Shown here piece by piece: positions 1 to 64,000 of a stretch of 64,000 nt of DNA. Below the pieces are notes generated by a model, which ran no database searches, was not told the origin of the DNA, and was given only the letters and a program-made list of their open reading frames with translations. Made by a program: the position numbers and the translations under genes. Where the stretch lies: the NCBI GenBank assembly GCA_001599935.1, contig BCIJ01000039.1:1-64000 (forward strand). Reading direction: 5' to 3'. Within the stretch, counting starts at the first letter, position 1, and each line of letters opens with the position of its first letter. This stretch comes from Holtermannia corniformis. Its lineage: Eukaryota > Basidiomycota > Tremellomycetes > Holtermanniales.

Positions 1-699
1 GTGGACAACAGAACGCGTTTTAGACGCCGAGGATGGGCAAGATCTGGCGCTCGCGCTCGATTCTCTTGCAACTTCGCCCGTGGCACTAGGTGAGCTGATT
101 TTCGCCATGATCAGTTACTACGGCTCACCAACGCCTGCCAGGTACTCTGTACTACCCCTCCTCTCTATCGATGGCTATCTGACCGTGCATATCGAGGAGG
201 GATCGATCACCGGGGCCATATTTGCGGATTTCATCGAACATGACGTCGTAGGTTGCCAGACTTGATTTTGGCCGAACCGCTGACTGCGGTTGTCTGCAAA
301 GCTTCCAGTCATGAGTCCATATCCAGGCAAGAACAGCGTCCTCGTCATGGACAATTGTGCNATCCACAAACACCCAGAAATCACCGAGTTGGTCGAGGCT
401 GCCGGTAAGTTGTCGGATTTCCTTTAAGGTCGAGTTTTCGGTGTATATGCTGCTGAGACTGCCGGCTTGCAGGTTGCCGTATACATTACCTCCCACCATA
501 CTCACCAGACTTCAATCCGATCGAAGAGAGCTTCTCCATGCTCAAATCGAAGCTTCAAAGAGAAGGGTCTCAGGGCCGAGCGCCGCAGAGTATGGGCGAG
601 CTGTTTGACGCGTGTTCAGCACTCGTGAGCCCTGCCGTTGGTGTCAGACTGTACCGCCATAGTGGCTACACCATCTGCAAAGGGGCGACGGAGTCCTGA
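1..699 (+). CDS. Tc1/IS630-type DDE transposase, 5' end outside window
   Basis: Catalyses cut-and-paste movement of a Tc1/mariner-superfamily DNA transposon. Four exons read as one protein: 1-89, 142-247, 302-404 and 473-699, with GT-AG introns between. Seen in order: an RTRFRRRGWARSG block (the usual RR-GW region just after the first catalytic Asp, which would lie left of the window), DGYLTVHIEEGSITG, then VLVMDNCAIHKHPEI with the second catalytic Asp, then YLPPYSPDFNPIEESF with the third acidic residue. The reading frame is intact to a TGA at 697-699, so this copy is not obviously dead, but it carries an ambiguous base at 361. It is multi-exon, unlike most mariner-type genes. Family assignment is secure; whether it is active is unknown. 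Confidence 0.85.
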
Positions 700-908
700 C
701 GGTCTCCGACCTTTGCAATAGTATAGAGTGTGACGTACGTAGGTAATGTTTCAATGCGAGAGGATCTTTGNTNAAGCAAGAGAGTCGAATTGCTTAATCG
801 GTCGGGAAGAAGGATTTATGAATTGATCAGATTCATACGCTCTGAGGAAAGAGAACCACTGGCTCTCAGACCTCTGTTTATATATCTACAGTCTAGTCTA
901 TTCTTAGC

Positions 909-1019
909 TATTTGCCACCCAGTGGCACGGCGGAACGGCGGCTTGACGGTCTGAAGGTTTGANGGTTTGATGGTTTGACGGTACGGCGGTTTGACGGTTT
1001 GATGGTACGGGTGGCAAAT
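909..1019. repeat. Short minisatellite enclosed by an 11-bp inverted repeat
   Basis: A run of GGTTTGAC/GGTTTGAT/GGTACGGC-like 8-nt units occupies about 928-1010. It is bounded by ATTTGCCACCC at 910-920 and its exact reverse complement GGGTGGCAAAT at 1009-1019. One N lies inside at 963. It could be the end structure of the adjacent transposon or a separate hairpin-forming repeat. No protein is expected here. Confidence 0.6.
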
Positions 1020-1045
1020 CTTGGGTGGCGAATCCTGAAGTAGGG

Positions 1046-1069
1046 TCACGTGATACGCTGGTCACGTGA
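1046..1069. promoter_or_regulatory. Two TCACGTGA palindromes 16 bp apart
   Basis: Two exact 8-bp palindromes TCACGTGA lie at 1046-1053 and 1062-1069. This is the core recognised by bHLH factors of the Cbf1 type in fungi (established knowledge). Binding here is inference, since no nearby gene start clearly uses them. Confidence 0.3.
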
Positions 1070-1229
1070 TCCTTTACACCATCCCAGTCGAGTACGAGGC
1101 GTCCTGAGCATGTGGGAGGGACTGAGTGGCTTTCGGAGAATTCTGCAGATATGACAAGACGCTTGTTGCATCGCTCCCTATATGACAACCAACCCGCATA
1201 TTGCACATAAACCAAGATGAACATCCCGC

Positions 1230-3015
1230 CTACTCATCCAGCAGTGGCTCAGATCGTGCCATACCGGAGAGCCAATCATTGCGAGCTTGCCAGAGTTGCG
1301 CGGCCTCAAAGTCATCTAGGAGGAACCGGTTCTGACAAACCGCCTGGCTGACGAACCTGAGGAAGCGGGTATCCTTCATGTGCAGCGCAAGCTTGGTCTG
1401 GAGCGAACCAGGAATCATGAACCTGCTGCTGTCACGACTCCGGCCGTGTGGTAGTCATTTCAGAATATGTCCAGATCGAGTGTTATGAGTAACACTCGAT
1501 ATTGACCTTTTTAGGGCAGCGGTAGGGACTGGACACCCATGCCGTCACAGCTGCAGAACGCAGACAGAGACATATGCCTGATTTCTGGAGGTCCAGAGAT
1601 CGATGACGAGATTGACGGGTTGGACGTCGAGCGCGAGAACCAGCGGTGTTCGGGAAGGTTGATAGGGGTGTCGGGACCACCAGGAAGAGGCGAGGGAGTG
1701 TGAGGGCCCAGATCCACGGAAAAGTTCGTGGTCGAAGGCTCGGCATCGGGGAAAATCTCCACAGCCGTTGATTCAACAACATTGAATGGCATGGAGAAGA
1801 GCAACGTCGTAGGCGGGGACGTCATAGTTGCCGAGGGCGTCTGCAAGTCCTTGGACTCGATCTAGAACACGTCAGTGACGCACAAAACGGGTTGTTTGAC
1901 GCCACGAACCAGAGCTTTGACCCAATCACGAATCATTGCCGGCCACAGCTGCTGGTGCCTGCCGTTGGCGAGTACACGGCAAAAGGTGTGACCCGGGGTT
2001 GCACACGCATGCTTGTTTTGAAGGGCAGTAGTGAGATCCTGCTCTTCGGCAGTCTATACAAGGATGTGATCAGATGACGTAATCATACCAAACGTCGAGT
2101 CAATGTAGCCAGCTCACCTTTGGCTTGCNACGATTCTGCTTTTTGTCGTTGTCACCATCACTCTCGGGCTCGTCGAGGGTGAGCTCCCCTGACGCCTGGG
2201 TCAGTGTCAGCCAGGTACATCGTTGAATATACAGATTTCCAGTACATCAACGTACCGGGTCAAGCTCTTGGATCCAGAGGGTCGCTTCGTACTTCTTGGT
2301 AGCCTCCATGGTTGCAAGTATGGCAGCATACACGTCGGGCGCGTCCCACTGAAACTCCTTTTTTCCTGCCCTGCCGGCGTTCTAGATTTTGCCACTTTAG
2401 ACAAGATGTGTCGAAAATATTCGCTACTCACCTTGTACACCGCCTTGTAGGCCTTGAATCCTTGCTCCACATCTCCACGACGCGAAAGAGGGGTGACATG
2501 GTCCAGGAGAAAGCTCTTGAAGCTCTCAAACGACTCAGACCTGCGGCGACAGTCTGTTCCGATGGATTCCACTTTGAGGATTTTAGGTGGCTTCTTCGTT
2601 GCCTTTACGCGTGGAGGGAGTGGTTCGAAGTAGATTACCCAGTTGACTGTGAAGTTTGAGGATGATTGTATCAGCAGATGTTGCGTAACGACGTGATCAA
2701 GATTGGTACTCGACGCGTCACCGTGCCGGATGCGGTAACTCACTTGTCTTGGGTTCTGATGGCGTTGGTGGCTGATCNCAAGCGATCGGTGGTACCACAG
2801 GGCTTGGGGAGACCTCCCGCAATGGCTACGTGGTATTAGCTCACCACTGGCTGCCAAACTGATCGAAAACCACGGCATACCGTGTGTTCGCGCATCCGAT
2901 CATGAGATCTGGTTCCTTGAGACGGCGAACGGTGCACGTCTGGATTTCCCGTCCGAGGACTGGCACGGGACGGTAGCTGGGCAGCTCGTGCTTCTTTGTA
3001 CGGGTGGATAGGCAT
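1230..3015 (-). CDS. Spliced hypothetical protein next to a transposon remnant
   Basis: Not a family I can name. Exons join in one frame from an ATG at 3015: a Pro/Ser-rich start (MPIHPYKEARAAQLPS), then INWVIYFEPLPPR, then a Lys/Arg-rich stretch, WDAPDVYAAILATMEATKKYEATLWIQELDP, an acidic GELTLDEPESDGD segment, then HACATPGHTFCRVL followed by NGRHQQLWPAMIRDWVKAL. After a further splice come Ser/Thr/Pro-rich sequence and a final helical exon ending MARSEPLLDE. The His/Cys pairs resemble small zinc-binding modules seen in repetitive fungal proteins of unknown function, which is inference. Ambiguous bases at 2129 and 2777 and the transposase neighbour suggest a multicopy sequence. The last two exon joins (about 1420-1640) are the least certain. 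Confidence 0.5.
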
Positions 3016-3173
3016 GTTTGTCTAGTACAAAGCCATGTAAGAAGCTTTCGAAGAGAAGCGTCATGAAGCACGACGCGACACGGCTAAATTATTGCATCCC
3101 CTCACTTTTCTTTTGTACACACGAAATCACCTGATCGGACAAGGTCCATGACTATTGCTGTAAGAGTCGAAGC

Positions 3174-5901
3174 TCAGGTAAACTTGACGACGCGCAAAAC
3201 GTGCCGTGTGCCAACGTGCTCCGGTTTGATCGCGCTTGCGCCGACAGCCCCGGCTGTCATCAAGACACCAGCGGGGTACTTTGCCTGCGGCATTGAAGGC
3301 AGCCAAACCGGTGCAACGCTCGGTTCCACGACGGATCGTGGGTGCTCGAACCCGCCGATCGGTTGATGGTCGGCGTAGAGTTCGGGCGAGTCGGTCATGT
3401 GGCGAGATTGACGGCGTGCAATGGTCGATGCGAGGCAGATGACGCCGTCGCGCTCGTCTGGAAGGGTCAGTTTGACGAGGGACGTCGAGCAGTCGTAACG
3501 CACAGTAGCGCACCGCTGCTTCGCCGCTGCTCCGACTCGAGTCACTCGTGTCTGCCTCTGCCAAGGCGCGGCGCCTGTGCACTTCATGCAGCTCCTGCAT
3601 GTTGCATGGTACGTCTGCCGGTGGCGTCTCCAGTCGAGGGGTAGCCCAGTCGAGGACCGGGCCGCCATCGTCACTCCACTGAGAAGAAAACTTGTTACTG
3701 TGTATTCGTGGACGTTGGCTTGGGATCTCGTAGTCGTCCAACTCTAGCGCACGACCGGCGACGACTGTACGCCACGACGCAAAGTCGACACTGGGTGGCA
3801 TGCTGGCAGCGACGCTGTCGACTAGGAAGTCGTGGTGCGTCATGACCGCCGTAGCCGACTGAACGACTCGAGGCCGGTGCGCAGTCCAGTGATTGCGCTT
3901 GAGGTCGAAAACATCAATCGCAGATACGTGCAGCGCCTGCGTTATCAGCGCCCGCGGTGTCGAGGAGCCCCAACTCACACAGAACTCGTCAAAGACGACA
4001 CCGTTCGCCTGCACGCCCTCTTCGACCGTCAATCCCCCGATCACTGCTAAACGCTTGTCACCGAGTGGGACGAGCGACGCGCGAAATCGCTCGATCGGTG
4101 CCGAGCCTGCAGTCGGGATCCCACCGGCTGGACGCTGGATGGGACTCGAGTCCACCCCTCCGGGCGCCGGCGATCGTTGCAGGCGAAACGCGCCTTCGGA
4201 GCCAGTGCTTGTCGATTCGTCTAGACCGCTCGAGTGTGCAGAATCGCCCGAGATGCGCGGACGGCGCCGAGTGCCACTCGTAGCTGGCTGGATGAACGGA
4301 TCGGACAGAGGCAAACCTTGATACAGAATCGGTAGAGCTGCGCTCGAGGAGCTGGATCCATGTGGCACTTCACGCCGGCGATGCTTTCTCAGCACGGGCG
4401 AGTCGTATTCCTGCCAGTTCCAGGTATCTGGCGTACCCGTACATGACAACTTGGCGAGCGAATCGAAAACGATCAGTGGGTTGCTCGTCTGACAGCCGCC
4501 TGATACAGTAAGCCTCGTTCCATGGGTGGCGGTCAACGTACCGTACACGTAGAGATCCCTCCCGATCACCGTCGTTGCGTGAGAGTACAGCGGCCGGTAG
4601 CGATCCGCGTTGACAAGTGGTTGCCAGGTGGCAGACGCGATCCCGTACACCCACGTATCGGAATGGTCCTCGCCAGGACGACTCCGGCCGCCATGTAATA
4701 CGAGCCACTCGTCAGCGACGCAGTCGAGCGAGTGCTCCCGTCGCGCTTCGGGCCATGGCGCATCGCAGTCATTAGCTGCGTCTCCGTTCTTCAGCTCTGG
4801 CGTGGCTGTGGTTGTAGTTGTTGCAGGAGTGACGACACTACTGCGGTTACTGTCTCGCCTCGATGTGCTCGACCCGCTTGCCCCACTTTGTGGCTCATCA
4901 CGGACCGGAGACGTAGTGATATCGACTTGACCCAAGTCGGCGACGTTGTCCGTCGTCGGCAAAGGTGGTAGAGGTGACTTTGGAGAGTTGACCCTCGCAG
5001 GGACGTCTACCTTTGAGCTGCCGCTGCTGCCAAGAAACCACAGCTTCCACGCCGCTTCCGCACTTGTCCGCGACGAAGCATGACCTTGGCCGAGCACCGT
5101 TGGAACGTCAAGCCGGAACAAGTCGCTCGAGAGGCGTACACCGCTGTCTCCGTCGATATCGTCGCTGAAGCGAGACGTGCAAGCGGCTTCTTGAGACGAG
5201 GGACGATGTTCGGCCGCGCCGTTTGAATTGCGTACACCGCCATAGATGTACAGACAGTTGTCGCGCGTACAAGCCGCGACGGATCCAGCGAGCGCTCCCC
5301 ACGTCGGGTGCTGGCCAGTGCCGAGTGATCCGCCTGCGTTCGATCCGCCGTGCGCTTGCGGCAGATTGACGACCGTGACAGGGAACGATCCCCAGCGGTA
5401 CGTCTCGAGACAGAGCACGTAGCACTTGGGTTCCGCCGAGAGAAACGGTACGTAGAGCCTACCGTGCATAGCGGCTGCAGCTTGTGGCGAGTAGGCTGGT
5501 GGCGCGACTGTAGGAGCTTCATCCTTGCGTGGCATGGGGAGAACCAGAGCTCGTGGTGCCAAAGGGTTGACCACGATATGATGCCGATATCCCAAGCTGT
5601 CATGAACTATGCGTTGCAGTGCCCGGCTCGTACGAGCGAGCCTCAGGAGGGTTCGTGTACTGACCGAGGCAAAGATTAAAGAAGTGATTTCGTCGGGTAG
5701 ATCCGCCAGGCCTGTTCGCGTTCGTTTCGCCACGATGTCTGACGTTCTGCGCGAGTCTTCCGGGTTGGCGCCTGCGACTCGCTGCGATCTCTGCTTTGCG
5801 TCCTGCGCCTCGGTCGTCTTTGTTCGACGCAGTGGCGGCCGTGGCGGGCTATCAGAGCTCACGCTAGCAGACGACCTTGCGCGTGTACGTTTGGCCGGCA
5901 T
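3174..5901 (-). CDS. F-box/kelch-repeat protein
   Basis: Probable substrate receptor of an SCF ubiquitin ligase: the F-box binds Skp1 and the kelch-like propeller would bind the substrate (family knowledge). The start is placed at MPAKRTRARSS (5901), although an in-frame Met lies 31 codons upstream. A basic Ser-rich N-terminus precedes the F-box GLADLPDEITSLIFASVS at about residues 65-110. Kelch-like blades follow: LYIYGGVRNS, EWLVLHGGRS...DTWVY, RDLYVYGTLT and RLAVIGGLTVEEG, with long Ser/Pro-rich insertions. The frame changes near 3500-3560: the upstream frame runs into an Arg-rich tail, while a different frame supplies a convincing end, VRYDCSTSLVKLTLPDER to HVLRVVKFT. A 10-nt imperfect duplication (GTGCGCTACT before GTGCGTTAC) or an unrecognised intron explains the switch. 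About 870-900 residues. Confidence 0.75.
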
Positions 5902-6521
5902 GATATCCGAGGTAGCTTGGTCTTGAACACGGCGAGTTGATTGATCCCACAGCTCTGGGGATGAGCGAGCCGTGCGCAACGTCTCACTGATCAATCCAAG
6001 ATGTCAGCTCTTTGTCCACTCAAAGTCCTTTGAGCGGTCATGCGCACCTCTGCTGCGCTACCAATCGCCCTCGTACACCTACCGCACGTCTTGTACAGTC
6101 TATATCTCCCCGGTGATGCTAGGCAAAGGAGTTCCAGCGGTTCGTGCTGCCGCGTGCTTGGCGGATTCCAGCGGCGCGGTACACGGCTAGCGGCGGCGAT
6201 GAAACGCCGTGAGGTCAAGGGGTTTGTTTGCACCCGTGTTGGTCTCGTCATGTCCGCGTTGGGTTGGTGCGGCGAGATCGTCCCTTCAGTAGCGAGTAGT
6301 CAACGTCGAAACCTGCTCAGAGTGTTCGGCACCGGGCGTTGACGTGAAAACGTTCCCGATCGTCGGATGCTCGAGGCACAGATTGCTTTTGCCCGGTGTG
6401 ATGGCGAGCCGTAACACTGCAATCACCAGGACCGCTTGGACCGACAAGGTTGAATCAGGCGCAACTATGCATGCACAGGAAGACCATATCACACCGCTAC
6501 CCCGGATCATCCATAAACCCT
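5902..6521. other. Intergenic, no gene seen
   Basis: This stretch lies between the F-box gene start and the end of the FKBP gene, both on the minus strand. The short ORFs in it show no recognisable motif or convincing splicing partner. It should hold the F-box gene promoter and the FKBP 3' region. Confidence 0.5.
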
Positions 6522-7932
6522 CTACTTGATCTCGACCAGCTTGATGTCAAACTTGAGAGTCGAGCTGATGCACCGTATCAGCCTTGCCCCTCGCTCGGTG
6601 CCCGCGCAACTCACTTCTTTGGGATTCCTGGAATCTTCTGGCTACCGTACGCCAACGAGGCAGGGATCGTCAACTTGCGCTCACCGCCGACGGCCATGCC
6701 GACAATGCCCTGGTCCCAGCCCGTGATGACCTCGCCCTTGCCCAAGACAAACTGGAACGGCTTGCCGCTGGTGTTGGCGTCGAATTGCTTGCCGTTCTCG
6801 AGCTTGCCAATGTAGCGCATACCAAGGCGCTTGCCTGCCTTGGCGACGGGCCCGGTCCCGACCTTGGTGTCCTCGATCACGAGGCCCGAGGGAAGCGTCT
6901 TCTTGGTGCCGGCCTTGGCAGAGGCCGTCTCAGGCTTGCTGTCGGCCTTCTTGGCGGCCGGAGCGGCGACAGGGGCAGCAGCGGCCTTGCCCTCGGCGTT
7001 CTTGAGCTTCTTCTTCTCGGCCTTGGAGAGCTTTTCGGTTTTTGCGGGCGACTCGACGGCGTCGGCCTTGCGCTTTTGCGAAGGCGCGGGCGCGGCAACC
7101 ACGGGCTCCTCAGCGGGGATCTCAGTGATCTTGCCCTTGGGCGCGCGGCGGCCGTCGGCGGCCATCAAAGCCTCGAGCTCCTCCTCGTCGTACGATTGCT
7201 CAGACTCGTCGTCAGACTCTGTTACGCTGGGTCAGTCACGTTCATGAGAGTACAAGGTCGAACAAACCCATGTCGCTGTAGTCGTTCTCATCGTCCGAGT
7301 CCTCCTCGCGCGGGAACTGGTTGATATAGTTGCCGAGCAAGTGGACCTCGCTGCGGCGCGTCAGTTGTAACAGCAACGACCAAGGCATGGACTCACTTCT
7401 TGCCAGTGGCCTCGAAGACGATGACCTCGCCCTCGACAAACGTGAGGTTGACGGTGGCCTGCTCAATCTTGCCAGCGGTCAAGGCACAAATGACGGCCTC
7501 GACGTGGGCCTGCTCGTCATCCGATTCAAAGTCCTCATCGTCCTCGTCGTCCTCGCCATCCAAGTCCTCGACGTCCATGTCGGCAGAAACCTTCTTGCCC
7601 TTGGACGCGGCAGCAGCATCCTTAACAGGCTCGTCATCCTCGTCGTCATCCTCCGCGTCCAAGTCGGACGGCAACTCGTCGTCAGAGTAGTCGTCCTCCG
7701 AGCCGTCATCGCTGAACATGTCCGGGTTGACAGGCTGGTGAGTGACCTTTACGACCGAGCGGCCGGCAGTGTCGTTGAGCTCCTCGCCGAGCGCAACGTT
7801 GGTGATTTGAAAGTCGCGGCGGACGAACAAGGGGTATTTCTCTCCCGGGGCGAGAGTCAAGTGCCTGCGAGGGTGAGTAAAGCGTCGAATGATGAGCTAA
7901 GCAGCGTACCAGAGGTTCATAGCTACGGTCAT
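6522..7932 (-). CDS. Nucleolar FKBP-type peptidyl-prolyl isomerase (Fpr3/Fpr4-like)
   Basis: Cis-trans prolyl isomerase and histone-chaperone type protein of the nucleolus. Exon 1 codes MTVAMNLW and splices into [12 protein letters not shown], the start of a nucleoplasmin-like domain that ends near [14 protein letters not shown]. It contains two long Asp/Glu tracts (about residues 70-130) typical of FKBP39/Fpr3. Another acidic run ([13 protein letters not shown]) and a Lys/Ala-rich basic linker lead to the C-terminal FKBP domain: [41 protein letters not shown] and [13 protein letters not shown]. The last exon gives [13 protein letters not shown] before the stop. Length is near the usual 370-400 residues. 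The ATG at 7932 lies in the 268-bp divergent gap to ARPC4. Confidence 0.9.
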
Positions 7933-8049
7933 TTTGTAAAGTGGGAGTGGTTGAAAGTGGTGGTGTAGACTGCAGTCTGGGATGAACGTAGAGTGAGCGG
8001 CAAAGGCAACTTTTAATTCGAAAGAATGCCAAACGACTTAATAGTTTAC

Positions 8050-8090
8050 CACGTGATCAGATGTTTCACATACGGGTGGCGTATATAAAT
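8050..8090 (+). promoter_or_regulatory. E-box and TATA box of the ARPC4/FKBP divergent promoter
   Basis: The gap between the two divergent starts (7932 and 8201) has a CACGTG at 8050-8055 and a clear TATA box GTATATAAAT at 8081-8090. The TATA box is about 110 bp before the ARPC4 ATG. The orientation fits ARPC4; use by the FKBP gene is not excluded. Confidence 0.5.
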
Positions 8091-8200
8091 TCGCGCGGTG
8101 ACGGCAGACGGTCAAGTGCACGCCTAACACAAGGACAGCAGAGCACCGTCTTCATCCCATCATCATCTCGGATTGACACTGGGCGAGGACACAAGCAGAC

Positions 8201-10925
8201 ATGGTCAGTACCTGCCAAACCGACAGATCTGTGGGATCGCGAAGATTAGCGAGCTGATGCACCGCACAGTCCAACACCCTCCGTCCCTACCTCTCCGCCG
8301 TCAGGAGCACACTGACGGCCGCTCTCACACTCGAGAACTTTTCGTCCCAGGTCTGTGGCTCGGCCAGAGTCTGGATGCTCGAACGGCGCTGATCACTTGC
8401 AGGTCGTCGAGCGACACAACAAGCCAGAAGTCGAAGCGCGGTACGTTGCTGATCTGTCTCTGCACGGCGCATCTACTGTTGAGACTGTTGGAACCGTGCA
8501 TCAAGCCGTCGAGATGCTTGGCGCGGGCTGGGCTCTACCTGCTACGTTCGACCACTTGAGTGAGCCGCCATGATCAGCTCGCTCTGTACGGACTGCGTCA
8601 GCAGCCAACACCCAGCTTGTGATCTCGTCGACGTCCACATGGTGACTAGCTGTCTTCTCGCAGTGATACGCCAAAGATCACCATCTGGTACATCCTGTCA
8701 TGATTTGGACTGCTACCACTGCCATAGCACCGTGCGAGCTCCGAACAGCCCGAGGCCGGGCGCGTCACTAGCGTCAAGTGCCGGCGCGGCTACAGCATTA
8801 CCGTCACTGTGCCAAGCATCATTAGCCGTCGTCCACTGATATCTTGCAATGCTTTTGTGGGACGTCATCCAACACTCGGCTGCTGCATCAGAACAGCTGC
8901 AGTGATATGACTACAGGTCTGCCACCAGGTGTGCACCTACAAACGGCCATGTTCTCAGTTCAATGCCGGCCTCGTATGATCAGCCGATGAGACTGCCTGC
9001 GCCTTGCGTGCATCGCTAATCTCTTGTGGATCAATGGCCGCGGTTTCGCCGTCACTGCTTCGCACCGTCAGCGTTGCCGCATTGCGCAGACTGGCCGAAG
9101 CAGGCAATCAGTCGTCATTGCACCGTCTCAGCTTAGCGTCGCATGTGTTGTGATCTCCACTTGTGACTGCGCTCGAGTCTCCGCGAGGTCACCGCATTAG
9201 CGACACCAGCTGATGCTGTCGCCCGGAACTGAGAGACCAGCTCCTGTACTGGCAGAGAGTGGCGCTGCACCTTGCTGTGCAAAGGCAAGGTGCCATCCGG
9301 CAAGTCGGCCAGTCATGGTGCTGCGGTGATCTCGCTCGGTTACAACCAGGTATTCACCTGTCTTTATGTCCCGGTGTGGATTACCGTGAACCTAGTCATG
9401 AGCACTCGCAGGGACCGCGTGATATTGGGTGTTCCTCTTCCGTAGGCCGGATACAAGGGTCATCGTCCGCCGCCACTCTGCTTTTCTCAAAAGCGGCGAA
9501 ACGATATCAATACATCAGGCGTCGTGTCACTTCGCGGACAAGTCCTGCCAAGTATTCTTGAGGGAACGCAGTGATATTGTGTTGGTAGCAGGCGCTTAGG
9601 TGTGCACCTGCGCAGCCCGTCGCGCGAGATCACTACTGCGCTTTTCCGTATTGCATGACTTGCTACTGCAGGACCTCGGTGGTAATCGAAGCGTGATCCT
9701 CCCGCGTTGACAGCGAGTCCCGCAGTGTGCGGAGATGAACAGGCTTGCTTGCTTGCAATCGGGCCGTAATCACACAGCGGGTCTCATGTATACGCATATC
9801 AGTCCGGTCGCGAGGATCACTGCTCCTTTCCTACGCCAGGCGATGGGGTGTTTGCCGTCGTGTGTCTGGCGTCTACAGCGTTCCCATTACCCTGCGCCTC
9901 GCTCTCGATGACATATCTGGTGCGACTCGGCCCGGAGGAATCAGCTATGTTTGGGATATGTTGTCAGTGATCTTGTCAGAGTTCCATCGGGTGCGCACCT
10001 GAATCAGGCCAGCACATTGATGTGCTCAATTGCTACTGCTTGCGTAATGCGCGCGGTGTTTTCAACTCCACTCTGACTCATCTCCGCAGCAGGAAAGAGA
10101 AGAGTGATATTCGTAGCGGTCGTCGCTAAGCACAACGGCTGTTCTACAGCCGTCACTCCCTTGTTGTCACCAGCTGCTACTTTCCCTCGCTGAAGAGACT
10201 ATTGCCCTAGCCTGGCGACTGCAGGTGGCAGCTGCCTCCAGCTGAGTTCTGCGGGCGACGCTCGCCAAGTGGGAAGCTGCGCCACCTGTGGGCCTGACGG
10301 CGGCCACAGCCAACGGGTCTCTGACTCAATGCTCGCGATTCTTTGCGCGTTTCATGATCAACGTCGACTAGATCGCTCATTTTCCCCTCAGAACATCTCC
10401 CGAGGTCCTCCTCAACCCCCTTATCATCTCGCGTAATGAAGCCGAGCGCATCCTGATCGAAGCGAGCGTCAACTCGATCCGACTCAGCATCAAGATCAAG
10501 CAGGCCGATGAGCTCGAGCGGATCCTGTGCCACAAGTTTACGCGATTCATGACGATGCGTGCGGAAGGCTTTGTGATTCTGCGGAGGAAGGCGTTGCCGG
10601 TACGTAGCCCGTCAAGACGTGGCCCCCAGAGAGGCTGATACGTTTGCAGGGCTACGATATCTCGTTCTTGATCACAAACTTCCATTCCGAATCGATGCTC
10701 AAGCACAAGCTTGTAGACTTCATCATTCAGTGCGTTTACTTGCCTTGCTCTGTGACGATGCTGACGCCCGAGTCAGATTCATGGAGGACGTCGACAAGGA
10801 GATTTCCGAGATGAAGTTGAGCTTGAACGCGCGTGCGCGCATCGTCGCAGAGTCGTATCTGTCAACGGTGAGTATGGCTGCTGTTCCGGCACAAGTGATA
10901 GCCTGACACAAGGTAGTTTGCATAG
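8201..10925 (+). CDS. ARPC4: Arp2/3 complex subunit 4 (20-kDa subunit)
   Basis: Core structural subunit of the Arp2/3 complex, which nucleates branched actin at endocytic patches. The coding part of exon 1 is only the ATG (8201-8203). Exon 2 (8270-8350) reads [19 protein letters not shown] up to ENFSSQ, and exon 3 (8403-8440) [13 protein letters not shown]. After an exceptional intron of 1,951 nt (8441-10391) come [35 protein letters not shown] and [15 protein letters not shown]. Later exons give [40 protein letters not shown] and a last exon FA before TAG at 10923-10925. The order and motifs match ARPC4 along its whole length of about 168 residues, so the identity is essentially certain. All other introns of the gene are about 45-66 nt. 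Confidence 0.95.
8441..10391 (+). other. Unusually long (1.95 kb) intron of ARPC4 with repeated modules
   Basis: It begins GTACGTTGCT and ends TTTCCCCTCAG, and the flanking codons join in frame ([10 protein letters not shown]). No ORF inside has a recognisable product. Four modules recur. Each has GTGATAT or GTGATCT (starts 8902, 9326, 9571, 9967), followed 22-27 bp later by a near-palindromic box. The boxes are AGGTGTGCACCT at 8927 and 9598, AGGTATTCACCT at 9348 and GGGTGCGCACCT at 9989. CACTGC/TACTGC words are also frequent. It could be an old insertion, a cluster of protein-binding sites or a host for a non-coding RNA; none is shown. Confidence 0.7.
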
Positions 10926-11136
10926 AGGCCGCGACGGTTGTATTATCAAGTGATGGATCATTGCCACGAGCCATGTTTGCGCTGATTCGACTGGGTCGGT
11001 GTTTCATACTATGCACTAATGCTTGCCAAATCTCGACTGGTGGGTACCATCTGGGACGGAAATACGACGAGGTCGGGCTTCGCAGTGCCCTGTCACTGTT
11101 TCATTTGTACTTCATTTCACTGTTCACAACTGCCAT

Positions 11137-11863
11137 CTAAAGCACGCCCTTCTCCCACTCGCCGACTTGCGAGCCAAGTTCTACGGCCGCAAGCGCATAG
11201 TCCTCGCCGTGGTCTGTAGATTATGAGCCGTCACCATCACCGCGGGCCCGTCATACGCACTGTGACCCTTGCCCTTGGCACCACGACCCAAGCCAGCCCG
11301 CTCAAGCGCCTGATCGTCGGTCAACGCCGTCAGGACACCAAAAACGACCGGAGTGCCGAGGTCAAGCTGGACACGCATCAGACCGTGCGTGACGGCTTCG
11401 CAGATGTACTCGAAGTGCATAGTCGAGCCCTTGATGAGGCAGCCGATGGCGATGGCGGCGTCAAACGGCCGTGTGGGGGTGGACGATACCGACGCTGTTG
11501 CGGTAGGAGTTGAAGGTGAGTCTACGAGCGAAAGGAGGTTGGTCGTGCTGGCGAGCAGTGAGGGCTGCGCGTTCTGGCTCTGAATCCGCGAGGCCTCAAT
11601 GAGCCTTCAGAGTCAGCGTCGGGAACAACCGCATTCATCACTCACTTCTTGGTCGTGAATGGCAGCTCGTAGCTGCCCGGCACGGTCTTGACCACAATGT
11701 TCTCAGCCTTGACGCCCTGCTCCTTGAGCTTGGCGATACAGCCGCTGACCAGGCCGTTGATGATGGTGTCATTCCACCGCGCATGAACAATCAGGATTCG
11801 GAGCGGCGAGCCATCGTACGACTTGGGAGGTGGCGGAAGACCCTTGATCGTTGCGTCGGCCAT
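11137..11863 (-). CDS. RIB4: 6,7-dimethyl-8-ribityllumazine synthase
   Basis: Penultimate enzyme of riboflavin synthesis: it condenses 5-amino-6-ribitylaminouracil with dihydroxybutanone phosphate to form lumazine. Three exons. Exon 1 (from 11863) has [18 protein letters not shown] and [13 protein letters not shown]. Exon 2 has [38 protein letters not shown] and GRGAKGKGH. Exon 3 gives [20 protein letters not shown], which restores the family HNHG...AAVEM end. Between ELPFTTKK and [10 protein letters not shown] lies a Ser/Thr-rich insert of about 35 residues, absent from the short bacterial enzymes; a disordered loop is likely. Active-site regions ([19 protein letters not shown]) are intact. 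Confidence 0.93.
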
Positions 11864-12091
11864 GCTGAAGTGTGCAAAATGTGATGTACACTACTCGGGA
11901 GAAAGGAGAGGTGCTGGTTCGGGCTTGTCCGCGGATCGGACCGAGTGGCGGGTGGTGGCACTTGTATCTATGATCTGCCGCAGAAGCTGCTTCCTAGACG
12001 TCTCCCCGTTGGTGTACCAGCGACTCATTCCTCACATGTGCTGTTACGGTGATACACGCAGCCATGCTATATAATCCAAGAGACAGCTGAT

Positions 12092-12975
12092 CTAGTATTG
12101 GTATCTGAACCGGTGTCAGTTGATCTCACCTCTCCCCGCGCAGTCGACCTACCTGAAGTCCGGGTTGGTCAAGTCGGTCTTGTCGGCAAAGGCATCTCGG
12201 TGACTGATGTTCTCGCCAGCCTGCACTGATGAGCTCCACTCTGAAGACGAATGGGCACGCACAATAACTTGTGCGCCGGTGACTTCAGCGGCATCGGCGG
12301 CCTTGCGCTTCTTCATGTTGCGGCGCATCAGCAAGATGCGGGTGAAGAGCGTGACGACGATGAAGAAGACTGTGACATGTCAACAGCGTTTATGCATGGC
12401 TACGCACTGCTCACCGTAAAGCGCGACGTGAGCAATCCAAGCTGGGATGTAGCGCGGCTTGTCTTTGGCCTTGCGATAGCGTCAGTCATATAAGACGGTA
12501 CCGTAAAGCGACGATAGACTGCTAAATCACTCACCTGGAACACTTGCGGACCGATGATTGCACCCACGCTGTACGCAACAAACATCAATGTGAGAGTTGT
12601 GACCTGGCGCCACTGTCAGGAGCGTCGGTAAATGGATCACATGAGACTTTCCTTCTTGGTTTGCCCCGCAATGTTCCTTGTCACGAGTGACCACATAAGG
12701 TTCCCGCTGGCAATGACGAACTGCGCGGCGTCTGAACAAGTGAGCTATGGACCGCATGAGATGGGCAGACTGACAAAATGCAATGAGCAATCCCACCGCC
12801 GAGCCTTTGTTGGTCATGGGGACTGCCATGACGACAGTGCCAGCACAGGCGACCGCTGCGAAGAGTAAGTATACCTATTAACACCCGCTGGGAGCTGTCA
12901 CATACCCATGAAGCCACACAGCACGAGCATGGTCTGTTTGGTCAAGTGCGCTAACCACGCTGATCCTGTCGACAT
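12092..12975 (-). pseudogene. Truncated MFS transporter, allantoate-permease (Dal5-like) type
   Basis: Only the C-terminal part of a major-facilitator anion:H+ symporter is present. It reads GSAWLAHLTKQTMLVLCGFM, then CAGTVVMAVPMTNKGSAVGL, AAQFVIASGNLMWSLVTRN, IAGQTKK, then LMFVAYSVGAIIGPQVFQ and KDKPRYIPAWIAHVALY. The last helix and basic tail end NPDFRYQY. This equals roughly the last third of a normal protein of about 500 residues. The N-terminal helices are missing: only about 165 bp separate its first recognisable codon from the DIB1 stop. At QTKKE the canonical splice signals do not restore the frame seen after about 12605. Both points suggest a decayed or truncated copy, though a short expressed protein is not excluded. 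Confidence 0.65.
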
Positions 12976-13139
12976 CTCAGCAGTAGATCAGCCGCACGGC
13001 GGCCGTACTGACCGACGGTGCCACTTTCAACTTTTTGCCTCGCAACCACATCCGCTGAACGAACATACAGAGACCATCGTGCATATATCGTGTCTACATA
13101 TACGTACATAGCAGCGCTTGAAGCTGCGGGCAGGGCCGC

Positions 13140-14111
13140 TTAGTACTTGTAGCGCGTCGAGTAGTCTATTTGACGCAGGACATCAGAATTTGCTTCCGTC
13201 GACGAGCTCCTTCCGAGCATCCTGTCGCTTTCGACGTACCTTTAGGCGCTACCACCAAACCGCGGCCCTTCGAAGCTCCACGGTACACCGTTTCAATAAT
13301 ATCGATGAGCTGCAGGCACGTGAGGGGAGGGAATCGCCAAATTGCTTGCGCACCTCTTGCTTGTCGGACATGGCCCATTTGCTATGAGTTCGGCGTCAGC
13401 TTCTGCACCTCCGGGGACGTAGAGAAGCGCCCTACATCTTATTGTTATCGCCAACGCTGCAAATTTTGTCAGTATAGTGAACACATTGAGGAGGAAGCGT
13501 AGGATGTCGAGGAAGAGACGAACCCTAAGCTGCAGTCATATCAGCGCTGTCCGCCACCAGATGCTCCGTCACCTACTCGATCATGATATGTTTGTTCCTA
13601 GTGGCGGTTTGAGTATGCATTACCAAGCCAGACATTGCGGGAAGCGACATACCGGTAGAAGAACATGACGGTGCAAGGGTCGTACAACTCGTACATCTGT
13701 CCATCGTCAGAGCCGGACTCAAGAGCACTGTCCAAACCCGCCTTGTTGAAGTCGGGTACCTTGTCAATATCGACTGCAGGAAGTAAGCGATGACTATACA
13801 ACGTGCAATGAACGTACCTAGGTAGATGACGGCAAAGTTCTGCACTTTCTCCTGGATTCCGAACAGCGTCTCGTCCATGACCATGCACTCTGGATCGTGG
13901 TCTTTGCCGAAGCGGATGACCACAACGCGATCTTCCTCGACGAGAATCGACTATCCATCAAGTCAGCTATAGAGGTTGAGCACAATACGTCAAAGGATAT
14001 GGAAACTCGCCTGATCCACGTGCCAGCCGCTGGGCAGACTGTAGACAAATCAGCAGGTCGTTTGTGAGCTCCTAGCGGTACGACGACTAACTGAGTTAGA
14101 AAGTAGGACAT
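13140..14111 (-). CDS. DIB1: U4/U6.U5 snRNP thioredoxin-like protein Dib1/Dim1
   Basis: Spliceosomal tri-snRNP component with a thioredoxin fold, needed before catalytic activation. About 11 exons code some 142 residues: MSYFLTH, LPSGWHVDQ, SILVEEDRVVVIRFG up to KVQNFAVIYL, VDIDKVPDFNK, MYELYDPCTVMFFYR, NKHIMID, LG, VGDNNKI, KWAMSDKQE, LIDIIETVYRGASKGRG up to APK, and DYSTRYKY. This matches the family end to end. Two introns have GC donors: 13951-14010 (GCGAGT...TAG) and 13697-13741 (GCGGGT...CAG). The second is 45 nt and in frame, so retention would add 15 residues. The LG codons come from a 6-nt exon at 13524-13529. Neighbour: the truncated MFS copy begins about 165 bp beyond the stop. Confidence 0.93.
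13524..13529 (-). other. 6-nt microexon of DIB1
   Basis: The sequence CTTAGG on the minus strand is preceded by ...TGACTGCAG and followed by GTTCGT. It completes codons D-L-G between MID and VGDNNK. Skipping it would keep the frame but delete the invariant LG of the family motif IDLGxGxNNKI. Confidence 0.75.
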
Positions 14112-14311
14112 GTTGCAAGTTGATGAAGGTGAAACAAGGCGTGGCCACTTGCGACATGACAGCACGGACGCGAACGGAAATTGATTCCGGCCGATCGGGC
14201 ACCAGACTGGCGCGAGCTGTGTGTTCAGCCACTTGACAACCACCACTGCATCGATTTGGACAAGACGGTCGTGTACAGTGTGCGACTGGGTGCCTGCGAC
14301 CGCCGGCTGGC

Positions 14312-16402
14312 ATGTCCCCTATCTTGACCAAGGCGGGTCTCCCACCAACATTCAAGCAGCTACGCGCCCAAGCCGCAGCCGACCTCCAAGCTGAGAGCGA
14401 GGAGAACTACGACAAGCAACATGCCGAGTGCTCGTTCAATGCACAAAGACCGTTGAGCTCGGCGGACAAGAAAGACAGGGAATTAGGCGACGTTGGTTGG
14501 AAAGTTAGACATCGACAGCATTCACTTGGCAGTGACGACAGCTCGGACGACCTCGTGTATGCAACCGCTGCGGACCAGGGAGGGCCAGGCGCATACCATG
14601 ATGCGAATCTAGCGTCCCGCGTCCCGTTGAGCTACGCGCGGCGAGATTACACAGACGACGAGGATGAAAGCCCCGAAGGCCGACGATTACCGATGGGCCC
14701 GACGAGCAAATTGATCGACCTTAGGAATCTATTGCTGGGTGTGGGTACAAGACCTGAAAGCAATGCATGCTCATGGTTTCTAGGCAACACCGTCCTTGCT
14801 GCTGGGCCTGATAGGACTGGTGTTTACCGGTGAATTGTTGGAACACCTGGCTCGATGGCGGGTATTCCGATCAGTTGATGAGCTATTTATCCTCGTACCT
14901 GTAATCGTATGTTCCAAGTCGGCGCTGTCGATCCTAGCTAACATTGGTAGGGCAACCTCAAGGGAAATCTCGAAATGTGCCTGTCCGCTCGCCTCGGTAC
15001 TTCCGTGAGTCTCCTAGCTAGCTGTCATGTCGCTAAGCCGATAGGCCAACATTGGCGAGCTCGACTCGACGCGCACCCGACATGCGCTTCTTTTCGCCAA
15101 CCTGTCGCTCCTCCAACTCCAGGCCCTTCTCATCTCCTCTGTTGCGGCTTTCATCTCCTTCCTTCTTGGCCTTCTTACAACCCACCGTATCGGTGACCCA
15201 CCACCCGCGTCGAGCATCTTGCAGAATGCAACCCACGCCGCGGTGCCATACTCAGGTATCCCAATAGGAGACGCAGATTACCAGGAGGGCTACACTCGTC
15301 CGGGATGGAAGCAGCTCATGATGGTGCTTGCGACGGGTATGGGCGCCGCCAGTCTCAGCTCGGCCATCTTGGGGAGTTTCATGGGTTTCTTGATCATTGG
15401 ATGCCGCTGGGTTGGTGTGGATCCCGGTAAGTAGATCGCAATATGACGAGTAGCTATACTAACCATCGCAGACAACATTACATCACCGCTAGCGGCTTGC
15501 CTCGGTGATCTCTTGACGCTGTTCATCTTGGCGCTGCTCGGCACCTCACTCGTCGGCGCCATGGACACGCCAATCCCTCTGATAGCCGTCATCTCGTTGT
15601 TTGTTGCCGCTGCGTGGTTCACCAGGCGCGTGATGCAGGATCGCTGGGTGAACTCGGTGGCGCGTGGAGGATGGGGTCCACTGGTGCGCCTCACGAGACG
15701 GTGATTGGAGACTGCCAAGACTGACTGTCACAGATTGCTGCCATGATCATCTCGAGCGGGACCGGGATGGTCCTCGAACGCAGCGTAGGCCGATACAAGG
15801 GCTACTCCCTCCTCGCCGTATCCATGACCGGCCTGACTGGATCCATCGGTGCGATTCAGTACGTCCTCCTGACTCCTCCCTACCCACCCGTTCCAGTCTT
15901 AAACTCACCATCACCAGCGCATCCCGACTTTCAACACTCCTCCACACATCCCTCTCAACACCCGCAGCGGCCCCAAAGCACACGCTATCACCCAAACAAG
16001 CCGCTCTGGCGCTCTACCTCGTCGCCTTTCCTGTACAAGCGTGCTTCGTCGCGTTCGTGCAAGCTGCCGGCTGGGTCTCTGTCGATCTCGGGATCTGGTG
16101 CTGGGCCGCATACGCCTGTACTGTGCGTGATTCGTCGCCTTGTCAGCGTACCACTGACAAATACAGGCCGCCGTGTCCATTGGGTCCGCGCACTGGATGA
16201 CAATGTTCTTCTGGTCCAAAGATCTCGATCCAGAGTACGTCGTCGTCTCTACATTGTCCGCGTATTAACCTACCTTAGCTCATACACGCTCCCAATCCAC
16301 TCCTCCGTGATCGACCTGATAGGTCAACTCCTCCTAGTCGCCGCGTTTGAAGGCGCCCGCCATTCCGGCCGCGACGTCATGGTCGACGGCTGGGATCTCT
16401 GA
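14312..16402 (+). CDS. SLC41/MgtE-type divalent cation transporter
   Basis: Membrane transporter of the SLC41 family (Mg2+ and related cations), eukaryotic relatives of bacterial MgtE. The cytosolic N-terminus (about 150 residues) is acidic and Ser-rich. The first MgtE-like repeat follows: VLLGLIGLVFTGELLEHLAR, the signature LVPVIGNLKGNLEMCLSARL, then ANIGELDSTRTRHALLFANL. After a loop (THRIGDPPPASS...) comes the second repeat with DNITSPLAACLGDLLTLFIL, many hydrophobic segments, and a C-terminus ending HSGRDVMVDGWDL. At least seven exons with short introns. It converges on the ARMC8-like gene with 92 bp between stops. Cation specificity cannot be read from the sequence. Confidence 0.85.
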
Positions 16403-16494
16403 CTCCAGCTCCAATCCGATCAGCATTGTATAAGGTCGTTCACTGTGCATCACTGCCAGACATGTATTTCATAGTCATACAACAGGCAGCCAGG

Positions 16495-19274
16495 CTACGC
16501 GGGTCGGCGATTGATCAGGTCCAATAGGGAGTTTGCGCCCTGTGCGACATCGAGAGACGGTGCAGACGTGAGGTCGCCGAGGCGGAGGACGAGGTGGTAA
16601 GGTTGGAACAGCGCGACCATGGCCGGTCGTGGGCCTGCGCGCGGCGGTCAGCTCCGTCTTCGTGCTAGCAGTGGGGTTTGACGCACGATACGGCTTGCCA
16701 TTGACTTCAATCAGATGCTGGAGACATTTCAGTGTCGGGATCTTGACCGTAATGCTCCACTTGTCGTCCTGCGACCGTCACGATCAGCACCTCCCACTGG
16801 GCGCTAGCAGTGCACAGACCAGACTCTCCGACAAGCCCTCCAACAGTGCGACCCTAGCCGTGATAGCGCTCCGCAAGCGTTCCGGCCCAAGCGCAAGGTT
16901 ACTCAGGACCCACATCGCCGGCGCATGTAAGCCCGGCGTCAGATGGGGTTCAATCGCCTGCTCGATCGCATCTAGAAGAGTATCGTAGCCAAGGTTCTCG
17001 GCGACCTTGTTGATGTCAGAAGACGTCGAGTCGGCGACGAGGTTGCGGACGATATCGAGCGCTTGTTCGCGGAGTGGGAGGGCCGTGTGGGAATCAAGCA
17101 GTCTGTAGGCGTTAGCGCGGTCAGAGGAGGGAACGGACGTACTGTGCTAGGGTGCCCCAGCCGAGAGCATCCATGACTTTGGTCTTTACGTCTTCGGGTG
17201 CATGGAAGACCATGTTTTTGAGCGCCCAGAGCGCGTTGAGACGTAACGGCTCGTGCTCGCACCGCGTCAACCCAGCCAGCAACTCGATCCCACCGGTCTC
17301 AATCAGGCTCTGCGGCGCATCAGCCTGTCCGCGGCTAGAGCACTTACCGCTTGCATTGGCGAAAAGTCGGTCACGAGGTTACACAGCGTCGCCGTCGCCG
17401 CCACTTCGACCGTCCACGCCCTCTCATCGTCTGGCGCGACACTGCCCGTCTCGGTCCGTACGGCCACCACACCCTTCATCTGTGCGTTCCCAGCTCTGCG
17501 CTCCGTCTCACGCTTCAACACGTCCAAGATGCCATTGCCCACGCCCGAGTCCATCAAGTTGGTCCTGAGGATGGCGACGGAGCGACTGAGCGCGCGCGCG
17601 AGCTGGCACGTAGCGGCTCGAACACCGTACGACTCGTGTGAGAGCGATTGCAGCATGACGTCTAGCAGGGAGGGTTGGGCGTTCGCGATCAGAGCTCTGG
17701 TCGGCTCGTGGTGAAAGGCGAGGGCTGCGAGGGCGAGCAGCAGGCTCTCGAGGTAGCGTGCGCGCATCTCGTTGCCGACTTCATCGTCGTCACTGGTGCC
17801 TTTGGCGAGAGCCGTGACGCGGCTGATGAGGATGTCGGGGCAGTGCTCGTCGGCGGCGACTTGTTGCAGGTGGCTCTGATCGCGGATCAGGCTCGCTGCG
17901 CGGGTGAGCGATTTGACAATCTCGGGGCGCAGCCTACCTAGCACAAAACACGCTCGTATCCGGTCCACGACGAGCGTCTCGACCAGCAACGCCGGCATGG
18001 CTTTGACTAGAACGATATGCAGCTGCTGCTGCGCGTGGGTAAACGACTTTTTACCCGTCGGCCCGCGGAGAATGTTGGTCAGACTGTAGCGTCAGGTCCA
18101 TGCCACCCATCTAGACGCACGCACCAAGCGGCAGCCGCGACCCTCACACCGGCCTCCTTGCCCCGCACAAGCGACCACAAAGCCTCCATGAACAGTTCTT
18201 CCGCCTTGTCGGGCCTCCGCCACGTCTTGACGACATCGACGATGGCGGCTTCGTCCTTGACCAGACTCGACAAGAGGTCGAGCGCGGCAATCTGCAGCTT
18301 GTTGCCGAAAGCGGCTGACGATCGCAGGCCCGACGCTGGTTGAGAAATGGTAAGGAGCAGGTGGTTGATGAGGGGCGAGACGGGACTAGAGCATTTGGGA
18401 CTCGACCACGCGGCGACTGTGCGACGGTAGGAGGGCAATGCGCCGAGGTGTGCGAGTAATTGGAAGAGTGGCAGGAGGATCTGCGGGTTGCTCGAGGTCG
18501 TAAATGGGTCGGTGTCGTCGATGGGGAGGAGACCGAGGAGCGAGTCGAGATGTGCAGGCTGAAGAGTCAGCCGCGGTCCGATGGGCTATCATACACACCT
18601 CAAAGATCATGCCGAGGACATGCTTGGCTTCTATCCGCCAGCCCCAGTCGTGCGCTGCATCGTCCCGTCCCTTGCCCTTTGACGTTGACACTGACGACAC
18701 GGGCTGGTACGGACCCAAACCGGTGGTGACAACTCGACGCTCGATACCAACGCCCCACATGTGTCCCCAGATGGCATCTGCGGCTGAGCAGCAAATATTG
18801 CGCAGCGCACGCAGCAACGATGGTAGCAGTTTGCTGTACGAGTAGTATGACGGCGGTGCGGCCTCAATATGCGCAATGAGCTCAAGTAGCTGCCCGGGTA
18901 GCTTGGCGAGCAGAAGTGGGGCGAGGGTGAGGTGGCCGACTGGGTTGCTCAGCTCTCAGCCTGCACCCGCAAAGAGGCGCACCGTTTGCGAGCGAGCCGA
19001 GGATGACGGCCACTTCGTTCATGACTTGCAGTGCGCGTCGATCATCCTGCGGGTCCTTCCAAGACAGCAGTGATACCAAGCTACGGCCTGATCAGTGGTC
19101 AAGTGCGGGTGGCGGCCGATGGACCTACAGCCGGAGCGAATCTGCATCCTCTGCGACCTCGACCTTGCGCACGACGTTGCCGATGACCGAGTTCTTGAGC
19201 TCCTTGAGCTGTGCAATGAGCAGTGCAGTGTCTGCTGCGCTCGCTGCTGCCGCTACCGAGTCGAGCGATGCCAT
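16495..19274 (-). CDS. Armadillo-repeat protein, ARMC8/Gid5 (Vid28)-like
   Basis: Likely scaffold subunit of the GID/CTLH ubiquitin ligase, which in yeast degrades gluconeogenic enzymes. The ATG at 19274 begins MASLDSVAAAAS, then LKELKNSVIGNVVRKVEV, matching the ARMC8 N-terminal KNxIIGN motif. Helical ARM repeats follow: SLLSWKDPQDDRRALQVMNE, SLSHESYGVRAATCQLARAL, VAATATLCNLVTDFSPMQA, an LRLNALWALKNMV-like exon, and HAPAMWVLSNLALGPERL near the end. The repeat around CNLVTDFSPM is the best family signature. After the last repeat the splice path (about 16500-16800) is uncertain; it probably ends GANSLLDLINRRPA. The length of about 750 residues agrees with the family. Confidence 0.78.
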
Positions 19275-19459
19275 TGCGCGAGGACAAGCGGAGAGCAGCA
19301 GCACTAGTGCACCAAACTGACGTTTACGTACGGGTCACGGGCCGCCGATCGCACCGTTACTGGCACGCCTGGCGAACATAACAGCGCGGATGGCGTAACA
19401 GCGCGCCACGCGAGCCTACCCAAACCGCCATTGCCGGCATTCACCGCATCGAAAGGCTC

Positions 19460-20335
19460 ATGGCAGGACGCGCAGCAGCCAGCGTCGACAGCAGGGCAGC
19501 CATGCGGTCAGTGACAACCTGCAATACAGCGTTCAGTCGCTCACCCACTTGGCAGATCCCGCTCCCCATCGCCAACCTTGTCCGACAGCGAGCTGCTCGA
19601 AGGCCTCGACGACGATTTCGACTATGGCCACCTGCGCGAGAAACGGCTCGACGAGCTCAAAGCGCAAGCCAGCACGCTGCAGTCTGTCAAGACGACAGGG
19701 CACGGCGCCGTCGTGACCATGGGCGACGAAAAGGCATTGATCGAACGAAGTGCGTGCGTGCCCCACCTCGTCTACGCACGGCCTAGGCTGACTGAGCACC
19801 GACGGGCAGCAAGGAACCTTATTGCCTGATCCACTTTTTCCACCCCGATTTCGCCAAATGCCGCACAATGGACAAACACCTCGAGCTACTCGCACCCCGC
19901 TACCCGCACACTCTGTTCCTCCGCGCATCCGTCGCAAGCGTCCCGTTCCTCGTCGAGAGGCTCAAGATCAAGATCCTGCCGTGCGTCATTCCGTTTGTGC
20001 ATGGCCAGACGCACGAGCGCTTGATCGGGTTTGAGGAGCTCGGCAACGGAGACGATTTCGAGACGAGGATGCTCGAGATGAGGTTGCGGGCTAGCGGTCA
20101 GTGTCGCTGACGCTGGACTGGGTTGGAGCTCAAAATGTCCACAGGAGTTCTGCCAAACGACCTACCATCCCTCGGCGATCTGCTGAACGCCAACGCCAGT
20201 GCCAATGCAAACGACAGAGACGACCAGACAGACGAACAAGACGACTTTGAGCGCAGACGAGGACAGCGTGAGGCACGCAGCATCCGACAGGGCGGGCGGA
20301 GAACGCGAGACGGTAGCGACGACGATGACGACTAG
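19460..20335 (+). CDS. Phosducin-like protein (TXNDC9/Plp1 type)
   Basis: Thioredoxin-fold cochaperone of the CCT chaperonin, involved in tubulin/actin folding. The start at 19460 gives MAGRAAASVDSRAAMRSRSP, joined to SDSELLEGLDDDFDYGHLRE and KRLDELKAQAS (the conserved acidic-helical N-terminus). Then come EKALIERSAKEPYCLIHFFH, PDFAKCRTMDKHLELLAPRY, FLRASVASVPFLVERLKIKI and LPCVIPFVHGQTHERLIGFE, the thioredoxin-like domain without a CxxC pair. After an intron the tail VLPNDLPSLGDLLNA ends in Arg-rich sequence and five Asp. Four exons, about 210 residues, typical for the family. Confidence 0.88.
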
Positions 20336-20670
20336 CCGGCATGTACGCCCTCTGTTTCCACGTGTGGGCTTTGGTGTGGTACTGGGTCACTGCGTCGTGC
20401 CGCGCCTGACCGGCCAAGTCGTTCCCAAGTGAGCGACGCTAAGTGCTGATACGACTCTTTCGCTCCGGCTTGCGTGGTCTGCATCAGTCGGTGGTGCATC
20501 GAACGTTATACACCGCGCTGGCGCTTTTCACCACTCATCTGGCGACATTGCGCCCAAAGAATCCTACACCGCATAGGGAGCTCCTCGCCAAAATGCCCTG
20601 GCAATGCCTCATATGCCCGCGGCTCAAGCTCGCGGTCGTTTACTCAACGCCAATCATACGGTACATGATC
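20336..20670. other. Intergenic, no gene seen
   Basis: Between the phosducin-like gene and the first minus-strand ORF of the accessory island. Nothing recognisable was found on either strand. Confidence 0.4.
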
Positions 20671-20907
20671 CTACTTATTCGACCGCGTCATCAACCTCAC
20701 CGCAAGTGCCGTCCTAGCCTCTGATAGATCAGAACTGTCTTGCTTCAAGGCAACAAGGTACTTCTCAAACGCCGACGAATCGCCGTCGGCGCTGTCCGCT
20801 TCTGCCCTCTGGGCACCAGTGGCGGTTGCAGAATTCGTCGACGACTGACCCAGTCGTCGCGCTTGCTCAAGCTGCAACTGTGCCAGGCGCCGTGTATCAT
20901 CGCTCAT
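20671..20907 (-). CDS. Small hypothetical protein, 78 residues
   Basis: Intronless ORF beginning MSDDTRRLAQLQLEQARRLG. It is rich in Ala, Ser and charged residues, with a predicted helix at each end (QLQLEQARRL; FEKYLVALKQD) and no Cys or Trp. I do not recognise it. It sits beside, and on the same strand as, the six-gene array but lacks the C-terminal Trp motif of that family. It may be a genuine small gene or chance. Confidence 0.35.
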   Translation of the reverse strand: MSDDTRRLAQLQLEQARRLGQSSTNSATATGAQRAEADSADGDSSAFEKYLVALKQDSSDLSEARTALAVRLMTRSNK

Positions 20908-21575
20908 GGTGACTCGTTCGGTGGACGTATTCTTCTTGCTTCACCTTATATCCCCAAGTCACACAAGATGCCTTTGTGTGCGCTCTGTTCAAATCGAAAT
21001 CGTGCACCCTCCGTTGTGCTCGTACTTCCAACTACGCGCGGGTTCAGCTTGGCATCAAGGGACCCAAGTGATCAGCGGAGAGTGGATGTAAGACCGCGAT
21101 AGCCCTTGACCTCAATCAAGGGAACTATAATGGTCTGCTTGAATTGTCTGCGGGGGTCATTACCCGTCCGAGCTTGGCACTGGTCTGCGCTGTGGCTGTT
21201 GTGCGCCCATGGCGACCCTATACACTTCCAGTCAGATTGTGAGCAAACAACGCAAAGAGTTGCACTGGTCGTGCGCGCACAAAACCTCACGGTCGCAGCT
21301 CGTGATTGTCACCCGGCGATTCGGCCGTATTCCCCAAAAGCCATCAGCCACGCTCCATTATGAATGGTACCGCCATCACATTCAAGTCCGCTGGTGGTGA
21401 TGACGGGACGGGGGAAATTGCCCGTCTCTCGGGGACAGAAGCCATGGACTCATAATCCACGCAGTCGCTGCCGAGTTGATTGGCTGCATGTATTGACTGG
21501 GTTGATGAGAAAAAGACAGCACGCAATTCCTAGGGGCCTAGCACAGGCCTGTCGGGGGTACTTGCGCAAAGTGCC
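20908..21575. other. Intergenic, no gene seen
   Basis: A 0.67-kb stretch at the downstream edge of the tandem array. Several unrelated short ORFs occur, with no motif and no splicing partner. Confidence 0.4.
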
Positions 21576-22028
21576 TCAATGCTTTTCCACCCATTCCCTA
21601 GCCCCTTCAATCGTCGGGATGCAGACGGAAGACTCGTCCCAGGCGCGCTTCTGTTCAGCTTGTAGCTGCTCTGCACTCAGTGACTCGTTCTTGTTCAAGT
21701 TCGAACCGATGCGCTTCCACACTGGCTCCCAAGGATCACCTGGCGTGCTCTCTAGTTCAGCATCAAGGTCTGCTAGCGCCTGCTCGAACCGCGCGTCGGT
21801 CGATGCAACGCCATGCTTCTTGCCAAGGCGGGTCACTGACTTGTGCGCCGTGTGGTATGCTTTATACACGAGCTCTTGCAGCTCTATCAGAGAGTCTCGT
21901 TGTACGATGACATCGTCGATGCTGTTGGCGTTGACAAGATCGGAGTGGCTAGCCGACGTGACATACAAACGGACCGCATCTGTCAGCGCAGCCGTGGCTA
22001 GTGACGCCTGTTCCTCGAACGAGCTCAT
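21576..22028 (-). CDS. Tandem-array small helical protein, member 1
   Basis: Unrecognised, 150 residues, no intron. Starts MSSFEEQASLATAALTDAV and is almost entirely helix-forming. The position equivalent to the family SxxDF motif reads NSIDDVIVQRDSLIELQELV. A second helix pair surrounds VTRLGKKHGVASTDARFEQA. The C-terminus EGAREWVEKH carries the Trp shared by all six members. No signal peptide or membrane segment; one Cys. It is the most diverged member and the last in the direction of transcription. Cytosolic or nuclear location is inferred from the lack of targeting signals. Confidence 0.6.
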   Translation of the reverse strand: MSSFEEQASLATAALTDAVRLYVTSASHSDLVNANSIDDVIVQRDSLIELQELVYKAYHTAHKSVTRLGKKHGVASTDARFEQALADLDAELESTPGDPWEPVWKRIGSNLNKNESLSAEQLQAEQKRAWDESSVCIPTIEGAREWVEKH

Positions 22029-22289
22029 TGAGTGGAGCTATGCAGAGCGAACGAAGCGCTATGTACACGGCGGTACATATGGTGCCAATCCCACACGATC
22101 GAAGACCTGTGGTGATTGCTGTGCCTTCTCGCGAAGGCAATGTCCGCGGAGACGGCGTACTCTGCACCGGTAAGACCGACTGATTTGCGCCCTGAAATTG
22201 CTGTACAGAGGCAAATGCCACACGAGAGGTCCGCGATCACCGCGGACCTCGATGGCCGTCCATGAAGCCTTGCATGTCCACAGAAGCTG

Positions 22290-22727
22290 CTAATGCCTCA
22301 GCGCCCACTCCCGATACTGCGCGAGCTGAGCTCTCTGCTGCGCGTCCTCCTCTGAGAGTTGCGTGTCGAGTTGATCCAGCATGGCATTCAAATCGGGTCG
22401 AAAAGCTGTTGCTGAATTCTGCATGATTGTCTCAGATTCTCCCAAGGCCGCTTCAACCACAGACGATTGGCGATCCAGAGAGCACTGATCCGCAAGTCCT
22501 TTGATCAGCTGCCTTGTCCCCCTATACTCATCCGTGTAAGTAGTGATAGCCGCCAAGAACTGGTCGTGGCTGCGCTGGAAGTCATCGTATGATTTGACAG
22601 TACGGACAAAACTCGTCTTTGTAGCGAATGTAGCAGCCGCTGCATGCAGAGGCTGCAAGACTTCTGCAAGCATGTGCTTGAAGACTGTCTCACGGACTTG
22701 TACCGAGTTGTTTTCCTCATTCGACAT
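22290..22727 (-). CDS. Tandem-array small helical protein, member 2
   Basis: Unrecognised, 145 residues, intronless. Starts MSNEENNSVQVRETVFKHML. A helix with LQPLHAAAATFATKTSFVRT leads into the shared block VKSYDDFQRSHDQFLAAI, then TDEYRGTRQLIKGLADQ, ESETIMQNSATAFRPDLNAM and a C-terminus LAQYREWALRH. It is most like member 3: PLxxAxxxxxxxTxFxxTVxSxxDF and EY/RT are shared. It stands 262 bp upstream of member 1. Confidence 0.62.
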   Translation of the reverse strand: MSNEENNSVQVRETVFKHMLAEVLQPLHAAAATFATKTSFVRTVKSYDDFQRSHDQFLAAITTYTDEYRGTRQLIKGLADQCSLDRQSSVVEAALGESETIMQNSATAFRPDLNAMLDQLDTQLSEEDAQQRAQLAQYREWALRH

Positions 22728-23127
22728 GGTGGTTCCGCGGAGAACCTCGCCGAGCTACGTCTGTGACTTGCCGAGAGTGGTCGCGCGACCGTTTGGTTCC
22801 TTTCAGCCTTGAGCGAGCAAAGTGGAGCGAAGATCGTCGTGCAACGAGGGAAGTCGATTCTGATCTCAAAGTGGTCATCCATCTTGCTCTGTGAGATGGT
22901 CTTCTGGAAATCATGTAAGGGATACTTAGTGGCGGTCGGCGTTCACACTGAAGACGAGCCATCTCAGACGTCGACGAGCGCTGTCACTGGAACCGCCAGG
23001 AAGATAACCGTGCTTCTCTCATTCTATGTACGACAGTCACACTGCAGTGGCAAATCCGTTGCCGAGAGCCCGTGGCCGCAACGCGATGAAAACCTGAAGG
23101 CCTCAAGGGAATGACTGTGCATGCATA
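22728..23127. other. Spacer between array members 2 and 3
   Basis: A 400-bp spacer with no separate gene recognised. It probably contains the promoter of member 2 and the 3' end of member 3. Confidence 0.4.
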
Positions 23128-23562
23128 TCAGCCTCGATTCTTCAACTGCCTTGTCCAGTCCCTAAGATCACGCAGATAAGCTTCCTTGCGCGCCTCGGAA
23201 ACAGCCGGATCCGACCCGAGACGGTTCACGAGCTGATTGACCGAAGGACGAATTTCATCGGCCAGACTTTCGGCGATGGCTTGAGCGCGAATCAAAGCAG
23301 CGCGCACGGGTGAACTGGCTTCCGAGAGTCCCAAACCGGCTGCTACGCTCGTAATGTCTGCTTGCGTCCTTTCATACTCGTGGATAAAAGTATCAATGGC
23401 GTTTAACAGAAGACTCTTGTGCTTGTTGAAGTCTTGGAAAGAATCAACAGTTTGTAGGAAATTGGTCTGAGCTCGGTAGTCAGCTGTAGCAGTTTGCAGG
23501 GGCTCGAGCAAAATGTCCGAAGCGGCGTTGAAGACTTTCTCGGTGTCCGTACTAGCTGACAT
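23128..23562 (-). CDS. Tandem-array small helical protein, member 3
   Basis: Unrecognised, 144 residues, intronless, no Cys. Starts MSASTDTEKVFNAASDILLE. Contains PLQTATADYRAQTNFLQTVD, then SFQDFNKHKSLLLNAIDTFI, HEYERTQADITSVAAGLGLS, RAQAIAESLADEIRPSVNQL and the C-terminal LRDLRDWTRQLKNRG. Alternating amphipathic helices suggest a four-helix bundle or coiled coil (inference). It is the clearest reference sequence for aligning the array. Confidence 0.65.
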   Translation of the reverse strand: MSASTDTEKVFNAASDILLEPLQTATADYRAQTNFLQTVDSFQDFNKHKSLLLNAIDTFIHEYERTQADITSVAAGLGLSEASSPVRAALIRAQAIAESLADEIRPSVNQLVNRLGSDPAVSEARKEAYLRDLRDWTRQLKNRG

Positions 23563-23996
23563 ACTGGATGGAATGGTTCATCAGCAAAACATATTCTGCG
23601 CTTTTTGTACCTGATCTCACGGAGCTCATAACAACACTAATGACCAGCGACGCAGTTCGAACCGCCTTCTCTGAGAAGGTGATTGCTCCACTTGACTACT
23701 GAATGATGCGGCATGGCGTCCAGCTAAGCGAGTGGTAGCTCACACGGCCGATCTCCTAACAATCCCCGTTAAGCGCAGTCAGACCTCAGTCGTTGTTTCT
23801 GACGGTATGCCGACTCTTGCAACAACTGCTTCGCAGCCCATACATCGTGTCTTGTCACTGAAACAACTTTACGAGGCACACGATGCTGCCTGCGATGTCT
23901 CACGAGTTGCTTCCATATCCGCCGAACTGTTTGCGACAGGAAGGCTCTCGGTCGAGCAACACCGGAATCACAAACGAGACCACTACCATCTCGCCT
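23563..23996. other. Spacer between array members 3 and 4
   Basis: A 434-bp spacer. A short open stretch (ITFSEKAVRTASLVISVV on the minus strand near 23650-23700) has no start or partner, so no gene is called. Confidence 0.4.
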
Positions 23997-24452
23997 TTAA
24001 CTCGTTGATGATGATCCCGTCCATAACCGAAGTTTGCGAAGAAGGACCTCGTCGTCAGACGGTGGATCCTTGACGAATTCGTCCGTTTCTTCAGCCAAGC
24101 GAGTTTTCACGGTCACAGTAGAGTTATCGGCAAGTGTCTTGACTTGAGCCAGCACAGCCTGGACTTCTTGTGACCTCTCATCGAGCTGGTTGGACTTGGC
24201 GTCCCGCTTGATACTTACCTCCACCTGTGTCTGGATATCTTCGAAGTCTCTAATGGTGTCTATAATCTTTGACTTTGCAGCGTCCAGCTTGGCGCAGGAC
24301 GTGAAGCTGTCCGCTAGCTCGCTCAACTTTGTCGTACAAGCACTTGCTGCTTGCGTCATAGATTCGAGATGCTTCTTGACCATTTCATTGAAAGCATTGA
24401 TCCGCTCAGATTCGGTCGGCCCGTTCAATATATCAGGCAGTTGGTATGACAT
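23997..24452 (-). CDS. Tandem-array small helical protein, member 4
   Basis: Unrecognised, 151 residues from MSYQLPDILNGPTESERINA; an upstream in-frame Met at 24611 would add 53 residues but gives an unlikely start. Helical blocks include FNEMVKKHLESMTQAASACT, LADSFTSCAKLDAAKSKIID, DIQTQVEVSIKRDAKSNQL and VQAVLAQVKTLADNS. The C-terminus LLRKLRLWTGSSSTS keeps the shared Trp. It has three Cys and no introns, and is strongly diverged from members 2 and 3 but has the same layout. Confidence 0.58.
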   Translation of the reverse strand: MSYQLPDILNGPTESERINAFNEMVKKHLESMTQAASACTTKLSELADSFTSCAKLDAAKSKIIDTIRDFEDIQTQVEVSIKRDAKSNQLDERSQEVQAVLAQVKTLADNSTVTVKTRLAEETDEFVKDPPSDDEVLLRKLRLWTGSSSTS

Positions 24453-24795
24453 GTCTCCGTTCGGTGTACAAACGCTTGTGTTTCCAACCACAGGCGACTC
24501 TCTTTCTTGTACGATGTGTACATAGTGTAACGGGCGGGTCAGAGAAGACAACTCAGAGAAAGGAGCCACTTCACATTTCTCGCACCGCTGAAGCACCGCT
24601 TGATAAAGCAAGAATCCTTGAATTCACGGATAGGATGATAGCGTCAGAGAAAGGATCATGAAGATTGTCTGGTGTACCTGGTACGTTCATGTCAGGCTCT
24701 ATGTAGTTGATTTCAGTTAGCAACCGAGTCACGTCTGAGTCAACGTCGATGCTTCTATGAGAAAAAAATGGGACAACGAGTATCGTCTACTGAGC
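24453..24795. other. Spacer between array members 4 and 5
   Basis: A 343-bp spacer, slightly A/T-richer (AAAAAAA at about 24762), with no gene seen. It should hold the promoter of member 4. Confidence 0.4.
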
Positions 24796-25236
24796 CTATG
24801 AGCGCTTATTCAGCCACTCTATGAGTGGTGCCAGATCATCCTCCCGATCTGGAACGCCGGTGTCCGTTCCAAGTTGAGTGGCCAAAGACTTCCAGTAATC
24901 CTGGGAATTGGCCGCGGCGTTGTCTGCAATCTGCTTTGCTTTAGACTGTGCTTTTACGACTGACTCGTGTGTTTCCGCGATGCCAAGCTGCCTAGCATCT
25001 TCCGTCATCTGGGTCGTTGCTTTGCTGTGGGCAGCTAACACATTGTCTATGAGTTCTTGGATATTTGGTCGTTCTTGTTTGAATTCCGCAAAGTCCGTGA
25101 CCGCGGCCAGTTGCTTAACGCCTTCTTGGTAGCTTGTAACAGATTCTTCTATCTGCTTAAGGCTTTTTTGAACACCGTTTGCAAAGATGCTCAGTCGAGT
25201 AGTCTCGGGAATGGACAGTACCGCCGGGTCAACCAT
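24796..25236 (-). CDS. Tandem-array small helical protein, member 5
   Basis: Unrecognised, 146 residues, intronless, no Cys. Starts MVDPAVLSIPETTRLSIFAN. Blocks: VQKSLKQIEESVTSYQEGVK, the shared AVTDFAEFKQERPNIQELI, LAAHSKATTQMTEDARQLG, KAQSKAKQIADNAAANSQDY, SLATQLGTDTG and the C-terminus LAPLIEWLNKRS. The pattern of a short non-helical start, about four helices and a terminal W with basic residues equals that of the other members. Confidence 0.62.
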   Translation of the reverse strand: MVDPAVLSIPETTRLSIFANGVQKSLKQIEESVTSYQEGVKQLAAVTDFAEFKQERPNIQELIDNVLAAHSKATTQMTEDARQLGIAETHESVVKAQSKAKQIADNAAANSQDYWKSLATQLGTDTGVPDREDDLAPLIEWLNKRS

Positions 25237-25486
25237 GTTGTCACGATACCTGGGATGAAGGTCGTGGACGCCTAGCTGCTGCCTTATATAGCCCGTGGGC
25301 CGGCCTTCTAGACTTTGCCGCCGTCAAGCATATTGTGGAAGACGAGCCGTAATGTACATGTAGATGTGTCGAACACCACTGTACAGTGCGGTTACACCAA
25401 GATGCGTCATTGACTTCCGAAGGCGCTTCACACCCGGGAGTTGCCGCCTGTTTCACTTCGGAGCGGTGGCATACAGCGTCCAGGTC

Positions 25487-25879
25487 CTACTGCTGCTTTC
25501 TCAACCATTGTTCCAACGGAACCAGGAGCTCCGGATTCACCTTTGGATCACTGCGAAGCGCATTGTACATCGTACACCAAGAGCCCTTCGTCAAGCGCGT
25601 GCCTTCTTCTAGGATCTCGTTGAAGCGCTTCCCAGCAAGGATCACCCGCGCGTCGTTCGCTCCCAGACTATACTCGGTTTCGAGCGCAGATAGCTGCCGA
25701 TCTGCTGTCGTTGCTGCGCTGTGTACTGACTTGATGGCAGCGAGGACCCCAGGCTTGTGAGCCTGGAACGCGTCTGCGCTCGCAACGTGCAAAGACTCGG
25801 TGATAGAGACATAATCTTGCACACACTTCGCCAGGGAGTCGCAAATCGAGTTCGCCCTTGACGCGTACTCGTCCGACAT
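25487..25879 (-). CDS. Tandem-array small helical protein, member 6
   Basis: Unrecognised, 130 residues, the shortest member, intronless. Starts MSDEYASRANSICDSLAKCV, then ITESLHVASADAFQAHKPGV, LAAIKSVHSAATTADRQLSA, YSLGANDARVILAGKRFNEI and the C-terminus LVPLEQWLRKQQ. It has three Cys. First in the array by direction of transcription; 219 bp separate its ATG from the stop of the DHHC gene upstream on the same strand. Confidence 0.6.
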   Translation of the reverse strand: MSDEYASRANSICDSLAKCVQDYVSITESLHVASADAFQAHKPGVLAAIKSVHSAATTADRQLSALETEYSLGANDARVILAGKRFNEILEEGTRLTKGSWCTMYNALRSDPKVNPELLVPLEQWLRKQQ

Positions 25880-26097
25880 CTTGGGAGCACAGTCTCGTCG
25901 CTTGGCGTCTGAAAAGCATCCAGAGAGCCTTCGGGAGCAATCGTCACTGTCAAGGTTTGAAGGCCAGCAAAGCGTCCGTTGATGAGATGACGTCGGAGCG
26001 GTATCGCCCTTGTTTAGCGCAACAAAGGATCATCTTGACGTCGCTCGCGGGGTGGGATGGGAGAAGGGCCACGTAGCCTTTGTGCAACTCGCATGCA

Positions 26098-27602
26098 TTA
26101 CGATGCGCCACTTGCGCACTTTGCCTTCTCGCGCAGACGACCTTGAACCGCAGGCGCCAGTGGCCACTTCAACACGTCGAGCGTACTGATTTGCAATCAG
26201 TCCAAGGCGCATCGCGATGCAACATTCCATACCTCGGCTTCCAAACCTTGAGGCAGTCCCACCCCTTGCCCATAACGAGTTGCCAATTCGCGCGCGGGCC
26301 AAGATCGTAGGGGTTCTCGTTAGGTTCCGTCCAGACGATTCGACCACGACCATTGCCGATTGGCACCCAGAAGGAAGATTGCGATGAGAGGCGCGCGATA
26401 TCAGCATCGAGAGCTAGAGGGACACCATCGGGAGGCAGGCTTGCGCGCTTTGCTACCAACTTGGCGTAGGATCGACCTCGACCGTAATCGACTGTCAGGA
26501 GTCCTTGCCGGACAAAGCTGATGGTGTTGACAGCCAGACCCTACGGAGTCGGATCAGCGGTAGCACTGACCGCGCAATCGACTCACGAGAGTGACAGTGA
26601 TCAGAGGTACACCAAAGCCTACCAGGCCAAGCAAGCCGAGGTCTGCGTCGTCGACACTCGTGCCGCCACTTGGTGGACAAGCACGCCAGCCAAGGACCGT
26701 GCCGCCGATCCATCGCCCGACAGGACCACCGACAACAACCCATGATCCCCACCAGTCCCACCACCACGCTCGCAGCACTGGATCTGCCCGAGAGAATGCT
26801 ACGACGCGGCGGACTTTGCGGTACAGCGGAGTATAAACCGGAAGGGAGAGTAAGAGGATGACGGGGGCTGACAAGAGAAGCAAATGAAGGAAAAGCTTGA
26901 GATGAGGGGCTGTCAAGCAATTGTTAAACTACTCGCCATCAGCAAGGTCGCCTCATCAAGATTACAAGCTCACGATAGGACAGTGATGGTCAAATCCAAC
27001 ACGGCAAATGCCACAGTCGTTGCAATGCCGAGCTCTTGCTGGCTTCCACCGACCACCGCAGCGACCTTTATCACATGTTTGCCATGCCGGTTTATCCACA
27101 GCTTGATCTCGTCCGATCAGGACGGGCGGGGCGCATTCGACAATGTCCGTGTCGGATTGTAGCCAAGCCGGAGGGTGTTTTGGCGGGGTCGACTGATTTG
27201 CGGGCAGGAAGAGCAATTTGAGGTACAGTAGGGTGATTGCGGGAATGGAGATGTTTGTGAAGACGATGTATGTGACTTGAAATGTCAGCATCCGGTCGTG
27301 CGACCAGCCAAGCTCACCTCCAAGCGTCTTGTGCCCCTTTGTGTGAATCAACCATGCTGCAGAGATCAGTCATGCTCATGCTGGCGAGCCAGTGTCTCTC
27401 ACGTCCGATCTCGAAGGTGCATCTCCACCAGGCAGAGCTGTTCTCGTCAGCTGAGAGGCCAGCAGCAAACACCATGAGCTCACAAGAAGTAGGTCAGCAA
27501 GGCGGGAGGGATGACGCGACCGAGGACGTTGTTGGGCCGCAACCAGCGTCGGCCTCCCTGCTGGCCTCTTTCAGCCCTTGGCTTGGGCGCTGGTGTAGCC
27601 AT
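26098..27602 (-). CDS. DHHC-type palmitoyltransferase
   Basis: Integral membrane protein S-acyltransferase. The start MATPAPKPRAERGQQGG at 27602 runs into NVLGRVIPPALLTYF and, across three short introns, SAWWRCTFEIG, WLIHTKGHKTLG and the membrane segment VTYIVFTNISIPAITLLYL. The Cys-rich catalytic domain has KPARARHC, NDCGICRVGFDHHCP (active Cys in DHHC). Further hydrophobic segments (LKLFLHLLLLSAPVILLLS; DADLGLLGLVGFGVPLITV) precede the family C-terminal motif ENPYDLGPRANW. It resembles the fungal Pfa4 type. The final exon after KVWKP is chosen from splice grammar and may be wrong; alternatives end at about 26030 or 25954. Confidence 0.82.
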
Positions 27603-27747
27603 CGCATGCTGCTGCAATCAGTCGAGACTGTCTGGAGACGTCCTGGTGCTCGAGTCGCATCTATAAAGACGATGGAACCAAACAACCGTCTGTGCAGAGA
27701 GCGATTGTAAGCTGTAGATCGACACTGTGACGCCGTCTGCGCTCAAG

Positions 27748-28962
27748 ATGTCAACTATCAGGATGCCAAAGATCATGTACGGTACGGCTTGGTGTGTATG
27801 TGAGGACACGTACCCAGCCTGAAGTCTGATGGGTACAGGAAGAAGGGCCGCACCGACGAGTTGGTGTTCCAAGCCTTGAAAGCTGGTTTCCGCGGGATCG
27901 ATACAGCTTGCCAGCCCAAGGTTAGCAATAGCTTGCACTGTGACGGTCATATCTCATAGCCAATGATCTGCAGCACTACAGGTATGCGAAATGACGCACA
28001 GCTCTCGCAGCTGATTCAATCAGAGAGGACCTCGTCGGTGCTGGTCTCAAGCGTGCGCTCGATAACGGGATATGTGAGCGCAAAGATGTCTTCTTACAGA
28101 CCAAGTGAGACTGCTCGATTTCTCGGTACTCTTGCCAGACTGATCGGAAAGATATACCTCAATCTCAGGACAAGACACGGCCCAATCGCTCCCATATGAT
28201 CCCAAAGCCTCGATCACTGATCAAGTCTTCCAATCGATTGCAACGTCGCTCCGTAATCTACAAGTGCCATTCATCGACTCGATAGTGCTGCATTCACCGC
28301 TTCGAACGCGTGCGGTCAGTCTGTTCGAATCCGTTCGACTGTGCGCCCGGCTAATGGCATTGGCAGCTGACGATGGAAGCGTATCGCGCACTCGAAGACC
28401 ATCAGAAGCGCGGGATCGTAGGCCAGCTCGGCATTTCCAACATCTACGACGGCGACTTGTTACGATCCATCATCCGTGAAGCGGAGATCAAGCCATCGAT
28501 CGTGCAGAACCGGTATGAATCAGTCCAACCCGCCAGTAAGGACACGCTAATGTACAAAAGGTGGTATCAAGGCAACGGCTGGGACTGGGAGAGTGCGTCG
28601 TATCGCTGTGTAACGCGAGACTAACAAAGTTGATGATAGTCTACGATATCTGTCAAACCCACTCGATCCGTTATCAGTCGTTCTGGACGCTGTCGGGCTC
28701 ACCGTCCCTTCTCGCGCACCCGGCTTCGCAGGGCCTTGCATCACAGTACTCGATCACGGTCGAGCAGGTGCTCTACAAACTCTGTCAGACGTGCGATTGA
28801 CAATACCATAGCGTGAAGAGTCATTGACATCTCAGGTGGGACATTACGCCGTTATCGGGCACCACGTCGGTGCAGCATATGCTCGACGACGTCGCTGTTG
28901 AGACGCTTCCTGCCTTTGAGGATGAAGCAGAGTCCCTCCGTCAAGCCTTACGGCGCACTTGA
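27748..28962 (+). CDS. Aldo/keto reductase family protein
   Basis: NAD(P)H-dependent oxidoreductase with a TIM-barrel fold. Exons give MSTIRMPKIMYGTAWKKG, then DELVFQALKAGFRGIDTAC (GFRxIDTA, catalytic Asp), HYREDLVGAGLKRALDNG, CERKDVFLQTKYT, VFQSIATSLRNLQVPFID and SIVLHSPLRT (barrel strand with the catalytic-region His). They continue with MEAYRALEDHQKRGIVGQLG and ISNIYDGDLLRS, PSIVQNR, then ITPLSGTTSVQHMLDD (cofactor-binding end). At least eight short exons. The substrate is unknown. It converges on RPN8 with 77 bp between stops. Confidence 0.85.
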
Positions 28963-29039
28963 TGCCCCTGCCCGCGTTGTAGCCTGCCACATGTATCCTA
29001 TCCCACCTCGAGTACAATACAGGTACAGTATGCATGCGA

Positions 29040-30716
29040 CTAGTAGCCCTTCTCGTCCCCTTCGCCCTTGCCCTTGTCCTTCTCTTGCTTCTCGCGCTCC
29101 TTGTCCTTGTCGTTTGTACTAATGTCTTCGGCCTTGACGCCGACGGCGTTTGCGCGCGCTTCGAGCTTTTTCTGTTCAGGCGATTTGGCATCTTCGAGCT
29201 CTGCGTGGGCGTTTGAGATGCGGTTCTCGACTGTGAACGAGAGTGTTAGTGGTGTGCGTCAGAGGCTGGATGGGCTGCGCGCAGGCAAACGGCTGGTCAA
29301 GAGATGGACAAAGCGATGGTTCGCTCGACTCCAAGTCTTGGGCCAGGCGCCGCCCCAACGAACAAAGTACATCAATCGACTCACTCAAATCATGCAGTGC
29401 CAAGACGGTCCGGATGATCCCACTCAGATACACAACGGCCATCTGGTCATTCACATCGACCCTGAACGCCTTGCCCGTCACGCCATCATCCCCAAGGTCC
29501 GGCAACAGGTTGATGATGTCCTGGAGCTGGTAGATGATCTGGTGATTGACGGGCAGTTTGCGCTTCTCGACCGCGCGGAGGTAATCTCTGATCTCAAAGA
29601 TGCGAGTGCGGAGGCCCTTGAGCGAGTTGAGCTGGGCGTTGACGCGGGATGTGAGGGACGAGTTTGTGAGCAAAGAGGCGCCGGGGGTGGGGATATCGCG
29701 AAGGAGATGCTCGACGCCAATCTCTTCGGCTTCTTCGGCTTCGATCGTGGACGGGACGTGGGTGAACGTTCGTTGTGTTGTTGTGCCGTCCTGTGTAGAG
29801 GTAATCAGCGCTCGAGTCGTGCGCGGCCTGCGCCGCTCTTCCATTACTTGGTTAACTCACATCTTTGATCTCCTCGACGGCAAAGTATGCATCCGTTGGG
29901 ATCCCCGTGTCTCCCCGCCCGCCTGTCGCTCTTACATCCACAATCACCATGACAGGGCGTTCGCAGAATCGCTTGAACAGTTCCGAGATCTGGAGGTCAG
30001 AGCTTCGCAGCCTTGGACCAGTATGGTAGAAGCCGATCGGGCGCTCCTTGGCTGAGCACGTGGGTTAGTCACCGTGCGTATGGCGCTCTGCTACACACCA
30101 TTGACTTTTCGGAACATGCTCCACATTTCAGCAACATAGTCGAGGTCTAGGAACCACGTCTTGGCGTTCCCGTCGTCCTCTTCAAAGGGGATGGCGAAGC
30201 TGGAAGAGTCAGCGCCAGCTACGAGGTGGACAGGAGTCATTGCAGCCACGCCGGACTGTCTTCCGCAGCTTGCAGCTATCCAAGCAGGCTCATGACTGCA
30301 AGCTACGCCCGCTCTCCAACTAAGCAACTCACGAGTTGGCCACGTTGATCGTCTTGCCATCGTCCTGGCCCAGGAGCACACCGAGCACTCGCTTCTTGTT
30401 TGGCATCGGTACTCTTGAAGCGTGGTCTACTACCTGTAGGATACGTGTGAGCAATAGTCGCGTGGCCAGTCGAGTAGCTGAGCTCACCGAGAGGAGGACT
30501 AGTGGGTGGATGACGCTATTCGGCATTCATCAGTTCTGTCCAGCCGTATCGCCTAGTGCAGCAGTAGCCAGAGCGACCCAAACGCCGCTTGGCCACTGGA
30601 GCGAATCAGACGCACACGTTGGTCGCCGTCATCTCGTTGACCTATACCCCGTCAGTTGTGCGACTTTGGAGCTCGTTTCAGCTCATACACACCTCTGCCG
30701 TCGTCATACCCTTCAT
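29040..30716 (-). CDS. RPN8: 26S proteasome regulatory subunit Rpn8
   Basis: Lid subunit with an MPN domain lacking the catalytic metal motif; it pairs with the deubiquitinase Rpn11. Short 5' exons (MKGMTTAE, VNEMTATNV) join to VIHPLVLLS, DHASRVPMPNKKRVLGVLLG and NVANSFAIPFEEDDGN. Then come WFLDLDYVAEMWSMFRKVN, KERPIGFYHTGP, RFCERPVMVIVDVRATG, AEEIGVEHLLRDI, LPVNHQIIYQLQDIINLLPD and NDQMAVVYLSGIIRTVLALH. The charged tail ends GEGDEKGY. Two in-frame ATGs (30716 and 30707) are possible starts. All family landmarks are present. Confidence 0.93.
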
Positions 30717-31019
30717 GGTGATGATCCAGCTCTATAATCTATGCGCTGTGCTTGTTCGTGACTGCGTCAGTGTCGTCCCCGGTGCTTTCTGGGTGACTAT
30801 CGATGGCTGCTGATGCGCGTACAAGGGCGTAAGCGTCCGCATGGGGGTTTGCACGTCTCGGCGTTTCGGCGATTTGACCAGGTGAGCAGGGGTTTGGCAG
30901 TCGACTTTGACCATCTAAACCAGTCTAGCATCGATTAAGGACCGTGTCGAGAATACAACAGCATCTAGTGATGCACCATAAGCACCATAGAGTCCCTCGC
31001 AGTGTCCATGCACATGTCA

Positions 31020-32041
31020 TTACACAGCAGTGCCGATACTAGCGCTCCGTGATCGAGGACCGTGTGGTCTGGCTCGCTTGGTGTCTGGCGAGATCCATGA
31101 CGAAGGATTGGGAACCGCCTCGTACTGCGCTTTCGGCGTCGACGAGTGCCCAACAGCGAGGTACGCCAGCGGCCGTAGCAGAGGCAGTGACTGACTCGAC
31201 CGCTCTGGAGACTCGCCGCCGGACACCGGTGGCAGCAGTGGCTCGGCCTCTCGTTCGTGCAGCCCCGCGCGTAGCGGTCCAAGCGCAACATCCACTTCCT
31301 CCGTGACCGCCTCGTCCACCTGGGCAAACGTCACGACCGGCTTGCGCTCCCCACCGACACCGCCACCGCTCGAGCTGCCGCTACTAACGCTCGTAAACGT
31401 CGAGCTCGTGCTATAGCTGTGCGTGTCGTCGGACGTTCGCAGTGGCCGAAGCGCAGGCCGTGTGGGTCTCGACGCCGCCGTTGCAGGAACGGGCATTGAT
31501 TTCGGACGGAGCGGAGACGGAGTCGCGGGGCTGTACGTCGACGACGTCGCGTGCACGCTCGACGGTCGTGTACGAGCAGCCGGCAGTTGCAGTGGCGTGG
31601 GCAACGGCATAGAGGCCCCCTTTTCAAGATCCATCCCCGCCCCAGAGCCAGAGCCAACACTCGAAGCCCTCGGCGAGGACAGCGTCGATTTAGGCGAGGA
31701 CGGTATAGACTTTGGTGACCCGAGTGGCGTGAACGCTCGCTCTGCCCGGTGCGCCGCGACTTCAGCTTCGTGCGCGATGGTGAATTGGTCAAAGTGGCGC
31801 TTGCGACGTTGGTGGTGGATGATTATGAATGCGATGACGGCGATGAAGACAATGCCGACTGTAGCGAGGTTAGCTTGCCGACGATGATTCGCATAGGCAG
31901 CTACGTGAAACAGATTCGAGGTAGAGCTCTCGGGTTTGCAGCTGATGGGGCAGTAGTAGACGTACTAATCACCATGATGACGATACGGGCCGGCGTGAAA
32001 GGTGACGGTTCCGGGATATCACTCCGATGCGGGGGCGCCAT
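31020..32041 (-). CDS. Single-pass membrane protein with long Ser/Pro-rich tail
   Basis: Unrecognised. Exon 1 MAPPHRSDIPEPSPFTPARI ends in a hydrophobic run that continues across an intron of about 100 nt into IGIVFIAVIAFIIIHHQRRK, making one transmembrane helix followed by a basic stop-transfer sequence. The cytosolic part (about 270 residues) is low-complexity: Ser/Pro/Thr-rich with poly-Ser and Gly stretches, then VVTFAQVDEAVTEEVDVALG, and ends HGPRSRSASIGTAV. There is no signal peptide, so a signal-anchor is inferred. Two exons. Function unknown. Confidence 0.65.
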
Positions 32042-32475
32042 CCTGTCCCGAGTCTCTGGTCGATGTGGTTCAGCGCAGGGTCGAGGTTGGGTTTTATCAG
32101 TGGTGAGAGGCGGAGGGCGAAGGTGAAAGCGTGGGCACACACATCTCACCGCCTCGGGCTTCACAAGGGAATTCGAAACCCCGCCTCGCGTCAAAGGACC
32201 GACACGGGGACCATACTTCTCTCTCCATATCGTGGGCAACCTGTTGGTCGCGGCATTGCGTGCGACCATACTCCAGATTAAGGTACAGCACGGTCGAGCT
32301 GCGATGCGCTTCCAGCCGAACAATGCTCCGGGGGCGGTGCCAAAGGACCGGGGAGATGATCAGATGCATGTACAGCACTGCGATTATCGTTACCGCGCCT
32401 CCCCGAGCCCGACGTCGAGGGGGTCGTCTGGACCGAGGGTCACGCCGCCGACAGAATACCTGGTAGAGGCAGTGA
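32042..32475. other. Intergenic, no gene seen
   Basis: Lies between the start of the single-pass protein gene and the stop of the Yip1-family gene, both minus strand. Open frames crossing it are shadows of neighbouring exons. Confidence 0.4.
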
Positions 32476-33784
32476 TCAGCGTGTGTTGAACTTGGCAGAG
32501 CCGTAGCTTGGCCGAGATCGAAGCCGTGCAGCAGTCTCGTCTCGGCTACTAGGCGAGGCGAGTGCAGTGCCGGTCGCCACCTGCGAGTGCAACGAGCTGG
32601 GCAGACACCGGGTCGAAGCGATGCGCATGGACGGAAGCATGATTGAATGAGAGAAGCACAACTTACGAGAAGAACAAGACCTTGAGCGTGAGTGCAATCG
32701 CGGCATGCAGCACCACGACGGCAATGATCAGGAACCTTGTCGCCTTGTTCTCCGACTGCCGGCGAGTCAGCGTCCACAGCTGCGTCGTCAAAGGACGGCG
32801 CCGAGCGTACCGAGGCAAGAACGGGATAAATGTTGCGTACACTGCACCTGGTCAGTATACCGGCAACGAGCGGAAGAGGCGTACAGAAAGTAGCCTGACG
32901 AGATGGCGCCGGCACCGACTAGAACCCAGCGAAAGATGGGGACTGGGATCAGGCAGAGCGCCTATCATCCAGCACATCAGCGCATTATCGTGGCCCACTC
33001 GATCACCGCCCACGAACTGAGATCGGGACATAGACCGCGTGCGCGTACCCATAGATGCTCAACGCTTCAGCCATACTCCATTCTCCCACGCCGAGCCATT
33101 TGGTCGCCGCCCATAGCAAAGCCGGAAAGCCAAGACCATAGCTGTAGATCAGCGTGACGCAGACGCTCAGCAGTGTCAGGTCCTGGGTTGTGGATTCGCC
33201 AGCTGAATAGGCGGTGAGGGAGGATGAGAGGGAGGAAAAGATGTAGAGCGTGAATATGAGGGTCGTCAGGGTCCAAAAGGAGCCTGTGGTTTCTGGTGAG
33301 CCAACAGTGCGGGGCAAGTTCAGGACGAACCGTACAAGTCGACCCGGTCTTCACAGACGTTTGAGATGAAGCCGTCACGCGGTATCATGGCCATTGCGCA
33401 GCGTGTGAGAACATCTTTGGTGTCGATATCAAAGTAGCCCTATACGGCTCGTTAGCTGCTTGAGATATGGAGCACTATCGGCGTACCTGGTAATAGGCGA
33501 GCCCAAAGGGACTGTATGGGACAGTCGGAGCTTCACGGGTGTTGCTCTGCCCACTGGGACCGCCATGGCTACTCGAGTCGCCAAGAAATGCTATGAGCGT
33601 CAGCCATGAGTTTGTGCTGCTTCGTTCTCTGCCCACTCTTGAACTCGAGCCCGTTGTTCCCTCCCTGGCCGCCAATGTCACCACCGAGCTGATCGCATTC
33701 AGCACGTTCGTTTGCGCACGAGCCACGACTACAACGTACCTCTTCGTCTACGTCTACGACTGCATATCCTCCCTGATGCGCCAT
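32476..33784 (-). CDS. Yip1-domain membrane traffic protein (YIPF1/YIPF2 type)
   Basis: Multi-pass Golgi/ER protein that interacts with Rab GTPases. The start MAHQGGYAVVDVDEE joins GGDIGGQGGNNGLEFKTFLG, then PYSPFGLAYYQ|GYFDIDTKDVL, FISNVCEDRVDLYG and the membrane part FWTLTTLIFTLYIFSSLSS. Next are LLSVCVTLIYSYGLGFPALL, AEALSIYGYAHAVYVPIS, a WVLVGAGAISSGYFL exon and RFLIIAVVVLHAAIALTLKV. The order and the YFDIDT...DLYGxFW signature fit the family. The gene model adds a hydrophilic tail of about 40 residues after an extra intron (ends YGSAKFNTR), which is unusual and less certain. Confidence 0.83.
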
Positions 33785-34227
33785 TGTGCTGCTCTATCTC
33801 TGGATGACCTGTATGCCTACCCTAGACCTGACGCGGCGCGATCGGGCGTGGATGGTGCTGGTCGGATGTCCGGTAAGTCCGGTGGTCGCTGGAAATGTTG
33901 CGATACGCGAAGCAAGATCAAAAGGATAGCGTCAACGTGATGCATACCAGGTCTCAAGCTCGCAGTGCGTGTAACGGAAGGCAATGTAAAACGGCCGTAG
34001 GGAATAGCGTGGGAAGAGGTGGTAGGTTACATAGATGAGGTGGTTGGGGTGGAGATCAGGCTGCAACGGGTTACGGCGCGCGGGCGGGGAATACAGACAG
34101 GTGGGGGTGAAAGGCTGATTGTCAACGTAGTGTCGTGAGGGTAACAACAGGGAGGAGAGGTGTGACGCCGAAGGGCGCACTAACTCATCGTCGTCTCCGG
34201 ATCACCGCTGCCCTCTCAGCGGTGAGT
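33785..34227. other. Intergenic, no gene seen
   Basis: Between the Yip1-family start and the casein kinase stop, both on the minus strand. No coding sequence is supported. Confidence 0.4.
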
Positions 34228-35319
34228 CTAATTGACCGCCACTGCTGCATGCTCTCTGCGCACAGCAGAACCAAGGTGGCCCTGACCCTGCAGCTGCTTC
34301 TGGGCGTCCAGCATCGCCTGCTCGTCACCTGCAGCGCAACGTTTGGGCATGGCCGAGGGGTTGCTAGCCTGGTGCGGCGCCTCATCCGAGGCCGCAATCG
34401 AGCTCTCACCGCCAATGGTTGTCCCCGTAGTTTGGACCGACCAGTCAAAGACGTAGTCGTACTGAAAGCCCTCGCGCACAAACAAGTCACGGAACAGTTT
34501 GCGAAGGTACGAGTAGTCGGGCTTGTCGTCGAACCGAAGCGAACGGCAGTAATTGAGATAGATAGCCAGCTCGTTGGGGAAGCCGCGGCACAGGACCTCG
34601 GCCGGCGTCGTCATTTTTTTTTCCATGATCCGGTCAAACTTTTGTTTCTTGGCACCCGCCTTGAGACCCTGCCACGGGAGTTGACCGCGAAGAAAGTAGA
34701 TGAAAACGTAGCCGAGCGACTCGAGGTCATCACGGCGCGACTGCTCGACACCCAATTGGGTGTTGATCGAAACGTAACGGACCGTACCACACAAGCCCTT
34801 GTTCTCCTTGAACGGGATGTGCGAGTGCGTCTTGGGGTCACGGTACTTCTTGGCCAAGCCAAAGTCGATCACGTTGACCTGGTTTCCGCGTTTGCCGGTA
34901 CCCATGAGGAAGTTGTCGGGCTTGATGTCACGGTGGATAAAGTTGCGCGAGTGGATGTACTCGACGCGCGAGATCAACTGGTCGGCGAGGAGGAGCACAG
35001 TCTTGAGTGTGAATTTTCGGTTGCAGAACTTGAACAGGTCCTCGAGTGACGGACCGAGCAAGTCTACGACCATGGCGTTGTAGTCACACTCTGTGCCGTA
35101 CCACCTGACAAATGGCACGCCGCCACCGCCGGCAAGGCTCTTGAAGACCTTGGATTCATATTCGAGCTGCGGGTGCTTGGTCTTGATCGACTCGAGCTTG
35201 ATTGCAACCTCTTCGCCGGTGACAATGTTGATGCCAAGGTAGATGTCGCCGAACGCGCCACTGCCAATCTTTTTCCCGATGCGGTACTTGCCGCCAATGC
35301 GGAGGTCCATCGAGCTCAT
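34228..35319 (-). CDS. Casein kinase 1 (Hhp1/Hrr25/CK1-delta type), intronless
   Basis: Ser/Thr kinase of 363 residues. Seen: [13 protein letters not shown] (glycine loop), VAIKLES (Lys), the CK1 motif [29 protein letters not shown] (catalytic loop), [43 protein letters not shown] and [15 protein letters not shown]. The short tail is Ala/Gln-rich. The normally invariant GTARYAS activation segment reads GTVRYVS here, and [11 protein letters not shown] differs slightly from the usual ASINTHLGIEQ. It has no intron, although most genes in this window have several, so a retrocopy is possible. Catalytic residues are intact. Confidence 0.93.
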
Positions 35320-36114
35320 TCTCGTTCAGGTTGTGTCGTGGGGTTTGACTGGGGGAAGCTGTGTGCTCTCTCTCCAGACGTCTTCAGCCTTGTTCGTTTC
35401 TGCACGTAGGTATCGTCCGATGGGAGGCGGTGCCAATGATGGTGAGTCCGATTGTGGTTATGGAAGAGGTAGAGCGATACAGGTGTTTAAAAGCCTAGCG
35501 GGTGTCAACGGAGGCCCGTGGCGGCGATGGCGAGGCAGGTGAAAGGAGAAAGACAATGGTGGGCGGTGGCCAGCAGCGCAGTGGCGCGTCTGCCAACACC
35601 TGACGCTCGTAATCATGTAGATGTACGGCAAGAGCTAGAAAGATGAAACAGGGACTTGTACATCGGCGGTGCAAACGGGCAGTACAATAATGCAGCAAGC
35701 GCGGTACTTGTTGGGTAGGCAGTCGTAACGACTAGTTTTGTCGTGGCTATGGGGCGGGGGATGAAACCTATCACTGAAACTTGAAGCATTGTTGGTACGC
35801 AGTCGGCTGTGTCCTCAAGGAAGGGGCGTGTGAGGTGACTTGTAGGGAAATGCACGAAGGGGGACGTGCCAGAGGATGCACGTGGTTATCTCAACGATAG
35901 CGAAGCGCTAGCAACGCATAAACAAGCTGGGTTGCTAGAGCGGGGGATTCGGATATCCGGTCGTGGTGGCCGCGGGACACGATCGACTGCTGCAGTTTGG
36001 GTGCTGCTTGCTGCCAGAGGCTCTCGACACTAGCTAGAGCCAACGCTCAGCATCGTCAACACGGCCTGGTACAAAAAGGATCATACCAACCATCACCACG
36101 GCGCACGGCCCGCC
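35320..36114. other. Divergent intergenic region, no gene seen
   Basis: An 0.8-kb gap between casein kinase 1 (minus) and the SGNH-like gene (plus). It should contain both promoters and possibly untranslated exons. No convincing TATA box or ORF. Confidence 0.4.
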
Positions 36115-38355
36115 ATGACGGCCTCGCACGAGCACGAGCTCGCAGCCTATCCGCCCGATACAGCTCCGTCGCATGCTGCCGCGAGTTTGCTCAACTCGCC
36201 GCCGCCGATACCAGCGCTGCGGAGGAAACGGCACACGGCGCATACGCTGCGGAGGTACTGGCGTCCACTCGCCGTTGTCGCCATCCCGTTGCTGCTCGTG
36301 TTCGTGTACTCGCTCGTGCACCCACATGTACCGGGTCTGCCTGCGCTACCGAAGATACACATGGGTGCTAGTATGGGCGCTAGCGGTACGGCGGGAGAAC
36401 ACTCTTGCATTTGCGGCTCGGACGAGGGCTCGGGAGAGGGCGCAAGGGTCTGCCAGGTCTATGGCGCGGACAACCTGCTGCGTTCACGCCTGTTTGAGGG
36501 CACGAATGCTAGAGTCAGGCGCATGCTTGCAAAGGGCAGAGAGGGAAAGGGGTTGAAGATTGGGATACTTGGCGGGAGTGGTATGTCGGCTGCGCGAGTC
36601 CAGATATCAGCTGACTAGGGCTACAGTCAGCGCTTGTCACGGCCTTCACCCAAGCCCCCAGTTCCCGCAGGGTGATCCAGCGGGACCCGGGTGCTATACA
36701 ACATTAATCAAGCAGTGGCTAGATACCGCCTTTCCAGGTGCAAGTATCCAGCCTTTAATGCTTGGTGTCGACTAACGCACACTCAGCCGCAACATGAAGT
36801 GCTGAATGGAGCGATCGGCGGTATGGACTCGAGGTGGGCTCATACACATGCACGCGTGAAGTAGGCTGACTTGAGTTGCAGCTATTATGCATTCTGCGGG
36901 GTACGTGCCTCCCATTGCGCAGCTCCGGCCGCACCGTTCCATCCCTTCATACATGATCTCGTGCTGACGCACGCCACAGACTCACCACATTGCGTCTGAC
37001 GTCGACCTCGTCATCCTCGAATTCGACGTCAACGACCAACCGACAATCGGGTACGAAGAATACTTTGACCAGCTCATGCGCGTCTTGCTGGAGTTTCCTT
37101 CCCAACCCGCCGTCCTCATCCTCGGCGCCTGGGGTCCCTTTATCGCCAACGACCTGGGATATGCGGACCCGCAGATTGCGCACCTGCCAATCGCGAGCTA
37201 CTATGACATCCCCTATGTCTCGTTAGTGATCTGTCGCCAAGTGGCACGTGCACGGTGGCTGACGTCGACAGAATGAAGCGATTGATGTTCAATACCTATC
37301 TCCGCTGGCCAAAATCAACGGCCGAGGCATTCTGGCAGGCTGATTTCTTGCATCCAAACGCACGGGGGCACGTGAGCTTAGCCCGCACCGAATCGTGGGA
37401 AAAGTGCTGAAGCATGGACCCCAGCGGATCCTCGCCGACATTGCCATCTCGTACCTTGAGACCCAAATCTGCCAACTCGAGCTTTACGGCTTGCCTCCCC
37501 TCCGCTCAATTTCGTCCACGATATCCACGCCCGAGCTGTTTAGCCATGATATTGACACTCCGTTCCCCATCGCCCCACCTCACATGCTGGACCCGTCTAC
37601 ACCGCCCGACGGGTGGGAAATCACGTTCGACCCTGAACCACTACGGCTCATCACGACGGAATCCCGACAGTTCCTAGAGCTCGACACGCCGTACGCCGTC
37701 CCACTCACGGGCATCTTCCAGCCCCTACGCGAAGTCGTGACCATCGAACACGGAGATCCACCGTCAGCAGCTCAAATCAAGAGCCTGGTCCAGCCAAAGA
37801 TGTTTTGTGCAGACGCAAACGATCACGAACATCCTATGCTGCCTACCAGTGCAGATGGATGGCAGCAGTTTGTATGGAATGGCGAAAAGCATTTTTGGGT
37901 CTCGGATACGCCCGGCGCTAGGATCTCGATCGATATCAAAGTCAATGCGGGCAGGTGTGTGCCCTCTCTCCCACCCTTTTGTCGGCGGCTGATGTTACGC
38001 ACGAAAGAGTCGCAGTCTATTTCTTCAGGAGTCAGAAGTATGATCTCGGAGACGCAAGGTGCTGGGTCGACGATAATGAAAAGGGAGCCGTTCAGTTATC
38101 GGGCTGGTGGGATCGCGCTTACAATGTCGCGACGTGCGTTGGCTCTCTTCCCTGCCTTGTGGCTGACACGCTCGCAGCGTCGAATACATTGATGAGAAAG
38201 TCACTCCTGGAGATCACTAGTGCGTCGCCCGGTTGTGAAAGACTGCGACTGACGCAACATGGCACAGCGTCACATGCGAGGTCGCACACAACACTTCACA
38301 CCCGCATAACACGGAAGCGCACCATTTCCGAATTGTAGCTATCATGGCAACCTAG
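36115..38355 (+). CDS. SGNH/GDSL-hydrolase-like type II membrane protein
   Basis: The N-terminal cytosolic segment MTASHEHELAAYPPDTAP is followed by a signal-anchor (WRPLAVVAIPLLLVFVYSLV) and a luminal domain. SGNH-type blocks: KIGILGGSVSACHG (block I, nucleophile Ser after GGS), NGAIGGMDSSYYAFCG, DLVILEFDVND (Asn/Asp block), LGAWGPF and ADFLHPNARGH (block V, DxxH). A C-terminal beta-rich part of about 250 residues follows (PPDGWEITFDPEPLRLITTE to FRIVAIMAT). It is similar in layout to fungal capsule or cell-wall-related SGNH proteins; acyl-transfer or esterase activity toward surface glycans is inference. About nine exons, TAG at 38353-38355. Confidence 0.75.
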
Positions 38356-38676
38356 CACTACCAAGCGGAGGGGAGGACGGGGCAAGAAGCGCTATTGGGC
38401 TCTGTGGGGGAATACACATACATCTTAGATTTGCATGCAGGGCTTGCATTGGACCACGCCTTGCTTTGGTCTTCAGCAATCGGTGCAATTCGTCGTACGA
38501 GTGACGCTTGAGGATCAAAGACAGCGACTGGATACGGAGCTCGCAGTCTTACAAGCGGCTACCTCATAAAACGGGAAACACGCTGTCGTGCGACGCGACG
38601 TAATGTGTCGTCTGGGTATTCATGAAGGACTGTGCTCGCCGGGGTCAGAGCCCGAGTGACATCTATGCGACTGCCG
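38356..38676. other. Intergenic, no gene seen
   Basis: 3' region of the SGNH-like gene and of the convergent hypothetical gene. No feature recognised. Confidence 0.4.
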
Positions 38677-39085
38677 TCACGAACGCTTGCGGCGGAAGTT
38701 CCAGTCAGCTTGGCGACTGCAGCGTTTTCGCATGGCTAGCGGCATGTACAGTCTCTGGTCGCAAACCTCGCGGTATATGGCAAACGTCTCGTCCAACTCG
38801 CTGCATGTCTGAATTGAGATAAGTCTACGGTCCGGATGAAGCCCTTGAATCAGTCCAACTGCTCCAAATTCGTGCAGGATCCGGGCCCGCTTTCTCTCGT
38901 GATTTAGCTAGGATGTTGAGGTCGAGATACGACCGCGCAACCTCGTGTATCTCATTGGTTTTGGTGCACTCTTCCGTGGTGATCGCACTATGTTGGTTAC
39001 GCTCGTCTAGAAGCACTTGATGCCTCAACTGGTGTAGGTGTAAGTTATAACCGTCATGCGTCGTCCGAAACCACTCTGTAGCCAT
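38677..39085 (-). CDS. Hypothetical protein, probably spliced
   Basis: Two open stretches on the minus strand read like protein. An N-terminal one, MATEWFRTTHDGYNLHLHQL up to EIHEVARSYLDLNIL, is helical and charged. A C-terminal one in another frame begins LNHERKRARILHEFGAVGLI and includes GLHPDRRLISIQTCSELDE and CDQRLYMPLAMRKRCSRQAD, with stop at 38677-38679. A TAG acceptor just before CTAAATCAC (about 38908) is clear, but the donor is not. Not recognised; it may be a remnant. Confidence 0.35.
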
Positions 39086-39285
39086 GCCGGGAAATGTGCA
39101 GGTGGTAAGAAAAGGGCTGCGCTTGATGATCTGCCAGACTGTTTATGGCCCACTGCCAGTACCGTGGGATAAACTGATCTGACTTTGAATGGCGCCGAGC
39201 CGACGGTCGGCAATGCTCATACACACAGACTGAGCCGACTCGCGGCTTGCTGCCTACAAGAGCGGCGCTCGAATGCGAAACGTTG

Positions 39286-39736
39286 ATGAACTCGCCAAGC
39301 TTGCTGCCGTGTTCTGCGCCTGAAACTCCCCTCTGCTATGCCATAGCCAAGGGAACACTGCACCCGAACAGTGCTCTCCTTTACGCGCTGTAACGCACTG
39401 AAACAATCCGCAACGTCCTTTCAACCGATGCTTAAAGGAGCCATAAGCGCCCAGCTCATGCAGCACTCATAAGCCAGCGCCTTCCCTCTCCGCCGGCCAT
39501 CAAACCTGCACAATGTATCTCAAGATCAGAGACGACGCTGCAACAAACAGCGAGGGGATGGATGGCGGGAGTGAGTCTTCGGTGCTTGCGCTTGTAGAGT
39601 CGTGTAGCTGATGAGGTGTTTATCAGTGATTGCAGTGTGGTGCGTCGCAGGCGTCGCAAGTGTGATCGCAATCGGATTCATCGTCATGATTGTTATGCGG
39701 ATGAGGCGGGACTTCAAGTCGCAGAATGGCGGGTAG
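39286..39736 (+). CDS. Small single-pass membrane protein, unit A of a tandem pair
   Basis: Unrecognised. Exons join as MNSPSLLPCSAPETPLCYAI...NSALLYAL, then SCSTHKPAPSLSAGHQTCTM and YLKIRDDAATNSEGMDGG. A good GTGAGT intron leads to a hydrophobic helix (AVWCVAGVASVIAIGFIVMI) and a basic tail MRMRRDFKSQNGG. The ectodomain has two Cys (SC and TC) in the same places as in the next unit, and the DDAATN block directly before the membrane helix is shared. The N-terminal start at 39286 is tentative, and no clear signal peptide is seen. Confidence 0.42.
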
Positions 39737-39765
39737 TGGCGTGGTGTAGTGCTCTGGACCCTGGA

Positions 39766-40202
39766 ATGTACTGTACTGTACGGTGACGACTGCACGAGTG
39801 TCGTCCATTCCCAGCATAGTTTTCCATTGTCTGGCACGAGACACCGTGGCGTATGTTTGGGATGGCGAGCTCGCACTTCCCTTTGAGACCTCGTGTATCA
39901 CATATCAGTCACGCCTTGGACAGGACACTGTTGGCCAACGACCATCTTGTTTCGGTATGCTCACAGTCAACACACAGCACCTGCAGGTCAGGGTCGAAGA
40001 CGATGCAGCCGACAACGGCAGTACGTCGCGAGTGCTTGCCGAGCTTGAGCTGACGAGACGATAGAGGTCGTGATGGGTGTTGTCATTGGAGCTGTTGGGC
40101 TGGTCGTACTTGGCTGTGTCAGTGCAGTCATCTATTACATGTTTGGGTGTAGTTGCTTCAAGCGCAAGAGCCAAGGCAAAGATACGCCGGCGGTTGTATG
40201 AG
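39766..40202 (+). CDS. Small single-pass membrane protein, unit B of a tandem pair
   Basis: Unrecognised. The open frame reads IVFHCLARDTVAYVWDGELA, then LPFETSCITYQSRLGQ, then RPSCFGMLTVNTQHLQV and RVEDDAADNG. After a 44-nt intron come KVVMGVVIGAVGLVVLGCVS (membrane helix) and the tail YMFGCSCFKRKSQGKDTPAV. It parallels unit A in Cys spacing, the DDAAxN block, the helix and the basic tail. The start is unclear: an ATG at 39766 needs a very short intron. Alternatively, the stop of unit A could be bypassed by an in-phase intron, which would make both units one protein. Confidence 0.4.
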
Positions 40203-40271
40203 CTGATTGCGAACGAGTACATACACGAGCTTGATGTACAACATGACGGGAGGGACAGGCGACGGCACGCA

Positions 40272-41235
40272 TCATGTCTTGAAGACGATGATGAGTACGA
40301 GCAAGATTAGGATCAAGCCTACGATCGTGACTGTGCTCCCTGCGCGACGTTAGTACTGTCTGATGGGCTATGCGGTACAAACCATGTTGCTTTGCGCCGT
40401 CTGCGACTGTATCGAGCCGTCGTCGCGCTCTTCGCAGTCTATCGCTCGTGCGGTCCATCGCCGCGTCCGTATCCTCGAGTAGGTCATGGTGCATGTCGAG
40501 CTCGGATCCAATCTGCAACGAGAGATTGTTTTGCCGGCCGATAGACGATGACAATAGTGCGAGACGGTCGTCTTGCTCTAGCGGGCCGATGCTTGTCAGC
40601 GGATAAAGGCGCTGGTAGGTCCATTACTGACCGTCCATGATGTCCTGTTGGTTCGCTAGCATCTGCTGGGGGGTCACGGAACCAGACGCATCCGAGCGCC
40701 GTTCATCTTCGTCGTCTAGGAAGTCTCGGAAAGGCTCTGCAGCAGGCGTTGGTGGTTCCAGATTGACTTGTGGAACGCGCGTAAGATGTGAGACGGGCAT
40801 ATCGGCAGATGTAGTGACCACCGACGGCCGTGCAGATCTGCAAGCTTGTCAGCTTTGTGAGCGTCTCAGACACCCAGCTGACGCCGCCTTGCGCTCTCGC
40901 CGCAAAGTCGCACTGGCAACCTTGTCTCTTCCGTCCTCGTCCTCCTCCAATAGTTCGACGAGCCGATCATACTGCTCGGCAAGGTTGCGCACCGCCACCC
41001 CTTCCTCCCTTTCACGTCCCTTGCCTGATCCTACACGCAGCCCGCCGCTTTCAAGATCCAACTCGTCCTCAAGCTTGGTGAGGTCCTTCTTGATGGCTGT
41101 GAGGTTGCGGACGACTTGTGTTTGTGCCGAGCCGGACGGTGGGAGGTTTAGTGAGAGCAGGCGCGAGCGTTCCAGCAGGAGAGACGACGTTGTGGTCAGT
41201 CTTTGTGATACCGAGGCGGGTGTAGGTGTGGACAT
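40272..41235 (-). CDS. Qc-SNARE, syntaxin-8 (Syn8) type
   Basis: Endosomal t-SNARE light chain. From MSTPTPASVSQRLTTTSS a helical N-terminal domain follows (LLERSRLLSLN, NLTAIKKDLTKLEDELDLES, NLAEQYDRLVELLEEDED). A linker (VSHLTRVPQVNLEPPTPAAE, PFRDFLDDEDERRSD, TPQQMLANQQDIMDGQ) leads to the SNARE helix LALLSSSIGRQNNLSLQIGS, DMHHDLLEDTDAAMDRTSDR. The central layer residue is Gln in RQNNLSLQIG. The C-terminal anchor is IVGLILILLVLIIVFKT. Three to four exons. Confidence 0.85.
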
Positions 41236-41475
41236 GACGGGGATGATGGAAGCGGATGCAGCTGTGAGAGACGTTGTAGGCGTCAGTAGGCTGTTGATGA
41301 GCACGGCACAAAGTGAGCATTGTTGCAGCGACATAGCACGAGGGTAGGCTAGAGCGGCTAGCAAGCGGAGACGCTAAGATAGTGCTAGACGTTCAAGCAA
41401 GCATCAAGCACCACGGTACAACTGGCCGATCTGCCGGATCAACGCCCTCTCCTGCGCAACATCCTACACCACACC

Positions 41476-42834
41476 ATGGCTGACTCAGACTCGGAGGATG
41501 ACTTCATGTCAGACAAGTTTCTCGCCAATGCAACAGGTTCAACGTCAAGCCAGCCTCAAACATACAGCGCCCGACGGAACCAGCAGACGCTCAAGTCCTT
41601 ACGCAAGGGTCAAGCCAACGCTCAACCGGTACAAAAGCTCGCCGTGCGCGAAGAGATTGCGCGACGTGAAGGGCTTGAGCGGAATCTGTTTGAGGAACAG
41701 CCGAATGGACCGGCTGGCGGGAACAAGGCAATGGCAATGATGATGAAGATGGGTTGGAAGCCTGGCGAGGGGATGGGCAAGAAGCAGGATGAGGTGACGG
41801 CGGGGAGTAAACGTGCAAGGGATGAGGATGAGGAAGGTGGGGAAGCACCGAGAGGCGGGATTGGGAGCTCGAGCCGAGCGAGAGTCGCATCACCCGTCAA
41901 GCCAACCGAGCCGATCCGTATCTCAATGTGGCAACGTGAGCCTGTGCACGGTCAAGTCAGGGACGAAGCTCACAAACCACCCAGGCCGAAAAGGCCTCAC
42001 AGCACGTTCTCCAACACCACCACCGCCAGCCCTCCAAGGCCCACGAGACCCCGACGCGATCTCGCATGAACGTCTAGAACGCCTCGGCCGCGCAACCGAA
42101 TCGTTCCGGGACCGTCAACGTCGCGATTTCGAGATCAAAGAGGCTGAACGACGTGGTTGGAAAGCACGAGAACGGCTCGTCGAGCTCGACCAAGCAAAGG
42201 GGATCAAAGTGAGTTCCTTTACTTTGCAATGCTGCCGCCGACGCTGACGCGCCCAGTTCCATCCACTGCACGTCTGCCCCTTTTCTCCGAGCGAGACGAT
42301 CCCCTCTGCGCTCAAGCGACTCATCTGGCCGGACCGTACACCGACGCCATCGCCGCCGCCTGATCTCGACCCGTCGATAGGCAGGGGCAGCGAGGCCGCC
42401 AACCTGTCTGAAGCGCAAAAGATTCGAGCCCAGATGCGCCGTGAGATGCTAGCGGACGAAGCGGGTGAATCAGACGACGAGCCCGGAGATCGAGGGATGG
42501 ATATCCGCAAGATGAACCGGAGGGACAAAGAGGGTGAAACGGAAGAGGTGGTGCCGATCGACGCGGAAACGCGTGAAGAGGATACGGGTGTCGATTGGGC
42601 TGCATATGTCAAGAGCGTCAATCGCGTCCTGAACGAGGATGTGAGTCCTGCTTTCTACACACTCGAGCAACGACGCAAGCTTATGTCAACCAGGCCAAGA
42701 CGTACCTCGACCTCGTCGTCTCCCAGCTCCGGTTCGAGCACCTCTACTGCTTCTGGTGTGCCGCTCAATACGCCTCGTTCGAAGAGATGGAGGGACCCGG
42801 GGGATGTCCCGGCGAAGATGAAGATTCGCACTAA
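41476..42834 (+). CDS. G-patch domain protein 11-like
   Basis: RNA-processing or kinetochore-associated family (GPATCH11/CENP-Y). The acidic start MADSDSEDDFMSDKFLANAT is followed by a basic helix and the G-patch KAMAMMMKMGWKPGEGMGKK at about residues 90-110. Then come PIRISMWQRRKGLT, a coiled coil RDRQRRDFEIKEAERRGWKA and an acidic DDEPGDRGMDIRKMNRRDKE stretch. The C-terminal family signature is YLDLVVSQLRFEHLYCFWC, CPGEDEDSH (a CxxC zinc knuckle). Four exons, complete. It converges on DBP5 with 121 bp between stops. Confidence 0.85.
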
Positions 42835-42955
42835 GGGTTGTAGCCAAATGTAGCACGATAATGAAGGGGTTTGCATGCTGTACACTGAAAATCTACAAGA
42901 AGACACCTGGGATGCACTGGCTGACTGGACAAGTGTGATGTGGTGTGGGACGCGG

Positions 42956-44869
42956 TCAAGCGGTCGAGGCTTTGAGCACCTTTTTGATGGCCTGTGCAAC
43001 ATACGTCAGCGCTTACGGTGGGAGCGAAGGGACACACCTTTTCCATCTCGCCGAGATCTTCGGTTCCAATTCGGACGATATCTCTGCCTAGCTCCGACTT
43101 GATATGCTCCATCTGGTGCCATGAGGCCTCGTCGTGTACGAACATGATCGCGATCCCTTTGCGGCCGAAACGACCGGTGCGGCCTGTAAAACCTCTCAGC
43201 ATCCGTTCAGCTCGTCGCACAGAGCTGACTCACCAATCCGGTGCAAGTAGCTCTCGGTATCGACTCGGGCATCGCGACCGGGCCCAGAGGTAGGGATGTC
43301 ATAGTTGATGACCATGTTGACTTGCTGGATGTCGATCCCGCGCGCAATCACGTTGGTCGTGATCAAGACTTTGGTCTTGCCCTCGCGGAAGCCATCGATG
43401 ATTTCGTCACGCGAGCCGGCAATCTTGTCGCCGTGGAGCGAGGCGACCGAATGGCCTTGGGCAATCATCTTGGCTGCGACCTTGTCGGCCGTGTCTCGCA
43501 GCTGGTGGTGTCAGCCTCGTCCGCAAACGCTGACACGCTCGACTTACCCGACAGAAGATGATAGACTGGCCAATGGTCATAAGCTCGTAGAGCTCGCCGA
43601 GGATATCAAACTTTGCCTCTTCGTCTGCGCAATCCATGTACAGCTGCTGGATCGCATCGACGCTCAGTTCTTCCTTTTTCAGACGGATCTCGTTGGCCTG
43701 CGGGCACATTCGGTTCGCATAGTCTTGCACTCGAGGCGGGAACGTGGCGGAGAACAGCAGGACCTGAGCGTCAGGAGGCAATTGCCTGCAAACTTGAGTC
43801 CGCGTCGCACGGAACAGCGGGCACTTACCGCCTCACGCGCATACTCTGCTCACCCAAGCTTTGCGCATCCAGCATCTCATCCGCCTCGTCGAGCGCAAAC
43901 ACACGGATCGCGCGCGCGTCCAGACACCGCCGGTTCAACATGTCCATCACCGTCCCTGGCGTACCGATGACAATGTGCGCGTCGGGCTTCTTTGTCCTGT
44001 CCCAGCCGTCCTTGACGGCGAGGAAAGTGCGGCACGGCGTGAATTGACCCATCTCGTCGACCACCGCCTGGATCTGACGTGCGAGCTCGCGCGACGGGGC
44101 GAGGCAGATGGCCTGAGGGATCAGTCTAGCTCTGAAGTCCTGGGTCTACCGCATACCTGCGGTGTGTTGTTGTCAAAGTCGACGCGGCTCAGCATCGTGA
44201 GCGCAAACGCTGCCGTCTTGCCGGTGCCCGATTGCGACTGGCCGATCATGTTGCGTGGGCTGCGATGTTACCTCAGCAAGACCTCACGTGTTGGAATCGT
44301 GCACAGACGTACGGATTGGAGAGAAGGAGGGGTAGAGCTCGCTCTTGGATCTTTGATGGCTTGCTAAACTTCATCGCATAGATACCCTTGAGCAGGTTGG
44401 GGTGCCTCGAATCCTCGTCAGCTCGATGCTATCCTGATCAAGCCAAAGGCACTGACAGGCCGAGCTCCTCAAACGTCTTGATCGAGTACAGAGGCGAGTT
44501 GGGGTCCATTTGCTGATCTGCGAGCGTGACCTGTAGTCCACACTGCGTCAGACGGGCTCGGATCGTCATTCGGGGTGGACGCACCGAGACTTCATAGTTG
44601 GACATGATCAGCTGGGAGTCGGCTGATATCCATCTCAGCGTTCGCTTTTCATAAAGACTATGCATCACTTACGAGCCCCAGCAGGAATATCGGTAACATC
44701 TACGAGCTGCTCTCCGCCCGCCGGCGCCGTGTCAGTCGAGAGTTGGCCGATCCTGGACGCCAGCGAAGCGACTTGAAGGCCGGATCCGTCAACCGGGAGT
44801 ACACTGTCCCACATTGCACTTACCTCCGTTTGGCGCGGCACCATCTTGTCCTGTCGGAGACGTAGTCAT
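42956..44869 (-). CDS. DBP5: DEAD-box RNA helicase Dbp5 (DDX19)
   Basis: mRNA export helicase that remodels mRNPs at the cytoplasmic face of the nuclear pore. The start is [16 protein letters not shown]. Motifs in order: [19 protein letters not shown] and [13 protein letters not shown] (Q-motif), [11 protein letters not shown] (motif I), PSRELARQ (Ia), IGTPGTVMD (Ib), LDEADEMLD (II; DEAD), [11 protein letters not shown] (III, SAT), SIIFC (IV), [20 protein letters not shown] (V) and [15 protein letters not shown] (VI). It ends [10 protein letters not shown]. The PNSPLYS-SFEEL element is Dbp5-specific. About nine exons. Confidence 0.93.
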
Positions 44870-45009
44870 AGCTGGCACTTGTACTAGGAGCTCGTCAGAG
44901 CAAGATGTCTTGTTTGGTGCACGTTGCGCACGCGAATAAAGATGTGGCACTCGGACAGGGTAGAGATACATGGTTGCTGTATACAGATGGCCAGTGCTCT
45001 GGCACGATA

Positions 45010-46472
45010 CTATGAGAGGAGAGCACCGATAGCGCCTGCTGCGCCAAGTGCTGCAAGAGGACCCGCGATTCCAAGTTGAGAGGCACCAGATGTGGGTGAT
45101 GTCGCAGCACTGCAGATGGGCGTCAACGCAGCCTGTGATACACCGACGTGCTCACCTTGACGCAGAGGCCGTAGAGCTTGATGATCCACTGCCGGTCGCG
45201 CTCGCTGCAGCTGATGAAGACGACGACGCGCTCGCCCCATCGGCATTACCGACGATTCCAACACCATACGCTCGTGTCGTGGCACCGTCTAGCACCCACT
45301 TGAGCCCGCCGAATACGTGCGCCTGGAACGTCGTGTCTTGCCAAGCTGTTTAGCTGTCAGTAGTAGCCAGAAAACCAAATGTCCTTGACGCACTGCTGTT
45401 GTTGTGGCCAAGACTGGTGTAGAACGAGCGGCCGGCCGCAGGAGCGCCATCGGCTAGAGGCTGGGCAGACGGAGGAGACGTCTGATACCAAGCTGAGCAA
45501 GTCGGCATTAGCAGGTGCATGCGGACGATAGTGTGTAGGTCCCAAGTCGCGACATACCGACTGGATGGGGTGAGCCCATCTCATAGTCACCAGTGCTCTG
45601 CCCGCCGGTATCTAAGGGCCCGTCAGCATGTCTCTGCCCTTTTTACGTTGAAAGGTGACGCACTCGTATAGCTCGCCTCATCCACCGTCAATAAGACCTC
45701 GGCACCCACGCTACGTGGATCACTTCGGAAATAGTACACCTCTTCTTCCTGCTCCACGTCAGTCGCCGGTCACAAGTCTCGGGAAAGAGCAAGCGCACAA
45801 ATGTCCAGCGGTCTGGGAGCATCTCTGTCGCTGGATGACTCTGGTTGAGCGGGATGAACGTCTGTTGCAGTCAGTTGTCCGTCCGAGATGGTGGTGTCAT
45901 CGCTAACCGCCTCCTGAAGTATCGGGTGATAGTCGAAGAACGCTATGCTTCATTAGCCGCAGCCCGAACCGCGCGTCAGTTGCACGGGCGCACCTCCGAC
46001 CTCCTCTCCGTAAAAGCTCGAGTTGAAGAGACAAGCGGAAGCAGCGTGGATGCCGACATATGCGCCGCCGGACTGGAAATAAGTCTGCAATGCCTGCTTG
46101 CCAGACTCATCCAGCACTGCCAAGCGCATCAGTCAAGCTCCTATGGGGCTTGAAGACGCGATTAACCTTCATCCGAGTTGCTAATGAACAAGATGGCATC
46201 AAACAGTGCCAAGTTGGCGTTGGTGAACTGGCTTCTGTCCCTACGCGGCTTCAGTCTGCATCTTTCACTGCCAACCTCCGAGACACCAACTCGGTAAAGC
46301 TGAAGGACACATTGTTGGACGCTGCGAGGTTGCCAAGAACATCGATAGCCGTCGGGATCGAATCATGCCGATACCCGGCCGTGGCCGTATACACCAACAC
46401 CTTTGGCACAGCTTGCGCCTGAGCCAGCATTACTGCAGCTACCAGGGTGGCGATCACCCATTGTACCGTCAT
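45010..46472 (-). CDS. Secreted ThuA-like domain protein, probably GPI-anchored
   Basis: The start MTVQWVIATLVAAVMLAQAQA is a classical signal peptide. The ThuA/glutamine-amidotransferase-like fold follows: VPKVLVYTATAGYRHDSIPT, AIDVLGNLAASNN, AILFISNS, an AYVGIHAAS exon, PIAWYQ and GRSFYTSLGH. A Ser/Ala-rich segment leads to a hydrophobic C-terminus LGIAGPLAALGAAGAIGALL, which fits a GPI-attachment signal. An upstream in-frame Met would mask the signal peptide, so 46472 is preferred. Cell-surface location is inferred; the biochemical role of fungal ThuA proteins is not established. Several short introns. Confidence 0.75.
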
Positions 46473-46691
46473 CACACACGCCGGATCCACTACGGCGCTT
46501 GGGCTTGATGGCCGATCCGGCCGGGTTTGCAATCACGTGACCGTCTGTGCTTGCGGCAAAGGCCTCCGCAAATCTCCAAGGGGGTCCGTTGCCGCACCCG
46601 GATTCAGCTCGACGCGACACCCCGTGAGTGAGTCTCAGCAGAGTCAGCGTGTAGTTTAAATACTTATACATAGCTCAATAAGACATCCACA

Positions 46692-47367
46692 ATGGTCTAC
46701 ACCATCATCGTTCACTTGCAGTGCTTGCCTGTGAGTCGCTTCCCTTCCGTGCCCTTCCTTTGTCCTGTTGCCTGGCAACGGACAACTCGGCGGGGCTCAG
46801 ACAATGGATTAGGGATGCTGACGCGGCACCATAGGACGCCGTCGACAAGATCAAGGCCAAGCTCGTCGAGGCTGCTGCTGTTTACCGCAATGACAAGGAG
46901 GTGAGTTTGTTGTCTCTTGCTTTGCGTCCGCCCGCATCCGCTCTTGCTGCCGCTGACGCACGCAACAGACGCTCGACTGGCACGTCATGCAGGATCCCAA
47001 GGTTGGTTTATGCACTTGAGTGCCCTCCTTTCGAAGACTTACCCTGCACGCACCCAGGATGAGACCAAGTTTGCAATCGTCGAGCGATATGAGCAAGAGT
47101 CGTCGCAGCAATACCACTTGAACAACCCTGTGAGTGATGCCGCGAGATGGCGAACATGTAGCTGCGATGCATCCGCACGTCGATTTGTCGTGCTTGTGAA
47201 TGCAGCAACGTGGTGCTGACGCATTTCGGTTTGTGCAGTACTGGAAGGTACGTCGTTCACCGCCGCCGATGTGCCGGAAGCTGACTTTGGGCTGGCAGAC
47301 TTTCGACCCCTACGTCATGCCGCTTCTGGCCAAGCCGATGGACTTGACGCGCTGGGAAGAGATGTAA
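46692..47367 (+). CDS. Antibiotic-biosynthesis-monooxygenase (ABM) domain protein
   Basis: Small ferredoxin-like dimer family (YgiN/ABM), about 95 residues. Six exons, all cut between codons (phase 0): MVYTIIVHLQCLP; DAVDKIKAKLVEAAAVYRND plus KE; TLDWHVMQDPK; DETKFAIVERYEQESSQQYH plus LNNP; YWK; TFDPYVMPLLAKPMDLTRWE plus EM. The fifth exon is only 9 nt (47239-47247). The FAIVERYE and HxxxP(Y/W) patterns are typical of the fold. A quinol-oxygenase or stress role is possible but not shown. Confidence 0.8.
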
Positions 47368-48837
47368 ACGGGCGTCCACGCTGTGGCGTGCCGCGTTGCG
47401 AGATGCATGCCTCGTCGTGTCTCTGCCCATTGCGCAGCCACCCGGGAGTGGGTGCTTCCAGGGGACCGACCGGGTCTTGGGACGCCCCTGATCACAGTTA
47501 TTCCGCGGAGCCAACCCAGACTGGCTCCGCGCCCGATCGGGACCTGTACGGATCAAGTGTGAACGTGGCGACTGGCCGAACCGTTTGTTCGGTCCCGCCG
47601 GGGAGGGTGGGTTGGCTCGAGCGCGCACACGGGGAGACGACGTCCCGCCGCCGCGGGAGTGCCGGCGACGGCTTCGGGTCAGAGAACGAGCAGGATCATT
47701 GAACGCTTACGGCACGGCGTGGGTCCCGGCAGCGGCGCAGTGCTCGGGTGTGTCAGTTGCGACTCAGGGCCGGGGCGGTCACCTCTTTGTCTCGCTCCGG
47801 CGCGACGACCTTTGCTCACTCGAGCCGGCGGCGGTGGATTCTCGAGAGCACGCAGCGGGCTGGCAGTGCAAGCACGACCACGCCATAGCATCAGCCTGGG
47901 TACACGGCCACCACAGTCTTCAGTGTCGCCACTAGACGGTCGGCGGGAACACGGTGGCAAGTGCAGATCTGCGTGCTTTGTCCCTCGCCATCCTACGCAC
48001 AACGACGCCTGTAGCCCCGGCGGCTTGGCAGCGGGGCAGCTCAGCGTTTTTGGACGCAGACTGGTGGGACCGGCACTGGATAGTCGAGGTACCGCCAGCA
48101 GCCGATCAGGGCGGGCGATCCGCAAAGGCAGGTGAGTGCGGTCAGTGCGCGGCATGTTCCGCGGTCCCGGAACAGTGTGTTTAGCCATGTGCACGGGTCG
48201 TGCGTGCGCAGCCCCGGGGATCACTAGGTGCGGTGCAGTTGCTCGGCTACCCCTGTAAAGCAGCGTGAGCGATCGGCCTAGGGTCCGCCCGCCGTCGCTG
48301 CCAGGCCGGTAGAAGCTGGTTGAAACGCCAGGGGTAGCGCAGGCCCAGGAGCGCAAAGGGGTCAATAGGAGCTCGAGCTCGGCGTTGGCGCTGGCGCTCG
48401 TCGTGCACCCCGCCCGGAGGATCCTGGTCCCCGTTCGCGTTCGGTCCCAGAGGGCGCAGGACCCCTGATGGAGAGAGGCGGGACGATCCCGGACGGAAGC
48501 AGTCGTGCCCTGCCTTGTGCCGCCAGTGCTTCCGGGCGCACCGACCCCGGCTACGCCATTCTCGAGGCGGTGGTCCTTTCCGATCAGGAGCGGCTCGGGC
48601 CCTCCCTCCTAGTCGCGAATGGAAACATGCCTCAGAATCCCATCAGGGGTAGAACACACACAGGGTTGCCCGCGCTCGCTTTTTTTCAACCCGCCGTCCG
48701 GGTAGCCTATTCGGCTCTTCCCTCGACCCGACGTCACGTATAATCGACCTATGACTCACACGTTGCTACTATAGTTTTGACCTTTACGACTTTCTACGAC
48801 CCCGACATTGGCTCCAATCTATGCGTTCATCCCTCCC
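47368..48837. other. GC-rich 1.47-kb stretch with no convincing gene, possible non-coding RNA
   Basis: Markedly GC-richer than its surroundings. Open frames on both strands lack protein-like composition or motifs. Many short inverted repeats can be seen, for example CTGG-N8-CCAG at about 48316-48331. On the plus strand it ends in CGCTTTTTTTC at about 48677-48687, the form of an RNA polymerase III terminator. A Pol III RNA such as RNase P, MRP or SRP RNA is a possibility, but I could not match a conserved core. Confidence 0.35.
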
Positions 48838-51616
48838 ATGAACCCTTCAAAACGTCCTCGTCCATCGCGCTCGCCGTCGCGTTCGGGCTCGCAGCAACCC
48901 TCGCCGCAAGATCCATCAACCGGGTCGACTGTCCGTCGGCGACAGTCTGATCCCGACGCAGAGCAGGAAGCCGTCTCGCCCACTTCACCGGCCCCGCATG
49001 CTGGACCATCAGGCTGGCAGCCGCCATGGTCACAGTCGTCACACAGGCCACGATCGCGCGCGTCGATGGGGCCGGGCTCGTCGTTTGCAGGTTCACCCGC
49101 CAGCATGGAGGATATCCGTGAAGGATCCGTCGAAGGCTCGGAATCGATGGCCGCGCCATTGCTCGTCCGTGATACGAGCCAGCGTGCGCCGAGGAGCATG
49201 ATGGCGTGTACCCGCTGTCGGAGGCAAAAGTCGGTCATGCGTGCTCGCAGTCGTGCGATGCTGATGGGAGCAGGATGAAGTGTGATGGGCCGACGCAGAT
49301 CCCGTGCCGTGGTTGCCGACAAGCAAACCAGCCGTGCGTCTTTGAAGCCCGAGGCAGGCCGAAATCGATCGCGGCGATGCCCCAGCGCGCACCGCCATTC
49401 ACCATCACGCCGTCCACAGCGGCTCGGCCGGAATCGAGTGGGACGGCCGCCGGCCCGTCGGTCTTGCTGCCTGCGCCCGTCATGTCGAGTCATCGCCTGG
49501 ATCCGTATGCCCAAGTCAAACATGCTAGAGAACCAATGCCGCCCCCGCCGCAGGCTTCTTTTTCGAGTTTGACGTCTCCTTTGCACCCGGCGCCGTCACC
49601 ATTGACGACACCGACGTCGAGTGTTAGCTATCCCCCGCCGGCTTCGTATAGCGCCTTTCAGCCTGCGCCGATCAGCTTGCCTTCGGTCTCGGCTCTCCCA
49701 AGACCATCGTCGCAGCGACCGGTCTCGCCTCCGGGATCCAGCCACGACAGCCGGCTGCGCCAAATTGAAAACACTGTGCGGAATCTCACCGCCTTACCCC
49801 CGATCGTCACTTCCCTACAGGCCTCGCATGCGAATCTGCAAGCAATGCACGACGCTCTCGCAGGCACCGTCACAAAGATCCTTTCCGACCGATCGCATCG
49901 GCGTCAAGACTCTATCGCGGTCGTTGGTTCGTCGCCCGAGAAACGGGCGCGGTCAGACCATCCGCACGCGATAGCCGACCATCTCTGGGAAGCGTTTCGA
50001 ACCCGAGCGTGGCCGCTTGCGCCGTGGCTTGTTGGGCTGCGCGACGGGAGTGGTCTGGCAGGTTGGGTTGTGAGCTACGTTGGCGCGTGTGCGATGGGTG
50101 ATTGGAGTCCTCAACGGCGGCGTGAAGCCGAAGAGCTGGCGAGTCGGGTACGCCGGTTCATTGGGCGGTTGATCAGCGAGGGCGTAGTGTGGACCAGAGA
50201 AGAACTCCGGGCTGCCACGGTCTTCTCGTGAGTGCCGGTGCGCATTGTGCAAGGCGGCTGACGGCGACAGGATGTGGGAAGGTGACGCTATGCTTGCGTG
50301 CGCAGTCATGGGCGTGGCTCGTACGCTCGACCTTCACCGGATCGGACCACGGCGCTCGCTTGACGACTGGCGCGAATGGGTCCACCTCGTCATCTTTGAT
50401 CAGCTGTGAGTGAGCTTGATCAAGCAGGCAAGACTAACCGATCCAGCTCGAGTGTACCTGATTTCACCGCGCCGGTCAATCCATACCCCATTTCGACGCA
50501 GTGGCGAGAGCGCATCGCCGCGGCCCCCGCATCAGTCAACCCCGAGATACGAGATCGCGACGTCAAGCTGCTTGCGTGGACGGAATATGGCGATATGCTG
50601 ACCGAAGGTGAGTTTGTGTGATCTATCGGAGTGTACGCTGACCTGCTAGTCCACCACGCGCAATCATTCCCAGGGCATCTGTTGAGCCCCGTTGTCGAAC
50701 AGGAGGAACTGTTGGACAAGCGCTCGCGCAGAGATAGTGTCGGTGCGCAGAGCGCGGGGAGTTTGATCGAAGAGTCGAGTGTGCGCGAGAGGGAGCGTGA
50801 TCGCGAGAGGGCGCGCGCGACGTGGGTTGCTTGGCAGGCAAAGTGGGACGCGTGGGCGGCGACCTGGTTGCTTGGTGGAGGTGCGTCAAAGCCGGTGTAG
50901 TTCTTGTTGCTGACTGACTGTGCAGACCCGTGAGTTGGTTGTGTTGCGGATCCAGCACTGGCTGATTTTTACAGCATCTTGAATCTTCACTTTCACTACG
51001 CCGTCCTCTTTACGTCGTCGCCATTGTTCTTGATGAGCGCGTCGGTCTGGTCAGACCTTGCGCAGATCAGCGAGGGCTACCAACAGCTTGAAAAAGCGCG
51101 CGATGCCGCTTTTGCCGTCGTGAAAGCCATCTGTTCGGTATGTGGCGTGAAGCTTGGGAAGGAATTTTGCTGACGCTTCCTAGCCCGACATCGGCCGCAG
51201 CCTGCCCTAGTCAGTCGTGCATAGATTCGATCCCCTTTACTGACCGTAGCAGCTCGTACCACCTCTACCGCCCATACCTCGGACTGGCGCTGGCGCACAT
51301 TATCGCCATGGCGGCCTGTCTGCCCCACTCGCCACTCGTCTCGCTCCCACACGTCCAGGGGATCATCCGCAGTGCGCAAGAGCACATTGCCGCCTATGTC
51401 CCTCTCGACCCCGCACTTGCCGTCCACACATCGCCAAGTCTCAAGCGCCGCGCGTCGGGCGTCAGCGTTGCCGCCGAATCGTCCCGTTCGGCCGCGAGCG
51501 CCACGACTGTCCTGGGCGAGATTGTCGAGACGGGCCAAGTCGTGGTCATTGGCAAGCGAGAGGTCGTTGGCCGCGAGCCAGGAAGGACGCTGTGGCGTCG
51601 CCTGCTCGGCCGCTGA
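48838..51616 (+). CDS. Zn2Cys6 binuclear-cluster transcription factor
   Basis: Fungal-specific DNA-binding regulator. The ATG at 48838 begins MNPSKRPRPSRSPSRSGS. A disordered N-terminus of about 120 residues precedes the cluster CTRCRRQKMKCDG...CRGCRQANQPC. The cluster is assembled across a 44-nt intron and has Cys spacing 2-6-7-2-6. After a Pro/Ser-rich linker and a helix (SRLRQIENTVRNLTALPPIV) comes the middle homology region: DGSGLAGWVVSYVGACAMGD, ACAVMGVARTLDLHRIGPR, WREWVHLVIFDQL, LFTSSPLFLMSASVW and YRPYLGLALAHIIAMAACLP. About 800 residues, many exons. Targets are unknown. Confidence 0.85.
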
Positions 51617-51845
51617 CGGCCCGTCGAACCCTACCTGCAACCTATTGTTCGTGTTATAAACCTTGCTTGCGTTTTCCCCACCCTAGACTGAGTTTCTGCT
51701 TTTCGTCTTTGTCTCGCCAGCTGTATGGCCTTTGCATCGCATCATCTTTGCACGCAAGAATCTGTCGCTTTATAGTTGTATCATGCATCGTCGTATACAC
51801 GCCCTCTGTCGCCACGCGTTTGGCTGAGATGGGACGGCCATCGCG

Positions 51846-52903
51846 ATGATCGTCTTGGGATTTGGGAACAACGCGATGGGCGCGCTCGATCCTGCTTTGG
51901 GTGCGCCGAGGGTGGTGTGGGAACCGTGTGAGCTAGTGAGCACTACAGAGATCCTCTGGGCGGGATGGGCCAGTGCACAGGGCGGTGAGTATATCGGTCA
52001 AGGTCGGGTCTGATCCAAGCAGTGTGCAATGGCGTACGCAACAGCTGGGGTACCGACCCTCTGCCTGTTACAGATGCCCAGGCAGTAGTCGGCTACGACG
52101 AGCAAGTCGGCTACAGATTAGCTGATGGTCGAGTGACCTCGGCGAACCGTGCGCAAGTCTGCTCGATCAAAGGATGGTCGGATCTTGTCGTGCTCGGGAC
52201 CGGCAAGGTTTATGGTCTCCATGGTGAGTGTGCTACTCGGTCTGTAGGCCTCTACTCATCGGCGGAGACCAACAGCTGTATGGCTACGATAGCTTTGAAG
52301 AGCTACTGGATGCCAAGGACCTGCCCGATAGCATCGATCTCGACATGCCGCTCGGGACCGAGATCACCATGGTCCCGGGCCCAGCCAACCTCTTTATGAC
52401 TACTCGACACGGTCTCTACGCGCTCGGCGACAATCGTGACCACCTCGTCAGCGACTCGAACGAGTCGTTGGTCGACGCCCCGACGCGGAATGAGCTCTTT
52501 GACGGTCAGAACGTTGGATCGGTCTCTGCCGGTGGCGGTCGCGCTGGCGTGCTCACGGATGGAGGCGGGGCGTATCTGTGGGGCAGGGGTATTGATGGTG
52601 TCGAGGTTGTGGAGCTGCAAGGGCGTGAGGATGATGAAGCCGATATCAAGTTGATCGGTGTCGGCTCGGACTTGGAGGTCGTGGTGACGGAAAAGGATGA
52701 GGTTTGGGTACGGGGAGCGAGTGAGTCTGTGCTGGCTGCTTTGTGTGTGAGCTGACATTGCAGATCAATATGGCCAGCTCGGCCTAGGCAAGGAGACTGC
52801 GTTTGCAGAGGTCTTTACTCTGCTGTCGCTGCCTGTCCACGGTACCATTACCGATCTCAAAGTGACCCGCTGGTCGACTTATCTCACCCTCGATGCCATC
52901 TAA
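51846..52903 (+). CDS. RCC1-like repeat protein
   Basis: Beta-propeller protein of the RCC1 superfamily. Seen: MIVLGFGNNAMGAL, VYGLHGDQQLYGYDSFEE, MTTRHGLYALGDNRDHLVSD, VSAGGGRAGVLTDGGGAYLW, VVVTEKDEVWVRGANQYGQL and LGLGKETAFAEVFTLLSLPV. There are about four recognisable blades, fewer than in nuclear RCC1, so it is not the Ran exchange factor itself; it resembles the Ats1/RCCD1 class. Short introns. Its stop is 14 bp from the stop of the convergent kinase gene. Confidence 0.75.
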
Positions 52904-52917
52904 GTCTACATCAAAGT

Positions 52918-53859
52918 CTACAACGTCTCTGCGTACTCCCATAAGCGCTCCAGCGTGCGCTCAAACGCCCTCGTCATCTCGGCTACGCCATCTAGAGGCT
53001 CAAGCACCAGCAGTCGCTTGGGCGGCTCGGTCCATTCGGCACGGACAGCACCGGCTTCCACATCACTGCCTTGGAAGACGTCGGCGTGCGCAATACGGTA
53101 TGCGGGATATACGACTTGCTCGAAATAGCGCGGCGGATCGGTACATGTCGAGCCGTCTGCTGCGCTGTGAGCGATCAGGGAGAGGGTGAGCGTATGCATA
53201 CCTTGGGTGACGTATACCTGTCGCTCCTCTCGTCGAAACTTGAGGACGTCGTGCGGTACGCGAAGGAATATCCGTACGTCGAACAAGGCCTCGCTAGGCT
53301 GCAGGTGTCAGTTGACGCCAGCTACGGACACTGCACCGACCGAGTCCCAGTACAATACAAAACCGTCGACAAAGCACCAGACGATCTCACGCTCCCTTTG
53401 GTCCAACTCTGCAAAGCGAGCTTTCCAACGGTCGAGTACATGTAGATCCACGTCGACTTCGGTCTGTACGTTGAGGTGGTCGTGCGAGCTGTGACGGTCC
53501 GGCAGCTTGCCCGTCTGTTTGACGTGCTGCAAGGTCGAGCGAAACTCTGGCCAGACGACACAAGTCGGAGGGTCGTCCCAGTCTCTGAGCTCTGGGTTGC
53601 ACTTTGCGAACGGGAGCTCGCTTTCCGGCTTTCGACGCGATCAGCTGGAGCGACGGACGACGGGGTTCGACTGACCGGCGCAAAGTCGTCTTGGTGGATA
53701 ATGAAGCTGTTGGGTAGCGTCTTGCGGAGATGCTTTGCCAGCAGCGTCTTGCCTGAGCAGCTTGCGCCGCTGTGGTCGAGTCAGCAGCCAACACATCGCG
53801 TCCTTGACGACTGACCCGATTGCCACCAAGACGACGTTGAGCTGCTTGCTCGCCGTCAT
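52918..53859 (-). CDS. NRK1: Nicotinamide riboside kinase
   Basis: Phosphorylates nicotinamide riboside to NMN in NAD salvage. Exon 1 MTASKQLNVVLVAIG joins across a short intron to GGASCSGKTLLAKHLRK (P-loop) and FIIHQDDFAP (catalytic-acid region). After a second intron come NPELRDWDDPPTCVVWPEFR, WCFVDGFVLYWDSV (Walker B region), DVRIFLRVPHDVLKFRREER and a WTDPPRYFEQVVYPAY-like lid. The C-terminus has RTLERLWEYAETL. The spliced form restores the family order, and the length of about 260 residues agrees. Confidence 0.87.
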
Positions 53860-54038
53860 TGCGCCCGAGTCGGCTGTCTTGTATGAGCTTGAGCAGCAGA
53901 GTAAGATGAGAGCAACGTATGCAAGATGTACCCTACATCGCCTACACCATGGCGTATATAGCAACCCCAGATAGTCCATGCAGTCCAACTCGACAACCAC
54001 AGCGTATACTCCAAGTCGCCAAGTGACAGCGTGCGATC

Positions 54039-57004
54039 ATGTCCATGTCCATGGGGCCGTCCAAGCGAGGCCGGGCAAAGATTGTACGTGTCTCGCCATC
54101 GCATCCAGCAGCTGACACGGATCAGCGTCCGCCGCCAAAGAAGGTCAGCTCGCATTGCTCCTCATCCGTCTCTTGCTAAAGCCCTCAGCTCGGGCCAGAC
54201 ACGTCCATCACAGATACATGGGACAAGCTCGCCCATGCCATCCGCGAGATCCAAAACCACAATGCGTCAAAGCTCTCATTCGAGGTCTACTACCGGTACG
54301 CGTACAACATGGTGCTCTTCAAACGTGCGTAGCGTCTGCACGGGCGATGCTGATGTGGCAGATGGCGAACTGCTGTACAATGGCGTCAAAAAGCTGATCG
54401 CAGAGCACTTGAGCCGGCTCGCAGAGCAAAAGATTGTCCCGACATTCCCGAGGAGCAACGTGTCGTTGGGCGCTGGCAAGCTGGGAGGTGGCGCCGAGGC
54501 CGTCGAGCGCGGCGTCGAAGGCGATCGCTTTCTCAAGGCTCTCAAGAGTGTCTGGGAAGATCATACCGGCAGTATGCGCAAGCTGCGAGACGTTCTGCGG
54601 TATATGGTAAGTGACACGGTGGCGGACAACCCTGACACCCGCAGGACAAGGTCTATACGGCTTCAACAGGCGTCGCCGCCACGTACGATCTCGGGTTGCA
54701 CCTCTTCCTCACCGACATTATCCGATCCAAGACCGAGCCGATCCACACCCACCTGCTGTCCACTCTGCTGTCCCAAGTCCAGCTCGAGCGCGATGGCGAG
54801 ACGATCAACCGCTCGACTGTGCGCGAATGCGTCGACGTGCTGCTGAGGTTGACGCCCGGCAACATTGAAGGCGGTTGCAACGTGTATCAAGAGGATTTCG
54901 AGCCCGTCTTCCTCAAGCGCAGTGAAGAGTTTTACCGTCTCGAAGCCGAGCTGCTGCTCGAAAGCTGCGATGCGTCCGTCTACCTGCGAAAGGTGGGTTC
55001 AACCAGCTTGAGCGGCATTGACATTGCTAGGTCCAAATCCGGCTACAAGAAGAGGCCGAGCGCACCGTCAACTACCTCGCGACTTTCACTTCGAAGCCAT
55101 TGCAAGACATCCTGGTCCAACATCTCCTCACCGCCCATCTGAGCGCCATCCTGGAGATGCCTGGGTCCGGTCTCGTCGTCATGCTCGACAATGACCAGAT
55201 TGGCGACCTTCACCGGCTCTACACGCTGTTTAGCAAGGTGCCCGACGGTGCAGGTCTCGATGCGCTCAAAACGGGTCTGCGCGAGACCATCGCCGAGCGC
55301 GGCAAGTCGATCAATCAGGGTATTGGAGGGAGCGGGGTTGGTGATCAGGCCGTGGCGGGCATGGACCTCGACGAGCCGGCCGATCCAAAGGGGAAAGGCA
55401 AGGCGAAGCCGAAGGAGGCGCCGGCAGGATCACTGGCTCTCAACTCGGCGCTGCGTTGGGTGCAAGAGGTTCTAGATCTCAAAGACAAGTTTGACGCCGT
55501 CCTGCATGAGGCGTTTGAAGATGACAAGGGCGTGCAGACGGCCATCAACGAGGTGAGTGTATAGCACCACAGCACTTGACTGATCACGTAGGCGTTCCAA
55601 TCTTTCATCCACGCCAACCGCAAGGCACCCGAGTTCATCTCGCTCTACCTCGACGACAACCTCAAAAAGGGCGCCAAGAACGTGAGCATCCCGTCGTGTC
55701 AAAGAGACACTGCTGACGAGGGCAGAAAACCGAGGACGAGATCGACGTCGCGCTTGAAAAGACAATCATCCTGTTTCGGTTCCTGTCTGACAAGGACGTG
55801 TTTGAACGCTACTACAAGAACCACCTCGCGCGGCGGTTGCTTCATGGCCGCAGTGTATCGGACGACGCTGAACGCGGCATGGTCGCCAAGCTCAAGATTG
55901 AAATGTATGTTCAACGACGCCTTGCGGCTGAGACTGACGACGCAGGGGCTTTCAATTCACGCAAAAGCTCGAGGGCATGTTCAACGACATGCGCATCTCG
56001 GCAGAATCGGCACAGCCGTTCCGCGATCATCAAAGTCGTTCGGCGGTGCGTTCAGCATAGCTTCTGGAGCTAGAGCTCACGTGCACAGCCGCTACCATTC
56101 GAACTCGCCGTCACCGTGCTCACGGCATCCTACTGGCCGCCACAGGTCGTCGCGCCAACAGCATGCACCTTTAGTGGTCCATTGGCGAAAGGGCTTGAGA
56201 CCTTTCACAAGTTCTACGACAGCCGACACTCGGGTCGTCGCCTGACCTGGCAGTCGAACCTTGGTACGGCCGACGTTAAAGTGCGCTTCAAGGCGCGCGC
56301 GCACGATCTCAACCTCTCGACGCAAGCGTTGGCCGTGCTTCTGCTGTTTGAGGACGTCCGGGGTGATGAGGTCTTGTCGTATAAGGTGGGTTGGCATGAT
56401 GACGGCAACGCTGACTTGTCAGGATCTGCGCGCCGCAACCGACCTGCCCGACGGCGACCTGCAACGCACCTTGCAATCGCTCGCTTGCGGTAAGTACCGC
56501 GTGCTCACGAAAACCCCGAAATCGCGCGATGTGAATGCAAACGATACGTTTGCGTTCAACGACGCCTTTACGTGCCCACTGGCGAGGATCAAGATTGCCC
56601 AGGTCGTGAGCAAGGTCGAGACGCCAAAGGAGCGGAGCGAGACACAAGAGATGGTCGATGAGGAGCGCAAGCACCAGGTTGAGGTCGGTTACTTTTGTCT
56701 GCGTGCAAGGCGCTGACCTGCCCAGGCCTGCATCGTCCGCATCATGAAGGACCGCAAGACCATGCCGCACAACGACCTCGTGTCCGAGGTCGCGCATCAG
56801 CTCTCCTCGCGCTTTGCGCCGTCCGTGCCGATGATCAAGAAGCGCATCGAAGGGCTGATTGATGTGAGTTTCGTGCTTGCTCGTTGCGGTAGTTGACGCT
56901 GCCCAGCGCGAGTACTTGGAACGCGGATCAGAGATTAACACGTATCGCTACCTGGTATGTCGGGCCTGTGCGGCCACGATCCAAGCTGACATGGGTAGGC
57001 CTGA
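54039..57004 (+). CDS. CUL3: Cullin-3
   Basis: Scaffold of CRL3 ubiquitin ligases that use BTB adaptors. Exon 1 [15 protein letters not shown], an 18-nt exon RPPPKK (54126-54143), then [20 protein letters not shown] and [20 protein letters not shown]. Cullin repeats follow with YLRK..., [20 protein letters not shown] and a C-terminal cullin domain: [52 protein letters not shown], and [21 protein letters not shown] sequence. The neddylation segment is [20 protein letters not shown]. The last exons give [16 protein letters not shown]. The RIMK Lys is the expected NEDD8 site. A Lys/Gly-rich insert ([14 protein letters not shown]) is unusual. About 13 exons. Confidence 0.93.
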
Positions 57005-57583
57005 GACTGTTTGCATTCACACATCCTCATTTGTAGCGCCTGCTGTAACGCCCACTATGCATCGCATCATGATTGTACACCGCGATCAGAGATCTCACGC
57101 GCCAAGCACAGTCGGATCGGAGATGGTGATTACTGTTGCATGACGATCGGCTAACTACAGGGCGCATCTAGAGTTGTGCTGTCAGTCAGGATGTAAAACA
57201 AAAGCTCACGTGACGATTGGCGACGGCTGGATGCTGGGCGATGCGAGCAAGGCAGGTATTACATTCAAGACATCGTGACGCTAGGCGGCATGTGCTCGAG
57301 AGAGAGGATGAATGAGTGATGTAAGAGTACTCCCAAGCTAACAGCGTCTGTGACAATGAAATAAGGAGACAGGCGAAGATGCCAAGGGAATGTATCGCGC
57401 AGCGGTACCAAACATGACGATGGGGAGGAGAGTGAAAGTAAAGGAAGAGCGGGTAGAGGAGGGCTTGGGAAGTGGTGTACAACATGCTGCAGCTCAAGAA
57501 GAACAAGAACTGACGGAGAGTGGGTGAAACGAGAATATTAAGGAACACTTGCGTTGAAACCTTGGCGATTTAGTACTCGCTTG
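57005..57583. other. Intergenic, no gene seen
   Basis: Between the CUL3 stop and the stop of a convergent unknown gene. A hydrophobic minus-strand frame (57186-57548) has no family resemblance or splice logic and was not called. A TCACGTGA palindrome lies at 57206-57213. Confidence 0.4.
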
Positions 57584-58159
57584 TCAGTTGAGGAAGACCC
57601 ACAGCGCTTGGAGGTACTCGGAACAAGTCTCGAGGGCAATGTAGGGCGGGATCGATGCCAAAGGACGGTCGTCGGCGTCATAGCGGGCGCAGAACGCTTT
57701 TACATGGGGGCTCTGTAATGCACTAGGCCACGTGCGGAGGTCTTTTAAGCGGCTCAAATCAGCATGCCTATGCGCAGTTTCGGGGGGGAGCCTACCCTAC
57801 CCCTTTTTGGTTAGACACTTGCCTATTCCGCGCCCGCGCGATACGGCGGCGACGTACTACATAGTTGCAATGGGCTGGTACGATCATCGATCACAGCCTT
57901 GGTCGAGAGCCGAGTGAGCCCAATGGCGGCTCGCTTCCGTTCCAGATACCTGTCTTGCGATGCTCTGCGATGCTCTGCGAGCTGGAGCAGTCTTGAGCGG
58001 CTGCACTTTCGCGCCAACGGTCTTGGGCTGGCTGCAAGGGATAGGGATGGATCGGGACTTGTTGCAGGCTGCCGAAGGCGAAGAACGAGTTACTGGTTGA
58101 CTGTCTGGCGTGGTAGCCGTCACGTCGGCCAGCAGTCGAGCACGATGAACATGGACATG
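57584..58159 (-). CDS. Hypothetical protein, spliced
   Basis: Not recognised. The last exon is convincing: LPPETAHRHADLSRLKDLRT, WPSALQSPHVKAFCARYDAD and RPLASIPPYIALETCSEYLQ, then ALWVFLN with stop at 57584-57586. Upstream, MSMFIVLDCWPT could join NSFFAFGSLQQVPIHPYPLQ and WRESAAAQDCSSSQSIAEHR, but that join needs a 31-nt intron, which is shorter than any other here. The N-terminal half is therefore doubtful. Confidence 0.38.
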
Positions 58160-58332
58160 TGAATGATCTGGTGGTGGTTGTCGGAAGTGAGCTGACGCGT
58201 GAAGCTGGTGGTACATTGCTGCGCGCGTCGGGTCAAACGTCGCGTCACACCAGCTCCACTCGATAGCTCAAGCTCGCGACAGCTGCCAGACTCAGCCTCG
58301 CTACCTCGGACCACTCGTTTTCACCTCTCATC

Positions 58333-59056
58333 ATGCCCGTACAGTCTCTCAAGGGCATCTACGATCAGTCCCACATCGACAAGCTCAAGCTTGGGGTCGA
58401 CCTCAACCTCGCACTCCCGCCTGACCAGCAGGAGCCTTGCCCGCCCGTCTGGACTGGGCAGCAGCCGCGTATGTATGGAGCGCCGTGATGGACTGTAGGC
58501 TAACACCTCCAGCCCCGGCACAGTATGCGCTCGACGTCGTCGCGTATATCATCAAGTATCTTCGTTTCCCCCCCACACGCGACCGCTGCCCTCAGCTGCC
58601 CATGATTGTCGCATCGCTCCAGCACAAATTCAACATCTGGACTGAGATCGAGAGGGATGCTATCCGTGAGACGCGCTTGAAGTCGATACCCGAGGAGGAG
58701 CGGGTGCTCGAGCTGGGGTTTGGTCTCAAGCCCAACGCACCACCCAACATGATCGTGAGTCCCAACGTCAAGTCGGCGTCATCACCGGTTAGTACAGCCC
58801 TCGCCTGCACGCATCGCTGACACCCTGTCACAGCCCGCGTGCCCGTACGCGTCGCTTCTTGAAATTCAGGACGCTTGGTTGGTTCCTCTGGCCAGGACCA
58901 ATGTAAGTTGACAACAGCTTACGGTGTCTGACCCCACAGCCAAGTATCCTGCAGTACCGCGTCCCAAGCACGAGCGCAAACGCGAAAGAGGACAACTTGA
59001 TGCTCGAGCGGGACGCACAACGGATCAACGAGCTACTGAACAAACCTATGATCTAG
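58333..59056 (+). CDS. Conserved-looking hypothetical protein, about 170 residues
   Basis: Four exons joined by canonical introns: MPVQSLKGIYDQSHIDKLKL, GVDLNLALPPDQQ and VWTGQQPP; AQYALDVVAYIIKYLRFPPT, MIVASLQHKFNIWTEIERDA and ERVLELGFGLKPNAPPNMI; PACPYASLLEIQDAWLVPLA; PSILQYRVPSTSANAKEDNL and ERDAQRINELLNKPMI. Mostly helical with no membrane segment. The clean splicing and protein-like composition argue for a real gene. I cannot assign a family. Confidence 0.6.
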
Positions 59057-59580
59057 CGATTGCTTTTCGTGGTGTTGATGACATGTACCATTCCATACTC
59101 GAGCCTTTTGCAGAGCAGCTCGCTAATCGGACAACCCGGGAGTAGCAAGTCTATCGTGCGGCCGATCCGTGGCGTTCTCGTGTCTGTGTTTGAGTTCCCG
59201 CCATCCCACCCGTGCGCGAGAGTGAATACATCGAGCACCCGCTCCTAGAGGCCATCCGGATGTACCGGTGTAGGCGACTCTGTAGGAGCACAAACTAGGT
59301 ACAACAAGACGGGGTACAAGGAGGAATAGAAGGGGACGGTGGCGGGAAAGACGTTTTTGGCCACTCTGAAGAGGGCACAGAAACAGGGATGTGAACAGGA
59401 CGGGGAAAGAGAGAGAGCCAAGCCAAGAGGGCGGCGCAGCAGCTCGGCGTTATCTCGAAACGCCGGCATTAACCCCCTTCGTCCCCGAACCAGCTTCTTG
59501 GGCAGCGCGCGCGACCTTGCGTCTTATGGACCATCCCGTCCGCATTACATACCTCCTAGCACCCGCTCCGCAGTCCGAAC
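59057..59580. other. Intergenic, no gene seen
   Basis: An 0.5-kb gap between two plus-strand hypothetical genes. Open frames here are not protein-like. Confidence 0.4.
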
Positions 59581-61495
59581 ATGGCTCGTACAAGGCGGTC
59601 GGCGCCCAAGCAACAGTCGCCAGCTATGGAGCCAAAAGACGAGGGCAGTGTCGATAGGGGTCGCGCCTCTGGCTCCAAGCGAACATCTGACCGTCCGCAC
59701 ACCCCCTCACCACCTGCAACTGTCTTTAAAAGGCGCAAGCGTGCTCGTACAGCTGTGCTGCAGGATGATCAGCCAGATGTGGGTTCAGCGCGCAGCTTGT
59801 CGATGATGATCACATCACTGATGGACTAGCAGCTGCCTGGCATGTGTGTACACTTGCAGCTCCACAACCTCTCGACTCTGCCCCGTTCACGCTCGCCGTC
59901 CCCGCAACTCGGCATTCGCCAGGCGACACTCTCGTCGATCGCGTCAGCCACCAAATGACATTCTGATTCGTGGCGCACACAGGACCAAGACGACCTAGAC
60001 GGTGACATCGAAGACGAAGATGTTCTGGGTGAGGGAGCAGCGAGTAGGTTATCCAATTACTAGAGTTCTGCAGCTAACTCGGTGGCCCAATCAGTCCGCT
60101 ATCGGCTTGAGGGAGACAAAAACATCCCTCTCGAAGCGGCTACAGAGGCTCAGGCAGCCAGGCAGAAGTTTGCAGAGGAAATGGTCAAGACATCGACTTT
60201 GCAAAACGACTTGCCCTTCGCCACCGCCGCGCAGTATCAGCAACTGCAAGCCTTGCCACGCGGTAAACTCCTCGCACGCAACGACAGCGCCCGACTGCAG
60301 ATGATCCAATACGAATCACCGCACACCGCCAATCAGCTCATAGCTGTCATCTACCGTATCTCTAGCCCTCGTCAGATGCCCAATATGGATGATGCACCAG
60401 CGCTAGCGCTATGGTTTGCCTGGTGGGTGGGACAAGTGAGTGGCGTCCTCCTAGTATGTATTGTGATGCTGATAACGTTTCAGGCTCGCATCTGCACCGC
60501 CAAGGCATTCGGGGTCTCGTTGCGTTTGCGTGGATAGCATCTGCGATACAGGATGTTTGCCTCGAGGACCCGTAGGTTACGAGGTATCCAGTGTGTATGA
60601 TCTCAACTGATGCCGGGCAGAGGCAACCCACGGCTGTTCGCCTTCGGCGAGCCATTCGGCGCCGTCACGTTCGCCAACGTCGTTGAATTTTTCGACCTCA
60701 TCTTATTGTTCGGCGTCACTGGTCAGTTTTTTGTTATGTTTTGCTTGACAGCACACTAATGCTACCAGCACTTCCAGTCTTACCCGCAGTATGGGCACAG
60801 ATGGTTGACCGTGTTGATCAAGATCTCGGTGGCGGCGACAATGACGACGACGACGATGACCCCGACGGTGGTCCAGCTCGGCCCGAGCGTTCCGAACGCG
60901 CTTCCGTGTACCCACGCATGAACCCACGTACCCGGATCCTGGTCGCACGCATCCACGAAGGGATTGGCCTGTTCAATCACACCCCACGCGACTTCACCGC
61001 TGCCGAGGTCGTCAACCGTAACAAAGCGGAAAACCGAGTTCAGCAAGCGCAACAGCTCTGGGCATTGTCAGGGATCTTCACAGACCTGATGCAAGCGTTG
61101 GCATGACCGCCACGGTCCAGCACTTGTGGCATCTCAGTCAAAAAGTGATCGCCTGCAGCCAGTCGCCGACCAGCGTCCCCGATGACGTCTCCGTCTTCCT
61201 CAACGAGCTAAGCCGACAGCTCATCAAGCGCCGTCAGACCTCAGACGCAATCACCCTTGTCGAAGATCAAAGGCGCTCGCGACGTCTTCCCCTGGAGGTC
61301 CGAAACAAGGGCAGTGCCGACCTTCGTACCATCATCGACGCCACTTCCAAACACGCTGCCGCTCAATTCGCTCGAGAAGATCTCGACGGAGAATTGATGA
61401 GGATCACCTATGACGTCAAAAAGGGCAAAAGGTCAGCTTCGCCGACTAAAGTTGGCCAAAATCAAAGCGACAAAGATGCACACCAAGACGAATGA
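59581..61495 (+). CDS. Hypothetical protein, multi-exon, acidic linker
   Basis: Not recognised. The basic Ser/Pro-rich N-terminus MARTRRSAPKQQSPAMEPKD leads through an acidic exon (DQDDLDGDIEDEDVLG) to a globular-looking part: RYRLEGDKNIPLEAATEAQA, LPRGKLLARNDSARLQMIQY and ALALWFAWWVG. It continues with IRGLVAFAWIASAIQDVCLE, FGAVTFANVVEFFDLILLFG, a poly-Asp linker, RTRILVARIHEGIGLFNHTP and QLWALSGIFTDLMQ. The last open frame (QKVIACSQSPTSVPDDVSVF to KDAHQDE) either starts at an ATG overlapping the previous TGA (61103-61106) or is joined by a weak intron of about 41 nt. Several exon borders are uncertain. A nuclear location is guessed from the N-terminal basic runs. Confidence 0.5.
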
Positions 61496-61710
61496 GGACG
61501 TACATAGAGGTGAGAAGCTTGTGACTTTACCCTAAGCCTGAGTGTGACTAACCAAAACTAAAACCAGACACTCATGAAGCCGAGTGCGTGACGCGGGAGA
61601 AATATCATGTTACATATGAGATCATGCACAGGTGTTTGTGATAGGATTGGTAGACTCTCAGACGTCGTTCGCGGACCATTAGCAATCGAGGAGATACTGT
61701 AACGGGTTGA
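61496..61710. other. A/T-richer intergenic sequence
   Basis: 3' flank of the hypothetical gene and left flank of the MITE. No gene is seen. Confidence 0.4.
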
Positions 61711-61925
61711 TACAGCCCATTTCAAGTTTTGCGCGCCGAATTTGCAACTTATTTTGTCGTTGTTATAGCTCTCACACCTGTTTCATGGAGAATGGAGTGA
61801 ATGACTGGCTAGCTATGTTATTCACGAGTCTACACTGAATAGGAAACATTCCCTCTTGCTCTGAAACCTATAACAAAACCAAAAATTGTCGCGAATTTGT
61901 CGCGCGAAACCTGAAATGGGCTGTA
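61711..61925. mobile_element. MITE-like element with TIRs of about 55 bp and TA target-site duplication
   Basis: The element spans 61713-61923 and is flanked on each side by TA (61711-61712 and 61924-61925), as expected for Tc1/mariner-type insertion. It starts CAGCCCATTTCA and ends TGAAATGGGCTG. The inverted arms run on imperfectly for about 55 bp (to about 61767 and from about 61869), both reaching a GTTATAG-type end. The interior is about 100 bp and A/T-rich without an ORF. It is non-autonomous, so a transposase in trans would be needed. Confidence 0.75.
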
Positions 61926-62501
61926 GCTCCAGCACGCAATATTGAGCCATGACCAGCATGCGCGCTGCTAATAATCACGCCGTCCACGCCATCCATTCTC
62001 TCACCGTACAACATGATGGAGCCAAGCGCAACGCAAGCTTTGGATTGCTTGCGATCTCCTTTTGCCCAAATGCTAAAGATGTAGGGGCCTGGTGGGCTAC
62101 CCCTCATTGAAAAGCGCCTTCGCGAGAGCTATAGAGATACCAACGAAGTATGGCAGATTGAAGCCTGGCTAAGCTTGGGAGTTGAATGCAAAAGCGCCGG
62201 GTGGCACTCATCGACAAGAAGCTCGACCATGCCGCCAGATATCATGCGCTATGTTAGGTACAGCTTGGAGCAGCTCCAGACACGCGAGCGCTTGAAGGTA
62301 GGGAGCAAGCAAGCGCTGACAACCTCGTCGTGCCGAGTACGGTACCATAACCAAAGGGGCAAGATCGAGAACCCTGTCTGCTACTGTGCTGTCTGATTGT
62401 CGGGAGTGAAGGAATGCAGATTGCGTGTAGCTATGTGAGATACCAGTCCAAAATCCATGCTTGAGTAGAGTCACGCGACTGGCGAGTGGCGGACAAGTCG
62501 A
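61926..62501. other. Intergenic, no confident gene
   Basis: Two minus-strand frames (61868-62107 and 62208-62474) and one plus-strand frame (62175-62396) are open but show no motif. The first overlaps the MITE arm, which argues against it being a gene. Confidence 0.4.
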
Positions 62502-64000
62502 TCAAACGTCTCCCGCATGTCCGGGCGCGTATGCACGCTCGCCGGTATGGGAGGATGACACACGGCCTTGTTGACCGCCCCAAGCGTCACGAGCGGCACC
62601 GCGAGCCGCCAGGCGCTGCCGAATGCTACTGAGCGGCTGATCTTGCAGCTGAGGGCGCAATGTCAGTGGGCCACCTCGACGACCGCGCGCTACGCACCTG
62701 ATCCGCACCCGTACCGGGTACACCGAACACTGAGTCGTTCTCAGCCGAGAAGACCCACTCTTCAACCGCTGGGAAGGGGTTTGCCGTGATAGCATCTAAT
62801 TCGGGCTTGATGATGTGTTCGCAGAAGAAGTCGAGCTATGGGTGGCACATATCAATTTTTGCCTCCGAAAGTTGAGCGTACACTGAAACGTCGTCAGTAA
62901 AGCCCATCAGCGTAGCGTACAACGTTCTTGAGATCATTACAATCGTAGTTAAAGGGGTTCTCTGTGCATGTTAGCTCGGACAGCGTCGAAGAAGCAGCAG
63001 AACGACTTGCCGATCTCTGGTGGCGGTGGTAAAAGAAGCGATCAGACCTCCGCCAAATTTGCTCCCGACGATTGGTCTCACTCACCTTCTCCGATCCTGT
63101 ACGATGGATTAGCCTAGCGTGCTACTCTCACCAGACTATACCCGGCGAACTCACGAGACGAAGCCGATCAGGACGTAGGCAGTGCCGATTACCGCAGGAA
63201 TCGTGATCCAGCCAAAACCTGCATCCCAGAGCTGGAACGGCAAGATTAGGACGTACAGCCATGTGACTAGATCATCGTCAGCTGGTCAACGTTCCTGCAG
63301 CAGTAGTCAGGGATCATAACCTTCCCAGATATGCTGAGCGGACATCAGCGCTTATATTCGCCCCCTAGCCAAAGTGCCACTTACGGCCGCGTAGGAGAAT
63401 GGGATCGGGGTAGTCAAAATTCGTTCCAGGGAAGCCAGGGCATCGTTGAGCTGCAGTAAGCATCGCGCCGTGGTCAACGAAGCGCACCTGCTGGAGAGGA
63501 AGCAGCATCGCATCTACATTATGTCAACCCCGAGTTACGGTCACTGAACTGTGCCACACTCACTGACGGTCGAAACATCTGAAGTCTTGCGCCGTTGCAG
63601 TGCCATGATGTAGCTACTCATATACAGAGCGATCTCACTTGGGATATTTTGACCATGCGCGCCGCTGCGTGCTCGTTCCTTTCTGGCCCGACGGCCCTCG
63701 CGTGCCCTGGCCTCTCTTGCTTGGCGCTTGATGCGTTGACGCTCCATGACAAGGTAGCGGATTGGCCACGTTTCGCTCCAACGGAATACAGGCGGGTCAC
63801 GCGCCGGTAGTAAAGCAGGGCGATAGTTCGATTTGGTAGATTTGGTACGACCGAGAACCGGTGCTGTGCTAGTGGATGTCGTGGCCGTGGCGAATTTGGT
63901 CTCGTCAAGGTTGATCGACTCGGACGGGGAAGTGGCATTGATATCCGGAGAAATCTGTCGCGAAGACTGACTAGGCCTGTGATGGGGAGGGTTGTGATCG
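62502..64000 (-). CDS. Bestrophin-family (UPF0187) anion channel, 5' end outside window
   Basis: Membrane chloride-channel-like family common in fungi. From the right edge: FSVVPNLPNRTIALLYYRR, TRLYSVGAKRGQ, WPIRYLVMERQRIKRQAREA, a basic loop, VPSEIALY-like IPSEIALYMSSYIMALQRRK and TSDVST. Then come LNDALASLERILTTPIPFSY, VTWLYVLILPFQLWDAGFGW and ITIPAVIGTAYVLIGFVS. The conserved C-terminal IGEENPFNYDCNDLKN leads to LDFFCEHIIKPELDAITANP. The tail ends RAYAPGHAGDV at 62502. IGEE comes from an 11-nt exon (63086-63096). The first residues lie beyond 64000. Confidence 0.82.

Follow-up and report, generated by a model that had tools for sequence, protein, structure and literature searches.

Small all-helical fungal proteins such as HsbA and Mp1p bind fatty acids, and the exchangeable apolipoproteins are a model for amphipathic helices that open on lipid. 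The RXLR WY-domain effectors of oomycetes form gene families in which a helical scaffold with a conserved aromatic core carries diverged surfaces. In Neurospora, genes without detected relatives are grouped together in lineage-specific clusters, many of them near telomeres and HET genes, as one study describes (PMC10684091). Like those clusters, the array described here consists of co-located genes without detected relatives.

Six homologous open reading frames in tandem

The window, that is, the whole stretch of DNA that was analyzed, comprises bases 1-64000 of a 136,760-base contig (C39) in a 20.2-Mb assembly of 55 contigs. A first-pass annotation had reported six consecutive minus-strand ORFs in it, and their coordinates, strand, and lengths all proved exact. 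These are g1 (21576..22028, minus strand, 150 aa, pI 4.9), the most diverged member, which carries a 14-residue insertion ahead of its last helix; g2 (22290..22727, minus strand, 145 aa), whose closest member is g3 (the genome search put their identity at 32%); g3 (23128..23562, minus strand, 144 aa); g4 (23997..24452, minus strand, 151 aa); g5 (24796..25236, minus strand, 146 aa); and g6 (25487..25879, minus strand, 130 aa). The five spacers between them measure 250 to 434 bp, and an ATG and a stop occur at alignable positions in all six members. On both grounds g1-g6 look like six distinct genes, and a single repeat protein with six exons is disfavored. A purine at -3, found in every member except g1, adds weak support for coding. 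A DHHC acyltransferase gene adjoins the array. Among the six upstream regions, only that of g5 contains a clear TATA-like box, about 54 bases upstream of the ATG (about 25285-25291), and no promoter word common to g1-g6 was found in a strict test whose null likewise gave zero.

The array had also been described as intronless in an intron-rich genome. The description is true, and contig C2 does carry a casein kinase 1 gene that is split by introns and was matched as five separate pieces, but the description is weak evidence. Two other frames of the window, one of 955 aa with F-box and Kelch domains and one of 363 aa for a casein kinase, are uninterrupted as well, so that the lack of introns is not special to the array.

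The homology of the six proteins was assessed with leave-one-out profiles, each built from five members and searched against 4400 targets (2200 open frames of the contig, from the window and further stretches, plus 2200 reversals). The held-out member was recovered in all six runs, with E values from 6e-5 to 3e-22 (g1, 6.3e-5; g6, 1e-9; g4, 1.6e-10; g5, 2e-14; g2, 2e-19; g3, 3.3e-22), and, with the five members used for training set aside, it ranked first every time; across all runs no other target did better than E 0.27. In pairwise local alignments (300 shuffles), the z scores were 30 for g2-g3, 12.7 for g3-g5, 11 for g3-g4, 8.6 for g5-g6, 8.4 for g2-g4, 6.1 for g4-g5, 4.6 for g1-g6, 4.4 for g3-g6, and 3.8 for g2-g5. 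The six other pairs (g1 with g2, g3, g4, and g5; g2-g6; g4-g6) gave z scores of at most 1.9, with g2-g6 (1.9) and g4-g6 (0.4) at chance level. Pairwise, g1 was the weak link, scoring 4.6 with g6 and 0.6-1.8 with the other four. The first pass had noted that members 2 and 3 align; the homology reaches further, and g1-g6 form one homologous family of real paralogs.

Predicted fold and conserved positions

With the six sequences as input, AlphaFold2 returned confident four-helix models for g3 (pLDDT 87.1, pTM 0.76; helices 2-32, 42-76, 84-116, and 123-142) and g6 (pLDDT 91.0, pTM 0.78; helices 2-28, 35-69, 77-109, and 116-128). Shifted by seven residues, the two models agree at both ends of helices 2 and 3 and at the point where helix 4 begins; they are not independent because both were built from the same six sequences. 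The expectation of about four helices in one common fold was thus borne out, with matching boundaries, for the two members modeled (2/6).

In the alignment of the family, 38 columns were flagged as conserved, and 30 of them are hydrophobic in at least five of the six members, a broad class that the flagging rule favors. The C-terminal Trp reported earlier is present in all six proteins and is the sole invariant residue (W136, g3 numbering). Position 49 is the sole column that is basic (K/R/H) throughout; Ser41 (5/6), an acidic residue at position 98 (5/6), D118 (4/6), and R134 (4/6) are further conserved positions in the same numbering. An S/T-x-x-(D/E/A)-F block followed by K/R had been described as common to the members. 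It holds in part, with S in five, D/E/A in five, and F in four of the six, and with a basic residue (K/R/H) after the block in all of them. In the models the block coincides with the beginning of helix 2, its Ser standing immediately ahead of the helix, for which reason the S-x-x-(D/E/A)-F block is read as a probable helix N-cap. No catalytic signature or active-site pattern was seen among the conserved columns of g1-g6.

All six members have an acidic pI (4.8-5.9) and are hydrophilic (GRAVY -0.28 to -0.56). Consistent with the earlier statement that signal peptides are absent, none that was convincing emerged from a crude hydropathy and splice scan in which upstream exons were included. The best hydropathy in the upstream signal-exon scan was 1.78 for g4 and at most 1.17 for the others, while g1 gave none. 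Among 242 control ATGs in the same scan, 34 reached 1.6 and 13 reached 2.0. Hidden signal-peptide exons were rejected.

Relatives and age of the array

To look for relatives in the same genome, a profile-consensus query was run against the 20.2-Mb assembly in a search that ignores introns and scores first-look candidates only. It recovered all six members at E 4e-28 to 4e-12; the best locus beyond them had E 0.99. Natural single-member queries gave nothing convincing outside the array. Loci on contigs C3, C5, and C17 (E 0.22, 2.4, and 0.99) were rejected; the family profile reached E 9.8 at best on C3 and gave no match on C5.

Among 5.8 billion proteins, g3 alone had no match at E ≤1e-3 in 119 candidates, and the six-member alignment had none at E ≤10 in 3612 candidates sharing short words. 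In a positive control on the same protein database, the window's casein kinase ORF gave 7230 matches among 7989 scored. Kwoniella, Cutaneotrichosporon, and Phaffia were near the top among the kinase matches listed, which indicates that annotated basidiomycetes of this kind are present in the database. At the sensitivity of these searches the family is restricted to the array. Since the family is so diverged, the absence of matches is moderate evidence for lineage restriction and falls short of proof.

The kinases themselves were also placed. In a 30-row tree, the window copy joined Kwoniella and Cutaneotrichosporon (support 93/88), but its branch is very long and its place unsure; as this copy is itself diverged, it is unfit for gauging the nearness of the best database relative. 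The kinase gene on contig C2, compared with 11 references, scored best with Kwoniella (614 bits), followed by Cutaneotrichosporon (604) and Phaffia (595), and its first piece was 98.9% identical to Cutaneotrichosporon. The source is probably a Tremellomycete.

A Pfam scan of g1-g6 gave no family over its cut-off. The weak matches in NCBIfam, PHROG, and Pfam each concerned a family found in one of the six members, the exception being an unnamed PHROG family with weak matches to two (best E 0.024); the strongest of all these matches, NCBIfam lipo_EMYY (E 1.6e-4, one member), was taken as compositional. The six-member profile had no significant match among 177,635 PDB sequences, the top entry (E 0.056) being a helical filament that is apparently designed. 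PDB structure searches with the g3 and g6 models likewise gave no significant match, and the best viral structure found by Foldseek with the g3 model had E 0.28. No known family was found for g1-g6 in these searches. Judging by titles and abstract openings, no described family of this kind was found in the literature, and within reach of these searches the protein family is apparently undescribed.

The members had been said to have low identity. At the DNA level, all 15 pairs show 32-45% nucleotide identity, and unrelated frames aligned identically average about 34%. Codon-position mismatch among g1-g6 was 0.62, 0.56, and 0.71 at positions 1, 2, and 3, respectively, with position 2 the lowest of the three in 12 of the 15 pairs. 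In the control, 25 sets of six unrelated frames in the same alignment averaged 0.66/0.60/0.72. The position 2 mismatch of g1-g6 lies below all 25 control sets, position 1 is matched by two of them, and the difference between positions 3 and 2 falls within the control range. Because a protein-level alignment alone yields much of this pattern, the codon-position statistic is weak coding support, and its use as proof of coding was dropped. This DNA identity, and third positions that differ about as much as those of unrelated frames, indicate that the likeness has been kept at the protein level. The third positions also suggest that the copies, and hence the array, are old.

Coding on the opposite strand was also considered. 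Plus-strand ORFs, one picked near each member, formed no family (best E 0.059 in the six-sequence set); those tested overlap every member except g3, which none of them covers. Of the three codon positions, the second is the richest in GC in the 269-aa plus-strand ORF, whereas it is the poorest in all six members. Both observations disfavor opposite-strand coding.

The evolutionary reading in the first-pass annotation, that of a lineage-specific, fast-diverging, birth-and-death family, fared unevenly. Recent duplicates are absent at the identities given above, no family match at E < 2 was found beyond the six in pieces of at least 15 aa between 18 and 30 kb, and no convincing dispersed copies were seen in the assembly. 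With no young, dead, or dispersed copies within the limits searched, "birth-and-death" is unsupported. The family is diverged, but with third positions near the unrelated-frame level a fast rate is not separable from old age. "Lineage-specific" is plausible, in that no convincing relative was found outside the array in the searches made; homology-detection failure could also account for this.

Proposed role, rival readings, and known systems

We propose, with a probability of about one half, that g1-g6 are old tandem paralogs of a soluble intracellular four-helix bundle with a binding or adaptor role and distinct partners. One small intronless gene would have been duplicated in tandem long ago to give six separately translated paralogs, each of which would be expressed as an acidic, soluble, intracellular four-helix bundle. 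Selection may have kept the core packing, made up of hydrophobic residues spaced 3-4 residues apart, the N-cap and a single basic position of helix 2, and the invariant Trp of helix 4, while the remaining surface would have diverged almost completely. Each paralog would then be a binding or adaptor module and not an enzyme, its diverged surface recognizing an intracellular partner of its own, most probably a protein. Small intracellular proteins of this sort are suggested by the conserved core, by the acidic and soluble character, by the strong divergence of the surface, and by the fact that no catalytic pattern is evident. The constraint was observed between ancient paralogs of this one array. 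Going further, g1-g6 might be a fold-conserved, sequence-diverged recognition family of a basidiomycete yeast, acting within the cell with paralogs tuned to their partners, for example in self/non-self recognition or anti-parasite defense; this extension is speculative and carries long odds.

The rival that survives best, although we consider it unlikely, is that g1-g6 are no new family but diverged copies, with an everyday housekeeping function, of a widely conserved helical bundle, for example one resembling syntaxin Habc, MIC60, or the spectrin repeat, and that their relatives are too distant to detect. The syntaxins Sso1 and Sso2 are among the best natural fold neighbors of the g3 and g6 models, with scores that lie within the helical-bundle background. 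No syntaxin or SNARE family appeared in the Pfam scan of g1-g6, and syntaxin-12 appeared in the PDB profile search at E 0.21 only.

A role in lipid binding, with helices that open on membranes or droplets or with a fatty-acid bundle of the HsbA/Mp1p type, seems improbable. The helices are amphipathic, and complexes of AfMP4p with fatty acids appear in the Foldseek list of g3 (E 0.40, prob 0.60), but this match has a TM of 0.37 and an rmsd of 14.2. The weak match of g5 to Phasin_2 (PF09361; E 0.0066) is below the cut-off (17.1 bits against 24.9) and concerns one member of six; HsbA matches no member and nothing in the genome, and the lack of a convincing signal peptide also speaks against the idea.

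It is just as doubtful that the proteins act as effectors, whether secreted unconventionally or directed at a host, or as factors of self/non-self recognition, in which the scaffold is conserved and the surface variable. A helical scaffold with an invariant Trp, strongly diverged surfaces, and a tandem array without detected relatives would suit such a role. Against it stand, again, the lack of a convincing signal peptide, the absence of TTAGGG-type runs from the first 2 kb and the last 2.76 kb of the contig, the absence of HET and NLR domains from 20 other window ORFs scanned with Pfam (part of the window), and the lack of any sign of copy-number turnover. That g1-g6 are chance ORFs of helical composition and not genes is barely credible: 159 ORFs of 100 aa or more occur in the window, and the codon-position pattern is only slightly stronger than in unrelated frames, but strand, size, and start and stop positions agree, and the 6/6 leave-one-out recovery against reversed decoys all but rules chance out.

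The array is a clear case of a family without detected relatives whose reality is nevertheless established by the homology among its own members and, for two of them, by a common predicted fold. Such arrays are useful for telling truly new genes apart from failures of homology detection, the question posed in PMC7660931. Orphan families of this sort are already known, and the array so far neither tests a long-standing question nor shows anything extraordinary.

Among the known systems, the syntaxin Habc or closed bundle (Sso1, Sso2) is an antiparallel helical bundle of a length similar to that predicted for g3 and g6, at structural scores no better than the helical-bundle background, but g1-g6 have no notable sequence match to it and are too short for a SNARE motif plus a membrane anchor. 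They would share with HsbA (PF12296) the character of small all-helical fungal proteins; unlike it, they gave no HMM match (0/6 at E up to 10; 0 in the genome), and no secretion signal was found in them by crude hydropathy and the upstream-exon scan. The likeness to the RXLR WY effectors is one of design logic only, with no homology shown, and g1-g6, which come from a different kingdom, show neither a convincing signal peptide nor an N-terminal RXLR. By eye, RxLR-like strings were noticed in g3 and g4 alone, close to the C-terminus. In contrast to the Neurospora clusters (PMC10684091), no nearness to telomeres or HET genes was seen for the array in the parts examined, and its genes are homologous to one another.

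Flanks of the six-gene array

The array is adjoined on its upstream side by a DHHC palmitoyltransferase exon (26962-27351, minus strand), which scored 28.8 bits against a Pfam cut-off of 28.7 and represents a useful synteny anchor for the array. The downstream side is adjoined by a 78-aa ORF with the N-terminus MSDD (20671-20907, minus strand); this ORF had no match in the Pfam scan and was absent among the listed matches of the profile built from the array proteins.

Antisense to g1, the most diverged array member, a 269-aa ORF was found on the plus strand (21364-22173). Because its GC content is highest at codon position 2 and the Pfam scan returned no match, this ORF is probably a chance shadow of g1.

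Other domain matches in the window

A 955-aa open frame that runs uninterrupted over 3127-5994 (minus strand) matches F-box and Kelch domains, and a Cullin match (PF00888, E 1.2e-8) was located at 54031-54846 (plus strand). The ORF at 29176-29844 (minus strand) contains a MitMem_reg domain (PF13012, E 5.2e-33), and we consider it likely to be an MPN-type subunit of either the proteasome or eIF3.

Casein kinase 1 copies

A casein kinase 1 delta/HRR25-type gene occupies 34228-35319 (minus strand), and its kinase motifs can still be read. Elsewhere in the assembly, contig C2 carries a second casein kinase 1 copy at about 353941-355321, and one more, partial match is found on contig C31. The window gene is an open frame without interruption and has a long branch in the kinase tree, whereas the C2 copy is intron-split; the window gene therefore looks like a diverged retrogene.
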